A stretch of DNA of 40,480 nucleotides from Gammaproteobacteria bacterium. Its GTDB lineage: Bacteria; Pseudomonadota; Gammaproteobacteria; SURF-13. Position 1 is the first letter of the stretch; each line of letters starts with the position of its first letter. This document shows, piece after piece, positions 1 to 40,480 of the stretch. The translations under genes were made by a program, and so were the position numbers. The notes under the pieces were generated by a model. The model did no database searches. It had not been told where the DNA came from and saw nothing but the letters and a program-made list of their open reading frames with translations. The stretch spans positions 1-40,480 of the forward strand of contig QZKM01000026.1 of assembly GCA_003599485.1 (NCBI GenBank). The letters are read 5' to 3'.

Positions 1-121
1 AATTATTATGTATTTATATTACTTCGCATAATGTATATTATGTTAAATAATAGATGTGGGTATACCAGTCCTCCACACCAGATCGCCACGCCCCATCGCT
101 ACCCTGCTAAGCTATAACCCT

Positions 122-1135
122 ATGCGGGTAAGTGACCCTGAGGATACACCACCCGCCCCCTATGCCGGACTTACGCCGGACTGTGTGCTGGATGCGCTGG
201 AAAGCGCCGGGTTGCGCAGCGACGGGCGTCTGCTTGCCCTGAACAGCTATGAGAATCGCGTCTACCAGATTGGCGTGGAGGACGGGCCGCCCGTGGTGGC
301 CAAGTTCTACCGTCCCGGGCGCTGGTCCGAGGCGGCCATTCTGGAAGAACACGCGTTTGTGCGGCAACTCGCCGAGCGCGAGATACCGGTCGTAGCACCC
401 TTGCCCCTCGCCGCCGGCCAAACGCTGCACACATTCGAGGCGTTTTGCTTCGCCGTTTATCCACGCCAAAGCGGCCGCGCGCCCGAATTGCAGGATCGCA
501 ACACCCTGGAGTGGATGGGGCGTTTCATCGGACGCATACACGCGGTCGGCGCGCTGCAGCCGTTTGCCGCACGCCCTCTGCTCGACATCGCCAGCTTCGG
601 CATCGAGCCGCGCGATTACCTGCTCGCGCACGGCTTCATCCCGGCGGAGCTGCGCGCCGCGTGGGAAAGCACGGTGACGCAGGCGCTGCACGGCGTACAG
701 CGCTGCTATGAGCGCGCCGGTAACGTGCGCAGCGTGCGCCTGCACGGCGACTGTCATCTCGGCAACGTGCTGTGGGCCGACGACGGCCCCCATTTCGTGG
801 ACTTTGACGACAGCCGCATGGGGCCCGCGGTGCAGGATTTGTGGATGCTGCTTTCCGGCGAGGCGCCCGACATGGCGCAACAACTCAGCCATATACTCGG
901 CGGCTACGAAGACTTCTGCGCGTTCGATACGCGCGAACTCAACCTCATCGAGGCGTTACGCACCCTGCGCCTGATTCACTACTCAGCCTGGCTGGCGCGG
1001 CGCTGGGGCGACCCCGCCTTCCCCGCCGCGTTTCCGTGGTTCAACACCCCGCGTTACTGGCAAGACCGCATCCTCGAACTGCGCGAACAGGTTGCGCTGA
1101 TGGACGAGCCGCCGCTTGCTCCTGCGTTAGCGTGA
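122..1135 (+). CDS. srkA: Stress response kinase A (SrkA/YihE family)
   Basis: Aminoglycoside-phosphotransferase-fold Ser/Thr kinase. In E. coli this family protects cells from stress-induced death in the Cpx response. The protein shows the family N-terminus LNSYENRVYQ, VAKFYRPGRW (nucleotide-binding lysine region), the catalytic loop LHGDCHLGN with Asp210, and the metal-binding DFDD at 227-230. It ends with the family-typical PAFPWFNTPRYW region and EPPL tail. The in-frame ATG at 56 would add 22 residues that do not resemble the family, so the ATG at 122 is preferred, although neither start has a clear Shine-Dalgarno. The 120 bases upstream are AT-rich at the extreme left edge, with a short palindrome at 27-42 (CATAAT arms). 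It is followed by two more plus-strand genes. Identity is clear; the physiological role is inferred from the family. Confidence 0.9.
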   Translation: MRVSDPEDTPPAPYAGLTPDCVLDALESAGLRSDGRLLALNSYENRVYQIGVEDGPPVVAKFYRPGRWSEAAILEEHAFVRQLAEREIPVVAPLPLAAGQTLHTFEAFCFAVYPRQSGRAPELQDRNTLEWMGRFIGRIHAVGALQPFAARPLLDIASFGIEPRDYLLAHGFIPAELRAAWESTVTQALHGVQRCYERAGNVRSVRLHGDCHLGNVLWADDGPHFVDFDDSRMGPAVQDLWMLLSGEAPDMAQQLSHILGGYEDFCAFDTRELNLIEALRTLRLIHYSAWLARRWGDPAFPAAFPWFNTPRYWQDRILELREQVALMDEPPLAPALA

Positions 1136-1206
1136 GCAAGAATATCTGCCAGCACGGTATAAAAAGGTGTAGGATTTAACCGGATACACTAGCCAAGGAA
1201 AATATC

Positions 1207-1422
1207 ATGTTCTTGAAGCACAGAAAAACCGGCGATATGGTGGAGATTCTCGACGTGGACGCCCTGTTCGATCCCTGTAAATCATCCGTGCCGGGGCGCT
1301 TTCACGCCGGCGAGGAAATGCCGGAGCCGGAGGTATTTGACAAGAATGAACTGATCTTTCCTTCCGATGAAAAACTGCCGCGCTGCTGGCTGGACCCGCA
1401 TTACCGCAGCACGACCCGATGA
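1207..1422 (+). CDS. Small conserved hypothetical protein
   Basis: A 71-residue soluble protein with no signal peptide or membrane segment. It opens FLKHRKTGDMVEILDV, has a mid-region GRFHAGEEMPEPE and closes with LPRCWLDPHYR. It starts 5 bases after AAGGAAAATATC, a reasonable Shine-Dalgarno. It ends 12 bases before the fbaB start, and its TGA stop overlaps the start of fbaB's GAGGAGGT ribosome-binding site, so the two genes are probably co-transcribed. From memory, similar short proteins occur in other gammaproteobacteria, sometimes labelled acetyltransferase, but nothing here supports an acetyltransferase fold and I assign no function. The acidic, tightly conserved-looking sequence and good ribosome-binding site argue that it is a real gene. 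Confidence 0.75.
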   Translation: MFLKHRKTGDMVEILDVDALFDPCKSSVPGRFHAGEEMPEPEVFDKNELIFPSDEKLPRCWLDPHYRSTTR

Positions 1423-1434
1423 GGAGGTATCCGT

Positions 1435-2487
<1,053 letters not shown>

Positions 2488-2500
2488 CGCGCGTCATAAA

Positions 2501-2523
2501 GGCGCCTGCGGGAAGACGGCGCC
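2501..2523. terminator. Possible hairpin between convergent genes
   Basis: GGCGCC at 2501-2506 and GGCGCC at 2518-2523 can pair into a 6-bp GC stem with an 11-base loop. It lies 14 bases after the fbaB stop and before the convergent ankyrin gene. There is no T tract on either side, so termination here is only a possibility. Confidence 0.3.
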
Positions 2524-2540
2524 CTAAAGGGGTTACCCGC

Positions 2541-2984
2541 TCACTTGGCGCCGTGCTGTTTCAGGAGGGCGACGACGCCCTCATGGCCATAGACCTCCGC
2601 ATACGCAAGCGCGGTAATCCCATCCTGATTCGCGGCGTTTACGTCCGCGTCCCGCTTCAAGAGCAGCCGTACCACTTCAACATGGCCCAAGGCGGCCGCG
2701 ACCATCAATGGAGTTGACCGGGTGTCGTTTCTCGAATTAACGTCGGCGCCTTGCGCCAACAATGCCGATACCTTACCGGCATCTCCGGCACGCACGGCAT
2801 CAAACAAAAATGGGCTCAGATCAATTTCGATCTTCTGCGGTAGGCCAACGGAAGGAACGAGGCACAATGCGGTTGCGGACAGCATGCAAAGCAACCGCCG
2901 CCTTACGTCCCAAAAAATAAATCGGGTTGTCGAAAGATTGGCGTGCTGCGTTTGTGAGCGGATGTGAGTCATTTTTATTTCCAT
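2541..2984 (-). CDS. Secreted ankyrin-repeat protein
   Basis: About 147 residues. The N-terminal third carries a basic RRR stretch followed by a hydrophobic segment (LLCMLSATALCLVPSVG), read as a signal peptide with a long n-region or a membrane anchor. The C-terminal two thirds hold three ankyrin repeats: DAVRAGDAGKVSALLAQGAD, then TPLMVAAALGHVEVVRLLL, then TALAYAEVYGHEGVVALL. The ATG at 2984 is chosen because GGGAG lies 5 bases upstream; a GTG at 2990 in frame is the alternative. Ankyrin repeats mediate protein binding, so a periplasmic binding role is inferred, with no partner visible. It is a single gene, convergent with fbaB. Confidence 0.75.
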   Translation of the reverse strand: MEIKMTHIRSQTQHANLSTTRFIFWDVRRRLLCMLSATALCLVPSVGLPQKIEIDLSPFLFDAVRAGDAGKVSALLAQGADVNSRNDTRSTPLMVAAALGHVEVVRLLLKRDADVNAANQDGITALAYAEVYGHEGVVALLKQHGAK

Positions 2985-3022
2985 TAACACTCCCTATGGA
3001 AAACCACTTATGTTTTCCAGCC

Positions 3023-3355
3023 TTAAATTCCCATATTTGACAGGGTGTTGCTGATAACATTCACAATATTAACCAGCCGCGGGTGAGATTGCTCGAATTC
3101 GCGCACGGAGGACAGCAATCCTTCGGCTGACAGCCTGGACAGGTGCGGGTTTCTCACGCCCCTCACGGCTTCGTGCGCGGACAGATCGGCAAACCCGGCG
3201 ATGCTTTCGGCATGTTCTGGATGCGTTCGGGAAAGTTCTGTTATCTCGTTTTTCAGCTCCGCCACCAGTTTCAGCAGTTCATCCTTGTTTTCCTCCTGCA
3301 TCAATCTGGTTTTTCTTATTTTAGTTTCTATTCTATCCAGGGTTTCCTGAATCAT
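3023..3355 (-). CDS. DUF4404-like protein
   Basis: A 110-residue soluble protein. The first 45 residues are charged and probably a coiled coil (IQETLDRIETKIRKTR, ELLKLVAELKNEITEL). The C-terminus FEQSHPRLVNIVNVISNTL ending NMGI matches the pattern I associate with DUF4404, whose function is unknown. An AAGGAG sits 7 bases upstream of the ATG, supporting this start. It lies between the ankyrin gene and a tRNA cluster; co-transcription with the tRNAs cannot be excluded because no clear terminator separates them (3356-3420). Confidence 0.75.
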   Translation of the reverse strand: MIQETLDRIETKIRKTRLMQEENKDELLKLVAELKNEITELSRTHPEHAESIAGFADLSAHEAVRGVRNPHLSRLSAEGLLSSVREFEQSHPRLVNIVNVISNTLSNMGI

Positions 3356-3420
3356 ACGTTTATTCTCCTTCGAAAATTTCCGGCGTTCCGGCTCATGAGA
3401 CGGGGTGGGTCATTGTTTTA

Positions 3421-3508
3421 TGGTGCCCGAGGCCGGACTCGAACCGGCACGGCTGTTTAGGCCGAGGGATTTTAAGTCCCTTGCGTCTACCAATTTCGCC
3501 ACTCGGGC
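3421..3508 (-). tRNA. leuZ: tRNA-Leu (UAA)
   Basis: 88 bases including an encoded CCA. The acceptor arms GCCCGAG and CTCGGGC pair, the T-arm contains GGTTCGAGTCC, and the long variable arm marks a class II tRNA. The anticodon TAA lies in the loop CTTAAAA. It is third in a Gly-Cys-Leu cluster after pgsA, the same order as glyW-cysT-leuZ in E. coli. Confidence 0.97.
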
Positions 3509-3535
3509 CGGGATTGGGATGTGCGCGATGGGAAA

Positions 3536-3609
3536 TGGAGGCTAGGGTCGGAATCGAACCGGCGTCCACGGCTTTGCAGGCCGCTGCATGACCACTCTGC
3601 CACCTAGCC
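3536..3609 (-). tRNA. cysT: tRNA-Cys (GCA)
   Basis: 74 bases including CCA. The acceptor stem is GGCTAGG with CCTAGCC, the discriminator base is U73 (the bacterial tRNA-Cys identity base), and the anticodon loop CTGCAAA gives GCA. It is the middle gene of the Gly-Cys-Leu cluster. Confidence 0.97.
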
Positions 3610-3663
3610 CGGGACTCTCTGCCAAGGCCTATGGCCCGTGGCGTTCGCATCGCTGCATTGAAA

Positions 3664-3738
3664 TGGAGCGGGAAACGAGATTCGAACTCGCGACCCCAAC
3701 CTTGGCAAGGTTGTGCTCTACCACTGAGCTATTCCCGC
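3664..3738 (-). tRNA. glyW: tRNA-Gly (GCC)
   Basis: 75 bases including CCA. The acceptor GCGGGAA pairs with TTCCCGC, the anticodon loop is TTGCCAA, and the T-arm contains GTTCGAATC. It is the first tRNA downstream of pgsA, as in E. coli. Confidence 0.97.
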
Positions 3739-3809
3739 GAATAATGAGAGGTTTGGTATTGTAACGGGGATGGGTGCAGCGTTCAAGGTTTGACGCCATT
3801 TTGTGCCAT

Positions 3810-4373
3810 TCAACCGGGTTTTTTGTAGGTCAGGCGCGGCCAGGCGGCGTGCAGGTAAACGATCATGGACCACAGGGTCAGTGTGGCCGAGATATAGAGC
3901 AGCACTGTCCCGGCCCTGAAGGTGAGGGAAAGCGTGAGCGGGTCGCCGAACAGCAGCAGCAGCACGGCCAGCATCTGGGTGATGGTTTTGAACTTGCCTA
4001 CGAGCGACACCGCGACCGAGGCGCTGCTGCCGATCTCGGCCATCCATTCGCGCAGCGCGGACACCGCGATCTCGCGCCCGATGATGACGGCGGCCGGCAC
4101 CGCGAACCAGGCGCTGGGGTGGGACTGCACCAGCAGCACCAGGGCGGTGGCCACCATGAGCTTGTCCGCCACCGGGTCGAGAAAGGCGCCAAAGGCGGAG
4201 GTCTGCTTGAGTCTGCGCGCCAGCCAGCCGTCCAGGCCGTCGGTGATGGCGGCGAGGGCGAAGATGCCCGCCGTGGCGGGACGGGCCCATGCGTCGGGCA
4301 GTAAATAGAAGGCCAGTACGAATACCGGAATCAGCGCGATACGCACCAGGGTGAGGATATTCGCTATGCCCAT
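3810..4373 (-). CDS. pgsA: CDP-diacylglycerol--glycerol-3-phosphate 3-phosphatidyltransferase
   Basis: Inner-membrane enzyme that makes phosphatidylglycerol phosphate from CDP-diacylglycerol and glycerol-3-phosphate, the committed step to phosphatidylglycerol and cardiolipin. The 187-residue protein shows the CDP-alcohol phosphotransferase signature between Asp45 and Asp70: D45, D48-G49, A52-R53, G62, D66, D70, all present. It opens with the family start IANILTLVRIALIP and has several hydrophobic helices. It starts 3 bases after the uvrC stop, so the genes are co-transcribed, and three tRNAs follow. The uvrC-pgsA-tRNA arrangement is conserved across gammaproteobacteria. Confidence 0.96.
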   Translation of the reverse strand: MGIANILTLVRIALIPVFVLAFYLLPDAWARPATAGIFALAAITDGLDGWLARRLKQTSAFGAFLDPVADKLMVATALVLLVQSHPSAWFAVPAAVIIGREIAVSALREWMAEIGSSASVAVSLVGKFKTITQMLAVLLLLFGDPLTLSLTFRAGTVLLYISATLTLWSMIVYLHAAWPRLTYKKPG

Positions 4374-4376
4374 CGT

Positions 4377-6245
4377 CTAATGAAACGCCTCGTATACCTT
4401 TTGGGCCAGTTGCTTGCTGATGCCGGGCACCTTGGACAGGTCTTCGACACCGGCGCGCGCTATGCCTTGCAGTCCGCCGAACTGTAATAATAACTGACGG
4501 CGGCGGCGCGGGCCAATACCCTGCACCTCTTCAAGCGGCGAGGCAAGCCGCGCCTTGGCGCGCTGCTTGCGGTGGCCGGTGATGGCGAAGCGATGCGCCT
4601 CGTCGCGCAGTTGCTGAATCAGGTGCAGCGCGGGCGAATCTTGCGGCAGAAGTAACGGCTGCGCGGCGCCCTGCACAAACAGGGTTTCCATGCCCGGCTT
4701 GCGCTCCGGACCCTTGGCGACGGCCGCCAGAGTGAGTCCTTCCATCTGTAACTCCTCCATTACGGCCCGCGCCTCTGCCAACTGTCCTTTGCCGCCGTCT
4801 ATGAACAGCACGTCCGGCGCGCTGCCCTCCCCCCGCTTGATGCGCGTGTAACGGCGGGTGAGCGCTTGATTGAGGGCGGCATAGTCATCGCCGGGCGTGA
4901 CGCCTTCGATGTTGAAGCGCCGGTAAGCGGATTTGAGCGGCCCGTTCAAATCGAACACCACGCACGACGCCACCGCCGCCTCGCCCTGGATATGGCTGAT
5001 GTCGAAGCACTCGATACGCTCCGGCATGTGGTCCAGTTGCAACGCGCCTTGCAGTTGCGCGAAACGCTCGCGCCAGGCGCTGCTGCGCGACAGATAATAC
5101 GCCAGCGCCTGTTCGGCATTGAGCCGCGCCATCCGCAGCCAGGCCGCGCGCGCGCCGCGCACGTTGCAGCTCAGCCTGACGCGGCGGCCGGCGGCCTGCG
5201 TCAGCGCGCGCTCCAGCAGCTTTGCCTCCGGCAGATCGTGGCTGAGGAGGATTTCCGCGGGTATTTTTTTGCCGTCGTCATTGGCGGAAGATACGCCCAG
5301 GTAATATTGGGGCAGAAACGCGGCGAGCGTGCGCGCACCGTCGTCTTCATGCGAGGCGCTTAGAAGTTCTGGCGCCGCGGGTGGCAGGCGTAAAAAGAAG
5401 TCCTTGTTGCCCAGGTTGCGCCCGGCGCGGATATAAAACACCTGCACGCAGGCCATGCCGTTCTTGGCCGCGGCGGCGATGACATCCAGATCGCCGCCCT
5501 CCCCGCTCACGTGCTGGGTTTCCTGCACCTGGCGCAGATGCCCCACCTGGTCGCGCAGCATGGCGGCGTGTTCAAAGTCCTGCGCCTGCGCCGCCCGTTC
5601 CATGCGCCGCGCCAGTTCATTGGTTACCTCACGGCTCTTGCCCTCCAGAAACAACACCGCATGGCGCACGTCCTGGGCATAGTCTTCCCGGCTGATGAGC
5701 CCGGTGCAGGGCGCGGTGCAGCGTTTGATCTGGTATTGCAGACAGGGACGGGTGCGGTTGCGGAAAAAACTGTCTTCACACTGGCGCAGGCGGAAAATCT
5801 TTTGCAGCAGGTGCAGGCTCTCGTGCGCCGCGGCGGCGCTGGGGTAAGGGCCGAAATAACGTCCCGGTGTGGTTTTCGCGCCGCGATAGAGGGCGAGCCG
5901 CGGATACGCGTCGTCGGTGAGCAAGAGGTAAGGATAGCTCTTGTCGTCGCGCAGCAGAATGTTGTAGCGCGGCTTGTGCTGCTTGATGAGCGTGCTTTCC
6001 AGAATCAGGGCCTCGGTTTCGGTGTGGGTCACCGTCACCTCGACGCTGGCGGTCTGCTCCATCAGGCTCTGTGTCTTGGCGTCGCCGGCGGTTTTGTGGA
6101 AATAGCTCGTTACGCGCTTTTTCAGGTTGCGCGCCTTGCCCACATAGAGCACCGCTCCCCGCGCATCCAGCATGCGGTACACACCGGGTTTGCCGGTCAG
6201 GGTTTTTAGAAAAGCCGCGCTGTCGAAAACGGGTTTACCGCTCAT
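4377..6245 (-). CDS. uvrC: UvrABC excinuclease subunit C
   Basis: Makes both incisions around bulky DNA lesions in nucleotide excision repair, after UvrA/UvrB damage recognition. The 622 residues fit the family. The GIY-YIG nuclease is N-terminal (GVYRMLDARG, VLYVGKARNLKKR, about 20-45). A UVR motif that contacts UvrB lies near 204-240. The central region has CFDISHIQGE and VLFIDGGKGQL of the RNase H-like endonuclease half. The C-terminal helix-hairpin-helix (VQGIGPRRRRQLL, KVPGISKQLAQKVYEAF) binds DNA. A 106-base AT-rich spacer upstream separates it from DUF2818 and probably carries its promoter. The ATG start lies 12 bases from AGGAG, with an unusual ATG-TAA in between (separate entry). Confidence 0.97.
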   Translation of the reverse strand: MSGKPVFDSAAFLKTLTGKPGVYRMLDARGAVLYVGKARNLKKRVTSYFHKTAGDAKTQSLMEQTASVEVTVTHTETEALILESTLIKQHKPRYNILLRDDKSYPYLLLTDDAYPRLALYRGAKTTPGRYFGPYPSAAAAHESLHLLQKIFRLRQCEDSFFRNRTRPCLQYQIKRCTAPCTGLISREDYAQDVRHAVLFLEGKSREVTNELARRMERAAQAQDFEHAAMLRDQVGHLRQVQETQHVSGEGGDLDVIAAAAKNGMACVQVFYIRAGRNLGNKDFFLRLPPAAPELLSASHEDDGARTLAAFLPQYYLGVSSANDDGKKIPAEILLSHDLPEAKLLERALTQAAGRRVRLSCNVRGARAAWLRMARLNAEQALAYYLSRSSAWRERFAQLQGALQLDHMPERIECFDISHIQGEAAVASCVVFDLNGPLKSAYRRFNIEGVTPGDDYAALNQALTRRYTRIKRGEGSAPDVLFIDGGKGQLAEARAVMEELQMEGLTLAAVAKGPERKPGMETLFVQGAAQPLLLPQDSPALHLIQQLRDEAHRFAITGHRKQRAKARLASPLEEVQGIGPRRRRQLLLQFGGLQGIARAGVEDLSKVPGISKQLAQKVYEAFH

Positions 6246-6262
6246 GATTACATTGTGCTCCT
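6243..6262 (-). promoter_or_regulatory. Ribosome-binding site with ATG-TAA start-stop before uvrC
   Basis: Reading the minus strand, AGGAG (6262-6258) is followed by CACA, then ATG (6253-6251) immediately followed by TAA (6250-6248), then TC and the uvrC ATG (6245-6243). The Shine-Dalgarno spacing is ideal for the start-stop and long for uvrC. This could be chance, or a minimal upstream ORF that delays initiation on uvrC. Confidence 0.4.
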
Positions 6263-6351
6263 GGCCGGGCTATACGCACAATGCCTATATCTATAAAAAA
6301 CATTAGATATATATTTTAATATATTGATTATATTAATATATTTATGAATAA

Positions 6352-6666
6352 TTATTTGTCCAGAAGTGACTTGAGGTCGTAGCGATAGATAAATCCGGGC
6401 AGGGCGAACACCAGGAATAAAAACAGGTTCACGGCGTAGAACTCCCAGTCCTGGCTGTGCGGCTGGCCATGCAGTTTTTGCTCCAGGCCGAGGGCGATCA
6501 GGCCTACCACGAAGTACATCAGCAGCCATTCGAGCAGGCGTATCCAAACCGGCTTGACGCCGCTTTTGGGCGGGTACACGAACAGGATGCGTTCGCTGAG
6601 CCAGGGCAAGTTTGCGGCAATAAGGGCCAGTATGAGCAGTACCCATACCGGGAGGCTGGCGGACAT
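6352..6666 (-). CDS. DUF2818 family membrane protein
   Basis: 104 residues with three hydrophobic segments: LPVWVLLILALIAANLPWL, LLEWLLMYFVVGLIALGL and FYAVNLFLFLVFALPGFIY. The pattern LPWLSERILFV with LEQKLHGQPHSQDWEFYAV is what I recognise as DUF2818, a family often found directly after nuoN in beta- and gammaproteobacteria. It starts 6 bases after the nuoN stop, so it should be the last cistron of the complex I operon. Function is unknown; an accessory role in complex I assembly or stability is inferred from position only. An AT-rich spacer follows. Confidence 0.85.
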   Translation of the reverse strand: MSASLPVWVLLILALIAANLPWLSERILFVYPPKSGVKPVWIRLLEWLLMYFVVGLIALGLEQKLHGQPHSQDWEFYAVNLFLFLVFALPGFIYRYDLKSLLDK

Positions 6667-6672
6667 GCCCGG

Positions 6673-8157
6673 CTAGCCCGTGCCGACGACGCGGCTGCAC
6701 AACGCGAGCAGCGCGCCGGGAAACAGGCCGAGCGCAAGCATGCCCAGGCTGTTCAGGCTGAGCGCGATGCGCATGTCGCGCGGCGCGACAAGCGGCGCGT
6801 CGTGCCCGGCCTTGTCGAAATACATCAGCTTGATGATACGCAGGTAGTAGTAGGCGCCGATCACCGACATCAGCACCGCGAACGCGGCCAGCCACACCAG
6901 CCCCGCCTCCACCGCGGCTTGCAGCACCACCAGCTTGGCGAAGAAGCCCACCGTGGGCGGCACTCCGGCCATGGAAAACATCAGCAGCAGCATCATGAAG
7001 GCATACCACGGGCTGCGCTGATTGAGTCCCTTGAAATCCTCCAGCCGGTCGGCCTCGAAGCCCGCGCGGCTGAGCAGCAGTATCATGCCGAAGCCGCCCG
7101 CGCTCATCAGCGTATAGACCAGGGTGTAGAACATCGCCGCGCCGTAGCCGCTCAGGGTGCCGTTTAAAATGCCGAGCAGCAGGAATCCGACGTGGGCGAT
7201 GGTCGAATAGGCCAGCATGCGTTTGATGTTGCCTTGCGCGATGGCGATGAGGTTGCCCGCCGCCATGGACAGCACGGACAGGATAATCAGCATGGTCTGC
7301 CACTCGCCGTGCAGCGCGCCCAGCCCCTCCGCCAGCAGGCGCATGAGCATGGCGAAGGCCGCGATCTTGGGCGCGCTGCCGAGGAACAAGGTCACCGCGG
7401 TGGGCGCACCGTGATACACGTCCGGTATCCACATGTGAAACGGCACCGCGCCCAGCTTGAAGGCGATGCCGATGATGACGAACACCAGGCCGAAGATAAA
7501 CAGCGTGTTGCCGCCCGGCATCTCCGCGGGCATCGCCTCCCCCGGCGTGAACAGCGCCGCGCCGCGGCTGATCGAGGCGAGGTCCAGGCTGCCGGTGACG
7601 CCGTACAGAATGGACATGCCGTACAGCAGCATGCCGGAGGCAATCGCGCCGAGCACAAAGTATTTCATCGCCGCCTCGGAGGCCACGGCGGAGTCGCGTT
7701 GCAGCGCCACCATGGAATAGAGCGAAAGCGAGAGCAGTTCCAGGCCGAGATACAGGGTCAGCAGGCTGTGCGCGGACACCAGCACCATCATGCCCAGCAC
7801 GGCGAGCAGCGCCAGCACGAAGTATTCGCCGCGATAAAGATCACGGCTTTTCAGATACTCGCGCGAGTAGATAAACACCAGGCCGGTCACCAGATAGATG
7901 AACAGCTTGAGCACGCCGCCCATCGCGTCCCGGATGAAGCTGTCGTTAAAGGTGAGGCTGGGCTCGGTCTGGTGCAGCATGAGGGTGAGCAGCGCCGCGC
8001 CGAGCAAGGTGAGCTGCGACAAGGTATACGTGATCCAGCGCTGGTTCTGGCTGAGATACGCGTCCACCACCAGGATTAGGCAGGCCATGCCGAGCACGAA
8101 CATCTCCGGCGCGGCGGGCAGAAAATCAGGCGTGACGAAGTGAGTGACGGCGTTCAT
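6673..8157 (-). CDS. nuoN: NADH-quinone oxidoreductase subunit N
   Basis: Antiporter-like membrane subunit of respiratory complex I, one of three proton-channel modules of the membrane arm. The 494 residues are mostly hydrophobic (about 14 helices in the family). Visible family segments include [16 protein letters not shown] with the channel glutamate, [36 protein letters not shown] with its key lysine and broken helix, [21 protein letters not shown] and [14 protein letters not shown]. It ends the 14-gene nuo cluster before DUF2818. Unlike the other nuo junctions, 175 bases with hairpins separate it from nuoM. Confidence 0.97.
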
Positions 8158-8167
8158 AATTCGACAC

Positions 8168-8266
8168 TCCGCGCTCTGCGCGGACTCCTTAACAATGGGG
8201 TTCCCAAAGGGGAGAGGCAGTAGCTCTCCCCTTTGGCCGTCCGCACGGATTCACTCCGCGCGGACG
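8168..8266. repeat. Three hairpins in the nuoM-nuoN gap
   Basis: Three inverted repeats lie in the 175-base gap. TCCGCGC/GCGCGGA occupies 8168-8184 with a 3-base loop. CCAAAGGGGAGAG pairs perfectly with CTCTCCCCTTTGG over 13 bp (8204-8236, 7-base loop). CGTCCGC/GCGGACG occupies 8238-8266. CACTCCGCG occurs twice. They could protect or process the polycistronic mRNA, or be a REP-like insertion. There is no T tract after the long stem on the minus strand, so full termination is unlikely. Confidence 0.6.
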
Positions 8267-8332
8267 AAATTTATTATCGAGCGTTACATTAAAAGAGGCA
8301 CGGATGTTATGCAATCAGGCGAACCTCAATAA

Positions 8333-9849
8333 TTAAAGTTTAGTCTGGCTGATGTGTTCCAGCAGATGCTGCACCGTGGGATGCATCACGTCGGTCACCG
8401 GCTTCGGCCACAGCCCCATGCCGAGCACGGCGGCGGCCAGCAGTGCGAGAATCAGAAACTCGCGCGGGTTAATATCCTTCAGCGCGGCCACGTTTTTATT
8501 GGCGACCGCGCCGAAGATGACGCGCTTCACCATCCACAGGGTATAGGCCGCGCCCAGAATCAAGGTGGTCGCGGCCAGCGCGGCGTACCAGAAATTGGCC
8601 TTGATCGCGCTCAGAATCACCATGAACTCGCCCACGAAGCCGGAGGTGCCGGGCAGCCCGGTGTTGGCGAGGGCGAATAACACCATAAAACTGGCAAACA
8701 CCGGCATGGTATTCACCACACCGCCGTAGTCGCTGATGTTGCGGCTGTGCACGCGGTCATACATGACGCCAACGCAAAGGAACAGCGCGCCGGAGACAAA
8801 ACCGTGCGACAGCATTTGTATCAAACCGCCCTCCACGCCCAGCGCGGCGCCCTGCATACCGCCGGTGTTCCGGAAAATATCGAACGCGATAAAGAAACCC
8901 AGGGTGACAAAGCCCATGTGCGAAATGGAGGAATAGGCGATGAGCTTTTTCATGTCCTCCTGCACCAGCGCCACCAGGCCGATATACACCACCGCGACGA
9001 GCGACAGCGTAATCATCAGCCAGTCGAGCGCCGCGCTGGCATCGGGCGTGATGGGCAGGCTGAAGCGCAAAAAGCCGTAGGCCCCCATCTTGAGCATGAT
9101 CGCGGCCAGAATCACCGAGCCGCCGGTAGGCGCCTCGACGTGCGCGTCTGGCAGCCAGGTGTGCACCGGCCACATCGGCACCTTGACCGCGAACGCGGCC
9201 AGGAAGGCGAGGAACACCAGTATTTGCGCGTTGAGATCGAACGGCTGTATCTGATGAAAGTCCAGAATGGCGAAGCTGTCGGTGCGGTAGTGCAGATACA
9301 GGAACGCGATCAGCATCAGCACCGAGCCGAGGAAGGTGTAGAGGAAAAACTTGATGGTGGCGTACACGCGCCGCTGTCCGCCCCAGATGCCGATGATGAG
9401 AAACATCGGTATCAGCATGGCTTCCCAGAACACGTAGAACAGCACCGCGTCCAGCGCGGCGAACACGCCTATCATCAGGCCTTCCATGACGAGGAAGGCG
9501 GCCATGTATTGCGCCAGCTTGTATTCGATCACGCGCCAGCCCGCCAGCACCACCAGCACGGTGCTGAAGCTGGTGAGCAGAATGAGCGGCATGGAGATGC
9601 CGTCCACGCCGAGATGGTAATGGATGTTAAACGTCGTTATCCACGGAATCAGCTCAACAAACTGCATTTCCGCGCCGGCCATGTCGAACCGGGTATAGAG
9701 CGGCAGCGTCAAGACGAAAGTGAGCAGCGCAAATATCAGGGACAGTACGCGCACCCCCTGCGCGTATTTGTCGGACAGCGCCAGCACCAGCAGGCCGCCG
9801 AGTATCGGCAGCCAGATGACCAGGCTCAGCAGGGGGAAATCGGCCGGCG

Positions 9850-9853
<4 letters not shown>
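8333..9853 (-). CDS. nuoM: NADH-quinone oxidoreductase subunit M
   Basis: Antiporter-like proton-pumping subunit of complex I, 506 residues from the chosen start. The ATG at 9853 overlaps the nuoL stop as ATGA, typical translational coupling; an in-frame codon at 9877 would add 8 residues. Family landmarks are HYHLGVDGISMPLILLT, FVFWEAMLIPMFLIIGIWGG, AFAVKVPMWPVHTWLPDAHVEAPTGGS (split in the channel: the VKVPMWPVHTWLPDAH core is clear), LIAYSSISHMGFVTLG and NTGLPGTSGFVGEF. About 14 helices are expected. Confidence 0.97.
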
Positions 9854-11820
<1,967 letters not shown>

Positions 11821-11824
11821 TCCC

Positions 11825-12130
11825 CTACCCTTTCAGCTTGTCCATGTCTTCGACGTTAATGGCGCGTATGTTGCGGAACAGCACCACCAGTATGGCGAGA
11901 CCGATGGCGGACTCCGCGGCCGCCACGGTGAGAATGAAGAACACGAATATTTGCCCGGCGATGTCGCCCGAATAATGCGAGAAGGCGATGAAATTCATGT
12001 TCACCGCCAGCAGCATGAGTTCAATGGCCATGAGCAGAACGATTACGTTCTTGCGGTTGAGGAATATGCCGGCCATGCTGATGCAGAACAGCACCGCGCC
12101 CAGTATGAGGTAATCGGACAGGGCAATCAT
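11825..12130 (-). CDS. nuoK: NADH-quinone oxidoreductase subunit K
   Basis: Small three-helix subunit at the base of the complex I membrane arm, 101 residues, the standard size. It carries the conserved in-membrane glutamates in [16 protein letters not shown] and [14 protein letters not shown]. It overlaps the nuoJ stop by 4 bases (ATGA) and is followed by nuoL after 4 bases. Confidence 0.97.
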
Positions 12131-12744
12131 GATCGCTTGCCTTCTTGTTCGGACAACATCTTGACGATACGTACGCGGTCTTCACGCCGCACCAGTACCT
12201 GTTCACCGGGATTTTGATACCTGGTGTTCTGTGTGCGCTTGCGCAGCGTCAACGCAATGGCGGCAACGATGGCCACCAGCAGTATCGCTGCGGCGATCTC
12301 AAACGGATACAGATACACGGTGTACAGCACGCTACCCAACTCAGCGGTGTTGCTGTAGCCGGCGGTATGGCGCATGGGTGCGGGGACACGTTCCAGGCCA
12401 AAGTGCTGCGGCCCCAGCACCAGCGCCATCTCGAAAGCAATCACCAGCGCAACCAGCATGCCGAGCGGCAGATAGCGCGCAAAACCCTCGCGCATGCGCG
12501 TAATATTGATATCCAGCATCATCACTACGAACAGGAACAGCACCATCACCGCACCGACATAAACCAATACCAGGGTGATGGCGAGAAATTCCGCCTCCAG
12601 CAGCAGCCACAGCGCGGCGCTGGTGAAAAACGCCAGCACCAGCAGCAGCACCGCGTGCACCGGATTGCGCGCGGTAATCACTCCGAGCGCGGACAGCGTC
12701 AGGATGGACGCGAAGATATAAAAGATGATTTGTTCGGCGCTCAT
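12127..12744 (-). CDS. nuoJ: NADH-quinone oxidoreductase subunit J
   Basis: Five-helix membrane subunit of complex I, 205 residues from the ATG at 12744 ([17 protein letters not shown]), the usual family N-terminus. An earlier in-frame ATG at 12780 adds 12 unlikely residues and runs through a small palindrome. Landmarks are [41 protein letters not shown] (shown in part: the pi-bulge helix containing [12 protein letters not shown]) and [21 protein letters not shown]. No Shine-Dalgarno is visible. nuoI lies 71 bases upstream, one of the two larger gaps in the operon. Confidence 0.95.
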
Positions 12745-12761
12745 GATTCTATTATTGGTGA

Positions 12762-12781
12762 CATGCATGTACCCATGCATG
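12762..12781. repeat. CATGCATG hairpin upstream of nuoJ
   Basis: Two CATGCATG octamers separated by four bases form an 8-bp stem with a tetraloop, 18-37 bases before the nuoJ ATG in the nuoI-nuoJ gap. Each octamer is itself palindromic. It could modulate nuoJ translation or mRNA stability; it could also be chance. Confidence 0.35.
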
Positions 12782-12815
12782 CGCGGATTTCTTATTCCTT
12801 CTTCGGGTTAGCCCA

Positions 12816-13304
12816 TCAACGGAACGGCGCATCTTGCGCGCGGTCGGCGGCGATTTGTTTTTCGTAGCGGTCGCCGATTTCCAGCAGCTTGTCCTTGGTC
12901 ATGACATTATCACCGCGTTTTTCAAAATGGTATTCAAAAATACGCGTCTCCACGATGGAGTCCACCGGACAGGATTCCTCGCAAAAGCCGCAGTAGATGC
13001 ACTTGAATAAATCTATATCGTAGCGCGTGGTGCGGCGCGTACCATCGGCGCGCTGCTCGGACTCGATGGTGATCGCCACCGCCGGACACACCGCCTCGCA
13101 CAGCTTGCACGCGATGCAGCGTTCCTCGCCGTTCGGATAGCGGCGCAGCGCATGCAGCCCGCGGAAGCGGGGGCTGAGTGGCGTCTTTTCCTCCGGATAT
13201 TGCACAGTGATCTTCTTGGCGAAGAAATACCTGCCGGTGAGCTTGAGGCCCAATATCAGCTCCCACAAAAACAGGCTTTTAATGTAATTGGCGACCTTAT
13301 TCAT
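12816..13304 (-). CDS. nuoI: NADH-quinone oxidoreductase subunit I
   Basis: Ferredoxin-like peripheral-arm subunit of complex I that carries clusters N6a and N6b. With the ATG at 13304 it has 162 residues. Eight cysteines form two [4Fe-4S] motifs: C63, C66, C69 and C73 ([12 protein letters not shown]), and C102, C105, C108 and C112 ([12 protein letters not shown]). The N-terminal amphipathic segment [17 protein letters not shown] docks on the membrane arm. The start overlaps the nuoH stop by 8 bases; an upstream in-frame start at 13328 is less family-like. Confidence 0.97.
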
Positions 13305-14313
13305 GGTCAAACCACCACGGCAGTTCATAAATCACCGCCAGCCCCACCGCCAGCAGCCATACGATGGTAATGGGTATAAACACCTTCCAGCCCAGACGCA
13401 TGATCTGGTCGTAGCGGTAGCGCGGGAAGGTGGCGCGAAACCATAGAAACAAAAACAGGAAAAACGACGTCTTGGCCAACAGCCAAACGATACCCGGCAC
13501 CCAGGCAAACCAGTCCTGCACAAACGGAATGCCCTGAAACGGCGACAGCCAGCCGCCCAGAAACATCAGCGCGGCCAGTATCGAGATCAGTATCATACTG
13601 GCGTACTCGGCCAGGAAAAACAGCGCGAAGGCCATGCCGGAATATTCGACGTGAAATCCGGCGACGATTTCCGACTCGCCTTCGGCCACGTCAAACGGCG
13701 CGCGGTTGGTTTCCGCCACGCCGGATATAAAGTAAATAAGAAACAGCGGCAGCAGCGGCAGCCAGAACCAGTGCATGACACTGCCCTCCTGCGCGCGCAC
13801 GATGTCACCGAGATTCATGCTGCCCGCCGCGATCAGTACGCCCACCAGCGCAAAACCCATGGCGATTTCGTAGGAAACGATCTGCGCCGCGGAGCGCAGC
13901 GCGCCGAGAAAAGCATATTTCGAGTTGGAGGCCCAGCCCGCGATAATGATGCCGTACACGCCGATTGAAGTCATGGCCAGGATATACAGCAGACCGGCGT
14001 TGACATCCGCCAGCACCAGTCCGTCGTCAAACGGGATCACCGCCCAGGCGGCGAGCGCGGGCGCCAGCGCCAGGATGGGCGCAATGATGAACAGGCCGCG
14101 GTTCGCGCCGCTCGGAATGATGATTTCCTTCATCACCAGCTTGAGCAGGTCGGCGAACGGCTGAAACAGGCCGCGCGGCCCGACGCGATTCGGCCCGATG
14201 CGCGCCTGCATGTAGCCGATCACCTTGCGCTCGGCCAGGGTGAGAAACGCCACACTGAGCGCAATCGCAACGGAAAGGCCGACGATGGCGGCAAGTTGCA
14301 GCAGCAACTTCAT
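13297..14313 (-). CDS. nuoH: NADH-quinone oxidoreductase subunit H
   Basis: Membrane subunit forming the quinone chamber together with NuoB and NuoD. The 338 residues and about 8 helices fit the family. Landmarks are [56 protein letters not shown] (the conserved acidic loop facing the quinone) and [17 protein letters not shown]. It overlaps nuoG by 4 bases at its start and nuoI by 8 at its end. Confidence 0.97.
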
Positions 14314-16694
14314 GCCAGGCGCTCCACGTTGACGGCGCCGAAGGAAGCGCCCAGCGTCTCGCTGCCGGGCACGCCGGCTGCGATAAGCGCGGCGCCGTCC
14401 GGCACGCGCGCGTCCACCCGCACCGTGAGCCGCGCTTCAGCCTCGTCCTGCGAAACCCGCGCAGACGCACCGTCCATCAAGCCGTGCCGCCCGGCCTCAG
14501 CGGCGTTGAGCCGGATACAGGCCTGCTCCGCATCGGCGGTTTGTTGCAAGGCTGAGGCGCGGCGCACGATGTTGTCTATCGAATGTATCGGCACATGGCC
14601 TATGCGCATCAGTCCTTGCGTCTGGCCGTGATTATCCAACTGTGGCAGAGTTGCACTGTCCCCGCCATTCCCCGCCGTGGCGAGATCGGGAGCCAGCGCG
14701 CGCAGTTCGTGGCTGATTTCCTGTGCGCTGACGTAGTCAAAGCCGGGAAGCTCGAACAGGTTGCCCAGCACGCGCAGCACCTTCCACGTCGGACGCGCTT
14801 CGCCCAGCGGGCGCACCGCGGCGTTGAACTCCTGCCAGCGGCCTTCGGCGTTGACAAACGTGCCGGGCGTCTCGCTGAAGGGCGTCACGGGCAACAGAAC
14901 GTCCGCGTAACTCTCCATCTGGGACGTGACGTAAGGCGTGAGCGTCACCACACATTCAGCGGCGTTCAAATTACGCAGCGCAGCGGCGGGATTGGCGCAG
15001 TCAAACTCCGGCTCCATGTTCAGCAGCACATAGGACTTGAGCCCCTGCTCCAGCATGGCGCGCGCATTGAGTCCGGGCTGCGATACGGACTTCCCCCGCG
15101 CGTCACGGTCAGGCAGCATTCCCGCCAGCCAGCCGCCCACGCTGTTGCTTGCCTGCGGCAGATAACCCAGTCTGGCGCCGGACAGCCGGGTGATGAGTTT
15201 AGCCAGCGTATGCAGCGCGCCCAGTCGCGGGTGCGCGAGCGCGCTGCTGCCCAGCAGCAGGCCGGCGTTGTCCGCGCTCTTGAGGCGGCTTGCCATGGTC
15301 CTGTGAATACTGGATACGGCAACCTGCGCCAGCGCATCGAGATGGGTCTTGTTTGCTGCTTTGTCGAGCTCGCACAGCGCCCTGGCTACGCCTGCCAGTG
15401 CGCTGACCATCGCATCGGGGGCGATGATGATTTTTTCCCCGGCAGGGAAGTTAAAATCATAATCCACGGGATTAATCAGCATCACCTCTGCCCCGCGCAG
15501 CGCCGCTTTACGCAGGCGATGCGCGCCAATAGGCTGCTCCTTGCGTACATTGGAGCCGATGAGCAACACTGCATCGAGTTTTTCAAGTTGGGCGAGCCCC
15601 TGTCCCAGCCACGGATACTGCGGCGTCTGCGGACTGAAATCATTTTGACGCAGGCGGTGATCCAGGTTTTGGCTGCCCAGGCCGCGCAGCAGCTTCTGCA
15701 ATAAATACATTTCCTCCAGCGTGCAGTGAGGCGCGCTCAGTGCACCGGTTTGCTGTGCGCCATGGCCGGCGATGGCCTTGCGCAAATTCTGCACGGTGAA
15801 ATCGAGCGCGGTTTGCCAATCCGTTTCCTGCCAGGCGCCTTTTTGCTTGATGCGCGGAGCTTGCAGGCGTTCCTCACTGTTCAAGCCTGTGTAACTGTAA
15901 CGGTCGCGGTCGGAAATCCACACCTCGTTGATCGCCTCATTTTCACGCGGCACCACGCGCATGACCTGGCCGTCGCGCACGTGCAGGTGCAAATTGGAAC
16001 CGATCGAATCGTGTGGCGCGATGCTGTCGCGCTGCGACATCTCCCAGGCGCGGGCGGAGAAACGAAACGGCTTGGAGGTGAGCGCACCCACCGGACACAG
16101 GTCTATCACGTTGCCGGACATTTCCGACACCAGGCTTTGCTCGATATAGGTGCCGATCTCCATGTGCTCGCCGCGCCCGGTCGCGCCCAGTTCCATGAGA
16201 CCGGCGATCTCCTGGCCGAAGCGCACGCAGCGCGTGCAGTGGATGCAACGCGTCATGTCGGTGGAAATCAGCGGGCCGATGTTCTTGTCCTTCACTACGC
16301 GCTTTTTTTCCTGATAGCGCGACACGTCGCTTCCATAACCCATCGCCACTTCCTGCAGTTCGCATTCGCCGCCCTGATCGCAGATCGGGCAATCCAGCGG
16401 ATGGTTGATGAGCAGGAACTCCATCACGCCCTTCTGCGCCGTGAGCGCTTTCGCGGAGCGCGTATAGACGCGCATGCCGTCCGTCACCGGCGTAGCGCAC
16501 GCGGGCAGGGGCTTGGCGGCCTTCTCTACCTCCACCAGGCACATGCGGCAATTGGCGGCAATCGAAAGTTTCTTGTGATAACAAAAACGCGGAATCGGAA
16601 TGCCCGCCTCGTCGGCGGCCTCGATCAGCATCTTGCCGTCATCCACCTGCAACGGCTTGCCGTCTATTTCGATATTGACCATCAGTTTAGCCAC
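14310..16694 (-). CDS. nuoG: NADH-quinone oxidoreductase subunit G
   Basis: Iron-sulfur subunit of the peripheral arm passing electrons from NuoE/F toward NuoI. The 794 residues carry an N-terminal [2Fe-2S] ferredoxin domain with C38, C49, C52 and C66. A His-Cys [4Fe-4S] follows at H98, C102, C105 and C111, then a further [4Fe-4S] at C150, C153, C156 and C200. The rest is molybdopterin-oxidoreductase-like and has lost cofactor binding in this family. The CxxCxxxC motif for the extra N7 cluster found in E. coli is absent where it is expected after residue 215 ([18 protein letters not shown]). It overlaps nuoH by 4 bases; nuoF ends 1 base before it. Confidence 0.97.
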
Positions 16695-16695
16695 A

Positions 16696-17976
16696 TTAAT
16701 GCCGCGCGCCGTTCACCATGCAGGCGCGGTGCGTGATGTGATATTCAAATTCGGCGCGGAAATGCTTGATGAAACTTGTCACCGGCAGGGCCGCCGCATC
16801 GCCCAGCGCGCAGATGGTGCGCCCTTCGATCTTGTTGGCGACGTCCACCAGCAAGTCCAAATCCTCCGGCTTGCCCTGGCCATGCTCGATGCGATGGATG
16901 ACGCGCGACAGCCAGCCCGTCCCCTCGCGGCATGGTGTGCACTGGCCGCACGATTCTTCGTAATAAAAGTGCGCGATGCGCGCCAGCGCCCGCACCATGC
17001 ACGTCGTTTCGTCCATCACGATCACCGAGCCCGCGCCCAGCATCGAACCCGCCTTGGCCAGCGCGTCGTAATCCATATCCGTATTCATGATGATGCCGGC
17101 GGGCAGCACCGGCACCGAGGAGCCGCCCGGAATCACCGCCTTCAATTTACGTCCCTGCCACATGCCACCCGCCATTTCCAGCAGTTTGGCGAACGGCGTG
17201 CCGAGCGGCACTTCGTAATTGCCCGGCTTGTTGACGTGGCCGGACACGGAAAATATCTTCGGCCCGCCGTTGTTGGGCTTGCCGATCCTCAGAAACCAGT
17301 CGCCGCCCTTCTGCATAATCATGGGTATCGAGGCCAGCGATTCGGTGTTATTGATGATGGTGGGCCGCCCGTACAAACCATAGCTGGCCGGAAACGGCGG
17401 CTTGAAGCGCGGCAGCCCTTTTTTGCCTTCCAGCGATTCCAGCAGCGCGGTTTCCTCGCCGCAGATGTACGCGCCCGCGCCAAGATGACTGTGCAGCTCG
17501 AAGTCCACGCCGGAGCCGAGGATGTTTTTGCCGATCAGCCCCGCCGCGCGCGCCTCGTGCAACGCCTGCTCAAACCGTTCATACGGCTCCCAGAACTCGC
17601 CGCGCATATAGTTATAACCGATGCTCGCGCCGATGGTGTAGCCCGCTATCGCCATGCCCTCGATCAACGCGTGCGGGTTGTAGCGCAGGATGTCGCGGTC
17701 CTTGAACGTGCCCGGCTCGCCTTCGTCGGAATTACACACGATGTATTTCTGCCCCGGCGCATTACGCGCCATGAAGCTCCACTTGAGGCCGGTGGGAAAA
17801 CCCGCGCCGCCGCGCCCGCGCAAGGCGGACTTTTTCACCTCGGCGATAATCTCGTCCGGTGCGGTTTTTTCACGCAGGACTTTTTTCCACGCCTCATAGC
17901 CGCCCGCGCCCTGGTAGCTCGCCAGCGTCCAGGGCTCCTTGAGGTGCAAGGTGTTAAAGCAGACTTCGTTGGCCAT
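16696..17976 (-). CDS. nuoF: NADH-quinone oxidoreductase subunit F
   Basis: NADH-oxidising subunit of complex I with FMN and [4Fe-4S] cluster N3; 426 residues, standard length. The glycine-rich nucleotide motif [13 protein letters not shown] lies at 54-66. The FMN region shows [16 protein letters not shown] and [15 protein letters not shown]. The cluster ligands are C343, C346 and C349 ([11 protein letters not shown]) plus the later cysteine in RTICALGD. It starts 3 bases after the nuoE stop. Confidence 0.97.
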
Positions 17977-17979
17977 GGC

Positions 17980-18491
17980 TCACTTCAATTTGTCCAGAAT
18001 CTCGTCCACCCTTTGCGGCGTGAGATTCTCATAATAGGTCTTGCCGATCTGAAACATGGGCGCGCCACCGCACGCGGCGAGGCACTCTACTTCCTTAATG
18101 GTAAATTTTCCATCGGCCGTGGTCTGACCCAGGCGTATGCCAAGTTTTTTCTCCAGATGGCTCACAATCACATCCGACCCGCGCAACATGCAGGAGATAT
18201 TGGTGCACACCGCGATGGTGTGCCGCCCGCAGGGCTTCAGATTGAACATGGTGTAAAAAGTGGCGACTTCATACACCGCAATCTTCGGCATGCCGAGATA
18301 CTCCGCCACCGCGTCCATCCGCTCGTTGTTGAGCCAGCCGTGCTGGTCCTGAACGATATGCAGCGCCTGTATCACCGCCGACTGTTTTTGCTCCGGCGGG
18401 TATTTGGCGATCCAGCGATCAATCTCCGCCAGCGCCTCGGCAGAAATTAATTCCGCCAGCGGTTTGGCTGCAATGTTCATGGGCACGGCGT

Positions 18492-18495
<4 letters not shown>
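17980..18495 (-). CDS. nuoE: NADH-quinone oxidoreductase subunit E
   Basis: Thioredoxin-fold [2Fe-2S] subunit (cluster N1a) paired with NuoF at the NADH end of complex I. The 171 residues carry the four ligands C97, C102, C138 and C142 (CTNISC and CLAACGG). The helical N-terminus includes [19 protein letters not shown]. The start overlaps the nuoD stop by 4 bases; ATG at codon 6 is a possible alternative start. Confidence 0.97.
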
Positions 18496-19728
<1,233 letters not shown>

Positions 19729-19757
<29 letters not shown>

Positions 19758-20424
19758 TATTGTTGACCGCTACGGGCGTGACGTAACGGTTGTCGCGGCG
19801 GATCACGCGCGGCACCAGCACGCGGTTTTCGATGCTCACCGGCTGGTACACCACGCGCTGCTTCTCCGGGTCATAACGCATCTCGACCTGGCCTATAAGG
19901 GGGAAGTCCTTGCGCATCGGATGGCCGATGAAGCCGTAATCAGTGAGCAGACGGCGCAGATCGGGATGGCCTTCGAACACGATGCCGAACATGTCGAACG
20001 CCTCCCGCTCGTACCAGTTGGCCACCGGCCAGATGTCCATGACCGTATTCACCCGCGGCATGTCGTCGTCCAGAAACGTCTTGAGGCGCAGACGCTGATT
20101 GAGCGCCACCGACAGCAGGTGATACACCACCGCATAGCGCGGCCCGCTCCAGTGTTGTTCCGGATAGTCGGGGAATTCAATCACGTCCTCGGCGGTCAGC
20201 CCGCCTTCCCCGTGCGTGCTTTTGCCGTAACCGGCATAGTCCACGCCGCACAGGTCTATCAGTTGCTCGAAGCGGAACTCCGCTTCATCGCGCAACGCGC
20301 GGCACACTTCCAGCAGGCCGGCGCGCTCCACCACCGCAGTGGTTTCTCCCTGCGCCTCGGAGCCGGAGATTGCGGGGAATCGGCGCGCCAAACGCGCGGC
20401 CAGGTTCTCTGTGGAATGGGCCAT
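19729..20424 (-). CDS. nuoC: NADH-quinone oxidoreductase subunit C
   Basis: The 30-kDa structural subunit of the complex I Q-module; 231 residues, free-standing rather than fused to NuoD. Family landmarks are [57 protein letters not shown] and [13 protein letters not shown]. The C-terminal tail ([12 protein letters not shown]) is low-complexity and overlaps the nuoD start. It starts 9 bases after the nuoB stop. Confidence 0.97.
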
Positions 20425-20433
20425 CGTTGTGGT

Positions 20434-20910
20434 CTAGCGGGCGATGGTGTTGGTGCGTTTGATTTTGTTTTGCAGCTGCAAGATGCCGTACAGCAGCGCT
20501 TCCGCCGTGGGCGGGCAGCCCGGCACGTAGATGTCCACCGGCACGATGCGGTCGCAGCCGCGCACCACCGAATACGAATAATGGTAGTAACCGCCGCCGT
20601 TGGCGCACGAGCCCATCGAGATCACCCAGCGCGGCTCGGCCATCTGGTCGTACACTTTGCGTAGCGCCGGGGCCATTTTGTTCACCAGCGTGCCGGCCAC
20701 GATCATCACGTCCGACTGGCGCGGGCTGGGGCGGAACAGCACGCCGAAACGGTCCAGGTCGTAACGCGCCGCGCCGGCGTGCATCATTTCTACCGCGCAG
20801 CAGGCGAGACCGAAGGTCATCGGCCACAGCGCGCCGGTGCGCGCCCAGTTGATGAGCTTGTCGGCGCTGGTGGTCAGCACGCCTTGTTCAAATACGCCTT
20901 CAATACTCAT
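20434..20910 (-). CDS. nuoB: NADH-quinone oxidoreductase subunit B
   Basis: Carries the terminal [4Fe-4S] cluster N2 that reduces quinone. The 158 residues contain the characteristic tandem cysteines C37-C38 (LACCAVEMM), plus C102 ([20 protein letters not shown]) and C132 ([16 protein letters not shown]). An N-terminal helix connects to the membrane arm. It starts 3 bases after nuoA. Confidence 0.98.
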
Positions 20911-20913
20911 CGC

Positions 20914-21270
20914 TTACTCCCAGTCGAGCGCGCCCTTCTTCCACTCGTAAATGAATCCAATGACGAGTATGCCGAGAAACACCGCCATCGCGGTAAAGCC
21001 GAATAAACCGATCTGTTCCAGCACCACGGCCCACGGGAACAGAAAGGCGATCTCCAGATCAAAGATGATGAACAGGATGGCGACCAGGTAATAGCGCACG
21101 TCGAATTTCATGCGCGAGTCTTCGAACGCCTCGAAGCCGCACTCATAGGGCGAGAGCTTCTCGCTGTCCGGGCGATTCGGGGCGAGCAGATAGCCGCCCA
21201 CGATGGGCAGCACACCAAAGGCAACGCCCACCACGATAAACAGCAATATCGGAAGATAGTTCTCTAACAT
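20914..21270 (-). CDS. nuoA: NADH-quinone oxidoreductase subunit A
   Basis: First gene of the complex I operon. A three-helix membrane subunit of 118 residues that helps form the quinone entry site. It shows [20 protein letters not shown] with the conserved loop cysteine, and [15 protein letters not shown] promoter candidate lies 75-102 bases upstream, with a terminator isolating it from secG/tRNA-Leu beyond that. Confidence 0.97.
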
Positions 21271-21344
21271 GCCGATTTACTACTGGTTAGCCACGGATAC
21301 CACCAAGGTATACAGGTGTAACAATATTGAAACCAGAATCGTCT

Positions 21345-21372
21345 ACTTTAAAAGACTTATATATTTAGTCAA
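21345..21372 (-). promoter_or_regulatory. Candidate sigma70 promoter for the nuo operon
   Basis: On the minus strand, TTGACT (21372-21367) is followed after 16 bases by TAAAGT (21350-21345): 5 of 6 and 4 of 6 matches to consensus. The spacer is AT-rich and includes a near-palindrome (GACT and AGTC ends around an AT core, 21353-21370). It lies just after a terminator and upstream of nuoA, where a promoter is required. The 5' leader would be about 65 bases. Confidence 0.55.
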
Positions 21373-21381
21373 GCCCACCCT

Positions 21382-21413
21382 GAAATAAAAAACGGCGCCG
21401 CCGGACGCCGTTT
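21382..21413 (-). terminator. Intrinsic terminator after secG/tRNA-Leu
   Basis: AAACGGCG (21390-21397) and CGCCGTTT (21406-21413) form an 8-bp stem with an 8-base loop. On the minus strand it is followed by a T-rich TTTTTTATTT. It should end transcripts from tpiA-secG-tRNA-Leu before nuoA. On the plus strand the tail is weaker. Confidence 0.75.
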
Positions 21414-21450
21414 CTTTGGTGGGACCTTACTGATGCAGCAGGAGTTTCTT

Positions 21451-21569
21451 GCGGTGCAGGGATGCACCGCTATTTTCAATGGCTGGAAGCCATTGAAAAT
21501 GAAGGCGAGTGAAAATCGCATTTTTCACTCGCCGTGCCCTGAGCAGCCCATGATGGGCTGATTCAGGGC
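21451..21569. repeat. Cluster of four tandem perfect hairpins
   Basis: Four back-to-back inverted repeats fill the gap between tRNA-Leu and the nuo terminator. They are: 8 bp GCGGTGCA with a GGGA loop (21451-21470); 13 bp ATTTTCAATGGCT with a GGA loop (21472-21500); 12 bp GGCGAGTGAAAA with a 6-base loop (21504-21533); and a two-part stem, GCCCTGA outside and CAGCCCA inside with a TGA loop (21536-21569). The remaining gene-free stretch 21271-21450 holds the promoter and terminator listed separately. The cluster may be a REP-like structured repeat or part of a structured RNA; no coding potential is visible. Confidence 0.75.
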
Positions 21570-21575
21570 TTCATA

Positions 21576-21660
21576 TGGTGCCGATGGCCGGACTCGAACC
21601 GGCACAGCTTTCGCCACAGCCACCTCAAGACTGCGTGTCTACCAATTCCACCACATCGGC
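21576..21660 (-). tRNA. leuU: tRNA-Leu (GAG)
   Basis: 85 bases including CCA. The acceptor GCCGATG pairs with CATCGGC, the T-arm contains GGTTCGAGTCC, and the long variable arm marks class II. The anticodon loop CTTGAGG gives GAG. It lies directly downstream of secG, as leuU does in E. coli. Confidence 0.97.
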
Positions 21661-21726
21661 TAGGGGTTTTAGCGCCGGCAAGGGCGCGGGCTTCAGCCGT
21701 GCATCGCCGGTATTACCCCGCCCCTT

Positions 21727-22086
21727 CTAAGGGTTGGGCACATCCGGCGCGCCCTGTCGCGGAGCGCTGTCCACGGGCGGCGCAGGAATGGCAGGCAACT
21801 CTGAAGCGGGCTCTGTAACGGCGGGCGCGCTGTCGGTCACGCTCGGCGCTTGGCGCGCCTTGCCCGAATTGGCGGCCAAGGTCAGGCTGATCACAAAAAA
21901 CAACGTGGCAAGCACCGCCGTGGTCCGTGTCAGGAAATTGGCCGAACCCTGGCTGCCGAACACGGTTTGCGAGGCCCCGCTGCCGAAGGCCGCACCCACG
22001 TCCGCGCCCTTTCCGTGCTGCAACAAAATAAGCGCGATCAAGGTTAATGCCACCACTACATCCAGTATTAACAATATCGTCGTCAT
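21727..22086 (-). CDS. secG: Preprotein translocase subunit SecG
   Basis: Two-helix auxiliary subunit of the SecYEG translocon that assists SecA-driven protein export. The 119-residue protein has helix 1 (ILLILDVVVALTLIALILLQ), then the family signature HGKGADVGAAFGSGASQTVFG, then helix 2 (TTAVLATLFFVISLTLA) and a long Pro/Ala-rich periplasmic-type tail. It lies 8 bases after tpiA and upstream of tRNA-Leu(GAG), a conserved gammaproteobacterial order. Confidence 0.95.
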   Translation of the reverse strand: MTTILLILDVVVALTLIALILLQHGKGADVGAAFGSGASQTVFGSQGSANFLTRTTAVLATLFFVISLTLAANSGKARQAPSVTDSAPAVTEPASELPAIPAPPVDSAPRQGAPDVPNP

Positions 22087-22094
22087 GTCCTAAC

Positions 22095-22847
22095 TTACTC
22101 CGCGGCCTGGCAAATGGCCAGAAACTGCCCGGCGTGCAGCGAAGCGCCGCCAATCAGGCCGCCGTCTATATCCGGCATGGCGAACAGCTCAGCGGCGTTG
22201 TCGGCCTTGACGCTGCCGCCATATAAAATCCGGATTTCACCGGCTATTGTAGCATTATGGGCGGCGATGCGTCTTCTCAAGTACGCATGCACCTCCTGCG
22301 CCTGGGCCGGACTCGCCGTCCTGCCGGTGCCGATCGCCCACACCGGCTCGTAGGCGACCACACCCTGCGCCAGGCCCTCCACGCCCACCGTCTTTAATAC
22401 CGCATCCAGTTGCCGCGCGGCCACCGCTTCGGTGATATTCTGTTCGCGCTCCTGCAAGGTCTCGCCCAGACACAGGATGGGCTTTAGCCCCGCGCCCAGG
22501 GCCGCCGCCACCTTGAGCGCCACCAGTTCATCGGTTTCCCCATACAGGCTGCGCCGCTCGGAGTGCCCTACGATCACATAGCTGCATCCCACATCACGCA
22601 GCATGGTTCCGGCCACCTCGCCGGTATAGGCCCCTTCGGTTTTATCGCACAGATTTTGCGCGCCGAGCAAAATAGCCGAGCCCGCAAGCTGCGCGCCGAC
22701 CTCGCTTAAGTATACAAACGGCGGACACAACACCGTTTCGACGTGCTTCAGGCGCGCCGCGCCCTGCTTGACAGCCTCCACCAGGGCCTGAGCATTCTTG
22801 CGGGAACCGTTCATCTTCCAGTTCCCGGCCACCAATTTACGGCGCAT
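22095..22847 (-). CDS. tpiA: Triosephosphate isomerase
   Basis: Interconverts dihydroxyacetone phosphate and glyceraldehyde-3-phosphate. The 250 residues show all catalytic elements: the substrate-binding lysine in AGNWKMNG, the electrophile histidine in YVIVGHSERR, the base glutamate in VAYEPVWAIGTGRTA and the phosphate loop ILYGGSVKADN. It is normally directly downstream of glmM; here the RHS island separates it from the intact glmM, and only a glmM 3' remnant lies upstream (stop codon 91 bases away). Confidence 0.97.
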   Translation of the reverse strand: MRRKLVAGNWKMNGSRKNAQALVEAVKQGAARLKHVETVLCPPFVYLSEVGAQLAGSAILLGAQNLCDKTEGAYTGEVAGTMLRDVGCSYVIVGHSERRSLYGETDELVALKVAAALGAGLKPILCLGETLQEREQNITEAVAARQLDAVLKTVGVEGLAQGVVAYEPVWAIGTGRTASPAQAQEVHAYLRRRIAAHNATIAGEIRILYGGSVKADNAAELFAMPDIDGGLIGGASLHAGQFLAICQAAE

Positions 22848-22913
22848 GTGCGGAGTCTCCCCTTATTAATGGCCCACAATCCAAGCCGCGAAGCTTACCT
22901 AATTCGAAACACG

Positions 22914-22931
22914 CGGGCAACACGCTGCCCG
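22914..22931. terminator. Possible hairpin between the glmM remnant and tpiA
   Basis: CGGGCA and TGCCCG pair into a 6-bp stem with a 6-base loop, 8 bases beyond the remnant's stop codon on the minus strand. The tail on the minus strand is not T-rich, so termination there is doubtful. Confidence 0.25.
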
Positions 22932-22938
22932 TTTAAAC

Positions 22939-23063
22939 TCACTGCGCCGCTCGTACCACTGCGGCCAGACGTTCGGCGAGCGATTTCACCAGACCCGCGT
23001 CCTCCCCTTCCACCATCACGCGCAGCAACGGCTCGGTGCCGGAGGGGCGCAGCAGATGCGGCC
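22939..23063 (-). pseudogene. glmM: glmM 3'-end remnant (displaced)
   Basis: The minus strand encodes [17 protein letters not shown] followed by [21 protein letters not shown] and a stop. This matches the C-terminal phosphate-binding loop and last helix of phosphoglucosamine mutase, including the RPSGTEP signature. The match at DNA level runs up to about 23063, with one base missing at about 23055 relative to the intact gene. There is no start or upstream part. It lies exactly where the native glmM 3' end would be relative to tpiA. Its sequence past the signature differs clearly from the intact glmM (30045-31388) and is more GC-rich (hand count about 65% against 54% over the terminal 80 bases), so it is probably the original chromosomal end. 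Confidence 0.85.
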
Positions 23064-23065
23064 TG

Positions 23066-23089
23066 AATAAAGGGGACGCTACCTTTATT
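23066..23089. repeat. REP-like hairpin next to the RAYT remnant
   Basis: AATAAAGG (23066-23073) and CCTTTATT (23082-23089) form a perfect 8-bp stem with the loop GGACGCTA. It abuts the glmM remnant on one side and the 3' end of the truncated RAYT gene on the other, the usual position of a REP element cognate to a RAYT transposase. Confidence 0.65.
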
Positions 23090-23096
23090 TTTCAAT

Positions 23097-23339
23097 CTAT
23101 TCATCAGAATCCTTCCTCGGCCGTCCACGTGGACGGTACTGCAATGCTCTTCCCGTCATCCTCTCAAGCTTGTGGATGAACTTGCCTGAACCACAGGGCA
23201 GACCTTTTTCTATGTTGCGCCGCAGTACTCCAAGCTTCTCCGCCTCATTGCCCTCGGCCAGCCAGGCCGACCAGTCGCCGATGCCTTCAAACTGCCTGCA
23301 CCAATACGGCTTTTTCGTCAGTAATGCGTCTTGTCTCAA
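23097..23339 (-). pseudogene. C-terminal fragment of a REP-associated transposase (RAYT, Y1 family)
   Basis: About 80 residues including IGDWSAWLAEGNEAEKLGVL, RRNIEKGLPCGSGKFIHKLE and RALQYRPRGRPRKDSDE. These match the C-terminal tail I associate with REP-associated Y1 transposases, which mobilise or spread REP hairpins. The catalytic HUH and tyrosine region, normally upstream, is missing because the stretch opens directly after the membrane-protein gene. It is therefore a non-functional remnant. It starts with TTG if translated at all, and overlaps the end of the preceding gene by 4 bases. Confidence 0.75.
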
Positions 23340-23755
23340 TCCGCAGTGTCCGCCCGCGCTTGTTTATGTTCTTTAGCTTTGAGCAGCTTTCCGACTGCCA
23401 GATACCCAACGACGGCTGCTGCCACCGGCGAGAGGATCATCAACCAACCTAAGATGCCGGATTCCACTGCAATGATTGACAGCGTTTGAGCCGTCGTGAG
23501 GTTACCAGCGGACCCGATGAGGTACAGAACGCCGATCGGGAATATCAGAATCACGACTACGAACGTCACGACGACATCCAGCAATCGGACCCTACCAGCA
23601 AGCACACCTCCCAGTACCGCAAGAACGGCGAAGATCGGAAGCGACCAAGCCGGAATCTCTGGAATAAGATCGGCTGCTACCAACGCAGCGGTTGCGATGA
23701 TAAACCCGAAGTAGATAGCGGGCATGACAACGATGCCGAGCGATCGCTTGTTCAT
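23336..23755 (-). CDS. Four-helix membrane protein, candidate immunity protein
   Basis: 139 residues with four predicted membrane segments: about 7-31 (PAIYFGFIIATAALVAADLI), 38-55, 59-82 (LLDVVVTFVVVILIFPIGVL) and 91-121. It ends in a short basic cytoplasmic-type tail. I do not recognise the family. Its ATG is 2 bases past the stop of the orphan RHS C-terminal module, the position an immunity gene normally occupies. A membrane-embedded immunity protein would fit a toxin acting at the inner membrane; this is inference from position only. Its own ribosome-binding site is weak (GGGGAC about 10 bases upstream), suggesting translational coupling to the RHS tip. Confidence 0.6.
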   Translation of the reverse strand: MNKRSLGIVVMPAIYFGFIIATAALVAADLIPEIPAWSLPIFAVLAVLGGVLAGRVRLLDVVVTFVVVILIFPIGVLYLIGSAGNLTTAQTLSIIAVESGILGWLMILSPVAAAVVGYLAVGKLLKAKEHKQARADTAD

Positions 23756-23757
23756 GG

Positions 23758-24748
23758 TCAGATGTCCCCGTCACCAGGCCCTTTCGGAAGCTTCGGCTTT
23801 CGGACCTTCCCGAGGCATTCGATGAACTTGTTACGGCATTCATTCTGTTTCTGTTCATCGGTACCTGCTGCTCCATAGCAAGCCTGTTGTTCGAACGTGC
23901 AGCACACCGTCATGGATACCTTGCACGCAAGGTCAATGCAGACCTCGCAGATCTTTCCGCCGATCGGGTTCTCAGGGCATATCCGGTATCGGTTGTAATC
24001 GCCAGAGCTGTCAGTACCGTCCCCGGCTTGCAATCCAAACGGATCGATGAAACGCAAAGGATTATTGTTGGCGTAGACAGACGTAGGTATTGAGTCCTCC
24101 ATCCAACCCAATCGGATCCCTGGAAAGATACCGCTCCGACTGCGGATCATAATACCGATTCCAGTTGTAGTGTAGTCCGGTCTCCTGGTCATAGTACTGG
24201 CCGGGGTATCTCAGGTTGTTGGTGAGGGTGGCTGCATCCAGGGTGGCTTCGCCGTAGGCGTCATAGGAGGCCGACCAGACCTGGGCGCCGCTCATGGTGG
24301 TGAGTTTCTGCGGGGCGCCGAGGCGGTCGTTCTGATAGAAGTAGTAGCTGTGGTTGGCCTGGAGGTAGAGATATAAGGGGTCGGTGCCCCACACGCTGTC
24401 GGGGGCGTAGCCGTAGGTCTGGATGAGGGCGCCGCTTTCATTGTATTCGGCAATCAGGCCTTCGTCGCTGTAGTGGTACCAGGTTTTGGTTCCGCCGGTG
24501 TCTTTCCACAGGCGCCGGTTGAAGGGGTCGTAGCCGTAGGCGGCGATCGGGGTGTTGCCTTGCTCGACTTTGCTCAGGCGGTTTTGGGGGTCCCAGGTGT
24601 AGTGGACGCCACTGGGGTCGGTGAGGCTCTTTTTGCGGCCGCGGGCAAAGTGGCTAGGGCGCGTGGCAGAGTGTAAAGGCCACGCAGCACGGACAGCGCC
24701 CTTCGCACCGCGCAGCGTCGTTCCTGTCTTTATTTGACTCATGCTCAT
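23758..24748 (-). pseudogene. Orphan RHS tip with cysteine-rich C-terminal domain, frameshifted
   Basis: From about 24631 the minus strand encodes RHS repeats (SGVHYTWDPQNRLSKVEQGN, then the hallmark RYLSRDPIGLDGGLNTYV). The reading frame then breaks at a 4-base tandem duplication (agacagac, 24075-24082). With one copy removed it reads GLNTYVYANNNPLRF then DPFGL, the standard end of an RHS core. After DPFGL about 85 residues follow with nine cysteines (such as CEVCIDLACKV and VCCTFEQQAC), with no family I recognise. There is no N-terminal shell and no plausible start, so it resembles the displaced tip left by RHS C-terminal exchange. The first about 40 codons upstream are not RHS-like. A four-helix membrane protein follows 2 bases later. 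Confidence 0.75.
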
Positions 24749-24769
24749 GGGTCGTTTCTGGTTCCATTC

Positions 24770-24800
24770 GGCGGGTTACGGCGCGAGCGCCTAACCCGCC
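24770..24800. repeat. Imperfect palindrome after the lipoprotein gene
   Basis: GGCGGGTTACGGCGC (24770-24784) faces GCGCCTAACCCGCC (24787-24800) across two bases; the arms differ by one inserted base. Sequences of this GGCGGGTTA...TAACCCGCC type are common dispersed palindromes in proteobacteria. It lies 8 bases past the lipoprotein stop and could act as an mRNA end. Confidence 0.55.
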
Positions 24801-24808
24801 CTACCGGG

Positions 24809-25225
24809 CTACTTCATCAGCTCGAATTCAACAGAGCCTCCAGAACCTGGTCCGAATCCCATCACCAAATATTGCTTCCCGATTGATAACGGCTTAGCAC
24901 TCGCTGCTTCAGAGAAGCCAGAGGGAACTACACCATACTGAATTTGCTCAACCTCCAAATATTTTCCCGGCCTCAGTTCAAACGCCCACATCGGATTCTT
25001 ATAGTCCCATTCGCCTGCTTTTTTCTCCACGACCATAAAGCTATTAAGCTCAACTCGACTGGTATTTCCCTTCGGGGGAGATAGCAAAGACTTGGAGAAT
25101 TTAAAGGATGGCCGCTCAGAATTTAAATTTTCCGGGATGATTTCAAACTTGTTTGAGCATCCCCAAAGAAGTGCCAAGTCAAGCACAAGAAATATAGCAA
25201 TGTAATGTTTTTTCATGTCTGACAT
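24809..25225 (-). CDS. Putative lipoprotein, candidate RHS immunity protein
   Basis: 138 residues with an N-terminal signal and lipobox (KKHYIAIFLVLDLALLWGC, lipid cysteine about residue 23), so it should be exported and lipid-anchored. The mature part is about 115 residues, has no recognised domain, and includes WDYKNPMWAFELRPGKYLEV and a glycine-rich FGPGSGGSVEFEL end, suggestive of a small beta-rich domain. Its ATG is 3 bases past the RHS stop codon (an ATG at codon 4, 25216, is possible). Position suggests immunity against the RHS metallopeptidase tip, and the periplasmic location would match a toxin acting outside the cytoplasm. It is AT-rich relative to flanking core genes, fitting horizontal transfer. 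Confidence 0.65.
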   Translation of the reverse strand: MSDMKKHYIAIFLVLDLALLWGCSNKFEIIPENLNSERPSFKFSKSLLSPPKGNTSRVELNSFMVVEKKAGEWDYKNPMWAFELRPGKYLEVEQIQYGVVPSGFSEAASAKPLSIGKQYLVMGFGPGSGGSVEFELMK

Positions 25226-25228
25226 AAC

Positions 25229-28200
25229 CTATTTGTTTTGGCACTCGCATGCGCCTTGTTTTCCTAAGCCACGCGACTTTATAAGATTCTCAAAGTCGGA
25301 TGTGTTTTGCGAATTCCTGATCAACGCACGGTAATAATCTGCAAGTATCTCAGCCTGTTGCTCATAACGATAGTCACCAAAATCCTTGCTGGGGTCCAAA
25401 TCATATTGGTAAGTGTCACTCCTTGTCCCTTCAGCAGCAGCCTTTACCCAGCTATAGCTTGGATCATTTTGACCCTGATAGACATGTCCCACTTCATGAA
25501 CTAGCCACGATTGCTCTGCCAGATTTCCCGTCGAGAAATCTGATTTATAACCAGAAGATGGAAAATAAATGTTGTTGCCTAATGTGACCGCATTGTTTGT
25601 TGCAAGCGGTGGCCAAGTGCGAGGATCAAAACCTGGCCCGTCATGAATATCGATTTTCGGGTAATCAACATTGCAGTTGAAAATCTGACGAAGCATGTCA
25701 ATTTCGCCAGCTGTTAATGGACGAAGTCCGAAAGGATCGTAGTATCGAAGCGGATTTGCAAGAGCATAGATATAGGTATTCAGTCCCCCCTCCAACCCAA
25801 TCGGATCCCTAGAAAGATACCGCCCCGTCCCCGGATCATAATACCGATTCCAGTTGTAATGCAGTCCTGTCTCGCTGTCGAAGTATTGGCCGGGATACCG
25901 CAGATTCACGGTTGTAAGCCGCCCGTCTTGATCGGGATCCTCGTTGGGCACGGTATACCCGAAGGCCTCCCCTTCCCAGGACCACACTTTGTGGCCGGCG
26001 GCGTCGGTGGCAAGCCGCGGGGCGCCGAGATGATCGGTGTGGAGATAAACGAATACTTCTTCGCCCGTACCGGCACCCGGGCGTTTGGTCTGCGCTGGCA
26101 TCGGGGGGCGCTTGTCAAGAACGGTGCTGCGACCGGTGGCACAGGCTTGGTTTCCGGGGTTGCCGTGGTCACAGGGCAAGGGACGGGGGTCGCGGGTTGT
26201 GGTCCACTGCCCGAGCACTTTGTCCTCAGCCCAGAGGTATGTGCGATGGGTCGCGCCGCTCGCGTCGGTTTCCCGCAGCAGGTGGCCTTCGATGTCGTAG
26301 TGAGATAGCGTGATGCCCTGCGCCGTTTGTTTGCGGGTGCGCTGGCCAAGATGGTTGTAGGTGTAGGTGGCCACCCTGGAGCCGTTGTGGTAGATCTCCT
26401 TGAGCCGTCCGGCCTGGTTGTAGCGGTATTCCCGACCCGTCGCATCAGTCAGGGTGTTGCCGGCGGCATCGAGGGTGATGGCGCCCTCAGGGGAGGTGCT
26501 GAGGCGGTTGGTGGCGCTTAGGTAGCTGTAGCTGCCGCGGGCGTCGCTTAGGCGGTTGCCGTTGGCGTCGTAGCCGTAGGTGTCTATGGCGGTCTCTCGG
26601 TTCATTTGAGTCAGCCGGTCAAGCCGATCATAGCGGTAGTTTGCGCCCTCCGCCAGGCTTTGTTTTTGGGTGAAGTTGCCGTTGGGGTCATACGTATAGA
26701 GCCGGGTGTCGGCCGTGCCGAGGGACTGGTAGGTGAGGCGCCCTTGTAGATCGTATTGGCGCGCTTCGGCCAGACCGTTGCCATAGCCCTGCGCAATCAG
26801 AAGTCCATCAGCACGGTAGCTACGGTTGGCGGCGATGATGGTCGAAACGCCGTTCACCGTCGCTGTGACGGCGCCGATGCGTCCGAGGGCATCACGGGTG
26901 TATTGTACAAGGCGGCCGTCGGGATAGGTAATCCCGATGAGCCGATCGGCGGCGTCGTAGCCATAGCGTGTCACGTAGGTCACGCTGAGCTCAGCCTTCT
27001 GGTGGGTTAATACGTTGCCGAAGGCATCAAAGGCATAAGCGCTGATACCGCTTTCGTCCTGGACCTGGCACAGGTGGCCGATCCCAAAGGTACAGGCGGT
27101 CGTACTGTCCACAGGCGCCGCGTCGTAGGTAAACAGGACATCCTCCGCGGTGCCGGGGTAATCGAGCATGGTGGGACGGTTCAGAGGGTCGTAGATATAA
27201 GTGACGGTGATGCCTCGGGCGTCGGTCATGGTCTTGACATTACCGGCCGCATCGTGGCTATAAGCCGTCGTACCCCGATCGGGCGAGTGTTCTTGCAACA
27301 GGTTGCCGAGGTCGTCGTAGATATACTCGGTCGTCGCGTTGTTGGGGGCTTGCATCTGTTTCAGCCGATCGGCCACGTCGTAGTGATAGCGAGTGCGACC
27401 GCTTAGATTGTCGAGGGTCTCGATCAGGCGGTTTAAGGGGTCATAAGTGTGGGTGGTCGAGATACCGCTCGCGGCCGCCACTTGATTCGGGTCAGTCGTT
27501 TTGAGGAGGTTGCCGACGGCGTCCCACACTTGCCGGGTGAGGGAACCGCCGCTGTTGATCTCGTTCACACGGTTGCGGGCATCATAGGTGAACTCAATAG
27601 AGCGCGCCAGAGCGCCTTGGGGGTCGTAGGTCTTTTCACCGACGCGGTTGCCTTTGAGATCGTAGGTATAGGTGATCTTGTTGCCCAGACTGTCTGTGAT
27701 AGTCCTGAGGTAATGGGCAGCGTCGTAGGTGTAGGTAAGCGCAAAGCCATCGGGCATGGTGACCGAGGTTACTTGGCCTGCGGCGTCGTAAGTATATTGG
27801 GTGAGACGGGGCGTCCCGCCCGGCGGGGTGACGGTGACCGTGAGCATGCGCCCGCGTGCATCATATGTGTAGCTGGTCTTGATGCCATTGGGGTCGGTCA
27901 TCTGCAGCAATCGGCCGGCGGCATCGTAGGCATCATAGGTGGTGGTGTGGCCCAAAGCGTTGGTCACATTCTTTAATTGGCCGCAGGCACCGCCGGTGGT
28001 GCAGCCGTAGTAGGTCAGGGTGGTGAGGTCGTTTACGTCGGTGCGCGGTCCGTCGAGTTTGGTCACCTGGCCGGATACGTTGTAGCCGAGTTTGACCGTG
28101 CGCGAGACCGGTGTGCCGGAGGGCATGTAGCCCGATTGGGTGATTTCGATCGGGTTGCGTTGGGCATCGTAGGTAATATGCGTTTGCTTCGTGCCCGCTG

Positions 28201-29983
28201 CCCACACGCTGGGGGTTTCAATGAGCGTGGGGAGGTCCAGCTCGGCGCTGAGATATTGGTAGGCGGTAATGCGTGCGGCCGCGCCGGACACCGGGCTGCT
28301 ACAAGCGCCGGTCAGTCCCTCGGTCATTGAAACGCGCTGGTTGGCGGTGTTGTAGGCGTACTTCGTCACCCTGCTCTCATCGTCTTGTTTACAGGTGAGG
28401 TTATTGTTGGCGTCGAAGGTTTGAGTATGGGTTCTGCCGTCACTCAGGTTTTTCCTGGCTGTGAGGTTCTTCATCCCCAAGGTCACGGCAAAGGTCATGA
28501 CCTCTTTGTTGCCAATCGCATCGGTGATAGTGGTTTGCGTATCCGTGTCATACTGCAGGGTATATTTCTCCTGCGGGCCGCCGTTGTCAGTGACGGCGTG
28601 CTGGCTGGTGACCGCCCGGCCTTGGCTGTCGTAGCTCCAGGTGGCCAAACGCGCACCGTTTTCATCTGTGATCCCGGTCAGGTGACGCGGGTAAGCCGTA
28701 TTTTCGTAGTGATAGGTTCTGAACTTACCGTCCGGATAGGTCACGCGGATGAGGTTGTTGCTGGCATCATACGCGTAGCTGTAAATCTTCCCTGCGGGAT
28801 CTGTGAAGGTGCTTAAATGGCCACTCGCATCGTAGCCAAAGACCAGGGCATGACCAAAGGGACCAGTGAGGGTGGCGAGCTTGCCTTGGGTGTTGTAACC
28901 ATAGACGTAAGTCAATCCAGCACGATTCGTGCTCGATAGGAGTTTACCCATACTGTCGTAACGCTCAGTAGCACCATCCTGGTGAGTAAGGGTGTACCCA
29001 GTGGCGCCTTGGGCAAGAATCAATTCCGAATCAGCCTCGCCTTGCCAGGCTCCTGAGGCATTTTTAGTAAAGTGCTCGCCACGCCCGTCGCCACGCCACA
29101 CGGTGAGGATGGTGCTGTTGATCTCCAAATAGGGGGTGGCATTCGCGCTCCAGCCATAGCCGAGACCCAGGTCTTTGTTTGCGCCGCTGTTGTAAGAGCG
29201 GGTGAAGCTTATTGTGCCATCGGGACTGCGGTAATCTATTTCAGATTGATACTTGTTGCCGGTGGCGGGGTTGCAGGGGTTGCCGATGCATTGATCGGGC
29301 TCGCCGAGGTTTTTAGGCGGGGTTTCGCACAAACCTGGCAGGGCGTTGCGTGTCTGGCCAACGGGACAGGGATCGAGTGTAACGGTGATGGTCGCGGTTA
29401 TGGGGTTGGTGCAGATGGTATTTGGACCTACTGCTTCATGTACTAAAGGGTCGCCTAGGGATATGCTCTTGGGAAAATTAGCTATGGCATAATTGGCTGG
29501 AGTGTAGCCAGTCGGACAAGATAGCCAATGAAACGGATAGCCATGAGGCCCACGATGATCTGGGTTTGTCGTAATTAAATCAAAACATCCCCCCTCTTCC
29601 CCATATCCACGGTCTGCATTCTGGATATAAGTGAGAGGGTTATGCCAGCCGATAAAATCCCTACGGGCGTCACATACTTCGTGGCCAGAACCATAATCAC
29701 CTGGAACATTAGCCCAATCAGACCATGTGGAGGGATTAGGTGGTATGGGTGGTACAGTATAGCTTCTTATAATGATTGTGGCGGTTTGGCTGATGATCTT
29801 ATCGAATTGTAAAAGAGCAGTACCAGCACTCACTGCCCTCATGGCGGCTTCGGCCTCTGCCAAGGTGGGATAAATCTGGCCGCCGGTATTGCTAGGCTGA
29901 AAGGTGTCCGAGTATGCAGCATTGCCTATGGCAGTCAGGCACAGCACGCACAATAACCACGCCCCGTTCGTGATGCGCTTCAA
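25229..29983 (-). CDS. RHS-repeat polymorphic toxin with signal peptide and HExxH C-terminal domain
   Basis: 1584 residues. The start is TTG, supported by GGGAGG 4 bases upstream. A signal peptide (NGAWLLCVLCLTAIGNAAYS) is followed by about 200 residues of cysteine-containing N-terminal region. A DUF6531-like segment follows (GNPCNPATGNKYQSEIDY, about 230), then more than 20 YD/RHS repeats such as TYDAAGQVTSVTMPDG and YRYDRLDRLTQM. The core ends RYLSRDPIGLEGGLNTYIYA and DPFGL (1416-1420). The last 164 residues are the variable tip. They contain H1496-E-V-G-H1500 and later YEQQAEILADYY, where a glutamate could be the third zinc ligand, so a zinc metallopeptidase toxin is likely. There is no PAAR, VgrG or Eag partner nearby, so the export signal points to Sec rather than a type VI route. 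A lipoprotein gene follows. Confidence 0.88.
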   Translation of the reverse strand: MKRITNGAWLLCVLCLTAIGNAAYSDTFQPSNTGGQIYPTLAEAEAAMRAVSAGTALLQFDKIISQTATIIIRSYTVPPIPPNPSTWSDWANVPGDYGSGHEVCDARRDFIGWHNPLTYIQNADRGYGEEGGCFDLITTNPDHRGPHGYPFHWLSCPTGYTPANYAIANFPKSISLGDPLVHEAVGPNTICTNPITATITVTLDPCPVGQTRNALPGLCETPPKNLGEPDQCIGNPCNPATGNKYQSEIDYRSPDGTISFTRSYNSGANKDLGLGYGWSANATPYLEINSTILTVWRGDGRGEHFTKNASGAWQGEADSELILAQGATGYTLTHQDGATERYDSMGKLLSSTNRAGLTYVYGYNTQGKLATLTGPFGHALVFGYDASGHLSTFTDPAGKIYSYAYDASNNLIRVTYPDGKFRTYHYENTAYPRHLTGITDENGARLATWSYDSQGRAVTSQHAVTDNGGPQEKYTLQYDTDTQTTITDAIGNKEVMTFAVTLGMKNLTARKNLSDGRTHTQTFDANNNLTCKQDDESRVTKYAYNTANQRVSMTEGLTGACSSPVSGAAARITAYQYLSAELDLPTLIETPSVWAAGTKQTHITYDAQRNPIEITQSGYMPSGTPVSRTVKLGYNVSGQVTKLDGPRTDVNDLTTLTYYGCTTGGACGQLKNVTNALGHTTTYDAYDAAGRLLQMTDPNGIKTSYTYDARGRMLTVTVTPPGGTPRLTQYTYDAAGQVTSVTMPDGFALTYTYDAAHYLRTITDSLGNKITYTYDLKGNRVGEKTYDPQGALARSIEFTYDARNRVNEINSGGSLTRQVWDAVGNLLKTTDPNQVAAASGISTTHTYDPLNRLIETLDNLSGRTRYHYDVADRLKQMQAPNNATTEYIYDDLGNLLQEHSPDRGTTAYSHDAAGNVKTMTDARGITVTYIYDPLNRPTMLDYPGTAEDVLFTYDAAPVDSTTACTFGIGHLCQVQDESGISAYAFDAFGNVLTHQKAELSVTYVTRYGYDAADRLIGITYPDGRLVQYTRDALGRIGAVTATVNGVSTIIAANRSYRADGLLIAQGYGNGLAEARQYDLQGRLTYQSLGTADTRLYTYDPNGNFTQKQSLAEGANYRYDRLDRLTQMNRETAIDTYGYDANGNRLSDARGSYSYLSATNRLSTSPEGAITLDAAGNTLTDATGREYRYNQAGRLKEIYHNGSRVATYTYNHLGQRTRKQTAQGITLSHYDIEGHLLRETDASGATHRTYLWAEDKVLGQWTTTRDPRPLPCDHGNPGNQACATGRSTVLDKRPPMPAQTKRPGAGTGEEVFVYLHTDHLGAPRLATDAAGHKVWSWEGEAFGYTVPNEDPDQDGRLTTVNLRYPGQYFDSETGLHYNWNRYYDPGTGRYLSRDPIGLEGGLNTYIYALANPLRYYDPFGLRPLTAGEIDMLRQIFNCNVDYPKIDIHDGPGFDPRTWPPLATNNAVTLGNNIYFPSSGYKSDFSTGNLAEQSWLVHEVGHVYQGQNDPSYSWVKAAAEGTRSDTYQYDLDPSKDFGDYRYEQQAEILADYYRALIRNSQNTSDFENLIKSRGLGKQGACECQNK

Positions 29984-30044
29984 GCGTCCTCCCTTGTCAA
30001 AGTCCCGCCCTTTAAGCGTACGGTATTCTGCGGGAAGGGGGCTG

Positions 30045-31388
30045 TCAAGAGTACACTTCAGAGATAGCTTGACTGATCACAGAAGCCAGATGACCGGCAA
30101 GTGTCTCCACTTGCCGTTGATCGCCCCCCTCCACCATCACACGCACCAGCGGCTCGGTGCCGGAGGGGCGCAGCAGGATGCGGCCCTGGCCGTTGAGTTG
30201 GACTTGCGCGTGCTGCACGGCGTCTTGCACGGCCTTTGATTTTTCAATATCGAAACCGCGCGTGAGTTTCACGTTGATCAAGCATTGCGGATATTTGGTT
30301 ATGCCTTGTTTTGATTCGTACAGCGTAACGCCTGTTTGCCGCAACGCCGCCAGCACTTGCAGCGCGGAGATAATGCCGTCGCCTGTGGTGGTGCGGTCGA
30401 GGCAGATGATGTGGCCGGAGGATTCGCCACCCAGCAGCCAGCCTTTTTGATGCAGCCGTTCCAGCACGTAACGGTCGCCCACGGCGGCGCGATCAAATTC
30501 CACGCCACGCTGTTTCAGCGCCGTTTCCAGGCCGAAATTGCTCATCAAGGTGCCCACCACCCCGCCGCCCAGGGTTTTTTCCTGAAGGCGAGAGAGCGCG
30601 ATGATGAACAGCAACTCATCGCCGTCCACCAATTCACCCTTGTGATCCACCATGATGACGCGGTCACCGTCGCCATCGAGGGCGATACCGAGGTCTGCGC
30701 CGTGTTTCAGCACCGCGCTTTGCAGGTTTTGCGGATGGATGGAACCGCAGTTGGCGTTGATGTTGAGGCCGTCGGGTTCCGCGCCCAGTTTAATCACCTC
30801 GGCGCCGAGTTCGCGCAGCACCTTGGGAGCGACCCGGTAGGCCGCGCCGTGCGCGCAATCCACCACCAGCTTCATGCGTCCGAAATCCATGCCCGGCGGG
30901 ATGCTGCTTTTACAGAATTCGATGTAACGCCCCGCCGCATCGCTCACGCGCTCGGCCTTGCCGAGTTGAGCCGAATCCACGCAGGACAATGGCCGTTCCA
31001 GTTCACGTTCGATGGCGTGTTCAATATCGTCCGGCAGTTTCGCGCCTTGCGCGGAGAAGAATTTGACGCCGTTGTCGTAATAAGGATTATGCGAGGCGCT
31101 GATGACGATGCCGGCCTGGGCGTGCAGGGTGCGCGTGAGGTAGGCGATGGCGGGCGTGGGCAGCGGCCCCAGCAGGCCGATATTGACTCCCGCGGCGGAG
31201 AGACCGGCTTCCAACGCGGACTCGAACATATAGCCGGAGATGCGCGTGTCCTTGCCGATCAGCACCTTGCCTCCTTGTCCCAGCACGCGCCCCGCCGCCC
31301 AGCCCAGCTTGAGCATGAACTCGGCGGTGATGGGCGCTTCGCCCACCTTGCCGCGTATGCCGTCGGTGCCGAAGTATTTTTTTATCAT
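30045..31388 (-). CDS. glmM: Phosphoglucosamine mutase
   Basis: Converts glucosamine-6-phosphate to glucosamine-1-phosphate for peptidoglycan and LPS precursor synthesis. The 447 residues show [12 protein letters not shown] at the start, the phosphoserine loop [12 protein letters not shown] (serine about 99), the metal loop [13 protein letters not shown], the sugar-binding [10 protein letters not shown] and the phosphate-binding R407-P-S-G-T-E-P. Everything needed for activity is present. The odd point is the tail. After the RPSGTEP motif the sequence [20 protein letters not shown] and on differs from the remnant beside tpiA and is less GC-rich, so the last 30 or so codons probably arrived with the RHS island while keeping the gene intact. 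folP lies 43 bases upstream. Confidence 0.95.
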
Positions 31389-31431
31389 GCTGTTTCACCT
31401 CCATCCCAGCCTTCCCCCGTCAAGGGGTCAC

Positions 31432-32289
31432 TCAATTAGCGTACTCTACGGCACTGTATATCTTAAGCGCTTCCACGGTGGCACGCACGTCGTGTACGCG
31501 GAGGATGCGCGCTCCGCGCTCTGCCGCCAATACCGCCGCGGCCAGGCTGCCGTACAAGCGGTGCTGAGGCGGGGCATCAAGCAGTTCGCCCAGCATGGAT
31601 TTGCGTGACAAGCCCGCCAGCACAGGCATACCAGACCGGGAAAATTGCGCCAGGTGTTTCAGCAAGGCGAGATTATGCGCGATGGTTTTGCCGAAGCCGA
31701 AGCCCGGGTCCAGGATGATTCGCTCACGCGCTATGCCGGCGTGTTCGCAGGCCGACACGCGTTCACCAAGGTAATCGCGCACCTCGGCTACGACGTCAGT
31801 ATAAACGGGGTTTTGCTGCATGGTGCGCGGTTCGCCGCGCATGTGCATGAGGCACACCGGCACGCTCTCGCGCTGATTGAATTCAGCCATCACCTCCAGC
31901 GCGCCGGGGGATTCCAGCGCGCGCACGTCGTTGACCATGTGCGCACCCGCGTCCAGCGCCGCGCGCATGACTTCAGGCTTGCTGGTGTCTATCGAGACGA
32001 TGACAGGAAGTTCCGCGCGCACCTTTTCTATAACCGGGATAACACGCCTCAGCTCTTCCTCGGCGCCCACCGCTTGCGCGCCGGGGCGGGTGGACTCGCC
32101 GCCGATGTCTATGATCGCCGCCCCCTCCCCGGCCATCGCATGCGCGCGTTGCAGCGCGGCGGAGATGGAAAAAAAATCACCCCCGTCCGAGAAGGAATCG
32201 GGGGTGATATTGAGTATCCCCATGACACAGGGTTGATTTAACAGCAGTAGTTTCCCTCTGCAATCGAGGGTAACTGAATGGTCAGGCAT
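31432..32289 (-). CDS. folP: Dihydropteroate synthase
   Basis: Joins p-aminobenzoate to dihydropterin pyrophosphate in folate synthesis; the sulfonamide target. The 285-residue TIM barrel contains CVMGILNITPDSFSDGG (flexible loop 1), AIIDIGGESTRPGAQ (loop 2), VIVSIDTSKPEV, HMVNDVRALE and LDPGFGFGKTIAHNLALL, and ends with RGARILRVHDVRATVEALK with the substrate-binding RVHD. It lies between ftsH and glmM, the usual gammaproteobacterial order. No strong Shine-Dalgarno is visible before the ATG. Confidence 0.96.
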   Translation of the reverse strand: MPDHSVTLDCRGKLLLLNQPCVMGILNITPDSFSDGGDFFSISAALQRAHAMAGEGAAIIDIGGESTRPGAQAVGAEEELRRVIPVIEKVRAELPVIVSIDTSKPEVMRAALDAGAHMVNDVRALESPGALEVMAEFNQRESVPVCLMHMRGEPRTMQQNPVYTDVVAEVRDYLGERVSACEHAGIARERIILDPGFGFGKTIAHNLALLKHLAQFSRSGMPVLAGLSRKSMLGELLDAPPQHRLYGSLAAAVLAAERGARILRVHDVRATVEALKIYSAVEYAN

Positions 32290-32298
32290 TCTGAAACA

Positions 32299-32349
32299 AG
32301 TAGCGAGTGACGAGGGAAGCCTATGCCTGGCCGCTCGCCACCAGCTACT
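32299..32349. repeat. 7-bp-periodic palindromic repeat, copy 1 (after ftsH)
   Basis: AGTAGCGAGTGACGAG (32299-32314) faces CTCGCCACCAGCTACT (32334-32349); the arms match at 13 of 16 positions. Each arm is built from AGTRGCN-like heptamers. It lies 8 bases past the ftsH stop on the minus strand. The same heptamers occur at 34954-34972 and 39136-39201. Confidence 0.6.
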
Positions 32350-32357
32350 GGCTTTTG

Positions 32358-34271
32358 TTAATGCTCACTCGCCGCGCCGCCTATTTTGCCTTCCGGCTTG
32401 GCGGACTTTTCGCTCACCGCGCTGGGGCCGCCGGATTTGGGCGTGGAGGGCTCGCTCTCCTGCGGCGGACGCGGCGGCCTGCCCGCCATGATGTCGCTGA
32501 TCTGCTGCGTATCCAGCGTCTCATACCGGATGAGCGCCTCGGCCATGAGGTGCAGCTTGTCGAGGTTATCGGTGAGGATTTTCCGCGCGCGCTGATAGTT
32601 ACGGTCCACGATGGAGCGGATTTCCCCGTCTATCGCGTGCGCGGTCTCGTCCGACACCATCTTGTGGCGGCTCACGCTGTGACCGAGGAACACTTCTCCC
32701 TCGTCCTCGCTGTAGGTAAGAGGCCCAAGTTTCTCCGACAGGCCCCACTTGGTCACCATGTTGCGCGCGATCTCGGTGATACGCTGGATGTCGTTGGAAG
32801 CGCCCGTGGTCACCTTCTCCGGGCCGAAGATGATCTCCTCGGCGACGCGGCCGCCGAACATGCCGCAAATCTGGCTCTCCAGGCGTTCCCTGCTGTAGCT
32901 GTAGCGATCCTGCTCCGGCAGGAACATGGTCACGCCCAGCGCGCGGCCGCGCGGGATGATGCTCACCTTGTACACCGGATCGTGCGAAGGGACGGACAGC
33001 CCCACAATCGCGTGGCCGGCCTCGTGATAGGCGGTGAGCTTCTTTTCTTCGTCGCTCATCACCATGGAGCGGCGTTCCGCGCCCATCATGATTTTGTCCT
33101 TGGCCTTCTCGAAATGCTCCATGCGCACCGTACGCTTGTTTTCGCGCGCGGCGAACAAGGCGGCCTCGTTCACCAGGTTTGCGAGATCGGCGCCGGAAAA
33201 ACCCGGCGTGCCGCGCGCGATGATGGACGCATCCACGTTCTCGTCCAGCGGCACCTTGCGCATGTGAACTTTCAGGATTTGCTCGCGGCCGCGCACATCG
33301 GGCAAGGGCACCACCACCTGGCGGTCGAAGCGGCCCGGGCGCAGCAGCGCCGGATCCAGCACGTCGGGGCGGTTGGTGGCGGCGATCACGATGATGCCTT
33401 CGTGGCCCTCGAAGCCGTCCATCTCGACCAGCAATTGATTCAAGGTCTGTTCGCGCTCGTCGTGTCCGCCGCCGAGGCCTGCGCCGCGGTGACGGCCCAC
33501 GGCGTCAATCTCGTCTATAAAGATGATGCAGGGCGCGTGCTTCTTGGCCTGCTCGAACATGTCACGCACGCGCGAGGCGCCCACGCCGACGAACATCTCG
33601 ACGAAATCCGATCCGGAGATGGAGAAGAACGGCACCTTGGCCTCGCCCGCAATGGCCTTGGCGAGCAGGGTCTTGCCGGTGCCGGGGTTGCCCACCATGA
33701 GCACGCCGCGCGGAATCTTTCCGCCCAGCTTCTGGAACTTGCCCGGATCGCGCAGGAACTCCACCAGCTCCGCGACCTCTTCCTTGGCCTCATCCACGCC
33801 CGCGACGTCGGTGAAGGTGACCTTGACCTGGTCCTCGCCGATCATGCGCGCGCGGCTCTTGCCGAACGAGAGCGCGCCTCGCCCGCCGCCGCCCTGCATC
33901 TGGCGCATGAAGAACACCCACACGCCGATGAGCAGCAGCATGGGAAACCAGGAGATGAATATCTGCATCAGCAGGCCCTGCTGCTCAGGCGGCCGCGCAT
34001 CAATCTGCACGTTGTTTTTGAGCAGGTCGTTTATGAGACCGGGATCGTTCGGGCTGTAGGTGGTGAACAGCTCGCCGTTTTGCATCACGCCGCGGATGTT
34101 CTGCCCTTCGATGGCCACCTTTTGCACCTTGCCCTCCTTCACGTCCGCGATGAATTGCGAATACTCCAGCGGCTTGGCGGGCGCCTGGCGCGGGCCAAAG
34201 TTGTTGAACACCGACATCAGGACGATGGCGATGACCACCCACAGAACCAGATTTTTTGCGATGTCGTTCAA
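32358..34271 (-). CDS. ftsH: ATP-dependent zinc metalloprotease FtsH
   Basis: Membrane-anchored AAA+ protease degrading misassembled membrane proteins and regulators such as LpxC and sigma32. The 637 residues carry two N-terminal membrane helices (about 8-22 and 100-120) around a periplasmic domain. The AAA module has Walker A G194-NPGTGKT, Walker [12 protein letters not shown] and the SRH region [20 protein letters not shown]. The zinc site is H416-EAGH420. The start is TTG; it gives [11 protein letters not shown], which agrees with relatives, and AAGG lies just upstream. It is in the rlmE-ftsH-folP-glmM order. A 14-bp palindrome lies in the gap upstream. Confidence 0.97.
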
Positions 34272-34291
34272 TGCCTTAAAAGCCTCTCTCG

Positions 34292-34305
34292 AAATGATAT
34301 CATTT
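34292..34305. promoter_or_regulatory. 14-bp perfect palindrome before ftsH
   Basis: AAATGATATCATTT reads identically on both strands and lies 21 bases upstream of the ftsH start in the 52-base rlmE-ftsH gap. It could be a regulator operator or part of a promoter (TAAAAT overlaps its flank on the minus strand). Function is unproven. Confidence 0.4.
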
Positions 34306-34323
34306 TAGCACAAAATTAAGACC

Positions 34324-34947
34324 TTACCGGCCCCGGAAGTTCCGCGCCAGCACGTATAGTTCCGGGCTGCGCGCGCGCGAGGCCCTGGGCTTGCGCACCT
34401 TGACTTGCCTGAAGGACAGACGCAATTCCTTCATGATCGCGGTAAATCCCGCGCCCTGGAACAGTTTGAGCAATAAATCGCCGTCCGGCGCCAGCACCCG
34501 GCGCGCAAAATCGAGCGCCAGTTCGGCCAGATATATCCCGCGCGGCTGATCCACCGCCTTCATACCGCTGATATTGGGGGCCATGTCCGACATTACAAGG
34601 TGCACCGGCGCGCCCTTCAAGTCATGCAACAACGCGTCCAGCGTCCCGGTTTCGGTGAAATCGGCCTGCATGAACTCCACGCCAGGCAGCGGCTCCATGG
34701 GCAGGATGTCGAGCGCGATCACCCGTCCGCGCGAGCCGACGCATTTGGCCGCCTCCTGCGACCAGCCGCCCGGCGCGGCGCCCAAGTCCACCACGGTCAT
34801 GCCCGGCTTCAGAATGCGGTCGCGGGCGTTGATTTCCTGCAGCTTGAACACGGCGCGCGAGCGGTAGCCTTTCTGCTGCGCCTGTTTAACATAGGGGTCG
34901 GTGAAGTGCTCGCGCAGCCAGCGCTCGCTGCTTTTAGTACGCGCCAT
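34324..34947 (-). CDS. rlmE: 23S rRNA 2'-O-methyltransferase RlmE
   Basis: Methylates U2552 of 23S rRNA in the large ribosomal subunit; also called RrmJ or FtsJ. The 207 residues show the SAM-binding [15 protein letters not shown] (about 52-66), [15 protein letters not shown] and [11 protein letters not shown]. The catalytic K-D-K-E set is consistent with K35 (RAVFKLQEI), the aspartate of SDMAPN, the lysine of LLKLFQG and the glutamate of SPELYVLAR. It is followed by ftsH as in E. coli. The expected divergent yhbY gene is absent upstream. Confidence 0.97.
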
Positions 34948-34953
34948 AAATTA

Positions 34954-34972
34954 AGTGGCGAGTAGCAAGTGG
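34954..34972. repeat. 7-bp-periodic repeat, copy 2 (half-length)
   Basis: AGTGGCGAGTAGCAAGTGG: three heptamer units without the inverted partner arm, in the gap between the DUF4149 gene stop (3 bases away) and the rlmE start. It shares AGTGGCGAGTAGC with copy 3. Confidence 0.6.
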
Positions 34973-34974
34973 AT

Positions 34975-35442
34975 TCAGGACTGACTGTTTCCGCGCAGTC
35001 CAAACGCCACCAGGGCGAGGCCCATGAGGCTGGTGGCGAGATACAGTAACGATGAAACGCCATGCAACATGCCAAAACGCGCGGCCTCCGGTGTGCCGGC
35101 GGTAAAACCTTGCGGGCTGGCCATTTTGAGCGCCTGCATCAGGGGTTGCAGCACAAACTCCATCGCTACGATCAGCACCAGCATCGCCACCAGCACCCAC
35201 ACCTGCCAGCGCCGCCGCCACGCGGCGCCGGTTTGGTAAATCAGTGAAGCCAGTAACAGCGCACCGCACGCCAGGCCGAGGTAATTCACCGCCATGAACA
35301 TCTTGCCCGCGATGCCGCCCGCGACAAAGCGGTCAAAGATGACATTGAACAGCACCGGCGCGGCGATATACCCTATGGCCCACAGCGTGCCCACCCACAG
35401 GGTGAGCAAGATGCGCTGGCCGATGGTCATGTAATCAAACAT
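34975..35442 (-). CDS. DUF4149 domain membrane protein
   Basis: 155 residues with four hydrophobic segments: about 8-33 ([20 protein letters not shown]), 45-69 ([20 protein letters not shown]), 78-100 and 125-150 ([18 protein letters not shown]). The layout with a conserved N-terminal WVG and APVLF followed by LFxVIFDR resembles DUF4149/TMEM205-like proteins, whose function is unknown. Its start overlaps the greA stop by 8 bases, indicating co-translation in a greA operon. It occupies the place where other gammaproteobacteria often carry yhbY. Confidence 0.8.
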
Positions 35443-35911
35443 AGCGTACGGCGGCGATTTCGTATTCCTTCACCCCGCCCGGCGTCTGCACCGCCGCCAC
35501 GTCGCCTTCTTCCTTGCCGATCAGGGCGCGCGCGATGGGCGAGCTGATCGAGATCATGCCCTGCTTGATATCCGCCTCGTCGTCGCCCACGATCTGGTAG
35601 GTGACCTCATCGCCGGTTTCTTCGCTGATGAGGTCCACGGTCGCGCCGAACACCACCCGGCCGTGCGCGTTGAGCCTGGAAACGTCTATGATTTCGGCGT
35701 TGGCGAGTTTGCCTTCGATCTCGGCGATGCGGCCCTCGATGAAGCTCTGCTGCTCCTTGGCGGCCTGATACTCGGCGTTTTCCTTCAGATCGCCATGCGC
35801 GCGCGCCTCGGCGATGGCGGTGATGACGCGCGGACGCGCCACGGTCTTCAACTCGTGCAGTTCCTCGCGCAATTTCTGCGCGCCCCTGACCGTGATTGGC
35901 ACCTTATTCAT
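35435..35911 (-). CDS. greA: Transcription elongation factor GreA
   Basis: Rescues backtracked RNA polymerase by stimulating cleavage of the 3' RNA end in the secondary channel. The ATG at 35911 gives 158 residues and overlaps the carB stop as ATGA; a longer in-frame opening to 36022 lies inside carB and is not used. The N-terminal antiparallel coiled coil (about 10-75) carries the tip acidic pair in [19 protein letters not shown]. The C-terminal FKBP-like domain shows [18 protein letters not shown] and [16 protein letters not shown]. The carB-greA coupling is common in this group. Confidence 0.97.
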
Positions 35912-38900
35912 GCGCTCACCAGTTCCGTGTGCAAATCTTTCAGGCGATACACTTGCATGTGTTGTGCTTCCTGCAATGCCAGGGCCACCGCGCGTGCGCC
36001 GGCCAGCGTGGTGGTATAGCACACCTTGTGTTGCAGCGCGGCGCGGCGGATCTCGGCTGAATCGGCTATCGCCTGGCGTCCTTCCACGGTGTTCACAATC
36101 AGGCTCACTTCGTCGTTTTTAATCATGTCCACGATGTGCGGGCGGCCTTCCATCACCTTGTTCACGCGCGCGTGCGGAATGCCGGCTCCAGCCAGGGCTT
36201 GGGCCGTGCCGTGGGTGGCGAGCAGGGCAAAGCCCCGATCATGCAGGGCGCGCGCCACATGCGTCGCCTCTGGCTTATCCTGATCACGCACGCTGATGAA
36301 CGCGCACCCCCCGCGCGGCAGGTTCACCCCCGCGGCCAGTTGCGCCTTGGCGAACGCCGCGCCGAAGCTGTAGTCCACGCCCATCACTTCGCCGGTGGAT
36401 TTCATCTCCGGACCAAGCAACGTGTCCACGCCGGGGAATTTGATGAACGGAAACACCGCCTCTTTCACGGAATAATAGCGCGGAATGATTTCCCGGGAAA
36501 CACCCTGCGCGGCCAGGGTTTTACCCGCCATGCACAGCGCCGCGATCTTGGCCAGCGGGCGGCCGATGGCCTTGGACACGAACGGCACGGTGCGCGAGGC
36601 GCGCGGATTGACTTCCAGCACGTAAATCTTTCCATTCTGGATGGCGAACTGGGTATTCATCAGTCCGATCACGTTCAGGCTTCGCGCCATTTTTTTCACC
36701 TGCGCGCGCAGTTCATCCTGCAACCCGGGGGACAAGCTGTAGGGCGGCAGCGAACAGGCCGAATCGCCGGAGTGGATGCCCGCCTCCTCGATGTGCTGCA
36801 TGATGCCGCCGATCAGCACCTCCTTGCCGTCCGCCAGCGCGTCCACGTCCACCTCGATGGCGTCGCTCAAAAAGCGGTCCAGCAGCACCGGCGCGTCGTT
36901 GGATGCGCGCACCGCGTCGCGCATGTAGCGGTGCAGTTCGTCTTCATGACGCACGATCTCCATCGCGCGCCCGCCCAGCACATACGAAGGCCGCACCACC
37001 AGCGGATAGCCGATCTCCCGCGCCGCGCGCACCGCCTCCTCGGTGCTGCGCGCGGTGCGGTTGGGCGGCTGCGCCAGGCCCAGGCCGGCAATCATTTTCT
37101 GGAACCGCTCGCGGTCTTCCGCGATGTCTATCGAGTCCGGCGTGGTGCCGATGATGGGCGCGCCGTTCTGCTCCAGCGCGCGCGCCAGCTTGAGCGGCGT
37201 CTGTCCGCCGTACTGCACAATCACGCCTTTGGGTTGCTCGACGTGGATGATCTCCAGCACGTCCTCCAGGGTGAGCGGTTCGAAATACAAACGGTCCGAG
37301 GTATCATAATCGGTGGACACGGTCTCCGGATTGCAGTTGACCATGATGGTCTCGTACCCTGCCGCGCGCAGCGCCTGCGACGCGTGCACGCAGCAGTAAT
37401 CAAACTCGATCCCTTGGCCGATGCGGTTCGGCCCGCCGCCCAGCACCATGATCTTGTCGCGCGCACTCGCCGCGGCCTCGCATTCTTCTTCATAGGTGGA
37501 ATAGAGATACGCGGTGTGCGACGCGAACTCCGCCGCGCAGGAATCCACGCGCTTGTACACCGGGCGCACCTTGAGTTTATGGCGCAGCGCGCGCACCGCG
37601 TCTTCCTTTACATTCAGCAAGGTGGCCAGACGGCGGTCGGAAAAGCCCTTGCGCTTGAGATAATACAGGCGCGCCCCGGTCAACGCCTTGATCCCCTGTT
37701 CGCGCACCTCGGCTTCAATCTTCACCAGCTCTTCTATCTGCGCCAGGAACCACGGGTCTATGCGGCTCAGCTCATGCGCCTCCTGCACGGACAACCCGGC
37801 GCGCAGCGCGTCGGCGAGATACCACAGGCGCTCCGCGCCCGGCACGCGCAGTTCATGGCGGATTTTGTTCAGCGCGTCTTCCGATTCAATATCAATTTTT
37901 TCCGTCAACCCGTCCACGCCGGTTTCCAGCCCGCGCAGCGCCTTCTGCAGCGATTCCTGAAAGGTGCGCCCGATGGCCATCACCTCGCCTACCGATTTCA
38001 TCTGGGTGGTGAGGCGCGCATCGGCCTGGGGGAATTTTTCAAAGGTGAAGCGCGGCACCTTGGTCACCACATAATCTATCGCCGGCTCGAACGAGGCCGG
38101 GATCACGCCGCCGGTGATTTCATTGCGCAACTCATCCAGCGTGTAGCCCACCGCGAGCTTGGCCGCCACCTTGGCGATGGGGAAGCCGGTGGCCTTGGAG
38201 GCGAGCGCGGAGGAACGCGACACGCGCGGATTCATTTCGATGATGATGAGACGGCCGTCCGCCGGGTTCACCGCGAACTGCACGTTGGAGCCGCCTGTAT
38301 CCACGCCGATCTCGCGCAGCACCGCGAGCGAGGCGTTGCGCATAATCTGGTATTCCTTGTCGGTGAGCGTCTGCGCCGGCGCCACCGTGATCGAATCGCC
38401 GGTGTGCACCCCCATCGGATCGAGGTTTTCGATCGAGCACACGATGATGCAGTTGTCCTTGCGGTCGCGCACCACCTCCATTTCAAATTCCTTCCAGCCC
38501 AGCACCGATTCCTCGATGAGCAGCTCGCGCGTGGGCGAGAAATCCAGGCCGCGTTCGCAGATCTGCTCGAACTCCTCGCGGTTGTAGGCAATGCCGCCGC
38601 CCATGCCGCCGAGAGTGAAGGACGGCCGGATGATGGCGGGAAAGCCGATCTGCGCCTGCGCGGCCAGCGCCTCCTCCATGCTGTGCGCGATCACCGAGCG
38701 CGGCGTGGCGAGCCCGATCTTCTGCATCGCCTGGCGGAACAGGTCGCGGTCCTCGGCCTTGGCGATGGCCTCTTCCCGCGCGCCGATCATTTCCACGTCA
38801 AACTTTTTCAGCACGCCTTCGCGCGCCAGGTCCATCGCGCAGTTGAGCGCGGTTTGTCCGCCCATGGTGGGCAGCAGCGCGTCCGGGCGCTCTTTTTCGA

Positions 38901-39129
38901 TGATGCGCGCCACGGTCTGCCAGGTGATGGGCTCGATATAAATCGCATCCGCCATCTCCGGGTCGGTCATGATGGTGGCCGGGTTGGAGTTGACCAGAAT
39001 GACGCGATAGCCTTCCTCGCGCAGCGCCTTGCACGCCTGCACGCCGGAATAATCAAACTCGCACGCCTGCCCGATCACAATCGGACCGGCGCCGATGATT
39101 AAAATGCTTTTGATGTCAGTGCGTTTCAT
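35908..39129 (-). CDS. carB: Carbamoyl-phosphate synthase large subunit
   Basis: Makes carbamoyl phosphate for pyrimidines and arginine from glutamine-derived ammonia, bicarbonate and two ATP. The 1073 residues contain two homologous ATP-grasp halves: [21 protein letters not shown] with [10 protein letters not shown] in the first, and [20 protein letters not shown] with [12 protein letters not shown] in the second. An oligomerisation region lies between them, and a C-terminal MGS-like allosteric domain ([18 protein letters not shown], about 940-1073) should bind UMP/ornithine in the family. It lies between carA and greA. It is interesting that 54 bases with a repeat separate it from carA. Confidence 0.98.
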
Positions 39130-39135
39130 GGATTC

Positions 39136-39201
39136 AGTGGCGAGTAGCGAGTGGCCAGTAAAGACATGTCCTTATCCTCGCCACTAGCTACTAGCTACTC
39201 G
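39136..39201. repeat. 7-bp-periodic palindromic repeat, copy 3 (carA-carB gap)
   Basis: The left arm AGTGGCGAGTAGCGAGTGGC (39136-39155) is three heptamers. The right arm (39176-39201), read on the minus strand, is CGAGTAGCTAGTAGC then TAGTGGCGAGG, again with 7-base spacing. The right arm overlaps the last codons and TAG stop of carA, so it encodes the terminal Arg-Val-Ala-Ser-Ser region. Confidence 0.65.
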
Positions 39202-40335
39202 TTTCTTCATTGATTCAATAAAACGGTCAAACAAATAATGCACATCATGCGGCCCCGGGCAGTCTTCGGGGTGGCCCTGGAAGCTGAACGCGGGGCAATC
39301 GGTGCGCTCGATGCCCTGCAACGAGCCGTCAAACAGCGAACGGTGCGTGGCGCGCACGTTGTCCGGCAGCGTCGCCTCGTCCACCGCGAAGCCGTGATTC
39401 TGGCTGGTAATCAGCACGCGCCCTTCAGAAAGTTCCTGCACCGGATGGTTGGCGCCGTGATGGCCGAACTTCATCTTGACGGTCCTGGCCCCGCTCGCCA
39501 ATCCCAGCAGTTGATGACCCAGGCAGATGCCGAATACCGGCACGCGCGCTTGCAGAATTTCCCGTATTGCCGCAATGGCGTACTCGCACGGCTCCGGGTC
39601 GCCGGGGCCGTTGGAGAGAAACACCCCGTCGGGCTTGAGCGCCAGCGCTTCCCTGGCCGTGGTTTTGGCGGGCAACACCGTGACGCGGCAACCGCGATCC
39701 GCCAGGCGGTTCAAAATGCCGCGCTTGATGCCGTAATCATACGCCACCACGTGATAGGGCAACTCGCCCGCCGCGCGCGGCGCGGGCAGGCCCCGCTCCA
39801 GCGTCCAACTGCCTTGGCGCCATTCATATTTTCCGGATGTGGTGACCTCCTGCGCGAGATCCATGCCCTTGAGGCCGGGGAAGTCACGCGCCGCCTTGAG
39901 CGCGGCGGCCTCGCTGATGTTATCGCCCGCCACGATGCACCCGCTCTGCGCGCCTTTTTCGCGCAAAATGCGCGTCAGCCTGCGCGTGTCTATGCCCGCG
40001 ATCGCCACCACGCGCTGCTGTTGCAGATACTGCTCCAGGCTCTGCCCGGCGCGCCAGCTGCTGGTGGTGAGAGACAAATCGCGGATCACCAGGCCGGTGG
40101 CCCACACCTGGTCCGCGTTGGCGTCGGCGCGGTTCACCCCCACGTTGCCGATGTGCGGATAGGTGAGCGTGACGATCTGCTTATAATAGGAGGGGTCGGT
40201 GAGGATTTCCTGGTAACCGGTGATGGCGGTGTTGAACACCACTTCCCCCGCCGCCTGCCCCGCCACGCCAATGGATTCACCCCTAAACAGGCTACCATCT
40301 TGCAGCGCCAACAGGGCGGACATACGCGGCTTCAT
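39184..40335 (-). CDS. carA: Carbamoyl-phosphate synthase small subunit
   Basis: Glutaminase subunit that feeds ammonia to CarB. About 383 residues from the ATG at 40335, chosen because GGAG lies 5 bases upstream; the GTG at 40341 is an alternative. The N-terminal half ([34 protein letters not shown]) contacts CarB. The class I amidotransferase half carries the nucleophile C271 ([13 protein letters not shown]) and the HxE region [13 protein letters not shown]. The last five residues before the stop are encoded by a dispersed repeat, so the C-terminus may be recently altered. Confidence 0.97.
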
Positions 40336-40353
40336 TTTCACTCCACATGTGAA

Positions 40354-40381
40354 AACGGGAAGACCGAGCGGCCTTCCCGTT
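40354..40381 (-). promoter_or_regulatory. Attenuator-like hairpin in the carA leader
   Basis: AACGGGAAG (40354-40362) pairs with CTTCCCGTT (40373-40381), 9 bp with a 10-base loop. On the minus strand it is followed by TTTTCACA, a short T tract. It lies between the candidate promoter and the carA start, so it could be a leader attenuator. It could also be the terminator of an upstream gene if the promoter assignment is wrong. Confidence 0.5.
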
Positions 40382-40411
40382 GTCTGCTGTCACTTCAACA
40401 CCAGCGTATGA

Positions 40412-40441
40412 ATTTTACTTTATGCGGCGCGCGCTGTCCAA
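40412..40441 (-). promoter_or_regulatory. Candidate sigma70 promoter for carAB
   Basis: On the minus strand TTGGAC (40441-40436) is followed after 18 bases by TAAAAT (40417-40412), five matches of six to the consensus -10. It would give a leader of about 70 bases containing the hairpin. No coding sequence is visible in 40382-40480. Confidence 0.5.
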
Positions 40442-40480
40442 CCGCTCGCCCGCCGCTTCGCGTATGGTGCGCCGTATGAG

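What the first reader, a model, noticed from the sequence alone, without database searches (positions are those of the whole stretch)
22939..30180. RHS island entered glmM and apparently supplied a replacement 3' end
Two divergent glmM 3' ends flank the island. The one beside tpiA (22939-23063) has no gene body. The one at 30045-30180 completes the intact gene. Both share a near-identical stretch over the RPSGTEP codons (ggctcggtgccggaggggcg and neighbours), then diverge. The terminal 80 bases of the intact gene are lower in GC (hand count about 54%) than the remnant (about 65%). The simplest reading is insertion or recombination at the conserved RPSGTEP codons by an element that carried its own glmM 3' end, keeping the essential gene alive. 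This is the strategy integrative elements use at tRNA genes, but here at an essential sugar-phosphate mutase and with an RHS cargo.
Basis: partly seen in the sequence, partly recalled or inferred. Interest (0 to 1): 0.75.

Follow-up and report, generated by a model that had tools for sequence, protein, structure and literature searches.

The report
Toxin island replaced essential gene end
In an uncultured bacterium a cluster of toxin-like genes sits right behind the essential cell-wall gene glmM, and the sequence suggests that the incoming DNA brought its own copy of that gene's last part and pushed the old one aside, so that the cell could accept the insertion without losing the gene.

Summary
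An orphan glmM 3' end (22939-23063, minus strand) lies 91 bp from tpiA, near the spacing of island-free relatives; a 7.0 kb Rhs island separates it from intact glmM (30045-31388). The two copies share 35 of 36 bp ending at the RPSGTEP codons, which none of the 5,671 pairs among 107 glmM genes reaches; then identity falls to 51 of 87. Beyond this break the intact gene has foreign-looking codon use (GC3 0.53, against 0.755 in its own body and 0.72 in the remnant), with the largest end-of-gene fall among those 107 genes. The tRNA-style integrase comparison is not shown: no integrase was found. A RAYT fragment, 96% identical to one in a sister genus, abuts the remnant. A family member with 11.3 kb behind glmM shows the same anomalous gene end; another with 2.2 kb does not.

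The parts
30045..31388 (-). intact glmM (447 aa)
   Evidence: Four Pfam PGM/PMM domains; the only full-length glmM found in the genome
30045..30149 (-). present 3' end beyond the break, inferred replacement tail (34 codons plus stop)
   Evidence: GC3 18/34, P 0.0035 against own body; strongest tail-body GC3 fall of 107 genes
30150..30185 (-). shared 36-bp block, copy 1 (to the end of the RPSGTEP codons), inferred site of recombination
   Evidence: 27 bp exact, 35/36 to copy 2
25229..29983 (-). Rhs protein, 1584 aa: DUF6531, YD/RHS repeats, Rhs core, C-terminal stretch with an HExxH motif; probable signal peptide (both by eye)
   Evidence: Pfam and NCBIfam; translation; the eCIS_core match is below its cut-off
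24809..25225 (-). 138-aa putative lipoprotein next to the Rhs C-terminus, possible immunity protein
   Evidence: position only; no family match
23758..24748 (-). orphan Rhs 3' fragment with its own C-terminal tip, split by a frame change
   Evidence: Rhs core matches continuing from one frame (24062-24748, above cut-off) to another (23758-24192, below cut-off)
23336..23755 (-). 139-aa membrane-like protein, possible immunity protein of the orphan tip
   Evidence: position and hydrophobicity by eye; no family at cut-off
23062..23360 (-). 3' fragment of a RAYT (IS200-like) transposase gene with its REP end (23066-23089); the BLAST match overlaps the remnant by two bases
   Evidence: 96% over 299 bp to a complete copy in G002 that carries Y1_Tnp; REP once in own genome, 11 places in G002
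22939..23063 (-). orphan glmM 3' end, inferred displaced native end
23029..23063 (-). shared block, copy 2
22848..22938 (-). spacer and tpiA promoter region
   Evidence: GGTAAGCTT-type element seen upstream of many tpiA genes of the class
22095..22847 (-). tpiA, probably native
   Evidence: with the family in a 55-row tree, support 79, not starred; best of 369 class genomes is G004; other trees leave it unresolved

Best explanation
A piece of DNA carrying the 3' end of glmM from a relative in the same family, followed by an Rhs toxin module, recombined with the resident glmM at the conserved RPSGTEP codons. The resident body now continues into the incoming 3' end and stays a complete gene, with the Rhs genes behind it on the same strand. 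The old 3' end was left next to tpiA as a non-coding fragment. A RAYT element later landed at or beside that fragment and, with a deletion, trimmed it. Shown: two copies, the break, the composition, the positions. Inferred: which copy came in, the donor, the order of events. The likely process is RecA-type recombination over a short identical stretch, either a single crossover with a circle or homologous at one end and illegitimate at the other.
For: Identity break 35/36 then 51/87, and none of 5,671 pairs among 107 genes with such a left match. Present tail GC3 18/34 (P 0.0035 against own body, 0.0002 against neighbouring genes), remnant 21/29 (P 0.42 and 0.17). Last 29 codons 0.48, reached by 1 of 1544 overlapping windows of neighbouring genes and 0 of 20 other gene ends. 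Strongest tail-body fall of 107 glmM genes; best change point at codon 422, just past the break, permutation p 0.012. Remnant near native spacing to tpiA. G003, with 11.3 kb between glmM and tpiA, is third strongest (z -3.19); z at or below -3 in 2 of 5 loci with a gap over 700 bp, 1 of 72 with a shorter gap, 0 of 30 with no tpiA in the locus. RAYT 96% identical to that of G002, so DNA does pass between these genera.
Against: By amino acids the present tail fits the family and the remnant does not. The whole glmM and its last 66 columns group with the sister genus, as a native gene should, with modest support (41-87). The remnant is nearer in residues to many other genomes' tails than to its own gene's (own rank 44 of 109). 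Three of the 5 loci with long gaps show no strong fall (G002 -0.93, L022 -1.66, L028 +1.86), and L084 has one without an island. That tpiA is native is not firm. Tail and block are short, the block's ends were chosen after seeing them, the GC clue was part of the finding, and the 107 genes were picked for likeness to this glmM. No island-free genome of the same genus was available: G001 lacks both genes.
Confidence: 0.6

Rival explanations
1. The present tail is native and the remnant is foreign: DNA from another lineage came in on the tpiA side, anchored in tpiA or its leader, and brought the island and a stray glmM end.
For: Tail placement (98% of weight in the family for the present tail, 0.3% for the remnant); agreement of glmM columns 380-446 with the species tree; tpiA's own affinity is not firm.
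Against: The remnant's left block is the window's own sequence; the present tail has deviant GC3 and the remnant does not. The donor would already have had a truncated glmM there.
Confidence: 0.2
2. The island was an integrase-driven element with an attachment core in the RPSGTEP codons, and its integrase has since been lost.
For: The layout (short direct repeat in a gene's 3' part, replacement end, displaced end) resembles that of islands at the 3' end of guaA (PMC9376610, passages).
Against: No integrase among the 6 island proteins scanned; by eye the three islands of this family have unrelated cargo and different junctions.
Confidence: 0.12
3. The 3' end was duplicated in place and the copy then decayed.
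For: A 24-bp duplicated glmM end flanks the island of G002.
Against: The remnant would be closest to its own gene, but beyond the break it is not; it keeps an open frame after the broken start.
Confidence: 0.04
4. A chimeric join in an assembly.
For: The genome is in 50 contigs; no reads were seen.
Against: By eye the RAYT end and glmM share only a few bases at their junction, and both sides carry the gene order of this family.
Confidence: 0.04

Closest known systems
Displacement of T6SS effector-immunity modules in Vibrio cholerae (PMC5361080, passages seen)
   Same: Incoming DNA anchors in a conserved upstream stretch, brings a new part and cargo, and leaves the old part downstream as an orphan; no integrase is invoked.
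   Different: There the anchor is the toxin locus itself; here it is an essential housekeeping gene and the orphan is its own 3' end.
Islands at the 3' end of guaA such as GIsul2 (PMC9376610, passages seen)
   Same: Insertion in the 3' part of a metabolic housekeeping gene.
   Different: GIsul2 has an integrase and an 8-bp core; here no integrase was found and the repeat is 27-36 bp.
Rhs loci with orphan C-terminal tips (PMC3967940, listing and start of abstract)
   Same: Rhs gene with a variable tip, neighbouring small gene, and a displaced older tip behind it (the general picture is recalled).
   Different: Ordinary in itself; only its position behind a patched glmM is unusual.
RAYT/REP elements (PMC2817692, passages seen)
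   Same: IS200-like transposase gene with a REP at its end; the G002 copy has REPs on both sides.
   Different: Only a 3' fragment is left in the window.

Membership tests
Integrase-driven island at a gene's 3' end | site-specific integrase in the island | tested here: not met
   none among 6 island proteins scanned
Integrase-driven island at a gene's 3' end | identical direct repeats (att cores) at both ends | tested here: inconclusive
   one repeat of 27 bp exact, 35/36 overall; a homologous crossover would leave the same
Integrase-driven island at a gene's 3' end | the element supplies a replacement 3' end | tested here: inconclusive
   composition supports it, tail placement does not
3'-end displacement by homologous or homology-facilitated illegitimate recombination | homology at one junction | tested here: met
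   break inside glmM after a 36-bp block
3'-end displacement by homologous or homology-facilitated illegitimate recombination | old 3' end kept downstream | tested here: inconclusive
   an orphan end is there; that it is the older one is inferred (against)
3'-end displacement by homologous or homology-facilitated illegitimate recombination | RecA dependence | not testable with these tools
   needs an experiment
Rhs toxin locus | YD/RHS repeats and Rhs-associated core before a variable tip | tested here: met
Rhs toxin locus | toxic tip and cognate immunity protein | not tested
   HExxH motif seen by eye; neighbours have no family match
RAYT/REP element | Y1 transposase domain | tested here: met
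   in the complete G002 copy; the window holds only the 3' part
RAYT/REP element | inverted REPs on both sides | tested here: inconclusive
   met in G002; one REP only in the window

The most novel reading that the evidence does not exclude
In this family the RPSGTEP codons of glmM act as an integrase-free docking site: unrelated modules (Rhs here, an 11 kb cluster in G003) arrive linked to a glmM 3' end from a relative, so that an essential gene selects for clean acquisition of the cargo behind it.
Probability: 0.25. Interest if true: 0.6.

Novelty: new variant of a known kind. Interest (0 to 1): 0.45.

Why it matters
It would show that an essential housekeeping gene, not only tRNA genes or toxin loci, can be the anchor for recombination that brings in cargo, with the gene patched in the same step. 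It leaves a readable record (an orphan gene end) and gives a testable rule for finding such events elsewhere: an orphan 3' fragment beside the old neighbour plus deviant codon use in the living gene's end.

Tried and rejected
It has too little power. In the calibration 10% of native tails lay 6.4 log units or more below their best place and 25% lay 4.6 or more. The remnant lies 6.9 below on the window's branch (8.4% of native tails do as badly) and 4.4 to 8.5 below on the family's branches.

Search for a donor of the remnant: a DNA search of 369 class genomes with remnant and spacer gave, outside the window, matches mainly to the conserved codons; no close donor. A plasmid search with 9.5 kb gave one match of about 42 bases.

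The tpiA leader as a family marker: rejected, since its promoter element is common in the class.

tpiA as a test of which side is native: with the family in the 55-row tree (support 79) and not rejected with the sister genus (p 0.68), but in an 11-row tree it did not join the sister genus, and in a 104-row tree its nearest rows were from other families. Unresolved.

Terminator or promoter at the glmM-Rhs junction: none listed there, and counts for the region no higher than in shuffles; folds no better than shuffles.

In-place duplication and decay: made unlikely. A scan of 117 loci for a repeated glmM end gave nothing longer than 18 bp except the 24-bp case of G002, present twice as L033 and L121.

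Mosaic within the glmM body: columns 240-340 fit the sister genus worse and 385-446 better than the family stem, and columns 1-380 alone do not group with it (3.9 log units, p 0.43). As the sister genus is the expected neighbour by NuoA-G and FtsH/FolP, I did not use this as evidence for transfer.

Rows dropped before counts: repeats of the same genome, entries under 400 residues or with stops; two loci lacked the tail motif. The window's gap was entered by hand from its coordinates. Gene limits are open reading frames chosen by eye.
Full report
Setting. The window is a contig stretch of a 1.69 Mb, 50-contig genome. The order on the minus strand is ftsH, folP, glmM, island, tpiA, secG, tRNA-Leu, nuo genes (names of secG, folP, ftsH and nuo by eye and from relatives). 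In the same family G004 and G005 have tpiA 81 and 77 bp behind the glmM stop, G002 has 2.2 kb and G003 11.3 kb between them. Of 107 glmM loci 77 have both genes in reach, 72 of them with gaps up to 700 bp; the three gaps of 2 kb or more all belong to this family, but for 30 loci no tpiA lay in the stretch held. The cargo differs: Rhs here, a GGDEF-type gene in G002 (by eye), and toxin-antitoxin-like, regulator-like, acetyltransferase-like and repeat proteins in G003 (by eye). G001, the only other genome of the genus found, lacks glmM and tpiA.

The two ends. One search finds the intact gene and a separate fragment matching residues 405-441. In the alignment the fragment, which starts beside the REP end of a RAYT gene, has eight identical bases, one missing base, 27 identical bases, and then diverges. 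To ask whether the identical stretch is only codon conservation I compared the 36 bp up to the end of the RPSGTEP codons, and the 87 bp after them, in 107 glmM genes. The fragment matches its own genome in 35/36 and no other gene in more than 32/36; no pair among the 107 genes reaches 35/36. Beyond, it matches its own gene in only 51/87, less than it matches G002 (56/87). So left of the break both copies look like the window's own sequence, and right of it they have different histories. The stretch was chosen after seeing the alignment and I did not correct for that; the 27-bp exact run alone is not special, since two other genes share 26 bp.

Which end came in. Composition: beyond the break the present tail has GC3 18/34 and the remnant 21/29. 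The chance of 18 or fewer is 0.0035 at the gene's own level and 0.0002 at the level of neighbouring genes; the remnant is unremarkable (0.42 and 0.17). Of 1544 overlapping 29-codon windows of neighbouring genes one is as low as the last 29 codons of glmM, and none of 20 other gene ends is. Among 107 glmM genes the window has the strongest fall from body to tail; the best change point is codon 422, a few codons past the break (permutation p 0.012). G003 is third strongest, with its change point 32 codons from the end; L084, with no island, is second; G002, L022 and L028, with longer gaps, show no strong fall; over the 5 long-gap and 72 short-gap loci the rank test gives p 0.043. Position: the remnant stands near the distance from tpiA expected of the native end. 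These favour the present tail as the newcomer.

Evidence the other way. On a tree of glmM bodies the present tail places inside the family with 98% of the weight, the remnant with 0.3%. The species neighbours by NuoA-G are G002, G004 and G005 (support 89/92, 85), and the last 66 columns of the present gene agree with that (support 87). But in the calibration with all 107 tails many native tails misplace as badly, G003 and G004 tails placed alone lost 2.8 log units, and holding the remnant together with the window and its sister genus is not rejected (p 0.82). By DNA over the last 63 bases the remnant is 59% identical to G002 and G005 and 49% to G004, the present tail 52, 56 and 62%. A donor within the family explains a tail that looks like family but not like this genome's codon use: 18/34 is ordinary at the level of the G004 tail (P 0.31). 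My weighting of these lines is a judgement, hence 0.6.

The island. Rhs of 1584 aa with repeats, core and a C-terminal stretch containing HExxH, a small gene behind it, then an orphan Rhs end 59% identical over its core and split by a frame change, a membrane-like gene, and the RAYT fragment. So the locus appears to hold two displaced 3' ends, one of Rhs and one of glmM. Of 369 class genomes 40, the window's own included, have an Rhs match at 1e-60; G002 and G004 have none at that level. The RAYT fragment is 96% identical over 299 bp to a complete copy in G002 although the glmM proteins of the two genomes are 71-74% identical, so it moved recently.

Known systems. Displacement with homology at one end and illegitimate joining at the other is proposed for T6SS modules (PMC5361080, passages) and measured in E. 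coli (PMC3240628, abstract). Islands that use the 3' end of guaA are known (PMC9376610, passages); that paper also mentions a truncated glmM in the CR2-sul2 unit, in a different setting. tpiA and rrmA/guaA are listed among insertion sites in Photorhabdus and Xenorhabdus (PMC3091717, passages). The searches listed no paper that, by title and the start of its abstract, describes an island with a replacement glmM end; the library is partial, and I saw passages of five papers and the outline with abstract of a sixth.

Verdict. The replacement reading is the best one but not proven, and the process looks more like ordinary recombination than a tRNA-style integration.

Noticed in passing
window 21437-21580: A composite of hairpins (by eye) of about 130 bp between nuoA and a tRNA-Leu gene, dispersed in the family with about 20 places in G001; no Rfam match except the tRNA itself.
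   Followed up: partly
L189 7595-7682 (G002): An 88-bp copy (95%) of the start of tpiA and its leader lies behind what reads like ffh and directly before a pair of REPs: a second gene fragment beside a REP in this family.
   Followed up: partly
L121/L033 near 4600 and 6705 (G002): The GGDEF-type insertion is flanked by a 24-bp repeat (23/24) spanning the glmM stop codon, with a REP-like word close to the copy beside tpiA.
   Followed up: partly
L033 3232-4614 (G002): glmM of G002 carries an in-frame insertion of roughly 18 codons near its start compared with the window's gene.
   Followed up: no
L120 3660-14900 (G003): 11.3 kb of other cargo behind glmM, whose last codons also have unusually low GC3 and a C-terminal extension; no repeated glmM end was found there.
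   Followed up: partly

Follow-up and report, generated by a model that had tools for sequence, protein, structure and literature searches.

The C-terminal domain of VgrG2b from Pseudomonas aeruginosa (PDB entry 6h56) is a metallopeptidase that is toxic in the periplasm, with its HExxH motif being required and with blebbing at midcell as the visible effect; E983 was named as an additional zinc ligand, PA0261 neutralises the toxin through binding, and the substrate was not found (PMC6899460). In Salmonella arizonae, SARI_02727 and the DUF7480 lipoprotein SARI_02726 have been demonstrated to be an effector-immunity pair in which a periplasmic toxin is neutralised (PMC12992299). Proteases of the VgrG2b type have so far been studied as weapons of the type VI secretion system (T6SS). 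In 2012, Zhang et al. reported RHS tips from the wider metallopeptidase class, and they also list a Sec/type II secretion (T2SS) route for RHS toxins (PMC3482391).

We report a locus in a draft gammaproteobacterial genome, situated in a stretch of 40,480 nucleotides (the window, i.e. the whole stretch of DNA that was analysed), which likely encodes a Sec-exported polymorphic RHS toxin having a periplasm-acting gluzincin tip from the VgrG2b/Tpe1 family and, immediately downstream, a lipoprotein-like immunity protein (Table 1). Toxicity, delivery and immunity are what we infer for the RHS protein and the lipoprotein, and the data are presented below together with the alternatives that have to be weighed.

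Table 1. Features of the RHS locus, in window coordinates
Feature	Position	Strand	Basis
RHS protein gene, 1,584 aa, uninterrupted; TTG start at 29983, last base of the stop codon at 25229	29983-25229	minus	Open frame; RHS domains
Putative Sec signal peptide, approximately residues 1-23	29915..29983	minus	By-eye reading of the sequence
DUF6531, residues 234-305	29069..29284	minus	Pfam PF20148, E 5.6e-14
RHS-associated core, residues 1340-1420	25724..25966	minus	TIGR03696 (NCBIfam), E 7e-23
Metallopeptidase tip, residues 1421-1584 (164 residues)	25232..25723	minus	6h56 by sequence and predicted fold; GC 44.5%
HEVGH, residues 1496-1500: predicted zinc ligands H1496 and H1500, predicted catalytic E1497	25484..25498	minus	Invariant; aligns with HExxH of 6h56
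E1541, predicted third zinc ligand	25361..25363	minus	Invariant in 50 relatives; aligns with EQQ of 6h56
Candidate immunity lipoprotein, 138 aa, 3 bases past the RHS stop codon	24809..25225	minus	Immunity-protein HMM; hhalign; Asticcacaulis relative
Orphan RHS core fragment, frameshift near 24075-24082 by tandem GTCT	24062..24748	minus	RHS models; sequence
Displaced cysteine-rich tip of the orphan fragment	23758..24030	minus	Follows DPFGL in shifted frame
Small hydrophobic membrane protein behind the orphan tip, 139 aa	23336..23755	minus	Sequence

The RHS gene was found where the original prediction had placed it, on the minus strand, and GGGAGGA upstream of its TTG constitutes a good ribosome site. 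Its proposed nature as a polymorphic-toxin carrier was borne out, since Pfam identifies 20 RHS_repeat stretches, DUF6531 and the RHS domain, and since the core is present; the defining features of RHS polymorphic toxins (repeats, a DPxG core end, a variable tip, a candidate immunity gene and a displaced orphan tip) were all found at the locus. As judged by eye, the N-terminus, MKRITNGAWLLCVLCLTAIGNA-A, resembles a Sec signal peptide, in keeping with the suggested Sec-type start; nothing was seen that indicates wall anchoring, and the proposed routing to the wall is not supported. RHS proteins generally have a shell that encloses the tip, and they cut themselves, the spacing of the two DPxG sequences in the self-cleavage motif being 18 residues. 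In the present core, DPIGL is at residue 1393 and DPFGL, which occurs once, at 1416-1420, with a spacing of 19 residues between the two DPxG sequences.

Relatives of the N-terminal region of the carrier were identified in 15 other genomes (369 searched). Four of these (L158, L159, L161 and L172) could be read to their ends and have tips that differ from that of the window; three of the genes behind these tips encode small membrane proteins with 3, 3 and 4 hydrophobic segments and the product of the remaining one is lipoprotein-like. The four RHS proteins have a similar, Sec-type N-terminus, and two of the tips are cysteine-rich with a CxxHDxCY pattern like that of phospholipase A2. A second intact RHS carrier was found neither among the best 80 relatives listed from genome contigs nor among those frames longer than 600 aa that were examined, which is no proof of rarity, and a search for the RHS-tip junction in 48 genomes of another class recovered none. 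A 1,305-aa frame (G367), considered as a possible RHS carrier, reads as an eCIS_core-type protein instead. Other carriers of the tip family were seen: at L136 (3775-7860) the domain is N-terminal in a 1,361-aa protein whose repeats are glycine-rich and of the RTX type, an architecture that suggests a type I secretion carrier, and at L138 (1151-3994) it is at the end of a 947-aa protein that consists mostly of long helical repeats, which is an unfamiliar carrier.

The 164-residue tip after DPFGL contains HEVGH exactly where it had been reported, and its assignment as a metallopeptidase is supported by sequence and by predicted fold. Specifically, a phmmer search of the PDB matched tip residues 1-135 to the VgrG2b effector domain (6h56, E 9.9e-12). 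In a 50-member alignment of the tip, R1, E7, H76, E77, H80, Q83, Y105, E121 and Q123 (tip numbering) are invariant, and H1496, E1497, H1500 and E1541 of the full-length protein are thus conserved across the 50 relatives. The YEQQAE sequence begins at residue 1540, and the idea that it supplies the third zinc ligand agrees with the invariance and alignment of its first glutamate, E1541 (Table 1). An HExxH motif arises in 0.13% of shuffled versions of the tip sequence, which makes a chance origin unlikely, and the family evidence decides that the HExxH of the tip is not due to chance.

In an AlphaFold2 model of the tip, built on the 50-member alignment (pLDDT 88.9, pTM 0.86), residues 68-86 form the helix that bears HExxH and residues 120-135 the one that bears E121. 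The model matches 6h56 both by Foldseek (E 1.9e-6) and by VIA-align (Z 17.8, 1.9 Å over 142 residues; the next chain has Z 6.7), and the HExxH residues, as the original prediction implied, are not set apart: the model superposes on this zinc enzyme with the predicted ligands in register. By sequence and predicted fold, the tip belongs to the VgrG2b C-terminal/Tpe1 periplasmic metallopeptidase family. Matches of the tip to Cake proteins in the PDB were low-scoring and repeat-driven and were rejected as homologues, and fold matches to lethal factor, PPEP and aminopeptidase (Z ~6) reflect the common gluzincin core only. Neither a relative of the tip in viral contigs nor a DNA match in E. coli genomes was obtained.

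The Pfam model eCIS_core (DUF4157) also matched the tip alone, just over its cut-off (22.6 bits vs 22), and such matches have been published for VgrG2b relatives too (PMC6899460). This match favours a role in processing, with the enzyme serving to free the tip or the RHS shell; the like has been proposed for PVC-type metallopeptidases, for which Zhang et al. give autoprocessing as the main role (PMC3482391). We find it very improbable that the tip has this function, because the domain is at the extreme C-terminus, a position that the same paper treats as that of the toxin, because no toxin domain is present behind it, and because its predicted fold is closest to that of a proven toxin (6h56).

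The partner of the RHS protein had been described as a lipoprotein, and a lipoprotein-like gene is indeed present behind the tip; by eye, its product has a hydrophobic start and a lipobox-like LLWGC, in which W at -2 is unusual. Genes behind T6SS-type tips in other genomes encode secreted proteins or lipoproteins, some of which match DUF7480 (PF24295) and NF045617, the latter bearing the name 'putative T6SS immunity periplasmic lipoprotein'. An immunity HMM was built from 31 genes neighbouring tips in other genomes and used to search 404 six-frame ORFs of the window together with 2,000 shuffles. The window lipoprotein ranked first (E 8e-5; the next had 0.083), also after removal of the Elusimicrobia members from the HMM (E 0.0016), and hhalign gave 79%. 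The curated DUF7480 (PF24295) and NF045617 models did not match it, and the usual immunity-protein cysteines are absent, as they are from the Elusimicrobia members. Moreover, a PDB sequence search identified no relative, and a class-wide search with the lipoprotein alone yielded chance-level matches only. A single-sequence AF2 model was poor (pLDDT 48.5) and was set aside. On the basis of the profile comparisons, the window lipoprotein is a distant relative of the PA0261/DUF7480 immunity proteins and a probable immunity protein.

Independent support came from a tblastn search of plasmids with the window lipoprotein alone. The best match, an unannotated ORF (E 4e-3; 26% identity over 119 columns), is on a plasmid of Asticcacaulis sp. 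DW145 (NZ_AP029026.1). Directly upstream of it, the decayed remains of an RHS end (...DPTGL) run into a tip of the same family (HMM E 4e-11), in which HExxH is lost and the frame is shifted; tip and lipoprotein together span L197 5372-6390. The RHS-tip junction search recovers the same place (E 2e-7). Consequently, the order RHS end, tip and lipoprotein is present in two distant hosts.

The RHS locus is inserted between glmM and tpiA, two genes separated by ~80 bp in two family members and by ~7.2 kb here. This junction is occupied in another family member by a 631-aa sensor-like gene with an apparent GGDEF domain (L183, 1696-3591), and it may thus be a hotspot of insertion. The GC content is 57.8% for the RHS body, 44.5% for the tip and 43.9% for the lipoprotein gene compared to 60.1% for the window; with ~44% GC in a 60% GC region, the tip and the lipoprotein gene look like one transferred cassette. 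Further downstream, a stretch of 134 bp in the orphan RHS core is 84% identical to the main core's end. The cysteine-rich tip of the orphan fragment belongs to no Pfam family and the 139-aa membrane protein has no Pfam match over cut-off; with the orphan fragment they make up 23336-24748, and the two probably represent a second toxin-immunity cassette. PADLOC returned no match. The anatomy is as expected of a polymorphic RHS locus. The frameshift in the orphan fragment, together with the decay of the Asticcacaulis copy, raises the question of whether the main gene is a relic, intact yet silent in a decaying insertion. With 1,584 codons open, all active-site residues kept and an intact lipoprotein gene directly behind, we attach next to no weight to this explanation.

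In a maximum-likelihood tree the window tip groups (100/97) with stand-alone relatives at L004, L007 and Chlorobi loci. A hydrophobic anchor is present at the N-termini of L004 and L007, and the stand-alone relatives have no visible immunity-like gene behind them. The end branch of the window tip is long and its placement is thus unsure. The highest identity of the window tip is to an Elusimicrobia tip (42%, L021), and the Elusimicrobia tip loci have an immunity-like gene behind the tip. Membrane-anchored stand-alone tip domains with no visible immunity gene behind were observed at L004, L005, L006 and L007, and this form may be a housekeeping envelope protease, i.e. a non-toxic cousin of the toxin family. 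Because the window tip groups with such immunity-less and partly membrane-anchored relatives, the main rival to a toxin is a non-toxic envelope or surface protease derived from stand-alone membrane-anchored metallopeptidases, with the RHS part only showing the tip on the cell surface or retaining it in the periplasm and with the lipoprotein being a regulator or bystander. We regard this as unlikely, since the lipoprotein is immunity-like and has an Asticcacaulis relative linked to the same tip, since the tip occupies the variable end of the RHS protein and has the GC content of a recent cassette, and since the tip closest in identity is followed by an immunity-like gene. The original prediction had left open the choice between a contact-dependent toxin and a surface protease; with a tip of the VgrG2b/Tpe1 family and a probable immunity protein, an antibacterial toxin is more probable than a free surface protease.

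With respect to delivery, the surroundings of the RHS gene show no VgrG, PAAR or Eag gene, as was originally observed, and the whole draft genome (96% completeness) has no match to TssC or VgrG, these being the two marker families on which the absence of a T6SS rests. Those relatives of the tip that have been characterised are mostly T6SS effectors, and a T6SS may have been missed in a draft of 96% completeness or may act from outside. The probability that the RHS protein is a T6SS effector is nevertheless judged to be minimal, given the lack of TssC and VgrG matches and an N-terminus that is Sec-type and not PAAR or adaptor-dependent as in T6SS RHS effectors. The genome encodes the type II secretin GspD (622 bits).

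For the preferred explanation, a Sec-exported toxin, the following sequence of events is the most likely. The RHS protein would cross the inner membrane by Sec, its shell would enclose the tip and cut itself near DPIGL...DPFGL, and passage of the outer membrane would be via T2SS or another route. In the periplasm of a related cell the tip, with zinc held by H1496, H1500 and E1541 and with E1497 as the catalytic base, would cut an envelope protein and disturb cell division, while the lipoprotein, through binding to the tip in the periplasm, would shield the producer and its siblings. Immunity located in the envelope is in keeping with a producer that sends its toxin through its own periplasm. 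Counting against this explanation are the tree grouping with immunity-less stand-alone relatives (although the branch is long), the misses by the curated models, the missing cysteines and the W at -2 in the lipobox of the lipoprotein, an outer-membrane route that is a candidate only, and the use of a 96%-complete draft genome, which can miss genes.

Each of the components was already known separately, i.e. the tip family, immunity of the DUF7480 type, Sec-routed RHS toxins, and PVC-type metallopeptidase tips after RHS repeats (Pedosphaera). Their exact combination, without T6SS markers and with a recognisable relative of the immunity proteins, is not described in PMC6899460 or PMC12992299, nor in the part of PMC3482391 considered here. 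A module of this kind on a Sec-type RHS carrier, in a genome that lacks T6SS markers, suggests carrier independence of the toxin-immunity module, with one toxin-antidote cassette being common to quite different delivery machines. Tentatively, and as something we hold to be possible but doubtful, we propose a T6SS-independent class of Sec-exported RHS toxins with envelope-acting tips, including those of the VgrG2b type, which trade cassettes with T6SS and which are regularly paired with immunity proteins of the membrane or lipoprotein kind, since each toxin crosses the periplasm of its own producer. The four carrier relatives and the two window cases are too few for a rule of envelope immunity, yet hint at one, and a testable rule is thereby offered: toxins transiting the periplasm of the producer need envelope immunity. 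Moreover, the locus lends itself, as a natural system, to the question of how large RHS proteins exit Gram-negative cells without a T6SS.

Compared with VgrG2b/PA0261 of P. aeruginosa (6h56; PMC6899460), the window tip agrees in sequence, predicted fold and HExxH...E zinc site, and in both cases a small protein, putatively envelope-directed in the window, is encoded directly behind. The two differ in that the VgrG2b domain is carried by a T6SS VgrG spike, whereas the carrier of the window tip is an RHS protein of Sec type and its genome has no TssC or VgrG match, and in that the window immunity candidate, unlike PA0261, lacks the usual cysteines. With SARI_02727/SARI_02726 of S. arizonae (PMC12992299) the locus has in common a VgrG2b-type metallopeptidase and a lipoprotein that, putatively in the case of the window, faces the periplasm; SARI_02727 is, however, a stand-alone T6SS cargo while the window tip is on an RHS protein, and the window lipoprotein has diverged beyond the reach of the DUF7480 model. 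In Pedosphaera parvula, among others, RHS proteins end in a PVC-metallopeptidase; by their description in PMC3482391 they resemble the window protein in having RHS repeats followed by an HExxH metallopeptidase of the PVC/DUF4157 class as the predicted toxin, and that description mentions no immunity gene for them. Finally, the Asticcacaulis sp. DW145 plasmid shares the RHS core end, the tip family at the same junction and a homologous lipoprotein behind it, but its locus is a fragment with HExxH lost and the frame broken, whereas the gene in the window is intact.
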